Under the pieces are notes generated by a model. The model was not told where the DNA came from, did no database searches, and was given only the letters and a program-made list of their open reading frames with translations. A DNA stretch of 64,000 bases from Agrococcus carbonis (GTDB lineage: Bacteria; Actinomycetota; Actinomycetes; Actinomycetales; Microbacteriaceae), in contig NZ_LT629734.1 in NCBI RefSeq assembly GCF_900104705.1, positions 2,232,001-2,296,000 on the forward strand, given 5' to 3'. Shown here piece after piece: positions 1-64,000 of this stretch. Position 1 is the first letter of the stretch. Every line of letters begins with the position of its first letter. The translations under genes were made by a program, and so were the position numbers.

Positions 1-842
1 CCGAGGCCTGGGCGCCGATCGCCGAACGCATCCGCGCCCACGGCGCCGTGCCGGCGATGCAGCTCGCGCACGCGGGCCGCAAGGCGTCGACCTACCGCCC
101 GTGGTCGGGACGCGGCAGCGTGCCCGTCGCCGAGGGCGGCTGGGAGGCCGTCGGGGCGGGGGCGGATGCGTTCGGCCGGTTCGCGCCGCCGCGCGCGCTG
201 AGCGGCACCGAGGTCGAGGCGCTGCCGGATGCGTTCGCCCACGGCGCGCGCCGCGCCGTCGACGCGGGCTTCGATGTCGTCGAGGTGCACGCCGCCCACG
301 GCTACCTGCTGCACCAGTTCCTCTCGCCGCTCACGAACTCCCGCGGCGACCGGTGGGGCGCCGACGAGCGGGGGCTCCGCACGGCGCTGCTGCGCGAGGT
401 CGTCGCGGCGGTGCGCGCGGCGGTTCCGCACGCGGGCCTCATGGTGCGGCTGAGCGCCGCCGACTGGGTCGACGGCGGCATCGACACCGCGATGACGATC
501 GAGCACGTGCGCGTGGCGATGGAGGCCGGCGCCGACTGGTTCGATCTCTCCTCCGGCGGGCTCGACCCGCGGCAGGAGATCCCGCTCGGCCCCGGCTACC
601 AGGTGCGCTTCGCCCGCGACGTGCGCGAGGCGACCGGCGCGAGCGTCAACGCGGTCGGGCTGATCGACACGCCGGCGCTCGCCGAGCAGGTGCTCGCCGA
701 CGGCGATGCGGATGCGGTGATGCTCGGTCGCCCGTGGCTGCGCGATCCGCACTGGGCGCTCCTGGCGGAGGCCGAGCTCGACGGGGAGCCGGACGACTCG
801 GTCTGGCCCGCGCAGTACACGCGGGCGCGCGTCGTCGGCTGA
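1..842 (+). CDS. NADH:flavin oxidoreductase / Old Yellow Enzyme family, 5' end outside window
   Basis: C-terminal part of an FMN-dependent ene-reductase of the YqjM type. The frame is open from base 3, so the start lies upstream of the window. Visible family signatures are PAMQLAHAGRKAS near the left edge, HAAHGYLLHQFLSP with NSRGDRWG (substrate and FMN pocket), MVRLSA (a barrel strand), and the phosphate-binding end DAVMLGRPWLRDPHW. About 280 residues are present out of a usual 340-370, so most of the TIM barrel is here. Such enzymes reduce activated C=C bonds with NAD(P)H. The physiological substrate cannot be read from sequence. Confidence 0.9.
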   Translation, partial: EAWAPIAERIRAHGAVPAMQLAHAGRKASTYRPWSGRGSVPVAEGGWEAVGAGADAFGRFAPPRALSGTEVEALPDAFAHGARRAVDAGFDVVEVHAAHGYLLHQFLSPLTNSRGDRWGADERGLRTALLREVVAAVRAAVPHAGLMVRLSAADWVDGGIDTAMTIEHVRVAMEAGADWFDLSSGGLDPRQEIPLGPGYQVRFARDVREATGASVNAVGLIDTPALAEQVLADGDADAVMLGRPWLRDPHWALLAEAELDGEPDDSVWPAQYTRARVVG

Positions 843-1126
843 GCCGCGCGCCGAGGGCGGTCGGCCGTGGGTCGTCGGCCGTCGGCGTAGGGCCGCGAGC
901 CGGTGCCCGGAGGATGTCCGGCTGCCGCGGCCGCCGCGTGGATGATCCCGCCGGCCGGCCCCGCGGCCGGAGATCCTCCGGGGCTCCACAGCCTCCTCCT
1001 GGTCGAACGTGCGGCCGCGATGCGGCATGCTGGAGCGCAGCGCCCAGCGTGGAGCGCAGCCGACCGCGATCCGGTCGGGCCGGCTCTCCGCGCGACGAGG
1101 CAGCGCCTTGACCCGAAGGAGACGGC

Positions 1127-2290
1127 ATGACGATCGATCTGTCCACCTACGCCCTCAGCGACGAGGAGCTCGACCTCGCCGGCGCCGTGCGCGACTTCGC
1201 CGACAAGGTGGTCGCCCCGGTGAGCTACGAGGCCGACCGCACGAAGACGCTCCCGATGGACGTCGTGGCGCAGATGGGCGAGCTTGGCCTGTTCGGCATC
1301 CCGTTCCCCGAGGACCACGGCGGGCAGGGCGGCGACTACTTCGCGCTGTGCCTCGCGATCGAGGCGCTCGCGCGGGTCGACCAGTCGATCGCCATCACGC
1401 TCGAGGCGGGCGTGAGCCTCGGCGCCATGCCCATCTACCGCTTCGGCAGCGCCGAGCAGCAGGCCGAGCTGCTGCCGCCGCTGCTCGCGGGCGAGGCGCT
1501 CGCGGGCTTCGGCCTCACCGAGCCCGAGGCCGGCAGCGACGCGGGCGCGACCCGCACGACCGCGCGCCTCGACGGCGACGAGTGGGTCATCAACGGCGCC
1601 AAGCAGTTCATCACCAACTCGGGCACGCCGATCACCCGCTTCGTGACCGTCACCGCCGTCACGGGCGAGGCCGACGGCCGCAAGGAGATCTCGACGATCA
1701 TCGTGCCGAACGGCACGCGGGGCTTCACGGTCGAGGCCGCCTACGACAAGGTCGGCTGGCACGCCTCCGACACGCATCCGCTGACCTTCTCCGACGCGCG
1801 CGTGCCCGCGGCGAACCTGCTGGGCGAGCGGGGCCGCGGCTTCGCGGGCTTCCTGCACATCCTCGACGAGGGGCGCATCGCGATCGCGGCGCTCGCGACC
1901 GGCGCGGCAGAGGGCTGCCTCGACGACGCCGTCGACTACGCCGGCAAGCGCACCGTCTTCGGCGAGCCGCTCTCGAGCCGCCAGAACGTGCAGTTCGTGC
2001 TCGCCCGCATGCAGTCGCGCGTGCACACCGCACGGCTCGCGTGGCACCAGGCGGCGCGCCTCCGCGACGCCGGCAAGCCCTACAAGACCGAGGCGGCGAT
2101 CGCGAAGCTCGTCGCGAGCGAGGCGGCGATGGACAACGCGCGCGACGCGACGCAGATCTTCGGCGGCAACGGCTTCATGAACGAGTACTCGGTCGCGCGC
2201 CACTACCGCGACTCGAAGATCCTCGAGATCGGCGAGGGCACGAGCGAGGTGCAGCTGCTCGTCATCGCGCGCGCGCTCGGCGTCGCCTGA
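1127..2290 (+). CDS. Acyl-CoA dehydrogenase
   Basis: 387-residue FAD enzyme that oxidises acyl-CoA to trans-2-enoyl-CoA in beta-oxidation or branched-chain amino acid breakdown. The N-terminal helical domain is followed by the flavin signature GFGLTEPEAGSDAG (about residues 128-140). The C-terminal EIGEGTSEVQ places the likely catalytic base at Glu370, as in short-chain acyl-CoA dehydrogenases. Length is typical. The ATG is preceded by a good Shine-Dalgarno (GAAGGAG). The 284 bases upstream hold no gene; I see no convincing -10/-35 pair there. Chain-length specificity is not deducible. Confidence 0.95.
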   Translation: MTIDLSTYALSDEELDLAGAVRDFADKVVAPVSYEADRTKTLPMDVVAQMGELGLFGIPFPEDHGGQGGDYFALCLAIEALARVDQSIAITLEAGVSLGAMPIYRFGSAEQQAELLPPLLAGEALAGFGLTEPEAGSDAGATRTTARLDGDEWVINGAKQFITNSGTPITRFVTVTAVTGEADGRKEISTIIVPNGTRGFTVEAAYDKVGWHASDTHPLTFSDARVPAANLLGERGRGFAGFLHILDEGRIAIAALATGAAEGCLDDAVDYAGKRTVFGEPLSSRQNVQFVLARMQSRVHTARLAWHQAARLRDAGKPYKTEAAIAKLVASEAAMDNARDATQIFGGNGFMNEYSVARHYRDSKILEIGEGTSEVQLLVIARALGVA

Positions 2291-2331
2291 GGCGGCGGGG
2301 CGGGCGGGGTCGGCTGAGCCCGGCCAGCCGC

Positions 2332-2817
2332 TCAGCGCTCGGGTGCCGCGTTCGACCCCGCGGCGCCGTACCGTGCGCCGGTCTCGACGAAGGCTCGCAG
2401 CCGGCGCAGCAGGTCGGCCCAGCCGGCGTCGTAGGAGCGCTCGAGCGCCGCGCCCTCGCCACCCCACAGCACCGCGCCGTCGTGCGCGAGCGTGACGCGG
2501 GTGCCGCCGGGAGCCGGCTCGAGCACGATGCGCACCTCGCCCTCGGCGCTCGCGCCCATCCCCATCTGGCCGCGCCAGCTGTAGGCGCGCCCCGGCTCGC
2601 ACGCCGTCACGACGCCCCACAGGGCCGACGCCGCGCCGAGGTGCTCGACGACGGGCTCGCCGGCGCGCAGCGGGAGGTCGATCGAGCTCGGCCCGCCGAG
2701 CATGAGGTACGGCGCGCCCCACCAGGCCGCCGGCTCGTCGACGAGCGCGTCCCACACGCGGTCCGGATGCGCGGCGACGTCGATCGCCGTGCGCACGTGG
2801 AACTCGTCGTCGGCCAT
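2332..2817 (-). CDS. SRPBCC / START-like domain protein (AHSA1-related)
   Basis: 161-residue predicted hydrophobic-ligand-binding fold of the SRPBCC superfamily. It begins MADDEFHVRTAIDV, carries the family-typical P-x-x-VWDALVD segment, then alternating beta strands and a C-terminal helix (AGWADLLRRLRAFVETG). I chose the ATG at 2817 because GAGGAGG stands just upstream; the open frame continues further but into low-complexity Arg/Ala sequence. It is convergent with the acyl-CoA dehydrogenase and divergent from citrate synthase. Ligand and partner are unknown. Confidence 0.85.
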   Translation of the reverse strand: MADDEFHVRTAIDVAAHPDRVWDALVDEPAAWWGAPYLMLGGPSSIDLPLRAGEPVVEHLGAASALWGVVTACEPGRAYSWRGQMGMGASAEGEVRIVLEPAPGGTRVTLAHDGAVLWGGEGAALERSYDAGWADLLRRLRAFVETGARYGAAGSNAAPER

Positions 2818-2971
2818 GCTGCCTCCTCGCCGCTTCCGAGCGTGGCCGCGGCGACGCATCCGCGTCAAGCACCGTGCCGCGAGCCCGCCCGCGACGCCCG
2901 CCGGGGCGGCGCGGGCGCGCAGGAGCGGTGACGTAGAGTCGTACCGCCCGCGCACCGGACCGAGGAGCACC

Positions 2972-4956
<1,985 letters not shown>

Positions 4957-4974
4957 CGCCGGATCGCGCTTCGC

Positions 4975-5032
4975 GGACCCCGTCCGCCGAAGTCGACCTG
5001 GTGCACCTGGTCGAGCTCGGCGGAGGGGGTCC
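4975..5032. terminator. Long inverted repeat between convergent genes
   Basis: GGACCCC and TCCGCCGA pair with TCGGCGGA and GGGGTCC across a loop of about 26 bases that is itself partly self-complementary. There is no U-tract. It sits between the convergent aldo/keto reductase and hydrolase genes, so it can serve both strands. Confidence 0.55.
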
Positions 5033-5100
5033 CGCTGCGTGTGGCGGGCGACGCGCAGCTGGTCGCGATCGCCGCGCGCGATGGCCGCCCGCGATTCGGC

Positions 5101-5778
5101 TCAGTCGCGCAGCAGTGCCGTGATGCGCGGCGCGAGCGCGCGGGCGACGCGCGGCTGATCGCGGTCGCCGCCCGCGACGAGGAAGCTGTGGTCGCCGCCG
5201 TCGACCCAGTCGATCCGCGCCTCCGGCAGCGTCGCGACGAGGTCGTCGAGCAGCGCGCCCGACTGGAACGGATCGTTCGTGCCCTGCAGGAACCGCTGCG
5301 GCAGCGCGATCGCAGCGAGGTGCTCGGTGCGCAGCCGCTCTGGCCTGCCGGGCGGATGCAGCGGGTAGCCGAGGTAGATGAGTCCCGTCGCGGGCATCCC
5401 GGCGGCCACGGCGTGCGCCGCCATGCGGCCGCCGAACGACTTCCCGCCTGCCCACGGCTCGTGCGGCAGCGCCTCGCGCGCGACCGCCATGATCGCGTGC
5501 CACGAGGCGACCGCGCGCTTCGCGGGCTCGGGCTGGCCGCGCCCCGCCTCCGCATTGGGGAAGCTCGCCCGCAGCACCGCCACCCCCGCGTCGGCGAGGC
5601 CCGCGGCAGCCCCCTCCATCCAGGGCTGGGTCGCACGGCCGCCCGCGCCGTGCAGCAGCACGAGGCTCGCCCACGGGTCGTCGGGCAGGTCGATGATGGC
5701 CTCGAGCCGGTCGACGGGCGACGTGGCGAACGCGGCGCCCTCGAGCGGCACGGTGACGGTCTGGCGAGCGGTCGGCAC
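5101..5778 (-). CDS. Alpha/beta hydrolase (dienelactone hydrolase-like, KANL3/Tex30 type)
   Basis: 225-residue alpha/beta hydrolase. The oxyanion strand is LVLLHGAGG, the nucleophile elbow is GGKSFGGRM (Ser114), the acid lies near QGTNDPFQ and the base near DGGDHSF. This is the pattern of the small KANL3/Tex30-type hydrolases found in many actinobacteria. No ATG fits; GTG at VPTARQTVTVP is the best start, with GAGG about nine bases before it. The start is the least certain part. Substrate unknown. Confidence 0.82.
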   Translation of the reverse strand: MPTARQTVTVPLEGAAFATSPVDRLEAIIDLPDDPWASLVLLHGAGGRATQPWMEGAAAGLADAGVAVLRASFPNAEAGRGQPEPAKRAVASWHAIMAVAREALPHEPWAGGKSFGGRMAAHAVAAGMPATGLIYLGYPLHPPGRPERLRTEHLAAIALPQRFLQGTNDPFQSGALLDDLVATLPEARIDWVDGGDHSFLVAGGDRDQPRVARALAPRITALLRD

Positions 5779-5964
5779 CTCCGCATCCTCGCAGAGCCAT
5801 TGCGCCCGAGCCAGGACCCCGCGCTGGGCGGCGCGTGCCGGCCGCCCGCCGGCCGCAGCGCGGAACGAGAGCCCCCGCACGGCCGACGCCGCCGCTGCCG
5901 CTGTCATCCACAGGACGCCCCCGCCGCCGCGCGCGCCCGGCCGCCGCTCTGCCACGGTGCGCGC

Positions 5965-6420
5965 ATGGAGGATCCCGCCGCCGCACCCATCGTCGCCGAG
6001 GCAGAAGCCCACATCGGCGAGCTGCTCGCCCTCTGGCTCACGCCCCGCCCGGGCGAGTGCCTGCCCTGCTTCCTCCACCGGTCGGTCGAAGCCTTCGGCT
6101 GCCAGAACGACCTGCGCTTCGCCAGTCGCTACCGCGATCTCGTCGCGCCGCGCGCCACGCGGCTGAGGGAGCGGCTCGAGGCCTGCGGCGGCTACTGCGA
6201 CTGCGAGGCGCTCATGAACGTCTTCGAACCTGCCCGGCACCTGTGGACGCCCGCCTACGAGGAGGAGCGACCCGGCGGCGGCGCCGTCTGCTCCGACGCC
6301 GAGCCGCCGGAGCGCATGCCCCCGTGCGGCGGCGTGCGGCGCGCCTCGACGCGGCCGTGCGGCAACTGGTATGCGCTGCGGCGCCTCTACAGCGGCCGCC
6401 TGCGGCGCAGGCGGTGGTGA
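5965..6420 (+). CDS. DUF2695 domain protein with basic Cys-containing tail
   Basis: 151-residue protein of unknown function. Residues 30-86 show the DUF2695 pattern: C32-x2-C35, C46, then CGGYCDCEALMNVF (C74, C78, C80). The downstream 60 residues add three more cysteines and end in an Arg-rich tail (GRLRRRRW), which is longer than the family core. The several cysteines suggest metal binding, but this is inference. The ATG follows CACGGT by six bases, close to the leaderless pattern seen elsewhere in the window. Confidence 0.7.
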   Translation: MEDPAAAPIVAEAEAHIGELLALWLTPRPGECLPCFLHRSVEAFGCQNDLRFASRYRDLVAPRATRLRERLEACGGYCDCEALMNVFEPARHLWTPAYEEERPGGGAVCSDAEPPERMPPCGGVRRASTRPCGNWYALRRLYSGRLRRRRW

Positions 6421-6535
6421 TCGGGCGAGCGATGGGGAGGACGCGGATCGGATGCGCATGCCGGCGTGCGCGTTCCACGCGTCGGTGCCCGACGGCGCTC
6501 GGTCCACCGGCGCGGGCGCCGCCCGGCGTGCGCGC

Positions 6536-7138
6536 TCAGTCGACCGCGACCGGAGCGGACCGGCGAGCGTCGCGGGCGCCGCGAGCCGCATCGCGGGCGC
6601 CGTCGGCGGCGACGAGCGCGAGCCACGCGGCGCGCTGCTCGGGGCTGGACGTGCGCACCGGGCCGAGCCGCCGCATCCGCACGCGCTTGATGCCGACGAG
6701 CCCGAGCGTGCCGCTGCGCAGCTGGTCGAGCCGCGTGTCGGGCAGCAGGGCGGCGAGCCACGGCGGGGTATCGCTCGTGGCGATGATGCGGCCGGTGCGG
6801 CCGGTGAGCAGCCCCTCGGGGGCCATGCCGCGGTAGCGGTAGTCCTGCTGCGGCAGCAGCGCGCGGTCGAGGAAGCCCTTGAGCAGCGCGGGCGTCGAGC
6901 GCCACCACACGGGCGTGGCGATCACGACGTGGTCGGCGTCGCGGATCGCCTGCCGGGCGTCGGCGAGGTCGGGTTCGATCGGCATGCGCTGCGTGTAGCC
7001 GAAGCGCATGTGCACGTCGAAGTCGAGGTCGCGCAGCGCGAGCAGCCGCGCGTCGCCGTGCCCGTCGGCGTAGGCGGATGCGAGCGCTGCGGTGAGCGAG
7101 GCGGGGTTGGGGTGGGCGTCGATGACGAGGGCGGACAT
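6536..7138 (-). CDS. NAD(P)H-dependent quinone oxidoreductase, flavodoxin-like fold
   Basis: 200-residue FMN reductase of the MdaB/KefF/NQO1 group. It opens with the Rossmann-like phosphate loop VIDAHPNPASLTAAL and has the diagnostic ATPVWWRSTPALLKGFLDRAL in mid-protein, followed by G-R-T-G-R-I-I and TSDTPPWL. It probably reduces quinones or electrophiles by two electrons. The ATG has GGAG upstream. It is divergent from a TetR regulator, with a dyad-containing 78-base interval between them, so it is the likely target of that regulator. Confidence 0.88.
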   Translation of the reverse strand: MSALVIDAHPNPASLTAALASAYADGHGDARLLALRDLDFDVHMRFGYTQRMPIEPDLADARQAIRDADHVVIATPVWWRSTPALLKGFLDRALLPQQDYRYRGMAPEGLLTGRTGRIIATSDTPPWLAALLPDTRLDQLRSGTLGLVGIKRVRMRRLGPVRTSSPEQRAAWLALVAADGARDAARGARDARRSAPVAVD

Positions 7139-7166
7139 GGCGGCTCCGTTCGCGGGAGGTGATCTG

Positions 7167-7189
7167 GACAGTGTCAACAATGTGGACAC
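7167..7189. promoter_or_regulatory. Operator candidate between quinone reductase and TetR gene
   Basis: GACAGTGTC is a 9-base dyad, and GTGTC (7171-7175) is also inverted as GACAC (7185-7189). A minus-strand TTGACA hexamer (7172-7177) and a plus-strand TGGACA (7183-7188) fall inside the same element, so a bound repressor would cover both divergent promoters. Confidence 0.5.
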
Positions 7190-7203
7190 CGCCCAGCGTG
7201 GCG

Positions 7204-7209
7204 TAGCAT
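7204..7209 (+). promoter_or_regulatory. Leaderless -10 box (TAGCAT) of TetR gene
   Basis: TAGCAT lies seven bases before the GTG start, with TGGACA about 15 bases upstream as -35. Transcription would start at or within one base of the start codon. Confidence 0.6.
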
Positions 7210-7216
7210 CTTGCAC

Positions 7217-7801
7217 GTGTCAAGATCGGCGTCGCCCTACCACCACGGCAACCTGCCGGAGGCGCTCGAGCGCGCCGCGATGGGGCTGCTCGAGACGCGG
7301 CCCGCGCACGACATCAGCCTGCGCGAGGTCGCGCGCGAGGCGGGCGTGAGCCACAACGCGCCGTACCACCACTTCGGCGACCGGAAGGCGCTGCTCAAGG
7401 TGCTCGCCGAGCGCTCGATGGCGGCGCTCGTCGAGTCGCAGACGGCGGCGGCCGCGGCCGGCGAGCCGGTTGCGCGGGCGCGGGCGCTCGCGCGCGACTA
7501 CGTGAGCTTCGCGGCGCGCCGCCCCCACGCCTTCGCGGTCATCTACGACCCGAGCGTGTGCGTGCCGGGCGCCCCGACCGAGACGATGGCACCGCTCATC
7601 GCGGCCGAGGAGGCGCTGCTGGCCGAGGCGGTGCGCACCGCCGTGCCCGACCTCGCCGAGGATGCGCTGCCGCACCTCGCCGCGGCGATGTGGGGCACCG
7701 TGCACGGGCTCGCGCAGCTGACGCAAGCGGGCCACCTCACGCTCGAGGCCTCGCTCGCCGCCGTCGACGCGCTCATCGACCGGGTCGTGGCCGCGCGCTG
7801 A
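7217..7801 (+). CDS. TetR/AcrR family transcriptional regulator
   Basis: 194-residue regulator. The N-terminal helix-turn-helix reads DISLREVAREAGVSHNAPYHHFGDR, followed by a C-terminal ligand domain with the ATMWGTVHG-like segment AAMWGTVHGLAQL typical of the WHG-type TetR C-domain. I prefer the GTG at 7217 over the TTG six bases upstream because it sits exactly seven bases after TAGCAT (leaderless pattern). Being divergent from the quinone reductase and sharing a dyad with it, it probably represses that gene and itself. Effector unknown. Confidence 0.88.
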   Translation: MSRSASPYHHGNLPEALERAAMGLLETRPAHDISLREVAREAGVSHNAPYHHFGDRKALLKVLAERSMAALVESQTAAAAAGEPVARARALARDYVSFAARRPHAFAVIYDPSVCVPGAPTETMAPLIAAEEALLAEAVRTAVPDLAEDALPHLAAAMWGTVHGLAQLTQAGHLTLEASLAAVDALIDRVVAAR

Positions 7802-7827
7802 ACCGGGTGCCGCTCAGGCACCCGGCG

Positions 7828-7833
7828 TAGCGT
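7828..7833 (+). promoter_or_regulatory. Leaderless -10 box (TAGCGT)
   Basis: Six bases separate TAGCGT from the ATG of the DUF255 gene; there is no Shine-Dalgarno. Confidence 0.5.
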
Positions 7834-7839
7834 GGGCCC

Positions 7840-9701
7840 ATGGCGGGCCACCAGGGCGAGCAGCACCAGCAGACCGACAACCGGCTGGGGGAGGCGGCGA
7901 GCGCCTACCTGCGGCTGCACGCCGACAACCCCGTCGACTGGCGCGAGTGGGGCGACGAGGCCTTCGCCGAGGCGCGCGAGCGCGGCGTGCCGGTGCTCGC
8001 CTCGGTCGGCTACGCCACGTGCCACTGGTGCCACGTGATGGCGCGCGAATCGTTCGCCGACCCCGCGATCGGCGCCCTGCTGCGCGAGGGCTTCGTCGCG
8101 GTCAAGGTCGACCGGGAGGAGCGGCCCGACGTCGACGCCGCCCTCATGGGCGCCGCATCCGCCTTCACCCGCCACCTCGGCTGGCCGCTCACGGCGTTCC
8201 TCACGCCCGAGGGGCTGCCGTTCTTCGCCGGCACGTACTTCCCGCCCGAGCCGCGGCAGGGCGCGCCCGCGTTCCGCGAGGTGCTCGGGGCGATCTCGCA
8301 GGCGTGGCGTGAGCAGCCGGATGCGGTGGCCGGCACCGCGGCCCAGGTGCAGGAGGCGCTGCGGTCGGCGAGCCGCGGCTCGCGCGCGGGCGCCGCCGCG
8401 AGCGGCATCGCCGATGCGGGGGACGCCGCCGACGGCGCACCCGACAGCGTCGCCGTGCGTGCGGCGCTCGCGAAGGTCGCCGATCAGGAGGACACGCGCT
8501 TCGGCGGGCTCGGCGAGGGGCAGAAGTTCCCGCAGGCGCCGCTCATCCTCGCGCTCGCGACGGCGCACGAGGCCGGCGCGGGGGCGTCGGCGCCGCAGCC
8601 GCTGCGCGAGCTCGCGGGCCGCCTGCTCGACGCCGCGGCGGGCGACGACGCGGTCGTCGCCGGGGGCGGCTACTCGCGGCTGCGCGGGCGCGACGGCGGC
8701 TTCTTCCGCTACGCGACGCAGCGCGACTGGTCGGTGCCCCACTTCGAGCGCATGCTCGTCGACAACGCGCAGCTGCTGCACGTGGCGACGCAGCTCGGCC
8801 GGGAGACGATCGCGGCGGGGATCGTCGACTTCCTCGCCGAGGTGCTGCGGCTGCCGAGCGGCGCGTTCGCGATCGCGGAGGACGCCGAGTCGCTCGTCGA
8901 CGGCGAGCGCGTCGAGGGCGGCTGGCACGAACCGCAGCACGCCGACGCCCAGCGCGAGCGCCCGCCCCTCGACCGGCTCGTCGTGACGAGCGCCAACGGG
9001 CTCGCGATCGAGGCGCTCGCGATCCGCGCGCTTCGCGACGACGACGAGCGAGCGCTCGCCCTCGCGGTCGCGGCTGCCGAGCACCTCCTGGCGCACCACG
9101 CGCCCGAGGCCGGCGCGCTCGTGCACGCGAGCCTCGACGGCGTGCCGTCGACCGCCGCCGCGACCGCCGCCGACGCCGGCTGCCTCGCGAGCGCGCTGCT
9201 CGCGCTCACCGACGCGACCGGCGAGGCCCGCTGGGCGACCGCCGCCCGGCGCATCCTCGAGTCGGCGCCCGACCCCGCCGAGACGACGGACCAGGGGCCG
9301 GTGCTGCAGCTCGGGCCCGCATCCGACGGCGATGCGCCCTCGGGGAGGCGGCGCTCGCGGGCGCCTTGCAGCAGCTCTACGCGCTCACCGCCGACGCCGC
9401 GCACCTCGAGCGGGCGACCCGCCTGCTCGACGCGCGACTCGCCCTGCAGAACCCGTTCGCGGGCGCCGCGACGCTGCGGGTCGCGGGGCTCCTCGCGCAG
9501 CCGCCCCGCACGACCGTGATCATCGGCGAGCCGCCGGCCGAGCGGCGGCAGGCGCTGCGCCGCGAGCCGGGCGCGCTCGCCGCGACGCCCGAGCAGGCCG
9601 CCGCGCTCGCCGCCGCCGGGTGCACCCTGCTCGAGGGCAAGCAGGAGCCGGGCGTCTACCGCTGCGAGGGCTTCGTCTGCGCGCTGCCCGAGCGCTTCTG
9701 A
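7840..9701 (+). pseudogene. Thioredoxin-domain protein YyaL/DUF255 (spermatogenesis-associated protein 20-like), frameshifted
   Basis: The N-terminal thioredoxin-like domain carries [11 protein letters not shown] (CxxC) with NPVDWREWG before it, followed by the (alpha/alpha)6-like domain of the DUF255/YyaL family. The reading frame breaks at the G run 9342-9345. Upstream the frame ends in SDGDAPSG; the continuation ([16 protein letters not shown], then [10 protein letters not shown] to CALPERF) is in the -1 frame. One missing G in GGGG would restore a protein of about 620 residues, the family's normal size. Either the sequence has an indel, or the gene is recently inactivated. Catalytic role of the family is uncertain. 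Confidence 0.85.
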
Positions 9702-9803
9702 GCGCCGAGGGGCCGACCTGCGCGCACACGCGTCCAGCTGCGGCGCGCATGCCTGCGGCGGCTCCGGTACCCGCGCCGAGGCGCCCGGCGCGGACCCTCC
9801 CCG

Positions 9804-11504
9804 CTACGGCCAGCTCGGCGGCCAGTAGCGCAGCCGGATCTGCGGCTCGGGCAGCGCGATGCCGTACCAGACCGGCAGGAACCACAGCGAGACGGCGATG
9901 CTGACGACGACGATCACGGCGATCGCCGCCCAGCCGGCGGCGCGGCGCTCGAGCGCGTCGTGCGCGGTCGCGGCGGCGGCTGCGGCCGGCGGCGACGGCA
10001 CGGCCGCCGCGACGTCCGTCTCGAGCGGGCCCACCGCATCCGCCCCCCGCCGCCCCGGCGGCCCGACGAGCTGCCGCAGCGCGTAGGCGAGGGCGATGAC
10101 GACGAACGGCAGCATGACGATCGCGTAGAAGAAGAAGATCGTGCGGTCGGGGAAGAGCAGCCACGGCACCCAGCCGGCCGCGACGCCGAGCAGCAGGAAG
10201 CCGGCGACCGGGTCGAGCGTGCGGCCGAAGTGGAACAGCAGGAAGGCGAGCGCGAGGACGCCCGCGTACCAGACGAGCAGGTTGGGCACCGCCGTGATCC
10301 ACCACACGCCCGCCTCGGTCGTCGCCATCTCGAAGCCCGTGGGGCGGCCGAGCCACAGCCACTCGATCGCGGGCGACTGGTACGCGTGATCCTTCGTGAG
10401 GCCGACGTGGAAGCCGAGCTGCTGCGCGTGGTACATCCACAGCGACTGCAGCCCGAGCGGCACCCACGCGAGCAGCCCGCCCCAGCGCAGGTCGGCGCGC
10501 TCGAGCGCGAGCTGCGAGCCCCAACCGCCGTCGAACCAGCCGACGTAGCTCGCGACGTAGACGACGAGCGCGGGGCCGACGAGCAGCACGAAGCTCGTCG
10601 GCGCCTGCGTCAGCAGCGTGCCGATCCAGGGGTGGCGGAAGCCCGCGCGACGGCGGTCGAGCGCATCCGATGCCACGATCCAGAGGCCGAACACCGCGAG
10701 GAACACCGCGCCCGACCACTTCGTCGCGCACGCGGCGCCGAGCAGCACGCCGGCGATCACGATCCACGGCCGGCTCCACATCGCCGCGCCGAAGCGGCGG
10801 GTCCGAGCGGCGAGCGCGCGCACCGTGCGCGCGGGCGATCCGCGGCGGTCGAGCAGCAGCGCGCCGGCGCCCGCGAGCACGAAGACGGCGAGGATGCCGT
10901 CGAGCAGCGCCGTGCGGCTCATCACGATCGCGAGCCCGTCGATCGCCATCCACAGGCCCGCGAGCGACGCGAACGCCACCGAGCGCGTGAGGCCGCGCGC
11001 GATCGCGTAGGTGAGGCCGACGAGCGCGATGCCGGCGAGCGCGCTCGGCAGGCGCCACCAGGACGGGTCGGCCATGCCGAAGACCGCCATCGCCATGCCG
11101 ATGATCCACTTGCCGAGCGGCGGGTGCACGACGTAGTCGGGCTCGGCGGTCAGCGCACCCGGATCGCCCGCCTCGAAGCGCTCGTCGGCGCCCTCGCCCC
11201 ACTCGCCCTCGTAGCCGAGCTGCCACACCGACCACGCCTCCTTGACGTAGTACGTCTCGTCGAAGACCAGCAGGTGGGGGTGGCCGAGCGCGGTGAGGCG
11301 CGCGACGGCGGCGAGCGCGAGGATCGCGACGGGCGCCGCGATCTCGAGCCGTCGGCGGATGCGGGGCTCGCGCACGCGCGCCTCGAGCCGCCCGTACGCC
11401 GCGGTCGCCCGCTCGAGCCGCGACGGTGAGGGCGCCTCCGGCAGGCGGTCGCCGCCCGCGCCGACGACCGCGTCGTCGGGCTCGGCGGCGCGCGGAAGGG
11501 TCAC
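9804..11504 (-). CDS. Dolichyl-phosphate-mannose--protein mannosyltransferase (GT39 / PMT)
   Basis: 566-residue polytopic membrane glycosyltransferase that transfers mannose from polyprenyl-phosphate-mannose to Ser/Thr of exported proteins. The catalytic Asp-Glu pair is Asp82-Glu83 in LVFDETYYVKEAWS, in the first external loop. YVVHPPLGKWIIG and the C-terminal series of hydrophobic helices (FLLFHFGRTLDPVAGFLLLG and others) match actinobacterial PMT. The GTG at VTLPRAAEP is chosen; CACAAT stands six bases before it (near-leaderless pattern). The gene is divergent from rsmI, a common actinobacterial arrangement. Confidence 0.92.
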   Translation of the reverse strand: MTLPRAAEPDDAVVGAGGDRLPEAPSPSRLERATAAYGRLEARVREPRIRRRLEIAAPVAILALAAVARLTALGHPHLLVFDETYYVKEAWSVWQLGYEGEWGEGADERFEAGDPGALTAEPDYVVHPPLGKWIIGMAMAVFGMADPSWWRLPSALAGIALVGLTYAIARGLTRSVAFASLAGLWMAIDGLAIVMSRTALLDGILAVFVLAGAGALLLDRRGSPARTVRALAARTRRFGAAMWSRPWIVIAGVLLGAACATKWSGAVFLAVFGLWIVASDALDRRRAGFRHPWIGTLLTQAPTSFVLLVGPALVVYVASYVGWFDGGWGSQLALERADLRWGGLLAWVPLGLQSLWMYHAQQLGFHVGLTKDHAYQSPAIEWLWLGRPTGFEMATTEAGVWWITAVPNLLVWYAGVLALAFLLFHFGRTLDPVAGFLLLGVAAGWVPWLLFPDRTIFFFYAIVMLPFVVIALAYALRQLVGPPGRRGADAVGPLETDVAAAVPSPPAAAAAATAHDALERRAAGWAAIAVIVVVSIAVSLWFLPVWYGIALPEPQIRLRYWPPSWP

Positions 11505-11578
11505 CCCGCGATTGTGGCATCGCTGCCTGCGCCGCTCGCCCGGCGCGCTGAGAGGCGGCAGGCCGCGTGCGGCGCCAA

Positions 11579-11584
11579 TAGCCT
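11579..11584 (+). promoter_or_regulatory. Leaderless -10 box (TAGCCT) of rsmI
   Basis: TAGCCT is followed after seven bases by the GTG start codon. Confidence 0.6.
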
Positions 11585-11591
11585 GGGCCGC

Positions 11592-12410
11592 GTGATCATC
11601 CTCGGCGCCACCCCCATCGGCAACCTCGGCGACGCGAGCGCCCGCCTGCGCGACGCCCTCGCGACCGCGCCCGTCATCGCCGCCGAGGACACCCGCACGG
11701 CCAAGCAGCTGCTGCGCGCTCTCGGCATCGACGCATCCGCGACCTTCGTCGCCCTGCACGAGCACAACGAGGATGCCGCGGCCCCCGCGCTCGTCGAGCG
11801 CGCCCGCGACGAGGACGTGCTCGTGCTGACGGATGCGGGGATGCCGACCGTGAGCGACCCGGGGTTCCGGCTCGTGCAGACGGCCGTCGCCGCGGGCGTC
11901 GAGGTGACGTGCCTGCCGGGGCCGTCCGCAGTGCTCACGGCGCTCGCACTCAGCGGCCTGCCGACCGACCGGTTCGCGTTCGACGGCTTCCTGCCGCGGA
12001 AGGCGGGGGAGCGCGACCGCTTGCTCGCGGGGCTCGAGCGCGAGGAGCGCACTCTCGTGCTCTTCGAGGCGCCGCACCGGCTCGCGGAGTCGCTCGAGGC
12101 GATCGCGCGCGCGATGCCCGAGCGCCGCATGGCGGTGTGCCGCGAGCTCACGAAGCGCTTCGAGGAGGTGCGGCGCGGCACCGCGGTCGAGCTGCTCCCG
12201 TGGGCACAGGGCGGCGTCAAGGGCGAGATCGTGCTCGTCATCGAGGGCGCGCGGCCGGCGCTGACCGGCACGGATGCCGCGGTCGAGCAGGTGCTGCGGC
12301 TGCAGGCGGGCGGGATGCGGCTGAAGGACGCCGCCGCGGAGGTGGCCGACGCCACGGGGCACGCGCGCAACGCCCTCTACCGGGCCGCGCTCACGCATCC
12401 GTCGTCCTAG
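11592..12410 (+). CDS. rsmI: 16S rRNA (cytidine1402-2'-O)-methyltransferase RsmI
   Basis: 272-residue SAM-dependent enzyme that 2'-O-methylates C1402 of 16S rRNA. It begins VIILGATPIGNLGDAS, the first signature of the tetrapyrrole-methylase fold, then AAEDTRTAKQLL, VLVLTDAGMPTVSDPG and CLPGPSAVLTALALSG. The C-terminus (RLKDAAAEVADATGHARNALY) is the usual RsmI helical tail. The start is GTG in the leaderless position. It is 50 bases upstream of metG on the same strand, which has its own leaderless promoter. Confidence 0.95.
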   Translation: MIILGATPIGNLGDASARLRDALATAPVIAAEDTRTAKQLLRALGIDASATFVALHEHNEDAAAPALVERARDEDVLVLTDAGMPTVSDPGFRLVQTAVAAGVEVTCLPGPSAVLTALALSGLPTDRFAFDGFLPRKAGERDRLLAGLEREERTLVLFEAPHRLAESLEAIARAMPERRMAVCRELTKRFEEVRRGTAVELLPWAQGGVKGEIVLVIEGARPALTGTDAAVEQVLRLQAGGMRLKDAAAEVADATGHARNALYRAALTHPSS

Positions 12411-12447
12411 CGCGCATCCGGCGTCCAGGCCGCGGAGGACTGGCTCG

Positions 12448-12453
12448 TAGACT
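12448..12453 (+). promoter_or_regulatory. Leaderless -10 box (TAGACT) of metG
   Basis: TAGACT lies seven bases before the metG ATG; no ribosome-binding site is visible. Confidence 0.6.
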
Positions 12454-12460
12454 GGACCCC

Positions 12461-14011
12461 ATGCCCGAGCGCTTCACCGTCACGACGCCGATCTACTACG
12501 TCAACGACGTGCCGCACATCGGCCACGCCTACAACGAGGTGGCCACCGACGTGCTCGCGCGCTGGCACCGCATGCGCGGCGACGACACCTTCATGCTCAC
12601 CGGCACCGACGAGCACGGGCAGAAGATCATGCGCACCGCCGTCGCGAACGGCGCGACGCCGCAGGAATGGACCGACCGGCTCGTCGAGACCGCGTGGCTG
12701 CCGCAGCTCGAGCTGCTGAACATCGCCAACGACGACTTCATCCGCACGACGAGCGAGCGCCACAAGGCGGGCGTGCGCCTCTTCCTCGAGCGGCTCAAGG
12801 AGGCCGGGTACATCTACCACGGCGAGTTCGAGGGCCAGTACTGCGTGGGCTGCGAGGAGTACAAGACGGCGAACGACCTCGTGCCCGGCACGGGCGAGTT
12901 CGAGGGCCAGCAGGTGTGCGCCATCCACTCGCGCCCCACCGAGACGGTGCACGAGGCGAACTACTTCTTCAAGCTCTCCGAGTTCGGCGACCGGCTGCTC
13001 GCCCTCTACGACGAGCGCCCCGACTACGTGCAGCCCGAGCACGTGCGCAACGAGGTGCGGCAGTTCGTCAAGCAGGGCCTCACCGACCTCTCGATCAGCC
13101 GCAACACCTTCGACTGGGGCATCAAGGTGCCGTGGGACGAGTCGCACGTCGTCTACGTGTGGTTCGAGGCGCTGCTCAACTACATCACCGCGATCGGCTA
13201 CGGCGTCGACGAGGAGCAGTTCGAGCGCCGCTGGCCGGCGACCCACATCGTCGGCAAGGACATCGCGCGCTTCCACGCCGTCATCTGGCCCGCGATGCAG
13301 ATGGCGGCGGGCCTGCCCATCTCGGAGCACGTCTTCGGCCACGGCTGGCTGCTCGTCGGCGGCGAGAAGATGTCGAAGTCGAAGGCCACCGGCATCGAGC
13401 CGCGCCAGATCACCGAGGTGTTCGGCGTCGACGCGTTCCGGTACTACTTCATGTCGGCGATCGCGTTCGGCTCCGACGGCTCGTTCTCGTGGGAGGACCT
13501 CGACGCCCGCTACCACGCCGAGCTCGCCAACGGCCTCGGGAACCTCGCCTCGCGCGTCATCGCGATGGTGCACAAGTACTGCGACGGCGTCGTGCCCGAG
13601 GTGATCCCGGATGCTGAGATCGCGACCCTGATGGCGGATGCGGTGGGTCGCGCGGACCGCGCGATCGACACGTTCCAGATCCACGACGCCGTCGACGCCG
13701 CGATGGCGATCGTCGAGCGGCTCAACGGGTACATCACCGAGCAGGCGCCCTGGGTGCTCGCGAAGGACGAGGAGCAGCGCCTGCGCCTGCAGGCGGTGCT
13801 CGCGACGAACGTGCAGGGCATCGGCGCCGCCGCGATCCTGCTCGCGCCCGTCATGCCCGAGACGGCGCAGAAGCTGTGGGCGGCGGTCGGCGGCGAGGGC
13901 GAGGTGTCGGCGCAGCAGATCCGCGAGGCGCACCAGTGGCGCGGCACCGGCCGCGTGACGACCGTGCCGCCGCTCTTCCCGCGCGTCGAGCAGTCGCAGC
14001 CCGCGAGCTGA
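12461..14011 (+). CDS. metG: Methionyl-tRNA synthetase
   Basis: 516-residue class I synthetase that charges tRNA-Met. HIGH appears as HIGHAYNEV (about residue 17) and KMSKS as GGEKMSKSKATG (about residue 305). The connective peptide holds a Cys cluster (YCVGCEEY, then VCAIH) suited to zinc. It lacks the C-terminal EMAP-like dimerisation domain, as in mycobacterial-type MetRS. Anticodon recognition region is the C-terminal helical bundle (AIVERLNGYITEQAPW). Confidence 0.97.
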   Translation: MPERFTVTTPIYYVNDVPHIGHAYNEVATDVLARWHRMRGDDTFMLTGTDEHGQKIMRTAVANGATPQEWTDRLVETAWLPQLELLNIANDDFIRTTSERHKAGVRLFLERLKEAGYIYHGEFEGQYCVGCEEYKTANDLVPGTGEFEGQQVCAIHSRPTETVHEANYFFKLSEFGDRLLALYDERPDYVQPEHVRNEVRQFVKQGLTDLSISRNTFDWGIKVPWDESHVVYVWFEALLNYITAIGYGVDEEQFERRWPATHIVGKDIARFHAVIWPAMQMAAGLPISEHVFGHGWLLVGGEKMSKSKATGIEPRQITEVFGVDAFRYYFMSAIAFGSDGSFSWEDLDARYHAELANGLGNLASRVIAMVHKYCDGVVPEVIPDAEIATLMADAVGRADRAIDTFQIHDAVDAAMAIVERLNGYITEQAPWVLAKDEEQRLRLQAVLATNVQGIGAAAILLAPVMPETAQKLWAAVGGEGEVSAQQIREAHQWRGTGRVTTVPPLFPRVEQSQPAS

Positions 14012-14081
14012 GCGGAGCAGGCTCGCGTCGGCGTCGGCGCGAGGGATGACCTGCCAGGCGGCCGGTGCCACGATGGGGCGC

Positions 14082-14549
14082 ATGACCGAGACGACCCATG
14101 ACCGCGTCGGCGAGCAGTCGATCGTGCACCGCCGCGAGTTCGACGCCCCGCCGTTCGTCGTGCAGCGCGCCTTCACGACCGCCGAGCTCTTCGCCCAGTG
14201 GATGGGACCGCGCGGTTCGACGATGCGCATCCAGCACTTCGACGCGCGCACGGGCGGCTCGTTCGACTACGTCGTCGAGGCGGGCGGCGACTGGCGCTTC
14301 TGGGGCTCGTACCACGAGGTCGTCGCGGGGCGGATCGTGCACACGTGGGAGTTCCAGGAGGAGCCCGCGCACCCGACCCTCGAGGTGCTCGAGTTCCGCG
14401 AGCTGCCGGGCGGGCGCACGGCGCTCGAGGTCACGTCGACGTACGCGTCGAAGGCGGACTGCGACGCGATGGTGGCGTCGGGCATCGACAGCGGCATGGA
14501 CGGCGACTTCGAGCGGCTCGACGAGGTGCTGGCGCGGCTCGCGCACTGA
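14082..14549 (+). CDS. SRPBCC / activator of Hsp90 ATPase-like (AHSA1) protein
   Basis: 155-residue AHSA1-type START-like fold. RREFDAPPFVVQRAFTTAELFAQWMGP is the typical first strand-helix, followed by GGSFDYVVEAGGDWRFWGSYHEVV and a C-terminal helix MDGDFERLDEVLARL. Such proteins are usually small-ligand binders of unknown role. The ATG at MTETTHD is chosen; CACGAT stands seven bases upstream, a near match to the leaderless pattern. It is not similar enough to the SRPBCC gene near 2.5 kb to call them recent duplicates. Confidence 0.85.
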   Translation: MTETTHDRVGEQSIVHRREFDAPPFVVQRAFTTAELFAQWMGPRGSTMRIQHFDARTGGSFDYVVEAGGDWRFWGSYHEVVAGRIVHTWEFQEEPAHPTLEVLEFRELPGGRTALEVTSTYASKADCDAMVASGIDSGMDGDFERLDEVLARLAH

Positions 14550-14585
14550 GGGCTGCGGGGGAGCGGCTTCGGTCTCGTGACGCGG

Positions 14586-14662
14586 GCGGCCTGCGGCCGC
14601 GCGCTCCTCGACCTGCGGGGTGGCGGGTGCGGCCTGCGGCCGCGCGCTCCTCGGCCTGCGGG
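14586..14662. repeat. Two-copy 34-bp direct repeat between convergent genes
   Basis: A 25-base G+C-rich word starting GCGGCCTGCGGCCG is identical at 14586 and 14629, and the match extends nine bases further with one mismatch. Copies are 43 bases apart. It fills the gap between two convergent genes; function unknown. Confidence 0.7.
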
Positions 14663-14683
14663 CTGACCCGGCGCGCGCGGGCG

Positions 14684-15223
14684 CTACGGCGCGGGGAGCT
14701 CGAGGGTGAAGTCCCCGTCGACGCCCGTGATCGCGACCGCGATGCCGCCCCGCGCGTCGATGTCGCCCGGCACCTCGATCTCGTAGGTGCGCACCGCCGC
14801 GGGCTCCTCGCACACCTCGGCCTCGGCGAACGCGACCGCGAGCCGCGTCGACGACTCGGCCGCCGCATCCGTCATCGCCCAGCACCGGTCGGTCGCGGGC
14901 AGCGACACCGCGATGACGTCGGGCGCGTCGAGCCACGAGGCGACCGCGCCGAGCCGCAGCACGTCATCGACCGACGCGCCGCCGCCCGAGGGCAGCCCGG
15001 GCGAACCCGCGTCGAGCCGCATGGTCGCGTCGGCGCTCAGCGCGCTCTGCTCGGCGCCCGACGCATCCGAGCCGGCGTCCTCCGGGCCGGGCGTCGGCGG
15101 CGCCGTGGCCGCGGGCGCATCGACCGCCGCGTGCTCGGCGTCGCCCGTCGTCCCGACGGATCCGCATCCCGCCGCCATCAGCACGGCGGCGAGCGCAGCG
15201 GTGAGGGTCACGGTTCTGGGCAT
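14684..15223 (-). CDS. Small lipoprotein with Cys-pair domain
   Basis: 179-residue predicted lipoprotein. A signal peptide (MPRTVTLTAALAAVLMAAGC) ends in a lipobox with Cys20 as the lipidated residue. A Pro/Ala/Ser-rich linker follows to about residue 80. The C-terminal domain has a Trp (SWLDAPDVIAVSL), then Cys114 and Cys138, echoing the two lipoproteins encoded at 16.4 and 17.1 kb. I do not recognise a named family. The ATG has AGGAGG upstream. It is convergent with the SRPBCC gene and divergent from tatD. Confidence 0.7.
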   Translation of the reverse strand: MPRTVTLTAALAAVLMAAGCGSVGTTGDAEHAAVDAPAATAPPTPGPEDAGSDASGAEQSALSADATMRLDAGSPGLPSGGGASVDDVLRLGAVASWLDAPDVIAVSLPATDRCWAMTDAAAESSTRLAVAFAEAEVCEEPAAVRTYEIEVPGDIDARGGIAVAITGVDGDFTLELPAP

Positions 15224-15356
15224 GCGGAAACGGCCTCCTGTCCAATCGGATGCGGCGACCATGGTGCCACCCGATCCCTAGCGCTGGCTGGACGTGCCGG
15301 CGGCGGGTCGCGGACGCGGGCGAAGCGAGGCTCGGCGGACCCAGGCTCGGCGAACC

Positions 15357-15362
15357 TAGGCT
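15357..15362 (+). promoter_or_regulatory. Leaderless -10 box (TAGGCT) of tatD
   Basis: TAGGCT is six bases before the ATG. Confidence 0.55.
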
Positions 15363-15368
15363 GGGAGC

Positions 15369-16307
15369 ATGCCCGAGAGCCACGACGGAACCGCACCCAT
15401 CCGCCTGCCCGACGAGCCGCGCGAGACCGTGCTGCCCGGCGGCGAGTACATCCGCGAGCGGCACGACGACGGCAAGCGCGACATGACGCGGCCGCCGGAA
15501 CCGGAGCCCCTCGGCGTGCCGATCTACGACAACCACACCCACCTCGAGATCAAGGACGGCGAGGCGTTCTCGTACGCGGATGCGCTGGATGCGGCCGGGC
15601 GCGCGGGCGTCGCGGGCGTCATCCAGGTGGGCGGCGACGTCGAGTCCTCCGAGTGGTCGGCGGCGCTCGCGGCGCAGGATGCGCGTGTGCTCGCGGCCGT
15701 CGCGATCCACCCCAACGAGGCGCCGGGCTACGCGAGCGCCGGGACGCTCGACGACGCGCTCGCGACCATCGACGCGCTCGCCGCGCAGCCGCGCGTGCGG
15801 GCGGTGGGGGAGACGGGCCTCGACTTCTTCCGCACCGGCGACGACGGACGGCGGGCGCAGCACGAGTCGTTCGAGGCGCACATCGACATCGCGAAGCGGC
15901 ACGGCATCGCGCTGCAGATCCACGACCGCGACGCGCACGACGCGGTCGTCGAGACGCTCCTGCGGGTCGGCGCGCCCGAGACGACCGTCTTCCACTGCTT
16001 CTCGGGCGACGAGCACCTCGCGCGGATCGCGGCCGAGCACGGCTGGTACCTCTCGTTCGCCGGGACCGTCACGTTCTCGAACGCGAAGAACCTGCACCGG
16101 GCGCTCGCGGTCGCCGACCGCAGCCGCATCCTCGTCGAGACGGATGCGCCGTTCCTGACCCCGGCGCCGTTCCGCGGGCGGCCCAACAGCCCCTACCTCA
16201 CGCCGCTCACGGTGCGCTCGATGGCCGAGCGCCTCGGCGTCGACGCCGACGAGCTCGCGGCCGAGACGGCCGAGAACACGCTGCGCGCCTACGGCAGCTG
16301 GGACTGA
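15369..16307 (+). CDS. tatD: TatD family metal-dependent hydrolase / DNase
   Basis: 312-residue TIM-barrel metalloenzyme. The metal-binding residues are visible: DNHTHLE (HxH), AVGETGLDFF (Glu), LQIHDRDAHDAV (His), TVFHCFSG (His) and LVETDAPFL (Asp). The family has 3'-5' exonuclease activity and acts in DNA repair or turnover. An N-terminal extension of about 50 polar residues (MPESHDGTAPIRLPDEP...) precedes the barrel, as in other actinobacterial members. Directly upstream of rsmA after the lipoprotein pair; tatD-rsmA-ispE is a conserved actinobacterial order, here interrupted. Confidence 0.93.
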   Translation: MPESHDGTAPIRLPDEPRETVLPGGEYIRERHDDGKRDMTRPPEPEPLGVPIYDNHTHLEIKDGEAFSYADALDAAGRAGVAGVIQVGGDVESSEWSAALAAQDARVLAAVAIHPNEAPGYASAGTLDDALATIDALAAQPRVRAVGETGLDFFRTGDDGRRAQHESFEAHIDIAKRHGIALQIHDRDAHDAVVETLLRVGAPETTVFHCFSGDEHLARIAAEHGWYLSFAGTVTFSNAKNLHRALAVADRSRILVETDAPFLTPAPFRGRPNSPYLTPLTVRSMAERLGVDADELAAETAENTLRAYGSWD

Positions 16308-16382
16308 CGCGCACGCCGCCGCGCCCGCGGGCCGAGGCGCCGGGCGGCGCGGCGCCGCGGCGGGCGAGCGCGACGCCGCGCC

Positions 16383-16931
16383 TCAGCCGCCCATCGCGGG
16401 GCGGATCTCGACGGTGATCTCGTCGTCCTCGGCGCTCCAGCCGTCGATGCGCGCCGTCGTCACCGACGCATCCGCACCCCGCACGTCGAACGCCCAGCCG
16501 AAGACGCGCAGGTCGGCGGTGCACGAGACCCCGTCGCCCGGCTCCTCGAACTCGAGCTCGAGGCGGCCGTCGTCGACCTCGGCGCTCTCGCCGGTCGGCT
16601 GGCACGCCTCGCTGCCGCTGCCGGTGCCGAACACCTGCACCGTCGAGCGGTCGCCGGCCCACACCACGATCGGGTCGCCGCCGTCGAAGTCGTCGATGCT
16701 GAAGCCGCGCAGCACCGCCTCGTCGGTGATGCGCTCGGGCGGCGCCGCGGCCTCGGCGCTCGGTGACGGGCTCGAGCCGCCCTGCGCCGACGACGAGGCC
16801 GTCGCGGTCGCGGTGCTCGGGGCCGCGGGCGCGGCCGTCTCGGCGGGGCCGCCGGCCGAGGCGCAGCCGGTCAGCGCCGCTGCCGTGAGGGCGGCGACGC
16901 CGACGAGGGTGTTCGGGAAGCTCGATCGCAT
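16383..16931 (-). CDS. Small lipoprotein with Cys-pair domain
   Basis: 182-residue predicted lipoprotein. Signal peptide with lipobox ALTGC (Cys23), then an Ala/Ser/Thr/Pro-rich linker to about residue 65. The C-terminal domain has GTGSGSEACQPTG (Cys110) and VSCTADLRVFGWAF (Cys137), closely matching the repeats of the next lipoprotein (GSGVEACVPQP and CSADLHLYGWEL). The ATG follows AAGGAG. Same strand and 155 bases downstream of the related gene, so it arose by tandem duplication and may be co-transcribed. No known domain recognised. Confidence 0.72.
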   Translation of the reverse strand: MRSSFPNTLVGVAALTAAALTGCASAGGPAETAAPAAPSTATATASSSAQGGSSPSPSAEAAAPPERITDEAVLRGFSIDDFDGGDPIVVWAGDRSTVQVFGTGSGSEACQPTGESAEVDDGRLELEFEEPGDGVSCTADLRVFGWAFDVRGADASVTTARIDGWSAEDDEITVEIRPAMGG

Positions 16932-17086
16932 GGGTGCGTGCTCCTTCGCATCGCGGCCCACGTCGCTCGCGGGTGGTTCCGCGTGCGCCCCACCGTGTCG
17001 GACGTGGCTGGACGCGCCCTGGACGTCCGACGATCCCGGACGCCCCGCACGGCGCATCCGGCCCGCCGCGCGAGCGGTCGTCGGGG

Positions 17087-18091
17087 TCAACGCCCCTCGA
17101 GCACGTCGCCCGGCTCGAGCGTCACCGTCGCCGCGGCGCCGTCCGCTCCGGCGCCCGTGATCGTCACCTCGACCGGCATGGTCGCCGAGACCGGCTCGGC
17201 GAGCGGCAGCTCCCAGCCGTAGAGGTGCAGGTCGGCGCTGCAGTCGCGGTCGCCGGTCGGGTACTCGAAGGCCACGTGGATCGCGCCGGGACCGGGCGAC
17301 GTCGCGCCGATCGGCTGCGGCACGCACGCCTCGACGCCGGAGCCGCCGAGGAGCACCGCGAGCGAGACGCCGGGCTCGAGCCACCGCACCGCGACCGCGG
17401 GATCCTCGCGCGGGTCGACGATCGACACGTCGGGCAGCAGCGTCTCGGGGAGCGCGCTCGGCTCGGGCATGGGGCCGGCGGGCGGCACCTCGCTCGGCTG
17501 CGGGTCGGCGGTCGCCTGGCCCGGGTCCGCGGCGGGCGCCGCGAGCAGGTCGTCGGGCCCGATCTCGACCTCGGTCGTCGCGCCGTCGCCGCGCAGGTCG
17601 ACCAGGCGCACCGCGAGCGGGGCATTCCCGTCGACGGGCGCGGGGAGGCCGAGCTCCCAGCCGTGCAGCGTGAAGTCGGCCGTGCACGCCATCGCGGGGT
17701 CGGGCGGGTCGAAGCGCACGCTCACCGCACCGTCCGTCTCGGCCTCCGCCGCGTGCGGCTGGGGGATGCAGCCGCCTCCGCCGCCCGAGCCGCCGATGAC
17801 GACGGCGATCGACTCGCCCGCGGCGAGCCAGCGGACGACGACCCCATCGGTCGCGACGGCGTCGAAGAGGCCGTCGGCGCTCAGCAACTCCGCGCCGAGC
17901 GGCACGGGGCCGGCGCCGGCGCCCGCGGTCGGCGTCGGCGGAGCTGCGGGCCCGCCGCTCGCGCACCCGGCCAGCAGCGCGGCCGCACCGGTGAGGGCGA
18001 CGGCCGCGAGCATCCGCCCGGTCGTGCCGCGCCGCAGGATCGAGCCGCCGCGACGGGCGCGGGGGATGAGGGCGGGCGTCGTGCCGACCAT
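17087..18091 (-). CDS. Lipoprotein with two tandem Cys-pair domains
   Basis: 334-residue predicted lipoprotein; lipobox ALLAGC with Cys43 after an unusually long, Arg-rich N-region. Two homologous halves follow. Repeat 1 (about 68-182) has WLAAGESIAVVIGGSG, Cys108, then CTADFTLHGWEL with Cys136. Repeat 2 (about 218-331) has WLEPGVSLAVLLGGSG, Cys256, then CSADLHLYGWEL with Cys284. The Cys-Cys spacing is 28 in both. A Pro-rich linker joins them. AAGGAGG precedes the ATG. The Cys pairs are likely disulfides outside the membrane. Function unknown. Confidence 0.75.
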   Translation of the reverse strand: MVGTTPALIPRARRGGSILRRGTTGRMLAAVALTGAAALLAGCASGGPAAPPTPTAGAGAGPVPLGAELLSADGLFDAVATDGVVVRWLAAGESIAVVIGGSGGGGGCIPQPHAAEAETDGAVSVRFDPPDPAMACTADFTLHGWELGLPAPVDGNAPLAVRLVDLRGDGATTEVEIGPDDLLAAPAADPGQATADPQPSEVPPAGPMPEPSALPETLLPDVSIVDPREDPAVAVRWLEPGVSLAVLLGGSGVEACVPQPIGATSPGPGAIHVAFEYPTGDRDCSADLHLYGWELPLAEPVSATMPVEVTITGAGADGAAATVTLEPGDVLEGR

Positions 18092-18181
18092 GGCGTCCTC
18101 CTTCGGACCGTGCGCCGCTGGGGCCGGCGCAGCACCATTGTCGCGGATCGCGCTGTGCGATCACTGCCGCCGCGCTCGGCA

Positions 18182-18187
18182 TAGGCT
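18182..18187 (+). promoter_or_regulatory. Leaderless -10 box (TAGGCT) of rsmA
   Basis: TAGGCT is six bases before the GTG start of rsmA. Confidence 0.6.
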
Positions 18188-18193
18188 CGACGC

Positions 18194-19123
18194 GTGAGCG
18201 AGCAGACGAGGCACGAGGGCGCACCGGGCGGGGGCGGCGCCTCGCAGGGCAGGCCGAGCGCCGACGCGCTACTCGGCGCCGCCGAGATCCGCGCGCTCGC
18301 CGCCGAGCTCGACCTCACCCCCACGAAGCGCTGGGGCCAGAACTTCGTCGTCGACGCCAACACCGTGCGGCGCATCGTGCGCACGGCGGATGTCGCGGGG
18401 CTCGACGTCGTCGAGGTCGGGCCGGGGCTCGGGTCGCTCACGCTCGGCCTGACCGAGGCGGGCGCACGCGTGACGGCTGTCGAGATCGACCCGCGGCTCG
18501 CCGAGCTGCTGCCGCGCACCGTCGCGCGCAAGCAGCCGGATGCGCAGCTCGCGGTCGTGCACCACGACGCGCTCACCATCGAGTCGCTGCCGGTCGCGCC
18601 GCAGGCCGTCGTCGCCAACCTGCCCTACAACGTGTCGGTGCCCGTGCTCATCCACCTGCTCGAGCGCTTCCCGACCATCGAGCGCGTGCTCGTGATGGTG
18701 CAGGCCGAGGTCGGGCACCGGCTCGCGGCGCAGCCCGGCTCGAAGACCTACGGCGCGCCCTCGGCGAAGGTCGCGTGGTGGGGACCGTGGGCGCTCGAGG
18801 GCGACGTCTCGCGGCAGATCTTCTGGCCGGTGCCGGGCGTCGACAGCGTGCTCGTCGGCTTCCGGCGCGGGCCCTCGCTCGGGTCGGAGGCGCTCCGCCG
18901 CCGCACCTTCGCCGTGATCGACGGCGCATTCGGCCAGCGGCGGAAGATGCTGCGGCAGGCGCTCTCGGGCGTGTTCGGCTCCTCCGCGGCCGCGACGGCG
19001 GTGCTCGAGGCCGCGGGCATCGAGCCGACGCTGCGCGGCGAGGCCCTGGGGCTTGCCGACTTCATCCGCATCGCCGAGGCTGGTGCCGACGCATCCGTCG
19101 ACGAGGAGCACCGGGGGGCCTGA
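18194..19123 (+). CDS. rsmA: 16S rRNA (adenine1518/1519-N6)-dimethyltransferase RsmA (KsgA)
   Basis: 309-residue SAM enzyme that dimethylates two adjacent adenines in helix 45 of 16S rRNA. TPTKRWGQNFVVDANTVRRI is the family start, VVEVGPGLGSLTLGL the SAM loop, VVANLPYNVSVPVL the catalytic NLPY motif, and FGQRRKMLRQAL the C-terminal RNA-contact motif. A GTG start in the leaderless position gives about 25 extra polar N-terminal residues (MSEQTRHEGAPGGGG). Confidence 0.95.
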   Translation: MSEQTRHEGAPGGGGASQGRPSADALLGAAEIRALAAELDLTPTKRWGQNFVVDANTVRRIVRTADVAGLDVVEVGPGLGSLTLGLTEAGARVTAVEIDPRLAELLPRTVARKQPDAQLAVVHHDALTIESLPVAPQAVVANLPYNVSVPVLIHLLERFPTIERVLVMVQAEVGHRLAAQPGSKTYGAPSAKVAWWGPWALEGDVSRQIFWPVPGVDSVLVGFRRGPSLGSEALRRRTFAVIDGAFGQRRKMLRQALSGVFGSSAAATAVLEAAGIEPTLRGEALGLADFIRIAEAGADASVDEEHRGA

Positions 19124-19160
19124 TGGTCGAGCGCATCGAGCGGAACATGGCTCCGAGGCG

Positions 19161-19652
19161 ATGCGCGCGGCGACCGGGCGCGGGCACGAGGAATGGCGCG
19201 ACCTGCTCGACGCCGCGGGCGCGCGCGAGTGGTCGCACCGGGCGATCGCCGACTGGCTCGTCGCCGAGCACGGCGTCGAGCCGTGGTGGTCGCAGGGCAT
19301 CACCGTCGACTTCGAGCAGGCGCGCAAGGGGCGCCTGCCCGGGCAGCAGGCCGACGGCACGTTCGCGGTGTCGATGACGCGCACGGTGCCGGGGGAGCGG
19401 CTCGTGGCGCTCGCCGCGGTGCGGGCAGTGGTCGAGGCGCGGCACGGCGCCGCGCACGGCGAGAACCTGGTGGCCGTGCAGCCGGTCGTGCGGTGGCGGC
19501 TCGCCGACGGCACGCGGCTCGCGGCGGCGGCGCAGCAGCCGGGTCGCAGCGGCACGCCCGTGAACCTCACGATCGAGAAGCTCGCGGATGCGGCGGCCAT
19601 GGAGGCGGCGAAGGCCGAGCTCGCGGCGATCCTCGCGGAGGCCGCGGGCTGA
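19161..19652 (+). CDS. DUF4287 domain protein
   Basis: 163-residue protein. The N-terminal half matches DUF4287 as found in actinobacteria: HEEWRDLLDAAGAREWSHRA, then GVEPWWSQGITVDFEQARKG. The C-terminal half has beta-rich sequence and a final helix (AAAMEAAKAELAAILAEA) resembling a reduced SRPBCC fold. The ATG at MRAATGRG is used; it lies 37 bases past rsmA, which may be co-transcribed. Function unknown. Confidence 0.78.
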   Translation: MRAATGRGHEEWRDLLDAAGAREWSHRAIADWLVAEHGVEPWWSQGITVDFEQARKGRLPGQQADGTFAVSMTRTVPGERLVALAAVRAVVEARHGAAHGENLVAVQPVVRWRLADGTRLAAAAQQPGRSGTPVNLTIEKLADAAAMEAAKAELAAILAEAAG

Positions 19653-19771
19653 GGGATCGGGCGCCCTCGACTCCGGGTGCGCCGCGGGTCGGGCGCTTCG
19701 CGCCGCGTGCCCTCGCGCGGGGACGCGACCGGGCTCGCAGGGGGCGTGCAGGAGCGCCCGCGCACGGCCAG

Positions 19772-19777
19772 TAGGTT
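19772..19777 (+). promoter_or_regulatory. Leaderless -10 box (TAGGTT) of ispE
   Basis: TAGGTT is six bases before the GTG start of ispE. Confidence 0.6.
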
Positions 19778-19783
19778 GGTGGC

Positions 19784-20707
19784 GTGGGACGAGGCAGCGC
19801 GGTGCGGGCGAAAGCGCCCGGCAAGATCAACGTGCACCTCGGCGTGGGCGCGCTGCAGGACGACGGCTACCACGACGTCGCCACCGCCTATCAGGCCGTG
19901 AGCCTGTACGAGTTCGTCGAGGCGACCGAGGCCCCCGACTTCTCGGTGCGCTTCTCGGGGCCCATCCCGCACGAGCACCTCTCGACCGGCGCCGACAACC
20001 TCGCGATCCGCGCGGCGATGCTGCTCGCCCGGCGCGGCCGCGTCACGGGCGGCGTCGCGCTCTCGATCGAGAAGCACGTGCCCATCGCCGGCGGCATGGG
20101 CGGCGGCTCGGCCGACGCCGCCGCGACGCTCGTCGCGTGCAACGAGCTGTGGGATCTGCACCTCGGCCGCGAAGTGCTGCACGAGATCGCGCGCGAGCTC
20201 GGCGCCGACGTGCCCTTCGCGCTCGCGGGCGGCACGGCGATCGGCACCGGCCGCGGCGACCAGCTCTCTCCGGCGCTCGCGAAGGGGCAGTTCCACTGGG
20301 TGCTCGCCTACACCGACGCGGGCCTGTCGACGCCCGACGTCTACCGCGCGCTCGACGAGCATCGCGCGCTCCACGCCGCCGACATCGCACCCGCCCACGA
20401 CGTGCCCACCGTGGATGCGCGGGTGCTGCAGGCGCTGCGGGCCGGCGACGCCGAGATGCTCGCGGAGGCGCTGCAGAACGACCTGCAGGCGCCGGCGCTG
20501 CGCCTCATGCCGCGCCTCGCCGGCACGCTCGAGCTCGGCGAGCGCTCCGGCGCCCTCGCCGGCGTCGTCTCGGGTTCCGGCCCGACCGTGGCGTTCCTGT
20601 GCGACGGGCTCGAGTCGGCGATCGAGCTGCAGGTCTCGCTCTCGGCGGCGCAGCTCATGGCGGTCAAGGTGACCGGCCCCGTGCCGGGAGCCCGCCTCAT
20701 CGACTGA
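19784..20707 (+). CDS. ispE: 4-diphosphocytidyl-2-C-methyl-D-erythritol kinase
   Basis: 307-residue GHMP kinase of the MEP isoprenoid pathway. [15 protein letters not shown] is the N-terminal substrate motif, [19 protein letters not shown] the ATP-binding glycine loop, and [12 protein letters not shown] the third GHMP motif. Together with ispH at 57.5 kb and uppS at 34.5 kb it shows that this organism makes isoprenoids by the MEP route. The mirror repeat array begins about 40 bases after its stop. Confidence 0.95.
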
Positions 20708-20748
20708 GGGGCGCTCCGCCTCTCTCCATCACCGATCTCTCGCGCGCT

Positions 20749-21000
20749 CGAGCGGTCACTCGCGCGTGTGAGCGGTCATTCTCGCGTGTGAGTGGTCACT
20801 CCTGCGCGTGAACGGTCACTCCCGCGTGTGAGCGGTCACTCCTGCGTGTGAGCGGTCACTCCTGCGCGTGAGCGGTCATTCGCGCGTGTGAGCGGTCACT
20901 TGGGCGTGTGAGCGGTCACTTGGGCGTGTGAGCGGTCAATTGGGCGTGTGAGCGGTCAATTGGGCGTGTGAGTGGTCACTTCCGCCCTTGAGCGGTCGAC
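20749..21000. repeat. Mirror array 1, left arm: 13 units of exactly 20 bp
   Basis: Thirteen copies of a 20-base unit whose core is GTGAGCGGTCACT (variants GTGAGTGG and GTGAACGG). The core AGCGGTCA recurs at 20751, 20771, 20791 and so on to 20991 without a single indel. The core contains an inverted pair GTGA-N4-TCAC. The seven to eight bases between cores vary but drift gradually along the array, so neighbours are most alike. The period is not a multiple of three and no credible protein is encoded. Confidence 0.95.
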
Positions 21001-21096
21001 GAGTGCCGCGCGTGAGCCGCCGCCGACGACGCGCGCATGCTGCCGGATCGGGACCTCACGTCCCGGAGGAGCGCACACATCCGGGAGCGCGGGACT

Positions 21097-21350
21097 CACC
21101 GTTCAAGCGCGGCACTGACCGCTCACGCGCGGAGACGACCGCTCACGCGCGGAGATGACCGCTCACGCGCGGAGATGACCGCTCACACGCGGAGATGACC
21201 GCTCACGCGCGGGAGTGACCGCTCACACGTGGAGATGACCGCTCACGCGCGGAGATGGCCGCTCACGCGCGGGAGTGACCGCTCACACGTGGAGATGACC
21301 GCTCACGCGCGGCAATGACCGCTCACGCGCACGACTGGCCGCTCGACAGC
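21097..21350. repeat. Mirror array 1, right arm: 13 inverted units of 20 bp
   Basis: The same unit in the opposite orientation (core TGACCGCTCAC), with GCTCAC or a variant at 21101, 21121 and every 20 bases to 21341. The arms are separated by about 95 bases (21001-21096) of unrelated G+C-rich sequence in which I see no gene. Flank sequence differs from the left arm: here mostly GCGCGGAGA. The right arm stops about 35 bases before the ABC-F gene. Confidence 0.95.
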
Positions 21351-21383
21351 GGGGGCCGGCGGGTGCGGGACAATGGTCGGGAT

Positions 21384-23231
<1,848 letters not shown>

Positions 23232-23282
23232 GGCCGCGGTGGGGCTGCGGTGGGGCTGCGTCGGCCTGCCAGCGCGCTCGGA

Positions 23283-23288
23283 TACAGT
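23283..23288 (+). promoter_or_regulatory. -10 candidate (TACAGT) of the mtrAB-lpqB operon
   Basis: TACAGT lies about 58 bases before the mtrA ATG. No clear -35 was found. GAAGGGAG serves as Shine-Dalgarno nearer the gene. Confidence 0.4.
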
Positions 23289-23346
23289 GGCGAGAGCCGC
23301 GCGGTCGCGGCCCCGCGCGCGCGGGCAGGCACGAAGGGAGCGCCCC

Positions 23347-24033
23347 ATGTCGGAGCAGACGATCCTCGTCGTCGACGACGACCCGGCGCTCGCCGAGATG
23401 ATCGGCATCGTGCTCTCGGCCGAGGGGTTCGACCTCGAGCACTGCGCCGACGGATCGGAGGCGCTCGACCGCTTCCACGAGGTGCGGCCCGACCTCGTGC
23501 TGCTCGACCTCATGCTCCCGGGCAAGGACGGCATCCAGATCTGCACCGAGATCCGCGAGGAGTCGGGCGTGCCGATCATCATGCTCACCGCGAAGGGCGA
23601 CCCGACCGACGTCGTGCACGGGCTCGAGTCCGGCGCCGACGACTACGTCGTGAAGCCCTTCAACCCCAAGGAGCTCGTCGCGCGCGTGCGCACGCGCCTG
23701 CGCCCGCAGCGGGCCGCCGACAGCGGCGTGCTGCGCGTCGCCGACCTCGAGATCGACGTCGAGGGGCACCAGGTGAGCCGCGACGGCGCCCCCATCCCGC
23801 TCACCCCGCTCGAGTTCGAGCTGCTCGTGACGCTCGCGTCGAAGCCGACGCAGGTCTTCTCGCGCGAGATGCTGCTCGAGCAGGTGTGGGGCTACCACTA
23901 CAAGGCCGACACGCGCCTCGTGAACGTGCACGTGCAGCGGCTGCGCTCCAAGGTCGAGCGCGACGTCGACAACCCCGTGGTCGTGACGACCGTGCGCGGG
24001 GTCGGCTATCGCGCCGGCGCTCCGCAGGGCTGA
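23347..24033 (+). CDS. mtrA: Response regulator MtrA (OmpR/PhoB type)
   Basis: 228 residues. The receiver domain has the acidic pocket VVDDDP (residues 9-13), phosphoacceptor Asp54 in VLLDLMLPGKDG and the conserved Lys in VVKPFNP. The winged-helix effector domain (about 130-225) ends in RLVNVHVQRLRSKVERD and TTVRGVGYRAG. With MtrB it controls cell-wall and division genes in actinobacteria, generally as an essential regulator. Followed after seven bases by mtrB. Confidence 0.96.
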   Translation: MSEQTILVVDDDPALAEMIGIVLSAEGFDLEHCADGSEALDRFHEVRPDLVLLDLMLPGKDGIQICTEIREESGVPIIMLTAKGDPTDVVHGLESGADDYVVKPFNPKELVARVRTRLRPQRAADSGVLRVADLEIDVEGHQVSRDGAPIPLTPLEFELLVTLASKPTQVFSREMLLEQVWGYHYKADTRLVNVHVQRLRSKVERDVDNPVVVTTVRGVGYRAGAPQG

Positions 24034-24040
24034 GACCGCG

Positions 24041-25749
<1,709 letters not shown>

Positions 25750-25753
<4 letters not shown>

Positions 25754-27393
25754 AGCGCATGCTGCTCGCGGCCGTGGCGGTGCTCGGCCTCACCGGCTGC
25801 ATCACGATCCCCGACGCCGGCCCCGTGCAGCTCGGCCACGTCGACACGAGCGAGCAGTCGACCAACCTCGTCTTCCTCGCCCAGGAGCCGCAGCCCGGCG
25901 CGACGCAGGAGGAGATCATCCTCGGCTTCCTCGGCGCGGGGGTCAGCCCGAGCGGCGGGTTCTCGATCGCCCGCGAGTACCTGACGGATGCGGCTGCCGC
26001 GCGCTGGATGCCGGAGGCGCAGGTGCTCGTGCGCGCCGTCGCGCCCGAGGTGTCGCTCGCGGGCGAGAACGAGGCGACGGCCGTCGTGCGCGCGCTGTCG
26101 GAGATCGGGCCGAACGGCGCCCTGCAGCTCACCGACGGCGACCGCATGCTCGAGTTCTCGCTCGCGCAGGTCGACGGCGAGTGGCGCATCACGCAGGCGC
26201 CCGACGGCATCGTGCTCTCGAGCTACCACTTCGACCAGCTGTTCTCCTCCCACACGCTGCACTGGCTCACGCCCGACGGCACACGATCGGTGCCGGAGGT
26301 GCGCTGGTTCGAGCGCACGGCCGGCACGCGCGCCGAGCGCGTCATCGACGCGGTGCTCGCCGGCCCGTCGACGTGGCTGTCGCCCGCGGTGTCGACCTTC
26401 GGCGCGGTCGAGGCGTCGCGCGTGGGCGAGGCGCAGGTCGACGGCACCTCGATGACGGTCGTGCTCGACTTCGCGCAGGTGCGGCAGCTCGGCACGAGCA
26501 GCCTCGGGCCGCTCGCGGCGCAGCTCGCGGCCTCCCTGCGCGACCTCGGCGTGCGCGAGGTCATCGTCGAGGTCGAGGGGCTCGACGGCGTCTCGGCGAG
26601 CAGCGCCGACGCCCCGCCGATCGACCTCGGCGCGGTCGACCAGCGGCCCCTCGTGCTCGACGGCACGGCGCTGCGCGCGATCGGCGGCGCCGCGACGGTC
26701 GACGACGTCGGGCCGACGCTGGCCGCGATCGGCGCGACGAGCTTCACCGTCGGGGAGGCCGGAGGCGTCGCGCACACCGGCACGACCGCGGCGTGGATCG
26801 TGCCGGGCGTCGAGCCGGTCGTCGTGTCGACGGATGTCGCGGTGGTGCCGACCGTCGACGACAGCGGCTGGGTGCTCGCGCAGGAGCGCGGCGCGCGCCA
26901 GCGGCTGCTCGCGTGGCGCGACGGCGAGCGCGCCGAGCTGACCCTGCCGCCGGGCGCCGACCGGGTGACCGCCATGGCGCTCTCGCGCGACGGCGCCCGA
27001 CTCGCGCTCACGACCTCGCAGGGCGCATCGAGCGAGGTCTGGGTGCTCGCGGTCGTGCGCGACGCCGACGGCCGGCCGACGACGCTCGGCGAGCCGTACC
27101 GGATGCCGCAGGTCGACGGCGCGGCGGTCGACATCACGTGGGCGGGCCCGACGCAGCTCGCGGTGCTCGCGAGCGAGGACGACCGTCCGCAGATCGTCAT
27201 GCTCGACGTCGGCGGCACCTCCGAGCAGCTGCCCTCGCCCGATGTGCCGGTGCGCGCGATCGTGGGCGGCAGCGAGGGCGGCGCGACGCTGCGCGCGCTC
27301 GCGGCCGACGGCTCGGTGCTGTCGCTGCGCGGCCAGGTGTGGAGCCCCGCGACGGGGCTCGGTCCCGTGCGGCTCATCGCGACGCAGCAGTAG
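25750..27393 (+). CDS. lpqB: Lipoprotein LpqB (MtrB partner)
   Basis: 547 residues. Signal peptide with lipobox GLTGC (Cys17). An N-terminal region matching the GerMN-type domain (TVVLDFAQVRQLGTSSLGPLAAQ within about 160-270) is followed by a C-terminal beta-propeller-like segment (SRDGARLALTTSQG, DITWAGPTQLAVLA). LpqB modulates MtrB and influences envelope and division in mycobacteria and streptomycetes. Overlaps mtrB (ATGA), hence one operon. Confidence 0.93.
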
Positions 27394-27487
27394 CGGGGGC
27401 GCGGGGGAGCGGCGGGCGACGCCGCACCCTCCACAGCGGCCTCGGGCGCGCGAGCGGGCCACCGCATCCGCCCGGCATCCTGCGCGG

Positions 27488-28162
27488 ATGGAGCTGCTGC
27501 CGGCGCTGCGCGAAGCGGCGAGCGCGCTGTGGCCCGTCGAGTGCGCGGGGTGCGGCGCGCTCGACGTCGCCGTGTGCGCGGCCTGCCGCGCGCTCGTGCT
27601 CGACGCGCCGGTGCGCGAGCGGCTCGACGGCCTGCCGCTCGCGGCTGCCGCCGAGTACGCGGGCCCGGTGCGCGCGCTCGTCGCCGCGTGCAAGGAGCGG
27701 GGCGCGCGGGCGGAGGCGCGAGCGCTCGGCGCGGGCCTCGCCGCAGCCGTCGCGGCGCTGCCCGAGGCGGCGCTCGTACGCGTGCCGGCGAGCAGGGCGG
27801 GGATGCGTCGGCGCGGCTTCGACCCGGTCGCGCTCGTCGCGCGGGCGGCCGGGCTCCGCTCGATCGCGCTCCGGCGCGCGGGCCGCCCGGACGCCGCCGG
27901 AGCGCAGAAGGAGCGCTCGGTCGCCGAGCGCGAGCGCGCCGCGCACGGGTCGCTCGCGCTGCCGCGCCGCGCCGCGCGAGCGCTCGCCGGGGCGAGCGTC
28001 GTCGTGGTCGACGACGTCGTCACGAGCGGCGCGACGGTGCGCGAGGCGGTGCGTGCGCTGCGCGCGGCGGGCTGCCTCCCGGTCGGGATCGCGGCCGTCG
28101 CGAGGACCCCGAGGCGCCTCGCCGACGCGTGGACAAACGTCAGCATCGCGGGGGTAGAGTGA
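27488..28162 (+). CDS. ComF family phosphoribosyltransferase-like protein
   Basis: 224 residues. An N-terminal zinc-ribbon-like region carries C19-x2-C22 and C30-x2-C33. The type I phosphoribosyltransferase fold follows, with the PRPP loop VVVVDDVVTSGATVREA. ComF is needed for transformation in some bacteria, but in actinobacteria its role is unproven. Its ATG follows CATCCT by six bases. Fixed position between lpqB and hpf is conserved in actinobacteria. The hpf -10 box overlaps its last codons. Confidence 0.9.
   Translation: MELLPALREAASALWPVECAGCGALDVAVCAACRALVLDAPVRERLDGLPLAAAAEYAGPVRALVAACKERGARAEARALGAGLAAAVAALPEAALVRVPASRAGMRRRGFDPVALVARAAGLRSIALRRAGRPDAAGAQKERSVAERERAAHGSLALPRRAARALAGASVVVVDDVVTSGATVREAVRALRAAGCLPVGIAAVARTPRRLADAWTNVSIAGVE
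28155..28160 (+). promoter_or_regulatory. -10 candidate (TAGAGT) of hpf
   Basis: TAGAGT overlaps the end of comF; TGGACA 19 bases upstream is a possible -35. It would give a 5' leader of about 55 bases with GGGAGG before the hpf ATG. Confidence 0.45.
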
Positions 28163-28222
28163 CGGCACGCAAGTCGGCGCAGCAGCCGCGGGCGCCGATG
28201 CCGATCCTTACGGGAGGCCACG

Positions 28223-28900
28223 ATGGAGATCACGTTCGGCGCCAGGGGCGCAGACATCACGGACCGGTTCCGGGCATATGCCGAGGAGAAGCTCGCGAAG
28301 GTGACGCAGCTGCTCCCGCGAGCCACCGCCCTCGATGTCAAGCTCACGCGGCATGCGGTGCCCCATACGACGGTCGCGGGCGGCCGGGTGGAGATCACCG
28401 TGCACGGCCCCGGCTCGATCATCCGCGCCGAATCCGACGGACCCGACAAGTACATGGCGTTCGACGCCGCCTACCACCGGGTGATGGAGCGCGCGCGTCG
28501 CGTGCACGACAAGCGCACCGACCACGGCGGCAAGCGCCGCACCCCGCTGCACGAGGCCGTCGCGACCGGCTTCCAGCAGGTCGACATCACCCCCGCCGAC
28601 CCCGCCGTCGTCGAGGCCGTGCGCACGGGCTCGATGCCCGTCGTCACCGGCGAGCAGGAGCAGGAGTCGGAGTGGTCGCCGGTCGTGATCCGCGAGAAGC
28701 GGTTCCCCGCCAAGCGCATGAGCGTGCGCGACGCCGTCGACCAGATGGAGCTCGTCGGCCACCCGTTCTACCTCTTCGTCGACGACGCCTCGGGCGAGTG
28801 CGCGGTCGTCTACCGCCGCAAGGGCTGGTCCTACGGCGTCATCACGCTCGACGAGAACGCGCCGGCGGCCGGCATCGAGCAGGAGCGCGCCGCCTCCTGA
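28223..28900 (+). CDS. hpf: Ribosome hibernation promoting factor, long form
   Basis: 225 residues. The N-terminal RaiA/HPF domain (MEITFGARGADITDRFRAYAEEKLAKV, and AYHRVMERARRVHDKR) binds the decoding and tRNA sites of idle 30S subunits. A linker leads to the C-terminal dimerisation domain (RMSVRDAVDQMELVGHPFYLFVD and VYRRKGWSYGVI), so this is the long form that makes 100S ribosome dimers. Good Shine-Dalgarno. Followed by a strong hairpin. Confidence 0.95.
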   Translation: MEITFGARGADITDRFRAYAEEKLAKVTQLLPRATALDVKLTRHAVPHTTVAGGRVEITVHGPGSIIRAESDGPDKYMAFDAAYHRVMERARRVHDKRTDHGGKRRTPLHEAVATGFQQVDITPADPAVVEAVRTGSMPVVTGEQEQESEWSPVVIREKRFPAKRMSVRDAVDQMELVGHPFYLFVDDASGECAVVYRRKGWSYGVITLDENAPAAGIEQERAAS

Positions 28901-28920
28901 GCCCCATCCGACGCATCCGC

Positions 28921-28952
28921 AGCGGCGCCCCGGCATCCCCCGGGGCGCCGCT
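28921..28952 (+). terminator. Hairpin terminator after hpf
   Basis: A 13-bp stem AGCGGCGCCCCGG / CCGGGGCGCCGCT with a six- to seven-base loop, followed by TCGC without a T run. Confidence 0.75.
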
Positions 28953-28965
28953 TCGCTCGCGTTGT

Positions 28966-28971
28966 TAGGAT
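28966..28971 (+). promoter_or_regulatory. -10 candidate (TAGGAT) of secA
   Basis: TAGGAT directly follows the hpf terminator and stands about 55 bases before the secA GTG. Confidence 0.5.
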
Positions 28972-29025
28972 GAGCAGTCGGTTACCGAACCGTGATCTTT
29001 CCCCCGAATTGGGAGGCACCCCACC

Positions 29026-31836
<2,811 letters not shown>

Positions 31837-31845
31837 CGCCGGCCC

Positions 31846-32080
31846 GTGAGTGGTCACTTGCGCACGTGAGTGGTCACTTGCGCACGTGAGTGGTCACTTG
31901 CGCGTCTGAGCGGTCACTTGCGCACGTGAGTGGTCACTTGCGCGTCTGAACGGTCACTTGCGCACGTGAGTGGTCACTTGCGTGTCTGAACGGTCGCTTG
32001 GGCGTCTGAGTGGTCACGTGCGCACGTGAGTGGTCACCTCCGCGCCTGAGCGGTCGGTCGTATGTGTGCGCGGTCGTGAG
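31846..32080. repeat. Mirror array 2, left arm: 12 units of exactly 20 bp
   Basis: Core GTGAGTGGTCACTTG (variant CTGAGCGG, CTGAACGG), with YGGTCAC at 31851 and every 20 bases to 32071; the last two units are degenerate. Flanks here are CGCAC or CGCGT, unlike array 1. Register is perfect. Confidence 0.95.
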
Positions 32081-32118
32081 CGCCGACTGACCCTGAGGCA
32101 AGTCGCCGCTGGTATGAG

Positions 32119-32395
32119 GGAGCGACCGCTCGGCCGCGGGAGTGACCGTTGACGCGCGGGAGTGACCGCTCACCCGCGGAAGTGACCGCTCATCCGCGGA
32201 AGTGACCGCTCACCCGCGGAAGTGACCGCTCACCCGCTGGAGTGACCGTTGACGCGCGGGAGTGACCGCTCACCCGCGGAAGTGACCGCTCACCCGCTGG
32301 AGTGACCGTTGACGCGCGGGAGTGACCGCTCGGCCGTGGAAGTGACCGTTGACGCGCGGAAGTGACCGTTGAGGCGCGGGAGTGACCGCTCGTCG
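32119..32395. repeat. Mirror array 2, right arm: 14 inverted units of 20 bp
   Basis: Inverted core AGTGACCGCTCAC (or AGTGACCGTTGAC) at 32121 and every 20 bases to 32381. About 38 bases of unrelated sequence (32081-32118) separate the arms. The array occupies nearly the entire interval between secA and the convergent protease gene; no other feature is visible there. Confidence 0.95.
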
Positions 32396-32457
32396 TGGTG
32401 CGGCCGGACGCGCCCGCCAGGGCCGCGTGGGGCTGCGCGGTCCGGCGCGCGCCGCGC

Positions 32458-33543
32458 TCAGCGGTCGATCGAGCGCAGGCCGTTCCACGCGGTGACGCCG
32501 AGCGGCGGGCCGTAGGCGCCCGTGGCCCCGCCGTTGGAGTAGACAGCAGTCAGGGTGCCGGCGCCCGTCGGCTCGTCGAGGTTCGAGACGAAGCCCGAGC
32601 CCGAGGCGCCCTCGCCCATCGCGCAGTCGGCGCCGTAGTTCGCGTCGCCGCCCGCGCCGTAGTTGAGCGACGCATCCGCGCAGTACCGCAGCACCTCGGC
32701 GTCGAAGCCGTCGTTGCCCGGATACCCGGCGATCACCACGCCGTTCGTCTCGGCGGTGAAGCTCACGCCCTGGCCGCCCACGGCGTCCTCGAGGGTCTGC
32801 CCGCCCTGCGGCGCGAAGCGGATGAACCCGAAGTCGAAGCCCATCCAGCCGTCGTCGTCCTCGCCGTCGAGCCAGCGGAGGTTCGCCTCGAGGTACTGCC
32901 GGGGCACCCACAGCTGCTCCGCCTCCCACGTGCCGAACGGCGCGAGCCCGCGCTCGTAGGCGGGCGAGAAGGTGATGCGGTCGTAGTAGTCGCGGGTGTC
33001 GTCGTCCCACACGCAGTGCGCAGCTGTGACGACGACGAGCCCGGTCTCGCTGTTGATCACGGTGCCGCTGCACGTGTACTGGTCGTCGCCCGCCTCCATC
33101 ACGAGGCGCCCGGTGGTCGTGAGCAGCAGGCTCGCCGTCGCGTCGTGGCGCCTGCCGGGGTAGAGCTCGTCGCCGTCGGCGTGCTCGGGCAGCGCGATCC
33201 CGGGCGCGACCCTCGGCGCGCCCCGGGTGGGCTCGAGCACGACGTCGGCCGCCGCATCCGGCAAGTACCCGTCATCGGTGCGCCCCGCGAAGCCGGCGTA
33301 GAGCTCGCCGGTGTCGGCGACCGTCTCGTCGGTGGTGGTGACCGGCTCGTCCGGCTCGACGGGCGTCGGGCCCCGCTGAGGGTCGCCGGCGTCGGGCGAC
33401 GGCCGGGTCGGGGGCGCGAGCGGCGTCGCGGAGGGCGGATCCGCGGGGCCGGGCTCGCGGGGCGGGGGCGGCAGGAGGCACCCCGTCATCGTCAGGACGA
33501 CGGCTGCCGCCGCGAGCGCGGCGAGCGGAGAGGCAGGACGCAT
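32458..33543 (-). CDS. Lipoprotein trypsin/V8-like serine protease
   Basis: 361 residues. Lipobox TMTGC (Cys22), then a Pro-rich wall-spanning linker to about residue 70. The chymotrypsin-like triad is His176 (VTAAHCVW), probably Asp237 (GFDFGFIRF) and Ser314 (GEGASGSGF). Cys158/Cys177 and Cys288/Cys307 could form disulfides. It is therefore a surface-anchored endopeptidase. ATG with GGAGGG; TAGCGT lies ten bases before the ATG, so the leader is very short. Convergent with secA across array 2. Confidence 0.85.
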   Translation of the reverse strand: MRPASPLAALAAAAVVLTMTGCLLPPPPREPGPADPPSATPLAPPTRPSPDAGDPQRGPTPVEPDEPVTTTDETVADTGELYAGFAGRTDDGYLPDAAADVVLEPTRGAPRVAPGIALPEHADGDELYPGRRHDATASLLLTTTGRLVMEAGDDQYTCSGTVINSETGLVVVTAAHCVWDDDTRDYYDRITFSPAYERGLAPFGTWEAEQLWVPRQYLEANLRWLDGEDDDGWMGFDFGFIRFAPQGGQTLEDAVGGQGVSFTAETNGVVIAGYPGNDGFDAEVLRYCADASLNYGAGGDANYGADCAMGEGASGSGFVSNLDEPTGAGTLTAVYSNGGATGAYGPPLGVTAWNGLRSIDR

Positions 33544-33596
33544 GGTGCCCTCCACGCTAGGGCGATCGACCGAGCGGATGCTCGGAGAGCAGGATC

Positions 33597-34394
33597 CTAC
33601 GCGGGCGGGTCGATCGCGACCAGCAGGATCCCCGTCCAGTGGCACAGGAACGCGATCACGGTGCAGACGTGGAAGATCTCGTGGAAGCCGAAGTGGCGGG
33701 GGAACGGGTTCGGCTTCTTGAGGCCGTAGAAGACCGCGCCGACGCTGTAGGCGAGGCCGCCGACGATGACGAGCACGGCCGTCGCGGCGTTCGCCGCCCA
33801 GATCTGGCCGAGGAACGCGACCGCCGCCCAGCCGAGCGCGAGGTAGATGGGCACGTAGAGCCAGCGCGGCGCCGAGAGCCAGAACACGCGGAACGCGATG
33901 CCGAGCAGCGCGCCCGCCCAGATGACCGTCAGCAGGATCCAGTCGGTCGGCGACGGGAGGGTGAGCATCGCGATCGGCGTGTACGTGCCCGCGATGAGCA
34001 GGAAGATGTTGGCGTGGTCGAGGCGCTTGAGCACGACCCGCGTGCGCTCCTGCCAGTGGAAGCGGTGGTAGACGGCCGAGATGCCGAACAGCAGCAGGCT
34101 GGATGCGGCGAAGACCGCCGTCGACACGGTGGCGGTGGCGCCGTCGGCGACGACGACGAGCACGATCCCCGCGATGAGCGCGAGCGGTGCGGTGATCGCG
34201 TGGATCCAGCCACGCCAGGTCGGCTTCTGCTCGACCGCGGCCTCGGCGATCGCGTCGCCGGCCGCCTCGATGAGCGGCAGGTGCGCGCGATCGGGCTCGC
34301 TCACGCGCCGCTCCGGGCCTGCGGCGCCCGCGCCGCGCGGTGATCCGTCGCCCGGGTTCGCGCCGTCGGTCTCGTGCTCTGCGGTGCCTGCCAT
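33597..34394 (-). CDS. Hemolysin III / PAQR family membrane protein
   Basis: 265 residues with seven predicted membrane helices after a polar N-terminal region. Family residues are present: SAVYHRFHW (Ser, His), LDHANIFLLIAGTYTP (Asp-His, GTYTP) and FGFHEIFHVCTVIAFLCHW (two His). These form the zinc site of the PAQR/YqfA fold. The ancestral 'hemolysin' label does not prove lytic activity; a role in lipid metabolism or membrane homeostasis is likely. Leaderless: TACGCT six bases before ATG. Divergent from uppS. Confidence 0.9.
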   Translation of the reverse strand: MAGTAEHETDGANPGDGSPRGAGAAGPERRVSEPDRAHLPLIEAAGDAIAEAAVEQKPTWRGWIHAITAPLALIAGIVLVVVADGATATVSTAVFAASSLLLFGISAVYHRFHWQERTRVVLKRLDHANIFLLIAGTYTPIAMLTLPSPTDWILLTVIWAGALLGIAFRVFWLSAPRWLYVPIYLALGWAAVAFLGQIWAANAATAVLVIVGGLAYSVGAVFYGLKKPNPFPRHFGFHEIFHVCTVIAFLCHWTGILLVAIDPPA

Positions 34395-34400
34395 GGGTAC

Positions 34401-34406
34401 AGCGTA
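34401..34406 (-). promoter_or_regulatory. Leaderless -10 box (TACGCT) of the PAQR gene
   Basis: Read on the minus strand, TACGCT is six bases before the ATG. Confidence 0.55.
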
Positions 34407-34452
34407 TGGCGTACGCAGTGCCGCCGCAGGCATGCGCGCTGTGGATGCCCGA

Positions 34453-34458
34453 TAGATT
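34453..34458 (+). promoter_or_regulatory. Leaderless -10 box (TAGATT) of uppS
   Basis: TAGATT is seven bases before the GTG start. Confidence 0.6.
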
Positions 34459-34465
34459 CGACTCC

Positions 34466-35242
34466 GTGCGACTGCGCAGCGCCCCGGGGTCACGACTCGT
34501 CTACCGCTACTACGAGCGGCGGCTCCGCCGCGACCTGCAGCGCTCGGGCGTGCCCCGCCACATCGCGATGATCATCGACGGCAACCGCCGGTGGGCGCGC
34601 GAGCAGAACCTCGCGACCGCCGCGCACGGCCACCGCGCGGGAGCGGCGAAGCTGCGGGAGTTCGTCGACTGGTGCGCCGAGATCGGCGTCGAGGTCGTGA
34701 CCCTCTACCTGCTCTCGCGCGACAACCTCACGGGCCGCGCGCGCGAGGAGCTCGGCGAGCTCTGCGAGATCATCGCCGACCTCGCCGACGACCTCTCGCG
34801 CCAGCCCGGCCGCCGCATCCAGCACGTGGGCGACGCGAAGGGCCTGCCCGAGCCGCTCGTCGCCGCGCTCGAGGCAGCGGTGGCTCGCACCGCCGGGAAC
34901 AGCGGCATCCACGTGAACCTCGCCGTCGGCTACGGCGGCCGCCACGAGCTCGTCGAGGCGGTGCGCCGGCTGCTCGCCGACGCGCAGACCGCGAGCCCGG
35001 CCGAGCTCGCCGAGCGCCTCACGCCCGAGCTCATCGCCGAGCACCTCTGGACGGCGGGGCAGCCCGATCCCGACCTCGTCATCCGCACGTCGGGCGAGCA
35101 GCGGCTGAGCGACTTCATGCTGTGGCAGAGCGCGCACAGCGAGTTCTACTTCGTCGAGGCGCTCGGTCCCGACCTGCGCGAGGTCGACTTCCTGCGCGCG
35201 GTGCGCGCCTACGGGCAGCGGGAGCGCCGCTACGGCAAGTGA
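34466..35242 (+). CDS. uppS: Isoprenyl diphosphate synthase, cis (undecaprenyl/decaprenyl) type
   Basis: 258-residue Z-prenyltransferase that makes the polyprenyl diphosphate carrier for peptidoglycan. The catalytic Asp is in AMIIDGNRRWARE; VTLYLLSRDNL, NLAVGYGGRHELV and VIRTSGEQRLSDFMLWQ are the other family motifs; the end EVDFLRAVRAYGQRERRYG is typical. Start is GTG in leaderless position. Product length (C15, C50 or C55) cannot be read reliably. Confidence 0.94.
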   Translation: MRLRSAPGSRLVYRYYERRLRRDLQRSGVPRHIAMIIDGNRRWAREQNLATAAHGHRAGAAKLREFVDWCAEIGVEVVTLYLLSRDNLTGRAREELGELCEIIADLADDLSRQPGRRIQHVGDAKGLPEPLVAALEAAVARTAGNSGIHVNLAVGYGGRHELVEAVRRLLADAQTASPAELAERLTPELIAEHLWTAGQPDPDLVIRTSGEQRLSDFMLWQSAHSEFYFVEALGPDLREVDFLRAVRAYGQRERRYGK

Positions 35243-35345
35243 GCGGGCGCGCGCGGCGTGCCGCGGTGTGGCTCCTCGGGTTTCCTGCAGGTGAACACTG
35301 CCCCCGCATCCGTGTGTCGTGCCGCGCCCGCGACGGGCGCGAGCG

Positions 35346-35351
35346 TAGATT
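35346..35351 (+). promoter_or_regulatory. -10 candidate (TAGATT) of phoH
   Basis: TAGATT sits about 107 bases before the phoH GTG, which has its own GGAAGGGA Shine-Dalgarno, so this would be a leadered transcript. Confidence 0.4.
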
Positions 35352-35458
35352 CGCACCAGTCGGGCACCCTCGCCCGACGAGCGAGCGGCCTTCGCGCCAG
35401 CGAGCACCACGGGAGGCGACGGCCGCGTGATCCGACCCCGGTCGGAAGGGAGCGCCAC

Positions 35459-36793
35459 GTGCCTGAACTCACCACCCCCGCTCACGAGGCCGTCGAGATC
35501 GCCGACCTCGACACCCGCCAGCGCACCTACGTGCTCGACACGAGCGTGCTGCTGTCGGACCCGGGGGCGATCCACCGCTTCGCCGAGCACCAGGTCGTGA
35601 TCCCGGTGATCGTGATCGCCGAGCTCGAGAAGAAGCGGCACGATCCCGAGATCGGCTACTTCGCCAGGAAGGCCCTGCGGAACCTCGACGACCTGCGCAC
35701 CGAGCACGAGCGGCTCGACTTCCCCGTGCCCACCGAGGGCGGCGGCTCCCTGCGGGTCGAGCTGAACCACTCGAACCAGCAGGTGCTGCCGAGCGGCCTG
35801 CAGCTCGGCGACAACGACTCGCGCATCCTCGCGGTCGCGTCGAACCTCGCCGGCGACGGCCTCGACGTGTGCGTCGTGTCGAAGGACATGCCGATGCGCG
35901 TCAAGGCCGCCTCGATCGGGCTCGCGGCGGAGGAGTACCTCGCCGAGCAGGCCGTCGACTCCGGCTGGACGGGCACCGCCGAGCTCGCGCTCTCGGGCGA
36001 GCAGATCAACGCGCTCTACGAGGACGAGCGGATCGAGACCGACCTCGTGGCCGCGCTGCCGCTCAACACCGGGCTCGTCATCACCTCCGAGCGCGGCTCG
36101 GCGCTCGGCCGCGTGACGCGCCGCGGCGAGGTCTCGCTCGTGCGCGGCGACCGCGAGGTCTTCGGCGTGCACGGCCGCTCGGCCGAGCAGCGGCTCGCGA
36201 TCGACCTGCTGCTCGACGACGAGGTCGGCATCGTCTCGCTCGGCGGCTCCGCGGGGACCGGCAAGTCGGCGCTCGCGCTCGCCGCGGGCCTGGAGGCCGT
36301 GCTCGAGCGGCGCCTCCACAAGAAGGTCATCGTCTTCCGCCCCCTCTACGCCGTCGGTGGCCAGGAGCTCGGCTACCTGCCCGGCGACAAGGAGGAGAAG
36401 ATGAACCCCTGGGGCCAGGCGATCTACGACACGCTCGGCGCGCTCGTGAGCGAGAACGTGCTCGACGAGGTCGCCGACCGGGGGCTCCTCGAAGTGCTGC
36501 CGCTCACCCACATCCGCGGCCGCTCGCTGCACGACGCGTTCGTGATCGTCGACGAGGCGCAGTCGCTCGAGCGCAACGTGCTGCTCACGGTGCTCTCGCG
36601 CATCGGCCAGAACTCGCGCGTGGTGCTCACGCACGACGTCGCGCAGCGCGACAACCTGCGCGTCGGCCGGCACGACGGCGTCGCGAGCGTCATCGAGACG
36701 CTCAAGGGCCACGAGCTCTTCGGCCACATCACGCTGCAGCGCAGCGAGCGCTCGCGAATCGCGGCGCTCGTCACCAGCCTGCTGGAGGGCTGA
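35459..36793 (+). CDS. PhoH family protein with N-terminal PIN domain (PhoH2)
   Basis: 444 residues. The N-terminal PIN RNase domain (about 20-150) has acidic residues in [20 protein letters not shown] and [12 protein letters not shown]. The C-terminal PhoH P-loop ATPase has Walker [13 protein letters not shown], then [13 protein letters not shown] and Walker [12 protein letters not shown]-PhoH proteins act as ATP-driven sequence-specific RNA helicase/RNases. GTG start. Ends in a perfect hairpin 11 bases downstream. Confidence 0.93.
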
Positions 36794-36803
36794 GCGGGGC
36801 GCT

Positions 36804-36833
36804 GGCAGGGCGGCTCAGCTGAGCCGTCCTGCC
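36804..36833 (+). terminator. Hairpin terminator after phoH
   Basis: A 15-bp near-perfect palindrome, GGCAGG and CGGCTCAG facing CTGAGCCG and CCTGCC with one G-T mismatch; no T run. Confidence 0.65.
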
Positions 36834-36912
36834 GCTCCGCCGGTCCGCTCTGCGGGTCCGCCTTGGGTCTCCGCCCGTCTGCTCTGCGCCTCAGCGGAGC
36901 CCGCGCGCGGCT

Positions 36913-37004
36913 GAGGGTGGTCACGGCGCGCCGTACCGACCGTCGCGAGCCCGGCGTGTCGTGACCACCCCGCGGTCCGCGGCCGGCGTGTCGTGACCAC
37001 CCTC
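36913..37004. repeat. Inverted/direct repeat GGTGGTCACG - CGTGACCACC (x2)
   Basis: GAGGGTGGTCACG (36913-36925) is the exact reverse complement of 36992-37004. CGTGACCACC also occurs at 36960, and the 17-base block ending in it repeats 32 bases later. It shares the GGTCAC word with the mirror arrays. It lies between phoH and the next gene. Confidence 0.7.
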
Positions 37005-37035
37005 GGCGCACGGTCGGCGCGGGGGCGACCGGCGG

Positions 37036-37041
37036 TAGCGT
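37036..37041 (+). promoter_or_regulatory. Leaderless -10 box (TAGCGT)
   Basis: TAGCGT is six bases before the ATG of the HTH_42 gene. Confidence 0.55.
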
Positions 37042-37047
37042 GCCGGC

Positions 37048-38184
37048 ATGGCGCTCACGCGGTCCGCGGCACGACGGATGCGGCTGGCCGCTCAAGGGCT
37101 CGACGGGCTCGGCCGGGCCGAGGGTGGCGGAGGTCTCGACCGGTCCAGCGGCGCCGAGGGTGGCGGAGGCGGCGCCCGCGAGGCGGGCGTCGGCGCAGGC
37201 GGTGCCGCGCGCACCCCCGTCGACGTCGTGCGCCGCATGGTCGCGATGCAGGGGCAGGACCTGCGGGCCGTGCTGCGCGCGATCGCGATCCGCTCGGCGC
37301 CCGGCACGACGGTCTCCGACGTGCGCGCCGCGTTCGACCAGGGCGAGCTCGTGCGCGCGTGGGCGATGCGCGGCACGCTGTTCGTCGCGGCGCCGGCCGA
37401 CCTCGCGGCGCTGCACGCCGCCGTCGGCGAGCGGATGCGCCGGCAGGAGTGGCGCATGTGCACCGACCGCGGCATCGACGGCGCGATCGCCGCGCGCGCC
37501 GCGGAGGTCGCGCACGCGCTCCTCGCCGAGGGGCCGCTCGCGCGCGGCGCGATGCTCGCCGCGTGGCGGGATGCCGGCATCGACACCGCGGAGGGGCGCG
37601 GCTACCACCTCCTCGCGCTGCTCGCCTACGACGAGCTGCTGCGCTTCGGCCCCTTCGACGGCGACGAGCAGCTGCTCGTCGGCGGGCCGCCGCCGGCGGT
37701 GCCCGACCCGCAGGCGGCGCTGGCGGATGTGGTGCTGCGCTTCGCGCTCGCCCGCGGGCCCGTGCGCGCCGACGACGCCGCGTGGTGGCTCGGGCTCCCG
37801 AAGCTGCTCGTGCGCGGCATCCTCGCCGACGCGGCGGCGCTCGAGGCGATCGACGTCGCGGGCACGCCCATGCTCGCCGCCGTCGACGCAGCGCCCGGCA
37901 GGCGCGCGGGCGTGCGGCTCGTGCCTGCCTTCGACGAGTGGCTGCTCGGCTACGCCGACCGCTCGCTCATCGCGACGCGCGAGGCGTTCGCGATGGCGGT
38001 GCCCGGCGGCAACGGCGTCTTCCGCCCGCTCGTCCTCGCCGACGGTCGCGTCATCGGCACGTGGCGCGCGCCCGCGCCGTCAGCGCCGGCCGGCGGCGCG
38101 CCCGTCGTCGAGCTGCTCGACGGGGTGCCGGCGTCGCTGCGCGCGAGCGCCGAGCGGGCCGCCCGCGCGTGGCCGCACGGCTGA
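37048..38184 (+). CDS. Winged-helix DNA-binding protein, HTH_42 (AlkZ/YcaQ-like) family
   Basis: 378 residues of the HTH_42 family, which includes the DNA glycosylases AlkZ and YcaQ/AlkX. The Q-x-Q motif is in VAMQGQDLRA; RGTLFVAAPADLAAL, RLVPAFDEWLLGYADRS and GGNGVFRPLVLADG match the family. The Q-x-Q pair is catalytic in AlkZ-type glycosylases, so removal of alkylated or crosslinked bases is possible; many actinobacterial paralogues are untested. A Gly/Ala-rich insertion of about 35 residues (AEGGGG and AEGGGGG repeats) precedes the motif. Confidence 0.8.
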   Translation: MALTRSAARRMRLAAQGLDGLGRAEGGGGLDRSSGAEGGGGGAREAGVGAGGAARTPVDVVRRMVAMQGQDLRAVLRAIAIRSAPGTTVSDVRAAFDQGELVRAWAMRGTLFVAAPADLAALHAAVGERMRRQEWRMCTDRGIDGAIAARAAEVAHALLAEGPLARGAMLAAWRDAGIDTAEGRGYHLLALLAYDELLRFGPFDGDEQLLVGGPPPAVPDPQAALADVVLRFALARGPVRADDAAWWLGLPKLLVRGILADAAALEAIDVAGTPMLAAVDAAPGRRAGVRLVPAFDEWLLGYADRSLIATREAFAMAVPGGNGVFRPLVLADGRVIGTWRAPAPSAPAGGAPVVELLDGVPASLRASAERAARAWPHG

Positions 38185-38185
38185 C

Positions 38186-38947
38186 TCAGCTCTCGAGCGC
38201 GCCCCGCCAGATGCTGTTGCCGCTGTGGGTCGGGTCGCCGTCGTACGGCTCGATCGAGACGTCGACGATCGGGAACGTCGCGAGGTCGAGGTCGGGCGGC
38301 AGTGCGAGCTGCGTGCGGCGCGCGTCGAGCACGCCGAGGCTCACCATCTGCTGCGCCTGCTCGTCGAGCAGCCACACGTCGAGGTAGCCGTCGACGTCGG
38401 GCAGCGCATCGGTATCGACGACGAGCAGGCGCTGGCCGTCCTGCTCGATCACCTCGGCGCGCGCCGGGTCGACCGAGACGCTCGAGGCGAGCGGCTCGAG
38501 CACCGCGTTCGCGACGTCGACGGACCGCGGCGCAGCGCCGAGCTGCACGACGACGAGCACCGCGATCGCGGCGGCCGCCACGGCGGAGGCGGCGCTCGCG
38601 GCGAGCAGCGCGCCGAGGCCGAAGCGTCGGCGACGCCGCGGGGCGACGTGGCCGGATGCGGGGCGCGCCCCGGTGCGGTCGGCGGGCGCGGCGCTCGTCC
38701 CACCGTCCGGAGCCGCGCTCGCGCCGACCGGCGCATCCGCCTCGACCGCGATCTCGGCGGCGATCCGCTCCCACACGGCCGCGGGCGGCGCCATCGGCGC
38801 GACGTCGGCGGCGCGGAACCGCTCGGCGGTGCCGCGGAGGCCCTCGACCTCGCCCCGGCACTGCGCACAGGTGGAGAGGTGGTCGCGGCCCTCGTCGCCG
38901 TCGCCGAGCGCGAGGGCGACGAGCGACTCACTCGACAGGTGCTGCAT
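38186..38947 (-). CDS. Anti-sigma factor with RskA-like domain
   Basis: 253 residues. The cytoplasmic N-terminus has a zinc-binding anti-sigma motif, DHLSTCAQC (His-x3-Cys-x2-Cys). A single membrane helix follows an Arg patch ([31 protein letters not shown]). The external domain resembles RskA (YLDVWLLDEQAQQMVSLGVL, SIEPYDGDPTHSGNSIWRGAL). It should hold the co-encoded sigma factor inactive until regulated proteolysis. Its start overlaps the sigma gene by 20 bases. Confidence 0.92.
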   Translation of the reverse strand: MQHLSSESLVALALGDGDEGRDHLSTCAQCRGEVEGLRGTAERFRAADVAPMAPPAAVWERIAAEIAVEADAPVGASAAPDGGTSAAPADRTGARPASGHVAPRRRRRFGLGALLAASAASAVAAAAIAVLVVVQLGAAPRSVDVANAVLEPLASSVSVDPARAEVIEQDGQRLLVVDTDALPDVDGYLDVWLLDEQAQQMVSLGVLDARRTQLALPPDLDLATFPIVDVSIEPYDGDPTHSGNSIWRGALES

Positions 38948-39497
38948 GCGTCTCCTCCCAACGGTCTCGGAGCCGGCGCAACGCGCGCGACAGGTGGCTC
39001 TTCACGGTGCCGACCGGCATGGTCAGCTGCTCGGCGATCCAGGTGGCCGGGCGATCCTCGAGCACCGCCAGGCGCACGATCGTGCGCTGGGGCTCGCCGA
39101 TGCGCTCGAGCTCCTCCTGCACGGTCAGCGCGTCCGCCACGGCCTCCGACACGGGATCCCCCTCACCGCGCTCGAGGGCCGCGGCGAGCGACTCCGGCTC
39201 GGTCGCGAGCTCGTGCCGCGACCGCGCCCGCCAGTGGTCGGCGATGCGCCGGCGGGCGATCGCGACGATCCAGGCGCCGAGCGGCCCGGCCGCGGGGTCG
39301 TACGACTCGCGCGAGCGCCACACCGACACGAACGTCTGCTGCACCACGTCCTCCGCATCGTGCGCGGGCATCGCCCGGCAGGCGATCGCATAGACCAGCC
39401 CGCCCCAGCGCTCGTAGACGGCGCGCAGCAGCTCGGGCGAGGCATCGGCCGCGAAGGCCGCGCTCAGCCGAGCGACGTCGTCGTTCTCGCTGATCAC
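38928..39497 (-). CDS. ECF RNA polymerase sigma factor
   Basis: 189 residues. Region 2 contains VVQQTFVSVWRSRESYDP and WIVAIARRRIADHWR; region 4 contains LAVLEDRPATWIAEQLTMPVGTVKSHLSRALRRLRD. A SigK-like ECF group is likely given the RskA-type partner. Start is GTG with TACGTT six bases upstream, so it is leaderless. The stress sensed is unknown; the sortase/DUF4397 genes upstream are possible targets. Confidence 0.93.
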   Translation of the reverse strand: MISENDDVARLSAAFAADASPELLRAVYERWGGLVYAIACRAMPAHDAEDVVQQTFVSVWRSRESYDPAAGPLGAWIVAIARRRIADHWRARSRHELATEPESLAAALERGEGDPVSEAVADALTVQEELERIGEPQRTIVRLAVLEDRPATWIAEQLTMPVGTVKSHLSRALRRLRDRWEETHAAPVE

Positions 39498-39503
39498 GGG
39501 CTG

Positions 39504-39509
39504 AACGTA
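39504..39509 (-). promoter_or_regulatory. Leaderless -10 box (TACGTT) of the ECF sigma gene
   Basis: On the minus strand TACGTT is six bases before the GTG. Confidence 0.5.
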
Positions 39510-39524
39510 CCATCGCAGGCTCCC

Positions 39525-40277
39525 TCACCCCGCGTCCGGCTCGGCGGTCACGACGATGTTGTCCTCGTACGCGCCCGCTGCCGCATCCCACTCGCCGCCG
39601 CACGTGACGAGCCGCACGACGTGCTCGCCGTCGCGCGCGAAGAGCGAGGCGAGGGGCAGCTCCGCCTTCGCGATCTGCTCGACGCTCGTGATGCGGAACC
39701 GCAGGACCTCCCCGGATGCGGTGGTCACCTCGACGGGGTCCCCCGCCTCGGCGCCCAGCACCGCCGCCATGGGGGCGGCGCCGATGTCGCTGTCGACGTG
39801 GGCCGCGAGCACCGCGGAGCCGGCGTCGGCGCCGGGCGCCGGGCCGTAGCGGTACCAGCCGAGCTCGCCGACGAGCTCCGGCACGTCCATCTGCCCGTCG
39901 TCGCGCACGCCCACCGGCACGACCTCGAGGGCGAGGTCCACCGAGGGCACGCGCACCGCCGTCGGGGCGTCCACCGGGGCCGCCGGCGTCGGGGCCGCGT
40001 CTCGCGCGGCGACACCGGTGGGCACGCGGCCGCTCGGCTGCGCCGCCGAGGGGGAGGGGGTCGCGGTCGTCGGCGCGGGCGTCGCCGCGGCCGGGGCCGT
40101 CTGCGGCCCCGCGGGCAGCGACGGCGCGACCGACTGGGTGACGAGCACGGCGCCGACGATCACCGCCGCCGCCGAGAGCGTGCCGGCGAGGGCGAGCAGC
40201 ACCGTGCGCCGGCGGCCGGCCACGGGGGAGGGCCCCCGCCGCGCGGTGCGCGACGGGAGCCCTCGATCGGTGCGCAT
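39525..40277 (-). CDS. Class F sortase
   Basis: 250-residue membrane transpeptidase. N-terminal signal-anchor after RRR (about 25-47), Pro/Ala/Thr-rich stalk, then the sortase barrel (about 105-250). Catalytic His160 (LAAHVDS) and Cys226 (LVTCGGEWD) are present. Where other sortases carry the catalytic Arg (12 residues after the Cys, in Y-R-D-N) this one reads YEDN. The start codon lies two bases from the stop of the DUF4397 gene, so the two form an operon and that protein is the obvious candidate partner. Confidence 0.88.
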   Translation of the reverse strand: MRTDRGLPSRTARRGPSPVAGRRRTVLLALAGTLSAAAVIVGAVLVTQSVAPSLPAGPQTAPAAATPAPTTATPSPSAAQPSGRVPTGVAARDAAPTPAAPVDAPTAVRVPSVDLALEVVPVGVRDDGQMDVPELVGELGWYRYGPAPGADAGSAVLAAHVDSDIGAAPMAAVLGAEAGDPVEVTTASGEVLRFRITSVEQIAKAELPLASLFARDGEHVVRLVTCGGEWDAAAGAYEDNIVVTAEPDAG

Positions 40278-40279
40278 CG

Positions 40280-41089
40280 TCAGCTGCGCGCCTGCGCCGT
40301 ACGCAGCGTGCGGGTCGTGACGAGCGCGAGGCCGAGCACGCCGGCCACGGCGAGCGCGACGCCGAGGGCCTGCTGCTGCGCGGCGCCGCCCAGGCCGGAC
40401 GGCACGCCGCTCGGGGCGCTGTGGGCCTCGACCGACTGCACGGCGAGCGCGAGGTTCCCGTCCTCGGCGCTGCCCCATGCGGTGACGATGGTGTTCGTGC
40501 CCTCAGCGAGGTCGAGGTCGGCCGGGCCGATCGCGACATCCTCGGTGCCGGCGAGCACCACGTCGGCCGAGACCTGGCCGGCGGCCGTCTCGAGCGAGGC
40601 CTCATCGGGGTTGGTCAGGCCCTCGACGATGACCTCGCCACCCGCCCGCACGTCGACCGCGGGAGCCGCCGCGAGGTGACGCACGGTGAGCCGAGACTGG
40701 CCGGCCGGCACAGGGTCGGTGTCGTTCGCGAACGCCGAGAGCATGGGCTCGCCGCTCTCGCTCAGGTGGGCGACGAGGGTCAGGTTGGCGTCGGTCGGCA
40801 CCTCGACCCCGCTCGCCTCGATGGCCGGGTCGCCCGAGTCGGGCGTCTCGCCGTCGGCGAAGACCTGGATGTCGTAGCTGCCGGCGGGCAGCATCATCGG
40901 GTCGGTCAGCGTGCCGGGCTCGAAGTCGCTGATGGCCTCCTCGCCGTTGATCCAGACGTCCACGGTGAGGCCCGGCACGCCGTGCAGCACCGACACCGTC
41001 GAGTCGCCGTCTGCGGCCATGGCGGGAGCGGCGCCGAACGCCGAGAGTGCGACTGCGGCACCGATGCCGATCGCGAGCTTGCGCTTCAT
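40280..41089 (-). CDS. DUF4397 domain surface protein
   Basis: 269 residues. Signal peptide cleaved near AMA-A (residue 25). Two beta-rich DUF4397 repeats follow (TVSVLHGVPGLTVDVWING and RLTVRHLAAAPAVDVRAGG). The C-terminus has a sorting-signal layout: spacer SGVPSGLGG, hydrophobic helix (about 241-258), basic tail RTLRTAQARS, but no LPxTG. AAGGAGA precedes the ATG. Operon with the class F sortase. The family function is unknown, probably surface binding. Confidence 0.85.
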   Translation of the reverse strand: MKRKLAIGIGAAVALSAFGAAPAMAADGDSTVSVLHGVPGLTVDVWINGEEAISDFEPGTLTDPMMLPAGSYDIQVFADGETPDSGDPAIEASGVEVPTDANLTLVAHLSESGEPMLSAFANDTDPVPAGQSRLTVRHLAAAPAVDVRAGGEVIVEGLTNPDEASLETAAGQVSADVVLAGTEDVAIGPADLDLAEGTNTIVTAWGSAEDGNLALAVQSVEAHSAPSGVPSGLGGAAQQQALGVALAVAGVLGLALVTTRTLRTAQARS

Positions 41090-41253
41090 GGTGGTCTCCT
41101 TCAGGTCTGTGGCGCTGATGCGCCGTTCTTGCCCAGGTATCGCGGCGGCGTGCCCGATCGGTTGCAGCGGATGCGGTGCCGTGCATCCCGGGCGTGTCGC
41201 GGTCGGCGGTCGTCCCCTGTGGAGAGCGCGCTCGCGCCCGCACCACGTCTGGC

Positions 41254-41259
41254 TACCGT
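41254..41259 (+). promoter_or_regulatory. Leaderless -10 box (TACCGT)
   Basis: TACCGT is six bases before the ATG of the prepilin peptidase gene. Confidence 0.55.
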
Positions 41260-41265
41260 GGCGCC

Positions 41266-41841
41266 ATGACGCGCGTGCCGATCGCCGACCGGGCCGACGT
41301 CGAGCCGCTCTCGGCGCCGCCGCCCCTGCGGCTGCACCCGCTCGACCTCGTCGGGGTGCTGCTCGCCGCGGCGACGGCGGCCGTCCTCGCGAGGGCAGGC
41401 CACGACCTCGTGGCGATCGCTCCGCTCGCCGCCGCGGCGGCCGCCGCACCCGCGCTCGCCCGCATCGACCTCGCCGAGCGGCGGCTGCCCAACGCGCTCA
41501 CGCTCCCGCTCCTGGCGGTGGCGGCCGCCGCGTGCGCGGTCCGGTTCTCGACGGGCGACCTGGCGCCGCTCGTCGGGCTCGGCTGCGGCGCGCTGCTGCT
41601 CGTCATGGCGGTCGCGGGCGGCATGGGCATGGGCGATGTCAAGCTCGGCGCCGGGCTCGCGCTCGCGACCGCGACGCTCGGGTGGGCGGTCCCGCTCGTC
41701 GCGCTCGCCGCATCCGTCGTCGTCGGCGGCGTCGCCGGAGCCGTCGCGCTCGCGGCCGGGCGGCGCAGCGTCGCGTTCGGCCCGTGGCTGCTCGTGGGCG
41801 CGGCGCTCGCGGTCTGGGCGGCGGCGCTCCGCGTCGTGTGA
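41266..41841 (+). CDS. A24-type prepilin peptidase, minimal
   Basis: 191 residues with about six membrane helices. The two aspartates of A24 proteases are seen: ARIDLAERRLPN and GGMGMGDVKLG (the GxGD motif). The N-terminal methyltransferase domain of PilD is absent, so this is the short TadV/CpaA-like form. No pilin or pilus assembly genes are nearby, so the substrate (Tad/Flp or type II secretion pseudopilins) must be encoded elsewhere. Divergent from the DUF4397-sortase operon. Confidence 0.85.
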   Translation: MTRVPIADRADVEPLSAPPPLRLHPLDLVGVLLAAATAAVLARAGHDLVAIAPLAAAAAAAPALARIDLAERRLPNALTLPLLAVAAAACAVRFSTGDLAPLVGLGCGALLLVMAVAGGMGMGDVKLGAGLALATATLGWAVPLVALAASVVVGGVAGAVALAAGRRSVAFGPWLLVGAALAVWAAALRVV

Positions 41842-41884
41842 CCTTCTGTGACAGCGCGATTGGTCGTGCGCGGTGGCTGATTCC

Positions 41885-41890
41885 TACGGT
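41885..41890 (+). promoter_or_regulatory. -10 candidate (TACGGT) of metQNI
   Basis: TACGGT with TTGGTC 19 bases upstream; leader of about 30 bases with GAAGGAG before metQ. The leader is too short for a SAM riboswitch. Confidence 0.4.
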
Positions 41891-41925
41891 GGTGAGCATC
41901 CCCGGCAGCACCTGAAGGAGCCACC

Positions 41926-42840
41926 ATGTCCAAGCCTCTCGCCCGTTCCGCCGCCCTCGCGGGTGGCCTCGGCCTCGCCGCCCTGCTCGTCGGCTGCAGC
42001 GCCGCATCCGGGGGCGCAGCTCCCGAGGGCGAGCCCGCCCTCGGCTCGGCGGACAACCCGGTGCAGCTGGGCGTCGTGGGCGCCGCCGAGCCGTACTGGA
42101 CGACGTTCGAGGAGGCCGCCGAGGCCGAGGGCATCGAGGTCGACATCGTCGACTTCACCGACTACAACCAGCCCAACCCCGCGCTCAGCGAGGGCGAGCT
42201 CGACATCAACCAGTTCCAGCACATCATCTACCTCGCCAACTACAACGTGCAGGCGGGCGACGACCTCACCGCGATCGGCTCGACCGCCACGTACCCGATC
42301 GGCCTCTACTCGTCGCAGTACGAGTCGGTCGAGGAGATCCCGGACGGCGCCGAGGTCATCGTGCCGAACGACGACACGAACCAGGCCCGCGGCCTCCTCG
42401 TGCTGCAGTCGGCCGGCCTCATCGCGCTCGAGGACGGCGGGAGCCCCTACTCGACCGTCGCGGACGTCATCGAGGACGAGTCGCGCGTGACGGTCTCGGC
42501 CGTCGACGCCGCGATCACGGCGACCTCGCTGCCCGACGTCGCCGCCGCGATCATCAACAACGACTTCCTCACCGACGCCGGCATCGACCCGGCCGACGCG
42601 ATCGCGCAGGACGACCCGACCGACCCGGCCGCGCAGCCGTACATCAACGTCTTCGCGACGACGGCCGAGAACGCCGACGACGAGGTGCTGGAGCGCCTCG
42701 TGGAGATCTACCAGACGAACGAGGAGGTGCAGGCGGGCGCGCTCGAGTCGAGCGGCGGCACCGGCCTGTTCGTCTCGACGCCGAAGGAAGAGCTGCAGGC
42801 GAGCCTGCAGTCCGTGCAGGAGGCGCTGCAGGCCCAGTAG
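41926..42840 (+). CDS. metQ: Methionine ABC transporter substrate-binding lipoprotein
   Basis: 304 residues of the NlpA/MetQ family. Lipobox LLVGC (Cys24). Mature N-terminus has VQLGVVGAAEPYWTTFEEAAEAEG; the ligand region DFTDYNQPNPALSEGELDINQFQH is the family hallmark. It binds D/L-methionine and delivers it to MetNI. First gene of metQ-metN-metI. Its TAG stop lies inside the first unit of a 16-bp tandem repeat. Confidence 0.95.
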   Translation: MSKPLARSAALAGGLGLAALLVGCSAASGGAAPEGEPALGSADNPVQLGVVGAAEPYWTTFEEAAEAEGIEVDIVDFTDYNQPNPALSEGELDINQFQHIIYLANYNVQAGDDLTAIGSTATYPIGLYSSQYESVEEIPDGAEVIVPNDDTNQARGLLVLQSAGLIALEDGGSPYSTVADVIEDESRVTVSAVDAAITATSLPDVAAAIINNDFLTDAGIDPADAIAQDDPTDPAAQPYINVFATTAENADDEVLERLVEIYQTNEEVQAGALESSGGTGLFVSTPKEELQASLQSVQEALQAQ

Positions 42841-42919
42841 CCCGCAGGCCCAGCAGCCCGCAGGCCCAGCAGCCCGCAGGCTCACCAGCCCGCAGGCACA
42901 GCAGCCCGCAGGCGCGCGG
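42825..42919. repeat. 16-bp tandem repeat overlapping the metQ stop
   Basis: Unit CCCGCAGGCCCAGCAG begins at 42841, 42857, 42873, 42889 and 42905 (last one partial). The final 16 bases of metQ (42825-42840) match 14 of 16, with TAG where other units have CAG. It fills most of the 158-base gap to metN. Confidence 0.9.
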
Positions 42920-42998
42920 CGGGAGGCTGCGCCGGGAACGATCCCGGTCGCATCCTCTCGCCGCGCCGCGTCCCCGAACCCAGCCGAAGGAGCAGGCC

Positions 42999-44023
<1,025 letters not shown>

Positions 44024-44027
<4 letters not shown>

Positions 44028-44683
44028 GCGAGATCGTGGGCGTGCTGCCCGACCTGCTCGAGCAGACCGCCATCATGCTGTGGATGGTGGCGCTCGCGCT
44101 GCTGTTCGGCGGCATCGGCGGCCTCATCATCGGCACGGGCCTCTACGTCACCCGACGCGGCGGCATCCTGCAGCAGAGCGTCGTGTGGTGGGTGCTCAAC
44201 GTGCTCGTGAACACCTTCCGGCCGATCCCGTTCATCATCCTGCTGGCCGCGCTCCAGCCGCTCGGGCGGCTCGTCGTCGGCAAGGGCATCGGCACCGAGT
44301 ACGCCGTCTTCGCGATCGCGATCGCCGCGACCTTCGGCATCGCGCGCATCGTCGAGCAGAACCTCGTGTCGATCCCGACCGGGGTGATCGAGGCGGCGCG
44401 CTCGACGGGAGCGAGCCCGTGGCGCATCATCCGCACGGTGATCATCCCCGAGGCGCTCGGCCCGCTCGTGCTCGGCTTCACGTTCGCGGTGATCGCGATC
44501 GTCGACATGTCGGCCGTCGCGGGGCTCGTCGGCGGTCAGGGGCTCGGCAACTGGGCCGTCACCTACGGCTATCGGCAGTTCGACGAGGTCGTCACGTGGT
44601 CGGCGCTCATCGCGGTCGTGATCGTCGTGCAGCTCATCCAGGCGCTCGGCAACGCGCTCGCCCGGCGCATCATGCGCCGCTGA
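44024..44683 (+). CDS. metI: Methionine ABC transporter permease
   Basis: 219 residues with five membrane helices. The EAA-type coupling loop reads GVIEAARSTGASPWRIIRTVIIPEALG. RPIPFIILLAALQP and FTFAVIAIVDMSAVAGLVGGQGLGN match MetI. ATGA overlap with metN marks one operon. A short G+C hairpin (around 44693-44707) follows. Confidence 0.95.
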
Positions 44684-44754
44684 GCAGCGTCGGCGCCGCA
44701 GCGGCGCATCCGAGCGCATAGCATCGGATGTCTGACCTCGCTGCGCGAGCAGTC

Positions 44755-44791
44755 TAGGATTGTTCCCTGGGTAACCCCCGTAATCCGTTAC
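44755..44791 (+). promoter_or_regulatory. cstA promoter (-10 TAGGAT) and downstream inverted repeat
   Basis: TAGGAT (44755-44760) with TCTGAC 18 bases upstream forms a promoter. Eleven bases downstream, GTAAC (44771-44775) is inverted as GTTAC (44787-44791), inside a wider GGGT...ACCC frame. The repeat is in the predicted leader and may be an operator. Confidence 0.5.
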
Positions 44792-44810
44792 ACCCAGATA
44801 GGACGCACCG

Positions 44811-47045
44811 ATGGCCAACGTCGCCACATCGAAGCCCGAGCTGCCCCCCGCGGCAGTCGAGGAGACCAGCTCGAAGCGGTGGACACCGCTCAAGATCATC
44901 ATCTGGGCCGCGATCGCGCTGCTCGGCGGCGTCGCGTGGACGATGCTCGCGCTCGTGCGCGGCGAGACGGTCAACGCGATCTGGTTCGTGTTCGCGGCCG
45001 TCGCGACCTACCTCATCTTCTACCGCTTCTACTCGAAGTACATCGAGCGCAAGATCGTCCGCCCGGACGACACCCGCGCGACCCCCGCCGAGTACAAGGC
45101 CAACGGCCGCGACTACGTCGCGACCGACCGCCGCGTGCTCTTCGGCCACCACTTCGCCGCCATCGCCGGCGCCGGCCCGCTCGTCGGCCCGGTGCTCGCT
45201 GCCCAGATGGGCTACCTGCCCGGCACGATCTGGATCATCGTGGGCGTCGTGCTCGCCGGCGCGGTGCAGGACTACCTCGTCATGTTCTTCTCGATGCGCC
45301 GCGGCGGCCGCTCGCTCGGCCAGATGGCGAAGGACGAGTTCGGCCGCGTCGGCGGCGCAGCCGCGATCATCGCCACGCTGCTCATCATGGTGATCATCAC
45401 CGCGATCCTCGCGCTCGTCGTCGTCAACGCGCTCGGCGAGAGCCCCTGGGGCGTCTTCTCGGTCGCGATGACCATCCCGATCGCGCTGTTCATGGGCGCG
45501 TACCTGCGCTGGATCCGCCCCGGCAAGGTGCTCGAGATCTCCATCATCGGCTTCGTGCTCCTCATGGCGGCGATCGTCGGCGGCGGCATGGTCGCCGAGA
45601 CCGCCTGGGGGCAGGAGCTCTTCACGCTCGACCGCGTCACGATCGCCTGGGGCATCGTCATCTACGGCTTCATCGCCGCGGTGCTGCCCGTCTGGATCCT
45701 GCTGACGCCGCGCGACTACCTGTCGACCTTCATGAAGATCGGCGTCATCGTCGCCCTGGCGCTCGCGATCATCGTCGTGCGCCCCGAGATCTCGGTGCCC
45801 GCGTTCACCGAGTTCGCCTCGGGCGACTCCGGCCCCGTCTGGCCCGGCTCGCTGTTCCCGTTCCTGTTCGTCACGATCGCGTGCGGCGCGCTCTCGGGCT
45901 TCCACGCGCTCATCTCCTCCGGCACGACGCCGAAGATGGTGGAGAAGGAGAAGCAGGTGCGCCTGCTCGGCTACGGCGGCATGCTCATGGAGTCGTTCGT
46001 CGCGGTCATGGCGCTCGTCGCCGCGATCTCGATCGACCAGGGCATCTACTACGCGATGAACTCGTCGGCCGCGAACACGCAGGGCACGATCGAGGGCGCT
46101 GCCGCGTTCGTGCAGTCGCTCGGCCTCACCGGCGTGAGCGTCACCCCCGAGCAGCTCGCGCAGACCGCCGCCGCGGTCGGCGAGGAGTCGGTCGTCAGCC
46201 GCACCGGCGGCGCACCGACGCTCGCCCTCGGCCTCGCGCAGATCATGCAGCAGTGGATCGGCGGTCCCGGCATGATGGCGTTCTGGTACCACTTCGCGAT
46301 CATGTTCGAGGCGCTGTTCATCCTCACCGCGGTCGACGCCGGCACCCGTGTCGCGCGCTTCATGCTGCAGGACTCGCTCGGCAACGTCTTCCCGAAGTTC
46401 AAGGACACGTCCTGGACGCTCGGTGCCTGGATCTGCACGGCGATCATGGTCGCCGCGTGGGGCGCGGTGCTCATCATGGGCGTCACCGACCCGCTCGGCG
46501 GCATCAACACCCTGTTCCCGCTGTTCGGCATCGCCAACCAGCTGCTCGCGGCGATCGCGCTCGCGATCGTCCTGGCGATCGTGGCAAAGCGCCGCACGTT
46601 CAAGCAGCTGTGGGTCGTCGCGCTGCCGCTCGCGTTCATCTCGGTCGTGACGGTCACCGCATCCGCCTTCAAGGTGTTCTCGCCGGTGCCGGCCGTCGGC
46701 TACTGGGCGAACCACTTCCGCTTCCGCGACGCGCTCGCAGCGGGCGAGACGTCGGTCGGCACGACCGAGGGCGTCGCGGCGCTCGAGGCTGTGGTGCGCA
46801 ACACCTTCATCCAGGGCTCGCTGTCGGTCATCTTCGTGGTGCTCACGCTCATCGTGATCGGCTTCTCGGTCGCGAACGTCATCAAGGCGTTCCGCATCGA
46901 CCACGTCGTCGACCAGGAGGACGAGCGCCACGAGTCGGCGATGTTCGCCCCGGCCGGCTTCATCCCGACGCCCGAGGAGCGCGAGCTCCAGAAGCAGTGG
47001 GATGCGGTCCCCGACGAGCACAAGCACGTCTCGACCGGGCACTGA
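44811..47045 (+). CDS. cstA: Carbon starvation protein CstA (pyruvate/peptide transporter)
   Basis: 744 residues with about 16 to 18 membrane helices. Family signatures are FGHHFAAIAGAGPLVGPVLA, GVVLAGAVQDYLVMFFSMRR, SSGTTPKMVEKEKQ and ALFILTAVDAGTRVARFMLQD. CstA-type carriers import pyruvate or peptides when carbon is scarce. The long external loop (YAMNSSAANTQGTIEG...) is normal. Followed by the small partner ybdD 13 bases later. Confidence 0.95.
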   Translation: MANVATSKPELPPAAVEETSSKRWTPLKIIIWAAIALLGGVAWTMLALVRGETVNAIWFVFAAVATYLIFYRFYSKYIERKIVRPDDTRATPAEYKANGRDYVATDRRVLFGHHFAAIAGAGPLVGPVLAAQMGYLPGTIWIIVGVVLAGAVQDYLVMFFSMRRGGRSLGQMAKDEFGRVGGAAAIIATLLIMVIITAILALVVVNALGESPWGVFSVAMTIPIALFMGAYLRWIRPGKVLEISIIGFVLLMAAIVGGGMVAETAWGQELFTLDRVTIAWGIVIYGFIAAVLPVWILLTPRDYLSTFMKIGVIVALALAIIVVRPEISVPAFTEFASGDSGPVWPGSLFPFLFVTIACGALSGFHALISSGTTPKMVEKEKQVRLLGYGGMLMESFVAVMALVAAISIDQGIYYAMNSSAANTQGTIEGAAAFVQSLGLTGVSVTPEQLAQTAAAVGEESVVSRTGGAPTLALGLAQIMQQWIGGPGMMAFWYHFAIMFEALFILTAVDAGTRVARFMLQDSLGNVFPKFKDTSWTLGAWICTAIMVAAWGAVLIMGVTDPLGGINTLFPLFGIANQLLAAIALAIVLAIVAKRRTFKQLWVVALPLAFISVVTVTASAFKVFSPVPAVGYWANHFRFRDALAAGETSVGTTEGVAALEAVVRNTFIQGSLSVIFVVLTLIVIGFSVANVIKAFRIDHVVDQEDERHESAMFAPAGFIPTPEERELQKQWDAVPDEHKHVSTGH

Positions 47046-47058
47046 CACGGCAGCGCCG

Positions 47059-47331
47059 ATGACCGAATCCACGAACCAGCTCCCGGGGCCCGAGACGGGC
47101 CCCGGCGCTGGGGTCGCGGCGGCGGCCCGAAAGGGCCGCCGCTCCCAGCTCCACCGCGCCTGGGACGGCGTCGTGTGGTGGGCCAAGGGCGTCACGGGCG
47201 AGTCGAAGTACCAGGCGTACGTCGACCACGAGCGGCGCGCGCACCCGGATCGCGAACCGATGTCGGAGCGCGAGTTCTGGCGCGACGAGTACCGCCGCCA
47301 GGACGCGAACCCCGAGGGTCGCTGCTGCTGA
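47059..47331 (+). CDS. YbdD/YjiX family small protein (CstA partner)
   Basis: 90 residues. The conserved core is RAWDGVVWWAKGVTGESKYQAYVDHERRAHP and MSEREFWRDEYRRQDANPEGRCC, ending in the family's Cys-Cys. These proteins are needed for CstA/BtsT-type transport and are encoded next to it. The N-terminal 25 residues are a polar extension. ATG at MTESTNQ. Confidence 0.92.
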   Translation: MTESTNQLPGPETGPGAGVAAAARKGRRSQLHRAWDGVVWWAKGVTGESKYQAYVDHERRAHPDREPMSEREFWRDEYRRQDANPEGRCC

Positions 47332-47340
47332 CCCCGCCTG

Positions 47341-47381
47341 ACGACGACGCCCGGCCTCATCGCGAGGCCGGGCGTCGTCGT
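47341..47381 (+). terminator. Terminator hairpin after cstA-ybdD
   Basis: A perfect 17-bp stem (ACGACGACGCCCGGCCT and its complement) with a seven-base loop; no T run follows. Confidence 0.85.
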
Positions 47382-47434
47382 CACAGTCCGTCACAGTCGC
47401 ACGTGGCGGCCGCGGACCTGCGCATGATGACCGC

Positions 47435-48502
47435 ATGAGCAGCCCCGTCCCCTCGCACCTCGTCGGCAGCATCAACCTGCCCGACGCATCCGCCGTCCTC
47501 CGCGCCGTCGCCGGCACGCTCGACCACGCGCCGCGCGTCCCGGACGGCGAGGTGGGGGAGCGCTACTACTGGATCCAGTTCCAGACGCTGCGCTTCGACC
47601 GCGCCGCGGGGCTCGAGCGGGTCGGGGAGCCCGGCCACCGCATCCGCGACACCTTCGACGTGCGACCGTTCCGCGTCACCGGCGAGGTCTCGCTGCCCGA
47701 GCTCGGCTACGCCGCCGCGGCGCGGGAGTCGTTCGCGGAGTTCGCCCGGCTGCAGGCGGCGGGCGAGATCGCTGCGGGCACGCGCTTCCAGGTGTCGCTG
47801 CCGACGCCGTCGGGCGTGGTCGCCGCGTTCATCGAGCCGGGCAGCCGCGCGGCCTTCGAGCCGCTCTACCGCGACGCCCTCCTGGCGGAGGCCGCAGCCA
47901 TCCAGGCGGCGATCCCGCACGCCTCGCTCGCGATCCAGTGGGACGTCGCGACCGAGTTCGCCCTCCTCGAGCGCGAGCGCGGTGCCGCCTTCCGGATCGA
48001 GCCGTGGTGGGAGGGCGACGAGGCCGACGGCGTGGTCGAGCGGCTCGCGGCGCTCGCCGCCGCGGTCGCGGACGACGTGCAGCTCGGCTTCCACCTCTGC
48101 TACGGCGACGTCGAGGAGGCGCACTTCGTGCAGCCCGCCGACGCCGGCGTGCTCGCCGACGTGATCCAGCGGCTGCTGGCCCGCAGCCCGCGCACCGTCG
48201 ACTTCCTCCACCTGCCGGTGCCGATCGAGCGCGACGACGAGGCGTACTTCGCGCCGCTCGCCGGGATCGAGTGGGGCACGACGCAGCCGTTCCTCGGCCT
48301 CGTGCACCACGAGGACGGCGTCGACGGCGCGCTCCGCCGCGCCGCCGCCGCCCGCGCGGCCGTGCCTGCGTTCGCGAGCGCGCGCGACGGGCGCGCGCCG
48401 TTCGGCATCGCCACCGAGTGCGGGTTCGGCCGCGGGCCGGCGAAGCGGACCGTGCCGCTGCTCGAGCTGCACCGCGACATCGCTGCCGCCCTCACGGCCT
48501 GA
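47435..48502 (+). CDS. MetE-like / UROD-type TIM-barrel protein, function unknown
   Basis: 355 residues resembling a single barrel of cobalamin-independent methionine synthase. The start SHLVGSINLPDASAVLRAV, the strand FQVSLPTPSG and three potential zinc ligands agree: His220 and Cys222 in FHLCYGD (compare H-x-C in MetE) and Cys329 in TECGFGRG. It lacks the N-terminal half of full MetE (about 750 residues). Role could be methyl transfer to a thiol, unproven. Alone between a terminator and a convergent gene. CATGAT lies six bases before the ATG. Confidence 0.65.
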   Translation: MSSPVPSHLVGSINLPDASAVLRAVAGTLDHAPRVPDGEVGERYYWIQFQTLRFDRAAGLERVGEPGHRIRDTFDVRPFRVTGEVSLPELGYAAAARESFAEFARLQAAGEIAAGTRFQVSLPTPSGVVAAFIEPGSRAAFEPLYRDALLAEAAAIQAAIPHASLAIQWDVATEFALLERERGAAFRIEPWWEGDEADGVVERLAALAAAVADDVQLGFHLCYGDVEEAHFVQPADAGVLADVIQRLLARSPRTVDFLHLPVPIERDDEAYFAPLAGIEWGTTQPFLGLVHHEDGVDGALRRAAAARAAVPAFASARDGRAPFGIATECGFGRGPAKRTVPLLELHRDIAAALTA

Positions 48503-48522
48503 GCGGCCGCGCCGGACAGGCG

Positions 48523-49011
48523 TCAGGCGGTCGGATGCGTCAGCTCGGCCGCGTAGGCGAGCACTGCGCGGCGATACAGCGGGAGCGTCGGTGCGAGCGC
48601 CTCGAGCGCGACCCGCAGCGCCTCGTCGTGGCGGCCGGCGCTGTGCAGCGCGAGCGCGAGGAAGGCCTCGCGCGCGGCGCCGACCTCGGGGCTCGCGCCG
48701 GCCGACTCGAGCATGGCGATCGCCTCGTCGACCCGGCCGAGGTTGCGGAGCGTCGACGCGTGCTGGATCCGTCGGTACGCCTCGCGCACCGGGTCGGCGT
48801 CGGCGAGGCCCGCCGCGACGGCCGCGCGGTACAGCGGCTCCGCCTCGGCCTCGCGGCCCGCGGAGTCGAGCGCACCCGCCCGCTCGAAGAGCCCGATCGC
48901 GGGATGCGGGGCGCTCTCGGCCAGCGCGTCGATGCGCGCGACGCGCGCGTCGTCGCCGAGCGACTCGTCGTCGTAGACGGCGTCGACCCGAGCGTCCCAG
49001 TCCGCGGTCAC
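48523..49011 (-). CDS. Tetratricopeptide repeat protein
   Basis: 162 residues made of helix-turn-helix TPR-like pairs: PAIGLFERAGALDSAGREAEAEPLYRAA, then RIQHASTLRNLGRVDEAIAML, then LALALHSAGRHDEALRVALEAL. Matches the small actinobacterial TPR family. GTG start overlaps the stop of the upstream prolyl oligopeptidase gene by four bases, implying coupling. Protein partner unknown. Confidence 0.85.
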   Translation of the reverse strand: MTADWDARVDAVYDDESLGDDARVARIDALAESAPHPAIGLFERAGALDSAGREAEAEPLYRAAVAAGLADADPVREAYRRIQHASTLRNLGRVDEAIAMLESAGASPEVGAAREAFLALALHSAGRHDEALRVALEALAPTLPLYRRAVLAYAAELTHPTA

Positions 49012-51152
49012 CTGCCCGCCTCCGTCGCCGCGGGCTCGGCGCCCGAGACCGCGAGCGCGTCGACCGCGAGCGCGTCGGGCTCGAGCGCGTTGACCTCGAG
49101 TCCCGTGTGGTGCGCCGCGAACGCGAGCTGATCGGCGAACTCGAGCGCCGCGGCGTCGACGGGCTTGCCCATCCCGTGCCCGGCGCGCGTGTCGATCGAG
49201 AGCAGCACCGGCGCATCCGACCCGGACGCCACCTGCGCCCGCTGCAGCGCAGCGGCGAACTTGAAGGAGTGCGCGGGCACGACGCGGTCGTCGTGGTCAC
49301 CGGTCGTGATGAGGGTCGGCGGGTAGGCGACGCCGTCGCGCACGTTGTGCAGCGGCGAGTACGCGCGGAGGTAGGCGAAGGACTCCGCCTCGTCGGGGTC
49401 CCCGTAGTCGCTCGCCCACGCCCAGCCGATCGTGAAGCGGTGGAAGCGCAGCATGTCGAGCACGCCGACGCCCGGCAGCACGGCCGCCCACAGCTCCGGT
49501 CGCTGCGTGAGCGCCGCGCCGGCGAGCAGGCCGCCGTTCGAGCGGCCGTGCAGCGCGAGCTGCGCCGGCGTCGTGATCCCGGCGTCGATGAGCCGCTCGG
49601 CGACGGCGTAGAGGTCGTCGAAGACCTGCTGCTTGCGCTCCTTCGTGCCGCCCTTGTGCCACGCCGAGCCGAACTCGCCGCCGCCGCGCAGGTTGGGTAC
49701 GACGAGGACGCCGCCGGCGGCGACCCACGCGGCGAGCACCGCCCGGAAGCCCGGGTTCATCGGGATGTTGAAGCCGCCGTAGCCCCAGATGAGCGTCGGG
49801 CGCGGGTCGTCGTCGAGCGGCATCCGGTCGACGACGTCGGGTCGCACGACGAAGGCGAGCACCGTCGCGCCGTCGCTCGAGACGACGCGGATGCGCTCGG
49901 TCGCCGCCGCGGGCGCCTCCGGCCCGGGCGTCGGCAGCGTGCGGTGCGCCACGAGCCGACCGCCGTCGACCTCGACGACGTGGCGCGTGCCGCGGTCGAC
50001 GAAGCTCTGCGTCTCGGCGAGCACGACGTCGCTGCGCGCGCTCGCCTCCGAGCCGGTGATGGAGACGTCGGCCCCCAGCGGCACCGCATCGCCGAGCGCG
50101 CCGTCGGAGTCCGCGAGCTGCATGCGGTGGCTCGCGTCGTGCGAGTACTCGAGCACGAGGCCGGAGGCGGTGAGGGCGGCATCCAGCAGCACGTCCTCCG
50201 GGTGCTCCGCCACGACCGTCGACTCCTCGCCCGTCGCGAGGTCGAAGGCCGCGAGCCGGTAGCGGGGCGCCCCGTCGTCGGTCACGGCGTACAGGCGCCC
50301 GTCGCGGATGCCCACGGCGTTCCACTCCTGCTCGTGCCCCGTGACGAGCTGCCGCAGCGCATCCGCCGGCTCGTCGTGCCGGCGCACCGCGAGGTCGTTG
50401 CCGCTCGACGAGCCGGTGTCGGTCGAGAGCACGAACCACTCGTCGTCGCGCGGCCAGTGGCGGGCGAAGCGGCGAGGCTCGTCGGGCAGGTGGAAGAGCA
50501 CCGCGTCGTCGGCGGGGCCGGTGCCGACGTCGTGGCGCATCAGGAAGCCCGCGCCCATCTCGTCGGTGAGCGCGTCGCCGGTCGGCGCGTCGTAGGCCCA
50601 GTAGGTGAACGCCCGGTCGCCCGGCAGCCACACGGCCGAGTTCCACTTCGTCCACCGCAGCTCGTCGTCGAGGTCCTCGCCGGTCGCGACGTCGCGGACG
50701 CGGATCGTGCGCCAGTCGGAGCCGCCGTCGGCCGCGCCGTAGGCGAGCAGCGCGCCGTCGGGGGAGACCGATGCCATCGTGACCGCGACCGTGCCGTCGG
50801 CCGAGAGGGCGTTGGGGTCGAGCAGCACGCGCGCGCCCTCGAGCTCGTCGACGCTGTCGGCGACGACGAGCACGGGCTGGTTCTGGCCGTCGCGGTGCCA
50901 CGCGAAGACGCGGCCGCCGCGCACCCAGGGGCAGCCGCGGGTCGGCGCAGTCAGGAGCGCGGTGAGCCGCTCGCGGAAGGCGGCGCGGGCGGGCAGCTGC
51001 GCGAGGATCGGCTCGGCGAAGGCGTTCTGCGCCTCGATGAAGGCTCGCGTCTGGTCGCTCTCGCCGTCCTCGAGCCAGCGGTAGGGATCGGCGATCGCCT
51101 CCCCGTGGATGGTCTCGACCGTACCGTCTCGTCTCACCTCGGGGTAGCGCAT
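49008..51152 (-). CDS. Prolyl oligopeptidase family serine peptidase (S9A)
   Basis: 714 residues. N-terminal signature IADPYRWLEDGESDQTRAFIE, a seven-bladed beta-propeller in the middle (ASVSPDGALLAYGAADGG), and a C-terminal alpha/beta hydrolase domain. Nucleophile Ser in ALHGRSNGGLLAG, Asp in TTGDHDDRVVP and His in RAGHGMGKP. Cleaves short peptides after proline; no signal peptide, so cytoplasmic. Leaderless: TAGGGT six bases before ATG. Confidence 0.95.
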   Translation of the reverse strand: MRYPEVRRDGTVETIHGEAIADPYRWLEDGESDQTRAFIEAQNAFAEPILAQLPARAAFRERLTALLTAPTRGCPWVRGGRVFAWHRDGQNQPVLVVADSVDELEGARVLLDPNALSADGTVAVTMASVSPDGALLAYGAADGGSDWRTIRVRDVATGEDLDDELRWTKWNSAVWLPGDRAFTYWAYDAPTGDALTDEMGAGFLMRHDVGTGPADDAVLFHLPDEPRRFARHWPRDDEWFVLSTDTGSSSGNDLAVRRHDEPADALRQLVTGHEQEWNAVGIRDGRLYAVTDDGAPRYRLAAFDLATGEESTVVAEHPEDVLLDAALTASGLVLEYSHDASHRMQLADSDGALGDAVPLGADVSITGSEASARSDVVLAETQSFVDRGTRHVVEVDGGRLVAHRTLPTPGPEAPAAATERIRVVSSDGATVLAFVVRPDVVDRMPLDDDPRPTLIWGYGGFNIPMNPGFRAVLAAWVAAGGVLVVPNLRGGGEFGSAWHKGGTKERKQQVFDDLYAVAERLIDAGITTPAQLALHGRSNGGLLAGAALTQRPELWAAVLPGVGVLDMLRFHRFTIGWAWASDYGDPDEAESFAYLRAYSPLHNVRDGVAYPPTLITTGDHDDRVVPAHSFKFAAALQRAQVASGSDAPVLLSIDTRAGHGMGKPVDAAALEFADQLAFAAHHTGLEVNALEPDALAVDALAVSGAEPAATEAGR

Positions 51153-51158
51153 CCGCCC

Positions 51159-51164
51159 ACCCTA
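51159..51164 (-). promoter_or_regulatory. Leaderless -10 box (TAGGGT) of the prolyl oligopeptidase gene
   Basis: Six bases before the minus-strand ATG. Confidence 0.5.
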
Positions 51165-51188
51165 TGGCGTGTGCCGAGACCGGAGGCG

Positions 51189-51220
51189 AGAGGGGCACCC
51201 GCCGAAGCGGGTGCCCCTCT
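51189..51220 (-). terminator. Terminator hairpin after fumC
   Basis: A perfect 14-bp stem (AGAGGGGCACCCGC and complement) with a four-base loop, 16 bases past the fumC stop. Confidence 0.8.
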
Positions 51221-51235
51221 GCTGCTGACGGCGCG

Positions 51236-52654
51236 CTACTTGGCGACGCCCGGGTGGGTCATCGACAGCAGGTCGAGCGCCTTGTCGAGGTCGGCCTCCG
51301 ACAGCTCGCCGCGCTCGACGTAGCCGAGGTCGATGACGGCCTCGCGCACGGTGATGCCCTGGGCGACCGAGTGCTTCGCGATCTTCGCGGCCGCCTCGTA
51401 GCCGATGAGGCGGTTGAGCGGCGTCACGATCGACGGGCTCATGCCGGCGAGCGCCGCGGCGCGCTCGAGGTCGGCCTCGAGCCCGGCGATCGTCTTGTCG
51501 GCGAGCACGCGCGACGCGTTCGAGAGCAGGCGGATCGACTCGAGCAGCGCGGTGCCCATCACCGGGATCTGCACGTTGAGCTCGAACGAGCCCGACGCGC
51601 CGCCCCACGCGACCGTCGCGTCGTTGCCGATGATGCGCGCGCACACCATGAGCACGGCCTCGGGCACGACGGGGTTGACCTTGCCCGGCATGATCGACGA
51701 GCCCGGCTGCAGGTCGGGGATGCGCAGCTCGCCGAGGCCAGTGTTGGGGCCCGAGCCCATCCAGCGCAGGTCGTTCGTGATCTTCGTGAGCGAGACCGCG
51801 ATCGTGCGCAGGGCGCCGGATGCCTCGACGAGGCCGTCGCGGTTGGCCTGCGCCTCGAAGTGGTTGCGGGCCTCGGTGATCGGCAGGCCGCTCGAGGCGG
51901 CGATCTCGGCGATGACCTTCTCGGGGAAGCCGAGCGGCGTGTTGATGCCCGTGCCGACCGCCGTGCCGCCCTGGGGCACCTCGGCGACGCGGGGGAGGGC
52001 CGCCTGGATGCGCTCGATGCCGTAGCGGATCTGCGCCGCGTAGCCGCCGAACTCCTGGCCGAGGGTCACGGGCGTCGCGTCCATGAGGTGCGTGCGGCCG
52101 GGCTTGACGGCCTCGGCCCACAGCTGCGCCTTCTCCTCGAGCGCCTCGGCGAGGTGCTCGAGCGCGGGGATGGCCTGCTCGATGAGCGCGCCGGTGACGG
52201 CGATGTGCACCGAGGTCGGGAAGACGTCGTTCGACGACTGCGAGGCGTTCACGTGGTCGTTGGGGTGCACCGAGCCCTCGCCGCCGCCCGCGGTGAGGTG
52301 CTTCGTCGCGAGCGTCGCGAGCACCTCGTTCATGTTCATGTTCGACGACGTGCCGGAGCCCGTCTGGTAGGTGTCGACCGGGAACTGGTCGTGGTGCGCG
52401 CCGCCGATGACCTCGTCGGCTGCGGCGACGATCGCGTCGGCGATCGAGGCCTCGAGGATGCCGAGCTCCTTGTTGGCGAGCGCGGCGGCGCGCTTGATGC
52501 GCGCGAGCGCGACGATCTGGGCCGGCTCGAGCCCGCTGCCCGAGATCGGGAAGTTCTCGACGGCGCGCTGCGTCTGCGCGGCGTAGAGCGCGTCCTTGGG
52601 CACGCGCACCTCGCCCATCGTGTCGTGCTCGATCCGGTAGTCGACGTCGTTCAC
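51236..52654 (-). CDS. fumC: Fumarate hydratase, class II
   Basis: 472-residue TCA-cycle enzyme. Signature [15 protein letters not shown] carries the catalytic Ser loop; [14 protein letters not shown] and [18 protein letters not shown] are the other conserved segments. It interconverts fumarate and malate without an iron-sulfur cluster. GTG start, with GAAAGG as Shine-Dalgarno. Downstream of the xseB-DUF4245 pair on the same strand. Confidence 0.97.
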
Positions 52655-52691
52655 TGCGCTGTGCCTTTCGTTGGCTTCGTGGGGTTCGGGG

Positions 52692-53327
52692 CTATTCGCC
52701 GGCGGCGAGCTGTGCGCTCACGGCCTGGGCGAAGGTCTGCAGCTCGGCGTCGTCCGCCGTGCCGCCGACGATGACGGTGGATCCCTCGTGCTCGGTCGTG
52801 AGCACGTAGGCCAGGTTGCCGGGATCCTCGATGCTCCGCTGGTCGTGCTCGACCCACGTGATGCCGTCGATCGTGCGCTCGCCCGTCGGGGTCGCGGCCT
52901 CGATCGCCGTCACGAGCCACGTCGGGTTCGCGTCGAACGCCTGGCGGAAGAACACGAACTGCTCGGCGGGCGTGACGTAGCCGGCGTACCACGTGGTGAC
53001 GCGGTCGGCGCCCGTGCGGATCTCGGCGGCGTTCGACGCCCATCCCTCGCCGAGCTCGGGCACGATGAGCGGCTCGCCGATCGTCGGCTCGGCGTCGGCG
53101 GCGGCCGCGGCGACGTCGACGGGCTCCCGCTCGGGCAGCTCGGGCCGCGGCACGACGAGCACCATGACGAGCACGAGCCCGAGGCACACGGCGACCGCCG
53201 CGAGCAGGTTGACGAACGTGCGGTTCTCGCGGTGGCGGCGCGTAGCGGCGGCCTTGCGGTCGGCGGCCTCCTGCGGCGTCTCGGGCCGGCCGAGCTCGGC
53301 GACGACGCGAGGCTGGCGGCGGCTCAT
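52692..53327 (-). CDS. DUF4245 domain membrane protein
   Basis: 211 residues. A short cytoplasmic basic region is followed by one membrane helix ([23 protein letters not shown]) and an extracytoplasmic DUF4245 domain ([29 protein letters not shown]). Found in actinobacteria next to xseB/fumC. Overlaps xseB by four bases. Function unknown. Confidence 0.88.
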
Positions 53328-53587
53328 GCCTCGTCGCCGCCAGCGGATGCGGACGACCGCGCGGCGTCGAGCCGCGCCTTCGCGCCCTGCAGCCACTCCT
53401 CGCACCGGTCGGCGAGCGCGTTGCCGCGCTCCCAGAGCGCGAGCGACTCCTCGAGCGTCGCGCCGCCCGACTCGAGCGCCGTGACGACGCGGACGAGCTC
53501 GTCGCGCGCCTGCTCGTAGCCGAGCTCGGCGACGGGCACCGGCGCCGCAGGCGCGCCGCGGTCGGGCATGGCGTCGGGGGTGGTCAC
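53324..53587 (-). CDS. xseB: Exodeoxyribonuclease VII small subunit
   Basis: 87 residues. Core ELGYEQARDELVRVVTALESGGATLEESLALWERGNALADRCEEWL is the typical two-helix XseB. Partners with XseA to degrade single-stranded DNA. GTG start with TAGACT six bases upstream (leaderless). Unusually it is not next to xseA: two plus-strand genes and about 2.6 kb lie between them. Confidence 0.94.
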   Translation of the reverse strand: MTTPDAMPDRGAPAAPVPVAELGYEQARDELVRVVTALESGGATLEESLALWERGNALADRCEEWLQGAKARLDAARSSASAGGDEA

Positions 53588-53593
53588 GGGTCC

Positions 53594-53599
53594 AGTCTA
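53594..53599 (-). promoter_or_regulatory. Leaderless -10 box (TAGACT) of xseB
   Basis: Six bases before the minus-strand GTG. It gives xseB its own promoter independent of xseA. Confidence 0.55.
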
Positions 53600-53711
53600 G
53601 ACGCGAGCACCCACGCGCGGGGGCCCCGCGGGCGCCCGGCGGGAGCGCATGCGGTCCCGCGCGGACGGCTGTGGGACTATCAGATATCCACGACGCCGAA
53701 GGAGCCACATC

Positions 53712-54899
53712 GTGCCTGCCGAGCCCAGCGCATCCGCTCTGGCCGAGATCAGCGCGCTCATCGCGCACGACACCACGAGCCGGGGCAGCAATCTCGCGCT
53801 CGTCGAGCACGTGGAGCAGCGGCTCGCGGCGGTCGGCATCGCGTCGAGCCGCCTGCCCGACCCGTCGGGCGAGAAGGCCAACCTGCTCGCCACCATCCCG
53901 GCCGCCGACGGACGGGTGACCGGCGGCATCGTGCTCTCGGCGCACACCGACGTCGTGCCGGTCGATGGCCAGGCGTGGGCGAGCGAGCCGTTCTCCGCCG
54001 ACGTGCGCGACGGCCGCCTCTACGGACGCGGCGCCGCCGACATGAAGGCGTTCCTCGGCGTCGTCGTCGACCGCCTGCCGGCGATGGCCGGCGCACGACT
54101 CGCCGAGCCCATCCACGTGGCCCTCTCCTACGACGAGGAGGTCGGCTGCATCGGCGCCGTCGATCTCGCGGCCGAGATCGTCCGCCGCGGCCTCGCGCCG
54201 GTCGGCTGCGTCGTCGGCGAGCCCACCGGCATGCGGGCGATCCGCGCCCACAAGTCGATGAACGTGCACCGCATCGACGTGCGCGGCGTCGCAGCGCACT
54301 CCTCCCTCACGCCCGAGGGGGTCAACGCCGTGCGCTACGCGGCGCGGCTCGTCGACGCCATCGAGGCGATCGCCGACGAGCAGCGCGAGCAGGGGCCCTT
54401 CGACGACGGCTACGTCGTCCCCTACACGACCGTCAGCACCAATCGCATCGACGGCGGCATCGCGATCAACACGGTGCCCGCGGACTGCACGATCACCTTC
54501 GAGTTCCGCGGCCTGCCGGCCCTCGACCACGGGGCGCTGCTGGGCCGCGTGCGCGAGGCGTGCGCGGCGGTCGAGCGCGAGATGCGCGCCCGCCACGACG
54601 ACGCCCGCGTCACGCTCTCGCACGTCGCCTCGGCGCCCGGCGTCGACACCCCCGCCGACGCGGCCGTCGTCGGCCTCGCCGCCGCCTGGGGAGCGATCCC
54701 CAGCGACGACAAGGTCACCTACGGCACCGAGGCCGGCCTGTTCGCCGGCGCCGGCATCCCGACCATCGTGTGCGGCCCGGGCGACATCGCCCAGGCGCAC
54801 GCTCCCGACGAGTTCATCGAGCTCGACCAGATCGCCGCGTGCGAGGCGTTCGTCGATCGCCTGATCGACGGCCTCAGCACCGGGCAGGAGACCCCATGA
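53712..54899 (+). CDS. M20 family peptidase, acetylornithine deacetylase-like
   Basis: 395 residues. Metal and catalytic motifs: VLSAHTDVVPVDG (His, Asp), YGRGAADMKAFLG (Asp), LSYDEEVGC (Glu-Glu). A dimerisation lid domain sits in the middle (about 170-290) and GPGDIAQAHAPDEFIELDQ supplies the last metal His. ArgE-like, but the neighbour is an MFS carrier and no arg genes, so a catabolic N-acyl-amino-acid or dipeptide hydrolase is equally likely. GTG start with GAAGGAG. Overlaps the MFS gene by four bases. Confidence 0.88.
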   Translation: MPAEPSASALAEISALIAHDTTSRGSNLALVEHVEQRLAAVGIASSRLPDPSGEKANLLATIPAADGRVTGGIVLSAHTDVVPVDGQAWASEPFSADVRDGRLYGRGAADMKAFLGVVVDRLPAMAGARLAEPIHVALSYDEEVGCIGAVDLAAEIVRRGLAPVGCVVGEPTGMRAIRAHKSMNVHRIDVRGVAAHSSLTPEGVNAVRYAARLVDAIEAIADEQREQGPFDDGYVVPYTTVSTNRIDGGIAINTVPADCTITFEFRGLPALDHGALLGRVREACAAVEREMRARHDDARVTLSHVASAPGVDTPADAAVVGLAAAWGAIPSDDKVTYGTEAGLFAGAGIPTIVCGPGDIAQAHAPDEFIELDQIAACEAFVDRLIDGLSTGQETP

Positions 54900-56170
54900 C
54901 CACCACCGCATCCCAGGCCACGCCCGAGCGGCTCGCAGCCGCCCGGAAGGCGGTCATCTCGTCGTCGATCGGCGCCGCGCTCGAGTGGTTCGACATCATC
55001 GTCTACGCCTCGTTCGCGGTCGTGATCACGCAGAACTTCTTCCCCGACGCCGGGGAGTACGGGTTGCTGTACACGTTCGCGACCTTCGCGACGACCTACC
55101 TCATCCGGCCTCTCGGCGGCATGATCCTCGGCAGCTACGCCGATCGCTTCAGCCGCAAGAACGCGCTGACGCTCACGCTGCTGCTCATGATGGTCGGCAC
55201 GCTGCTCATGGCGCTCGCGCCGACCTACGACATGGTCGGCGTCTGGGGCGGCGTGATCATCCTGCTGTCGCGCCTGATCCAGGGCTTCTCGGCCGGCGGC
55301 GAGTTCGGCACGGCGACGACCTTCCTCATCGAGACGGCGCCGCACAAGAAGATGTTCTACGCCTCGTGGCAGGTCGCGGCGCAGGGCGTCTCGATGTTCC
55401 TCGCCTCGGCATTCGGCTTCGCGCTGTACTCGCTGCTGAGCGAGGAGGACCTCTACGCGTGGGGCTGGCGCGTGCCGTTCTTCGTCGGCATCCTCATCGG
55501 TCCGGTCGGCCTCTACATCCGCATGCGCCTGGCGGAGCCGGAGGAGCTGAGCGACGCGACGCGCGAGCGCTCGCCGCTCGTGGCCGTCTTCCGCGACCAC
55601 TGGGGCCGGCTGCTCGCCGGCTCCGCCGTGATCGGCGTCGCGACGATCTCGGTCTACATGATCCTGTACATGCCGACCTTCGCCATCACGTACCTCGAGA
55701 TCCCGCCGATGGCGGCCTACCTCGGCGGCGTGGTCTCCGGCATCATCACCCTCGTCGGCGCACCGTTCGTCGGGCACCTCGCCGACCGGGTGGGCGCGGC
55801 CCGCGTGATGACCTGGGCGGCGGTGGCGGCGCTCGTGCTGGCCTTCCCGCTCTTCCAGCTCATGGTGTCGCTGCGCAGCGTCGCCGTGCTCATCGTGGTC
55901 ATCGCGCTGCTCGGCATCATCATGGCCTGCTACTTCGCGCCGCTGCCGGGCCTGCTGTCGAACCTGTTCCCCGCCAAGGTGCGCGGCACGGGCCTCTCGG
56001 TGACGTACAACGTCGGCGTGACGGTGCTCGGTGGCATCGCGCCGCTCGTGCTCACGTGGCTGCTCGACGTCACCGACTCGCTGCAGACGCCGAGCATCTA
56101 CTACATGGCGATCGCGGTGCTCTCGCTCGTCGGCCTGTACTTCGTGCGCAAGCGCTACCGCCTGCGCTGA
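54896..56170 (+). CDS. MFS transporter, metabolite:H+ symporter (MHS) family
   Basis: 424 residues, 12 membrane helices. SSSIGAALEWFDIIVYASFA is the MHS-family first helix; YADRFSRKNALTLTLLLM is the loop 2-3 motif, and RLIQGFSAGGEFGTATTFLIE the family hallmark. The group imports organic acids, proline/betaine and similar solutes. Translationally coupled to the M20 peptidase, so it probably imports that enzyme's substrate. Convergent with xseA. Confidence 0.92.
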   Translation: MTTTASQATPERLAAARKAVISSSIGAALEWFDIIVYASFAVVITQNFFPDAGEYGLLYTFATFATTYLIRPLGGMILGSYADRFSRKNALTLTLLLMMVGTLLMALAPTYDMVGVWGGVIILLSRLIQGFSAGGEFGTATTFLIETAPHKKMFYASWQVAAQGVSMFLASAFGFALYSLLSEEDLYAWGWRVPFFVGILIGPVGLYIRMRLAEPEELSDATRERSPLVAVFRDHWGRLLAGSAVIGVATISVYMILYMPTFAITYLEIPPMAAYLGGVVSGIITLVGAPFVGHLADRVGAARVMTWAAVAALVLAFPLFQLMVSLRSVAVLIVVIALLGIIMACYFAPLPGLLSNLFPAKVRGTGLSVTYNVGVTVLGGIAPLVLTWLLDVTDSLQTPSIYYMAIAVLSLVGLYFVRKRYRLR

Positions 56171-56179
56171 CGCGCGGCG

Positions 56180-57403
56180 TCAGGGTGACGGATGCGCGCC
56201 CGTCACCCGGGCGTCGAGCGTGCCGCTCGCGAGCGTGACGAGCAGCGCGGCGTCGGCGGCGATCGCGCCGGCGTCGCGCGCGACGTGCCCGTCGGCGGTC
56301 TGCACCACCGCGTAGCCGCGGTCGAGCGTCGACTGCGGGCTGAGCGCCCGCAGCGTCTGGCGCAGGTGGCCGAGGCGCTGCGCGCCCTGCTCGACGATGC
56401 GGCCCGCGACCTCGTCGGCGCGCGCGGTGAGCCGCGCCAGGTCGTCGGCACGGCCCTCGAGCATCGTCTCCGGCCGTGCGAGCGACGGCCGGCCCCGGAA
56501 GGACTCGAGCCGCTCGGCCTCGCGGGCGACGTGCTGGGTGACGCGGGCGCGCAGCTGCGCGCGGGCCTGCGCGATGCGGCTGAGCTCCTCGGCGACGTCG
56601 GGCACGACGCGCTTGGCCGCATCCGTCGGCGTCGAGGCGCGCAGGTCCGCGACGTCGTCGAGCAGCGGCCGGTCGGCCTCGTGGCCGATCGCCGAGACGA
56701 TCGGGGTCGTCGCCGCTGCGACGGCGCGCACGAGCCGCTCGTCGCTGAAGCCGAGCAGGTTCTGGAAGTCGCCGCCGCCGCGGGCGATCACGATGACGTC
56801 GACCTCGGGGTCGGCGTCGAGCCGCGCGAGCGCCGCGAGCACCGTCGGCACCGTCTGGTCGCCCTGCACGGCGGCGTGCTCGACGCGGAACGCGACGCCC
56901 GGCCACCGCAGCTGGGCGTTCCGCAGCACATCCTTCTCGGCGTCCGAGTCGCGGCCGGTGATGAGCCCGATGCGGTGGGGGAGGAAGGGGAGCGGGCGCT
57001 TGCGCGCCGCGTCGAAGAGCCCCTCGTCGGCGAGCTGCCGGCGCAGCGCCTCGAGCCGGGCGAGCAGGTCGCCGAGGCCGACGTGGCGGATCTGCGCCGT
57101 CACCATCGACAGGGTGCCCGCGCGGGGCCAGTAGTCGGGCTTCACGAGCAGCACGGCGCGGTCTCCCTGCCGGAACTCGCCCTCGATGCGCGAGAGCGTC
57201 GAGCTCCAGACGTTGAACGAGACCGTCGCGTCGCCCTCGACGTCCTTGAGCTTGCCGAAGACGTTGCCGCGGGAGTTCGACCACTGCGTGATCTCGCCCT
57301 CGACCCATAGGTGCCCGAGCCTGCCGATGTAGCCCTTGAGCTCTGCGCCGAGCCGCTCGACGCTCCACGGCTCGTCGGGGGTGCCCGTGATGCGCTCGGC
57401 CAT
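56180..57403 (-). CDS. xseA: Exodeoxyribonuclease VII large subunit
   Basis: 407 residues. N-terminal OB-fold (LWVEGEITQWSNSRGNVFGKLKD), catalytic core with GLITGRDSDAEKDVL, VDVIVIARGGGDFQNLLGFSDE and SAIGHEADRPLLDDVADLRASTPTDAA, and a helical C-terminus ending in LDRGYAVVQTADG. ATG with GAGGAGCAGG. Divergent from ispH, the usual actinobacterial layout, but separated from its partner xseB. Confidence 0.96.
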   Translation of the reverse strand: MAERITGTPDEPWSVERLGAELKGYIGRLGHLWVEGEITQWSNSRGNVFGKLKDVEGDATVSFNVWSSTLSRIEGEFRQGDRAVLLVKPDYWPRAGTLSMVTAQIRHVGLGDLLARLEALRRQLADEGLFDAARKRPLPFLPHRIGLITGRDSDAEKDVLRNAQLRWPGVAFRVEHAAVQGDQTVPTVLAALARLDADPEVDVIVIARGGGDFQNLLGFSDERLVRAVAAATTPIVSAIGHEADRPLLDDVADLRASTPTDAAKRVVPDVAEELSRIAQARAQLRARVTQHVAREAERLESFRGRPSLARPETMLEGRADDLARLTARADEVAGRIVEQGAQRLGHLRQTLRALSPQSTLDRGYAVVQTADGHVARDAGAIAADAALLVTLASGTLDARVTGAHPSP

Positions 57404-57490
57404 CCTGCTCCTCGGTGTCGTCGGCGATGCGGGGCGGTGCGCGTCGCGCTCGCCCGCGGCGACCACGGGGCCGCCTCGTGCCCCCAACGG

Positions 57491-57496
57491 TAGACT
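57491..57496 (+). promoter_or_regulatory. Leaderless -10 box (TAGACT) of ispH
   Basis: TAGACT is six bases before the GTG start. Confidence 0.6.
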
Positions 57497-57502
57497 GGGC
57501 GG

Positions 57503-58531
57503 GTGACGATCACGAACGGAAGGGTGCCGCTGGACATGCCGCGGCCCGCGCTCCAGCGAGGTCGACTCCAGGACCTCCCCGTCGAGGGCGGCAAGCGCAT
57601 CCTGCTCGCGACGCCGCGCGGCTACTGCGCGGGCGTCGACCGAGCGGTGCTCGCCGTCGAGAAGGCGCTCGAGCAGTACGAGGGCCCGATCTACGTGCGC
57701 AAGGAGATCGTGCACAACAAGCACGTCGTCTCGCAGCTGAGCGAGCAGGGCGCGATCTTCGTGAACGAGGTCGACGAGATCCCCACCGGCTCGCGCGTCA
57801 TCTTCAGCGCCCACGGCGTGAGCCCGATGGTCGTGCAGGCCGCCGCCGATCGCGGGCTCGACGCGATCGACGCGACGTGCCCGCTCGTCACGAAGGTGCA
57901 CCGCGAGGCGATGCGCTTCGCGCGCGACGACTACGAGATCCTGCTCGTCGGCCACGAGGGCCACGAGGAGGTCGAGGGCACCGCGGGCCACGCGCCCGAC
58001 CGCGTCACGATCGTCAACAACCCCGACGAGGCCGACACCGTGCAGGTGCAGGACCCGGACAAGCTCGTCTGGCTCAGCCAGACGACGCTCTCGGTCGACG
58101 AGACGATGGAGACGGTGCGGCGCCTCCGCGCGCGGTTCCCCAACCTGCAGGACCCGCCGAGCGACGACATCTGCTACGCGACCCAGAACCGCCAGGTGGC
58201 GATCAAGAAGGTCGCGGCCGACGCCGACGTCGTCATCGTGGTCGGCAGCGCGAACTCGTCGAACTCGGTGCGGCTCGTCGAGGTCGCGCTCGAGTACGGC
58301 GCGGAGCGGGCCTACCGGGTCGACTACTCGACCGAGATCCAGCAGGAGTGGCTCGAGGGCGCCCGCACGATCGGCGTGACGAGCGGCGCGAGCGTGCCCG
58401 AGGGGCTCGTGCGCGAGGTGCTGCAGGAGCTCGAGGATGCCGGCTACGCCGACGTCACCGAGGTGCGCACCGCCGAGGAGGACCTCATCTTCTCGCTGCC
58501 GAAGGAGCTGCGCCCGAGCCGCAGGCGCTGA
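57503..58531 (+). CDS. ispH: 4-hydroxy-3-methylbut-2-enyl diphosphate reductase
   Basis: 342-residue last enzyme of the MEP pathway. The three [4Fe-4S] ligand cysteines are in [25 protein letters not shown] and [11 protein letters not shown]. Conserved His residues are in IVHNKHVV and [11 protein letters not shown]. It reduces HMBPP to IPP and DMAPP. GTG start, leaderless, giving a short N-terminal extension ([15 protein letters not shown]). Confidence 0.96.
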
Positions 58532-58589
58532 CCCGGCGGTTCGCGCCGGCCGCTCAGCGGCCGCCCTGGCGACGACCAGGTGCCGTGGA

Positions 58590-58595
58590 TACGAT
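58590..58595 (+). promoter_or_regulatory. Leaderless -10 box (TACGAT)
   Basis: TACGAT is six bases before the ATG of the acidic protein gene. Confidence 0.5.
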
Positions 58596-58601
58596 CGCCC
58601 C

Positions 58602-58928
58602 ATGAGCGATGTGCAGCCGGCCGAGGGCCAGACCGACGACCGCTGGGCCGACGAGATGGCCCAGGGTGAGGACTTCGACGAGTCGATGGGCGAGCCCGCC
58701 GACGACGACCGCGTGCTCGCGACCGACGAGCTCGACGAGATCGACGACGACGACGCCCCCGAGGGCTCGGAGGGCCGCGACGAGGAGTGGGAGGGCGACG
58801 ACCCCGCCGACATCCCCGACGAGCACGGCGGCACGCAGGCCGGCATCGACACCGACGACAACGGCGTCGACGACACCGTGCTCCCCGAGGGCACCGACAG
58901 CATCATCGACGCGGGCGACTGGGAGTAG
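58602..58928 (+). CDS. Small very acidic protein, DUF5709-like
   Basis: 108 residues, about 40% Asp plus Glu (TDELDEIDDDDAPEG, EEWEGDDPADIPDEHGG) with hardly any basic residues, ending SIIDAGDWE. No signal peptide or membrane helix. The pattern resembles actinobacterial DUF5709 proteins; recognition is moderate. Probably intrinsically disordered. Function unknown. Confidence 0.65.
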   Translation: MSDVQPAEGQTDDRWADEMAQGEDFDESMGEPADDDRVLATDELDEIDDDDAPEGSEGRDEEWEGDDPADIPDEHGGTQAGIDTDDNGVDDTVLPEGTDSIIDAGDWE

Positions 58929-58957
58929 CGCCCGCCGATGCCGCGCGGCAGCTGACG

Positions 58958-58997
58958 GACGACGAAGCGCCCCTCCGCGGAGGGGCGCTTCGTCGTC
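58958..58997. terminator. Bidirectional terminator
   Basis: A perfect 20-bp-per-arm palindrome centred at 58977/58978 (core CCCCTCCGCGGAGGGG), between the convergent acidic-protein gene and fba. Loop must open at GCGC-like centre. No T run on either side. Confidence 0.85.
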
Positions 58998-59002
58998 GAG
59001 AG

Positions 59003-60028
<1,026 letters not shown>

Positions 60029-60091
60029 TGGCGCGCTCCTTGACTCGTCAGCGGGCGCGGCCGCCAGGCGGCGCCGCGCGGGATCGGCTTC

Positions 60092-60097
60092 AGTCTA
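60092..60097 (-). promoter_or_regulatory. -10 candidate (TAGACT) of fba
   Basis: Minus-strand TAGACT about 63 bases upstream of the fba ATG; no clear -35. Confidence 0.4.
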
Positions 60098-60149
60098 GGT
60101 CGCGGTGGGTGCGGATGCGGTGGGCCCGTGCCGGGCAGTGGTGGAGGAC

Positions 60150-60178
60150 GTGACAGGCAACCCAATTTCCTATAGGAT
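60150..60178 (+). promoter_or_regulatory. Promoter and GntR operator candidate of the tetrulose operon
   Basis: GTGACA (60150-60155) and TAGGAT (60173-60178) are spaced by 17 bases. The palindrome TCCTATAGGA (60168-60177), within ATTTCCTATAGGAT (60165-60178), overlaps the -10 box, so a bound regulator would block polymerase. The same 14 bases recur at 63981. Confidence 0.7.
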
Positions 60179-60229
60179 TTCGACGACCTGCCCGCCGACG
60201 TGTGGGCGATCCCGAGCGAGGAGGCCGCG

Positions 60230-61972
60230 ATGACGCGACTGTTCAACGATCCGAGTGCGTTCGCCGACGAGATGATCGAGGGCTTCGTGGCCGCAGCCGG
60301 CCGCTGGGTGCAGGCCGCCCCGGGAGGCGTCGTCCGATCCACCCAGGCGGACGAGGCCACCGTGGCGCTCGTCATCGGCGGCGGCAGCGGGCACTACCCG
60401 GCCTTCGGCGGGCTCGTCGGCCCCGGCCTCGCGCACGGCGCGGCAATGGGCAACCTCTTCGCCTCGCCCTCGTCGCAGCAGGTCTACTCGATCGCGAAGG
60501 CCGCCGACCAGGGCAAGGGCGTGCTGCTGAGCTACGGCAACTACGCGGGCGACGTGCTGCACTTCGACGCCGCGCAGGAGCGCCTCCGCGCCGAGGGCAT
60601 CGACGTGCGCACCGTCACCGTCACCGACGACATCTGGAGCGCCCCGAAGGAGGAGCTGCACAAGCGCCGCGGCATCGCCGGCGACCTCGCGGTCTTCAAG
60701 GCCGCCGGGGCAGCCGCCGCGGCCGGCTACGACCTCGACGGCGTCGAGCGCGTCGCCCGGCTCGCGAACGCCCGCACGCGATCGTTCGGCGTCGCCTTCT
60801 CCGGCTGCACCCTCCCGGGCGCGGATGCGCCGCTGTTCGAGGTGCCCGAGGGCAAGATGGCCGTCGGCCTCGGCATCCACGGCGAGCCCGGCATCGACGA
60901 GGTCGACGTGCCGACCGCCGACGAGCTCGCCGAGCTCTTCCTCGACCGACTGCTCGAGGAGGTGCCCGAGGGCGTCTCGCTCGAGGGCGCGCGCGTCGTG
61001 CCGCTGCTCAACGGCCTCGGCAACCTCAAGTACGAGGAGATGTTCGTCGTCTTCCGGCGCATCGCGCAGCTCCTCACCGAGCGCGGCATCACGATGGTCG
61101 AGCCCGAGGTGGGCGAGCTCTGCACGAGCTTCGACATGTCGGGCGTCTCGCTCACGCTCCTGTGGCTCGACGACGAGCTCGAGACGCTGTGGGCCGCGCC
61201 GGCCGACGCCCCCGGCTTCACGAAGGGCTCCGTCGCGCCACAGCGCGCCGCCGCGGCCGTAGCGGCAGCCGACCTCGACGAGTCGGTGCCCGAGGCGAGC
61301 GAGGCCTCGCGCGAGGCCGCCGGCCTCATCGACGAAGCGCTCAGCGCGGTCGCCGCCGCGATCGACGAAGCGGCAGACGAGCTCGGCCGCATGGACGCGA
61401 TCGCCGGCGACGGCGACCACGGCATCGGCATGCAGCGCGGCTCGCGCGCCGGCGCCGACGCCGCGACGAAGGCCGCCGGCGCCGGCGCCGGTGCGCAGAC
61501 CGTGCTCGAGCGCGCGGCGGATGCGTGGAGCGACCGGGCGGGCGGCACGAGCGGCGCGATCTGGGGCGAGATGCTCCGCGCGCTCGGCAGGCGCGTCGGC
61601 GACGACGACGCCGTGACCGCCGAGGCGGTCGCGGAGGGCATCGCGCAGGCGAAGGACGCCGTGATGGCGTTCGGCAAGGCCAAGGTCGGCGACAAGACGA
61701 TGGTCGACGCGATCGTGCCCTTCGCCGACGAGCTCGGCCGCCGCGTCGCCGCGGGCGAGGGCCTGCGCGAGGCATGGGGCGAGGCCGCGGGCAGCTGCGA
61801 ATCGGCCGCCCAGGCGACCGCCGACCTCAAGGCGACGCTCGGCCGCGCGCGCTCGCACGGCGACAAGTCGATCGGCACGCCCGACCCGGGCGCGATCTCG
61901 TTCGCGCTCATCACCAAGACCGTCCACCGCGTCCTCGCCGAGCGCGCGGGCACGCAGAGCAAGGAGCAGTGA
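60230..61972 (+). CDS. DhaK-DhaL fusion kinase (dihydroxyacetone / erythrulose kinase)
   Basis: 580 residues, ATP-dependent. The DhaK domain (1-335) has GGGSGHYPAFGGLVG and the substrate His in GLGIHGEPGIDE that forms a hemiaminal with the ketose. The DhaL domain (about 370-575) has the Mg-binding aspartates in MDAIAGDGDHGIGMQRG and GGTSGAIWG. Next to RpiB- and TpiA-type isomerases, the likely substrate is a C4 ketose (L- or D-erythrulose), as for LerK/DerK of Mycobacterium smegmatis; glycerone remains possible. ATG at MTRLFND with GAGGAGG. Confidence 0.9.
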   Translation: MTRLFNDPSAFADEMIEGFVAAAGRWVQAAPGGVVRSTQADEATVALVIGGGSGHYPAFGGLVGPGLAHGAAMGNLFASPSSQQVYSIAKAADQGKGVLLSYGNYAGDVLHFDAAQERLRAEGIDVRTVTVTDDIWSAPKEELHKRRGIAGDLAVFKAAGAAAAAGYDLDGVERVARLANARTRSFGVAFSGCTLPGADAPLFEVPEGKMAVGLGIHGEPGIDEVDVPTADELAELFLDRLLEEVPEGVSLEGARVVPLLNGLGNLKYEEMFVVFRRIAQLLTERGITMVEPEVGELCTSFDMSGVSLTLLWLDDELETLWAAPADAPGFTKGSVAPQRAAAAVAAADLDESVPEASEASREAAGLIDEALSAVAAAIDEAADELGRMDAIAGDGDHGIGMQRGSRAGADAATKAAGAGAGAQTVLERAADAWSDRAGGTSGAIWGEMLRALGRRVGDDDAVTAEAVAEGIAQAKDAVMAFGKAKVGDKTMVDAIVPFADELGRRVAAGEGLREAWGEAAGSCESAAQATADLKATLGRARSHGDKSIGTPDPGAISFALITKTVHRVLAERAGTQSKEQ

Positions 61973-61974
61973 CC

Positions 61975-62430
61975 ATGGCGATCCGCCTCATCGTCGGCAG
62001 CGACAAGGCCGGCTACGACCTCAAGGAGATCCTGAAGGGCGAGCTGGAGGGCCACGAGCGCGTGGCATGCATCACCGACGTCGGCGTCGACGACCCCGAG
62101 GGCTCGACCTCCTACCCGAAGGTGGCGATCGAGGCCGCGGAGCGCGTCGCGCGCGGCGAGGCCGATCGCGCGCTGCTCGTCTGCGGCACCGGGATCGGCG
62201 TCGCGATCGCGGCGAACAAGGTGGCCGGCATCCGCGCGACCGTCGCGCACGACTCCTACTCCGTCGAGCGCTCGATCCTGTCGAACGACTGCCAGATCCT
62301 CACGATGGGCCAGCGCGTCATCGGCCCCGAGCTCGCCAAGCGGCTCGCGAAGGAGTGGCTGACCTACACGTTCGACCCGTCGAGCCACTCGCAGGCCAAC
62401 GTCGACGACATCTGCGCATACGAGGGCTGA
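61975..62430 (+). CDS. RpiB/LacA/LacB family sugar-phosphate isomerase (tetrulose-4-phosphate type)
   Basis: 151 residues. The catalytic Cys is in LLVCGTGIGVAIAANKV, preceded by the family start LIVGSDKAGYDLKE and EGSTSYPKVA. In tetritol pathways the RpiB paralogue converts D-erythrulose 4-phosphate to D-erythrose 4-phosphate (DerI/EryI). Its partners here favour that role over ribose-5-phosphate isomerase. ATG three bases after the kinase stop. Confidence 0.9.
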   Translation: MAIRLIVGSDKAGYDLKEILKGELEGHERVACITDVGVDDPEGSTSYPKVAIEAAERVARGEADRALLVCGTGIGVAIAANKVAGIRATVAHDSYSVERSILSNDCQILTMGQRVIGPELAKRLAKEWLTYTFDPSSHSQANVDDICAYEG

Positions 62431-62438
62431 GGCCCGCG

Positions 62439-63212
62439 ATGCTCATCGGCTCGAGCCTGAAGATGTACTTCGGGCGCGCCCGCACGCTCGAGTGGACGCG
62501 CGCCGTCGCCGCGATCTGCGCCGAGCACCCCGCCGTGCGGCGGGGGCTGGTCGAGCCGTTCGTCATCCCGACCTTCCCCTCGATCCCCGACGTCGTGACG
62601 GTGCTGCAGGAGACGGGCGCAGCGGATGCGGGCATGCTCGTGGGTGCCCAGGACCTCCACTGGGAGGACGCGGGCGCGTTCACGGGCGAGGTCTCCGCGC
62701 CCGAGCTCGCCGAGCACGGCGTCGCGCTCGCCGAGATCGGGCACGCCGAGCGGCGCCGCATGTTCGGCGAGACCGATGCGACCGTCGCCCGGAAGGTGGC
62801 GGCCGCGCTGCGGCACGGCATCGCCCCGGTGCTGTGCATCGGCGAGGAGGCGGCGGGCGACCACCGCGCCGCCGCGGCTGCGTGCATCGCCCAGCTCGAC
62901 GCATCCGTCGCCCTCGCCGTGCGCGAGGGGCTCACGGGCCGGCTCGTCGTCGCGTACGAGCCCGTCTGGGCGATCGGCGCGCCCGAGCCCGCGGGGGAGG
63001 AGCACATCCGCGCGGTGGCCGGGGCGCTGCGCGCGCACGCCGCCGCGGGCCCGTTCGACGCGCAGGTCATCTACGGCGGCAGCGCCGGCCCGGGGCTCCT
63101 GCCGCGCATCGCGGACTCGGTCGACGGCATGTTCCTCGGGCGTTTCGCGCACGATCCGGCGGCGTTCGGGGCGATCCTCGACGAAGCGCTCGCTCTCGAG
63201 GAGGACCGATGA
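62439..63212 (+). CDS. Triosephosphate isomerase-family protein (L-erythrulose-phosphate isomerase type)
   Basis: 257-residue TIM barrel. Active-site His in LAEIGHAERR and Glu in VVAYEPVWAIGAP; phosphate loop VIYGGSAGPGLL. The N-terminal Lys motif reads GSSLKMYFG in place of the NWKMN of true TpiA, as in EryH/LerI enzymes that isomerise L-erythrulose 1-phosphate. The second gene context (kinase, RpiB) agrees. True glycolytic TpiA is expected elsewhere. Overlaps the regulator gene by four bases. Confidence 0.88.
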   Translation: MLIGSSLKMYFGRARTLEWTRAVAAICAEHPAVRRGLVEPFVIPTFPSIPDVVTVLQETGAADAGMLVGAQDLHWEDAGAFTGEVSAPELAEHGVALAEIGHAERRRMFGETDATVARKVAAALRHGIAPVLCIGEEAAGDHRAAAAACIAQLDASVALAVREGLTGRLVVAYEPVWAIGAPEPAGEEHIRAVAGALRAHAAAGPFDAQVIYGGSAGPGLLPRIADSVDGMFLGRFAHDPAAFGAILDEALALEEDR

Positions 63213-63928
63213 CCACCACCCGCCTGCCGCTGCGCGTCGGAGAGATCGAGCGGCGCGGCCTGCGCGACCGGGTCTACGAGCTCATCCTCGACATGCTGCT
63301 CACCGGCGGCGTCGAGCCGGGCTCGCGGCTCTCGATCGACACCCTCGCGAAGCAGCTCGACGTCTCGCCGACGCCCGTGCGCGAGGCGATGGTGCAGCTC
63401 GAGCGCACGGGCCTCGTCACGCGCGAGGCGCTCAAGGGCTACCGGGTCGCGCCGCCGCTCGGGCCCCAGGAGCTCACCGAGCTCTTCGACGCGCGCGTCA
63501 TGCTCGAGGTCGAGGCCGCGAGACTCGTGACGCCGCGCGTCGAGGCGCTGCTGCCGCAGCTGCGCGACGCGCACGAGCTGCACGGCGCGTGGGCGCAGCA
63601 GGTGACCGAGGCGATGACGCAGGGCGCCGACAGCACGCCCGTCACGCAGGAGTACTTCGCCGCCGACGCCGCCTTCCACCGCGCGATCTTCGAGGGCACG
63701 GCCAACCGGTTCCTGCTCGCGATGCACGACGACCTCGGAGCCCTGACGCACCGCCTGCGCCAGGCCGTCATCCGCGGCGTGCACGACGTCGAGGAGGCGC
63801 ACGCCGAGCACGGGCGCGTGCTCGAGGCCTTCGAGCGCGGCGACGCCGCCGCGGCGGCGGATGCGATGCGCGCGCACATCGAGGGCGTCCGCACCCGCTC
63901 GATGCGGGACGCCGCGCCCCAGGACTAG
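63209..63928 (+). CDS. GntR family transcriptional regulator, FCD subfamily
   Basis: 239 residues. N-terminal winged helix: LRDRVYELILDMLL, then LSIDTLAKQLDVSPTPVREAMVQLERTGLV. The C-terminal FCD ligand domain is all-helical with metal-type residues (ARVMLEVEAARLV, DAAFHRAIFEGTANRF, EEAHAEHGRVLEAF). Coupled to the tetrulose operon (ATGA overlap with the TpiA-like gene), it should control that operon through the TCCTATAGGA palindrome, with a tetrulose or its phosphate as probable effector. Confidence 0.92.
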   Translation: MTTTRLPLRVGEIERRGLRDRVYELILDMLLTGGVEPGSRLSIDTLAKQLDVSPTPVREAMVQLERTGLVTREALKGYRVAPPLGPQELTELFDARVMLEVEAARLVTPRVEALLPQLRDAHELHGAWAQQVTEAMTQGADSTPVTQEYFAADAAFHRAIFEGTANRFLLAMHDDLGALTHRLRQAVIRGVHDVEEAHAEHGRVLEAFERGDAAAAADAMRAHIEGVRTRSMRDAAPQD

Positions 63929-63980
63929 GCCCCGCGGGGCGACGCGCCGTCGCCTTGCACCCCGGCCGCTATCTGACTAC

Positions 63981-63994
63981 ATTTCCTATAGGAT
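63981..63994 (+). promoter_or_regulatory. Second copy of the GntR operator candidate
   Basis: ATTTCCTATAGGAT is identical over 14 bases to the site at 60165. It lies 52 bases after the regulator gene, near the window's right edge, so it probably precedes another operon of the same regulon. TAGGAT within it may be the -10 box. Confidence 0.7.
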
Positions 63995-64000
63995 CTTTTC

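Follow-up and report, generated by a model that had tools for sequence, protein, structure and literature searches.

Two mirror arrays of 20-bp units in the window

The analysis of a 64,000-nucleotide stretch of the Agrococcus carbonis chromosome (hereafter the window) reveals a repeat array of two facing arms between an ispE-like gene and an ABC-F-like gene, and a second array of the same family next to secA. The features concerned are as follows.

19784..20707, + strand, ispE-like GHMP kinase gene, 3' end toward the left arm (Pfam: GHMP kinase domains; ispE is the name given by the initial annotation)
20743..21002, + strand, left arm, thirteen 20-bp units with core TGARYGGTCA (motif and period analysis)
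21003..21091, no strand, centre between the arms, outside both arrays
21092..21351, - strand, right arm, thirteen inverted 20-bp units
21384..23231, + strand, gene for an ABC-F-like ATPase (putative start, from coding score and sequence common to relatives)
29026..31836, + strand, secA, 3' end toward the second array
31841..32080, + strand, second mirror array (TGARYGGTCA family), left arm of 12 units, the innermost decayed
32119..32398, - strand, second mirror array, right arm of 14 units
36910..37007, no strand, small 1 + 2 mirror copy of GTGGTCACGACACGCCGC, 32 bp spacing

Each unit takes the form N6-TGARYGGTCA-N4 with a period of exactly 20 bp, and 13 cores on the + strand (20749-20998) face 13 on the - strand (21096-21345). 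A motif scan of the window at up to three mismatches returned 51 matches, 48 of them inside the two arrays, compared with a mean of 3.5 and a maximum of 8 in shuffled windows (n = 100), which places the arrays far beyond chance. The 13 + 13 mirror units of exact 20-bp period described in the initial annotation are thereby confirmed at 20743-21351, and the roughly 95 bases that it placed between the arms agree with the 97 bp measured between the innermost cores. TRF recovered the arms at periods of 20 and 60 with 86-87% matches. The further claim that neither arm holds an indel stands for the left arm (TRF 0%) and accords with the exact 20-bp spacing of the 13 right-arm cores, although TRF scores the right arm at 2-3%. 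The core TGAGCGGTCA is found in its exact form in 8 + 9 of the 26 units, and the GTGA-N4-TCAC dyad that had been ascribed to each core is not a property of every unit, the full dyad occurring only 9 times in the array. The outermost units of both arms deviate from the consensus.

The second array (31841-32398), absent from the initial annotation, separates secA from an oppositely oriented gene. Across the whole genome (one contig, 2.77 Mb), the TGARYGGTCA unit is arrayed at five loci, and at one of these (L044; L and G numbers denote our loci and genomes) the arms stand about 1 kb apart with a nuclease-type gene between them. Breaks into sub-arrays, with an imperfect 20-bp phase, were seen at L044, L087/L099, and L090. 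The GTGGTCACGACACGCCGC unit of 36910-37007 also flanks a second nuclease-family gene, apparently split, at about 906.5 kb (L152). The search that had been suggested at the outset, of the genome and of other Microbacteriaceae for the unit at 20-bp spacing, showed that arrays recur in this genome and in other species; an assembly artefact is very unlikely, because the arrays recur in other assemblies and species, some of them at the same site.

A nuclease-type gene bracketed by the arms

The bracketed gene lies on the - strand at 216.6-217.5 kb of this genome (G000:C1) and is frameshifted here into two overlapping frames, and the same locus in G008 holds an open frame of 342 codons, or 293 from the start preferred by the coding-score script. 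The protein, of some 290-340 residues, has an AbiEi-like front half, while Pfam reports DUF559 on its C-terminal half, along with MTES_1575 below the cut-off and, in one of six homologues, DUF2726. By structural model and fold match, the protein joins an AbiEi-like DNA-binding half to a half resembling Vsr and the EDxHD homing endonucleases. NCBIfam assigned it no family, and for P0093 no homologue of solved structure was found by sequence. In 54 homologues, E189, D221, and H238 are invariant and D247 is nearly so, and these four residues would correspond to the EDxHD motif.

Not counting G008, a search of the genus matched 13 of 23 genomes at 68-82% identity, and a protein search at strict limits was positive in 7 genomes of Agrococcus and in one other of 349. 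In 16 genomes, the gene sits between the same thioesterase and ANTAR-regulator genes (names that reflect our own reading of the neighbour genes), and in one more it is accompanied by the thioesterase only; neighbours shared in 17 genomes indicate that the gene has been inherited in place. When the flanks were examined without reference to the motif, exact 20-bp arrays were found on both sides at L097, L099-L109, and L113, and on one side only at L098, where the sequence examined stops some 460 bases beyond the gene. At the orthologues, the right arms fit the left unit better in reverse than in direct orientation. Nine genomes carry TGAGTGGCGCC (the GGCGCC type) as the core at the gene; in G000, G008, and G017 the core is TGARYGGTCA, and G001 and G014 have a GGCCA form. 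At the level of sequence, these comparisons establish that the unit and its inward layout bracket the nuclease gene and that its orthologues are flanked by 20-bp mirror arrays with a species-specific core. Counting against a link between nuclease and repeat, the gene is present in G023, G018, and G013 without a long 20-bp array.

In the protein tree, which omits the broken G000 gene and has good support for 2 of its 13 inner branches, the GGCCA pair groups together (94/98), as does the GGTCA pair (93/94), and the GGCGCC proteins spread over several branches; core type tracks the tree only in part. One residue of the front half, in MAFT-(R/A/S/T)-PARG, is R in 3/3 GGTCA proteins, A or S in 8/9 GGCGCC proteins, and T in 2/2 GGCCA proteins. 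This pattern could be explained by shared ancestry, and no weight is placed on it.

Palindromes around the wider nuclease family

The nuclease gene family is present in 1-8 copies in 40 of 43 selected genomes of other Microbacteriaceae. Family loci, taken as best protein matches and not as a random draw, were compared by aligning the left flank with the reversed right flank at a threshold of 40 bits and 350 nt on each side. This threshold was reached by 44 of 70 family genes in Agrococcus (a set that comprises one outside locus, L150, and the array-flanked genes) and by 14 of 29 in other Microbacteriaceae, but by 0 of 152 control genes, 5 of which reached 30 bits; the remaining 26/70 and 15/29 family genes fall below it and count against a nuclease-repeat link. 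With 900-nt flanks the counts were 49/70 and 14/29, and array-less family genes alone gave 16/32 at this length vs 0/63 controls. Direct flank matches were also frequent (31/70 and 15/29), as expected since palindromes match both ways.

Many of the matched pieces are palindromes some 45-60 bp long, with sequences that vary between genes, so that many family genes outside the array-bearing locus, on sequence comparison, have palindromes of their own on both sides. One of these, GCAGAGTNCCGGNACTCTGC, flanks L161 and L164 and, at up to 2 mismatches, occurs at 45, 42, and 42 places in G009, G015, and G010, often at 40-bp spacing, with 0 occurrences of the reversed control; ten of its loci could be placed, 5 between converging and 5 between tandem genes, in a set from which L223 was omitted and in which duplicate entries for a locus were counted once. 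In a phylum-wide sample at 350 nt, the signal appeared at 3 of 6 loci from Microbacteriaceae and was weak in the other families of the phylum, where 3 of 22 loci gave it (4/22 at 900 nt). Repeats of 41-bp period adjoin other nuclease-family genes in G005 and G006 (L117/L172, L125).

Arrays scattered across Agrococcus and beyond

Among named records, a strict three-unit pattern was found in Agrococcus lahaulensis, A. pavilionensis, and Agrococcus sp. HG114, and in one array of Kineosporia mesophila, in a scan that may omit records very close to the genome of the window. An exact two-unit pattern was present in 8 of 24 Agrococcus genomes (this one included), its reversed form in 0 of 24, and the number of matches ranges from 0 to 51 between species of the genus. 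GGCGCC arrays stand away from the gene at at least 11, 8, 3, and 2 other loci in G003, G010, G015, and G016. Two of the three core types thus recur at other, mostly 3'-end intergenic sites, judged by motif searches that covered the GGTCA and GGCGCC types. GGCGCC units flank the gene in G009, G010, and G015, whose GGTCA arrays stand elsewhere. One orthologous site in these genomes (L060, L068, L071) is layered, with GGCGCC units outermost and GGTCA units innermost in both arms, except for one GGTCA unit at the outer edge of L068.

Several other arrays were observed. In Kineosporia mesophila (L088:4230-4358), GTGAGTGGTCAC units at about 20 bp adjoin a facing pair, GTGATCATGCAAAGTCTCCCC, with no nuclease-family gene in the 8 kb examined around them; a similar repeat, TGATCATGCA, flanks the nuclease-family gene of G473 (L280). 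One-sided arrays of 20-bp period occur in other Microbacteriaceae genera (L075-L078), for example around GGGACCGGG and GGGYGGTCA, and a nuclease-family gene was not found within the 3 kb examined. The ispE/ABC-F gap of G008 (L135) shows by eye a mirror repeat with a different 20-bp unit, GAGGGGTAGCC, for which a partner was not seen among the four nuclease-family genes examined in that genome. As for plasmid-borne relatives, a megablast of 19800-23300 against plasmids gave 9 records, all inside the ABC-F gene and none in the array, and this candidate was rejected.

Origin of the array and alternative explanations

The interpretation that we favour, and hold to be somewhat more probable than its negation, is that the ispE/ABC-F array is a non-autonomous, dispersed copy from a repeat family that belongs to the nuclease-type gene elsewhere in the genome, an arrangement resembling REP/RAYT but built on an unrelated nuclease. 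Against it stand the GGCGCC units at the gene in genomes with GGTCA arrays elsewhere (G009, G010, G015), which indicate that gene and scattered arrays are not matched one-to-one, and the arrays for which no partner is known (Kineosporia L088, L075-L078, and GAGGGGTAGCC in G008), which count against a nuclease-repeat relationship. The weaker phylum-wide sample also slightly lowers its odds.

The position of the arrays between genes supports an alternative that we regard as unlikely: a polar, protein-bound transcription barrier in which the units stop polymerase from each side, the fusion protein or another protein is a mere binder, and the arrays are kept by selection and do not spread. Of the 28 GGTCA-type array loci from seven genomes, six had one arm recognised, and many represent a single site found in several species. 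Converging genes flank 21 of these loci, tandem genes 6, and diverging genes 1; the baseline, drawn from the window and from loci around nuclease-family genes, is 50 converging among 185 neighbour pairs. Merging loci by shared flanking gene leaves 11 converging, 5 tandem, and 1 diverging of 17, with gene calls that come from a simple codon-score script and not a published gene finder. The order of the arms is always -> <- in the 22 loci with both arms recognised, so that polymerase arriving from either neighbour would meet the adjoining arm in one and the same orientation. At the ispE gap, read in 23 genomes (the ABC-F gene being found in 20), the automatic test gave 20-bp arrays in 5: this genome, with its GGTCA core, and G020, G016, G002, and G012, where the cores are of the GGCGCC type. 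The use of one gap by two core types likewise speaks for a barrier. Small 2 + 2 sets were seen there by eye in G023 and G018. However, 15 of the 20 genomes with both genes found show no 20-bp array at this site by the same automatic test, the gap is only 29-38 bases in G001, G003, and G014, and the number of matches varies between species of the genus over the full range given above; REP repeats, moreover, are extragenic as well and need no such role.

Far less probable is a passive minisatellite, in which slippage and unequal exchange would have enlarged a short palindrome and the link to the nuclease would be due to chance. This would account for the likeness of neighbouring units and for the departure of the outermost units of the ispE/ABC-F arms from the consensus, but it leads one to expect neither the same core at unlinked loci, nor the strict inward layout, nor a species-wise core at the gene, nor bracketing across the family with 0/152 controls.

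To compare arms, 292 units picked by their core were taken from 38 arms at 19 loci in five genomes. Core identity between loci is about 0.85, and the core is less variable than the spacers, partly by construction. Spacer identity is 0.73 between neighbours, 0.67 within an arm for non-adjacent units, 0.54 between opposite arms, and 0.57 with other loci of the same genome, and the own right arm is more alike than those of other loci in 8 of 18 loci, revealing arms without co-variation. Two claims of the initial annotation are upheld by these values, namely that adjacent units are most alike and that the arms grew by local duplication and not by copying of one arm from the other. Its suggestion of protein-binding sites receives indirect support, from a unit that brackets the AbiEi-like nuclease gene and a core steadier than its spacers. 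Its other suggestion, a transcript from ispE that folds into a stem of about 250 bp and ends or stabilises the message, fares worst and is, by a shade, the least probable explanation: the array RNA folds at -490 kcal/mol (z -29, none of 20 shuffles folding as well), but any inverted-repeat layout folds, opposite arms homogenised apart and no more alike than those of other loci, contrary to what selection for arm pairing would give, speak against a selected long hairpin, 20600-21500 holds no intrinsic terminator (short GC hairpin with a T run), and at the nuclease locus the arms lie about 1 kb apart with the gene between them. Rfam gave no match at the gathering score in the window.

Proposed mechanism

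Under the favoured interpretation, in which the array is a dispersed copy belonging to the nuclease-type gene, one monomer would occupy each 20-bp unit and a facing pair (-> <-) would form the basic site, by analogy with two AbiEi monomers on facing 23-bp repeats. The nuclease would nick or cut within or beside such pairs, and repair would add units locally, turning a 1 + 1 palindrome into an n + n array, and would occasionally seed new sites. Enzyme and repeat would co-evolve, as has been proposed for REP/RAYT. Sites between converging genes would be those where copies do least harm, or where a two-way barrier to transcription or supercoiling would act. The frameshifted gene of this genome may mean that spread is past or that the gene was read wrong, and its arrays may be orphans.

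Extending this reasoning, we propose tentatively, with the balance falling just short of even, that Microbacteriaceae harbour a repeat-nuclease class with REP/RAYT logic assembled from unrelated parts, in which each AbiEi-Vsr gene keeps and spreads its own palindromes through the genome, and in which the palindromes of Agrococcus have expanded to layered mirror arrays, a record of successive shifts in the sequence preferred by the enzyme.

Comparison with known systems

A literature search on a repeat-nuclease link (DUF559, MTES_1575, Vsr, Agrococcus, Microbacteriaceae) found nothing, subscription journals lying mostly outside the search, and one on the motif GAGCGGTCAC found nothing on a nuclease link, the matching titles being medical or on the gut microbiome and supposedly concerning primer sequences. 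The initial statement that no named element has this form is consistent with the lack of a publication but must be qualified by a layout that parallels REP/RAYT.

A CRISPR-like array was rejected, its would-be spacers being near-copies of their neighbours. Regular direct repeats of about 20 bp or more are shared with CRISPR arrays and plasmid iterons, but here they form two facing arms at several chromosomal loci, and the neighbour genes that were identified include no cas or rep gene.

The two halves of the protein each recall a different system. AbiEi, of type IV toxin-antitoxin systems, is described in a passage of PMC7319586 as binding, with positive co-operativity, to a facing pair of 23-bp repeats separated by 3 bp, and the N-terminal two-domain DNA-binding fold predicted here is similar. 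In contrast to AbiE, the arms at L044, L052, and L087 enclose no gene other than the nuclease gene, with no adjacent nucleotidyltransferase toxin gene, and the sites are not confined to a promoter but flank the gene on either side and recur at other loci. The C-terminal half resembles the EDxHD/Vsr enzymes in its predicted fold, and the target of nearly 60 bp on which I-Bth0305I dimerises, according to a passage of PMC3943268, is near in length to the 45-60 bp palindromes. Unlike an EDxHD homing endonuclease gene, the gene here is fixed at one locus in 17 genomes and not inside a split host gene, and unlike EDxHD and Vsr enzymes, its DNA-binding half is AbiEi-like. The Pfam domains of this half are common to MTES_1575, described in part of PMC3710099 as the Vsr-type REase domain of a giant defence protein, and to Caulobacter VsrA, which according to part of PMC12907096 carries DUF559. 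The protein studied here differs in its length and AbiEi-like front, and flanking repeats go unmentioned in the available parts of both sources.

The closest parallel is REP/RAYT, a group that includes REPtrons, TIRtrons, and BIMEs and in which, in the passages available from PMC2817692 and PMC3733652, an enzyme gene is bracketed by inverted palindromic repeats that are extragenic, clustered, species-specific, and proposed to co-evolve with the enzyme, tyrosine transposases being the only enzymes tied to such repeats there. Here too, a gene is bracketed by inverted repeat copies, though not every family gene is, and copies are many and extragenic (GGTCA units, GGCGCC units, and one palindrome). 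The differences lie in the enzyme, which by Pfam and fold match is AbiEi-like plus Vsr/EDxHD-type and not an HUH (Y1) tyrosine transposase of the IS200/IS605 type, and in the arms, which are head-to-tail runs facing each other where REPs alternate. The GTAG tag occurs 0 times on either strand of both window arrays, and the tag that marks the other group of REPs, CGTC, has 4 and 8 occurrences in the two (both strands). Given no tyrosine transposase and no GTAG, the system is not filed as a member of REP/RAYT, although it would work in a similar way. If the reading is true, a Vsr-type nuclease with an antitoxin-like binder that keeps its own repeats would represent an independent origin of a REP-like genomic lifestyle and give a testable role to a gene family widespread in Microbacteriaceae, with the species-wise change of core offering a natural series for reading the protein's DNA recognition. 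Should the enzymatic link be proven, this repeat-nuclease pairing would merit a class of its own beside REP/RAYT.
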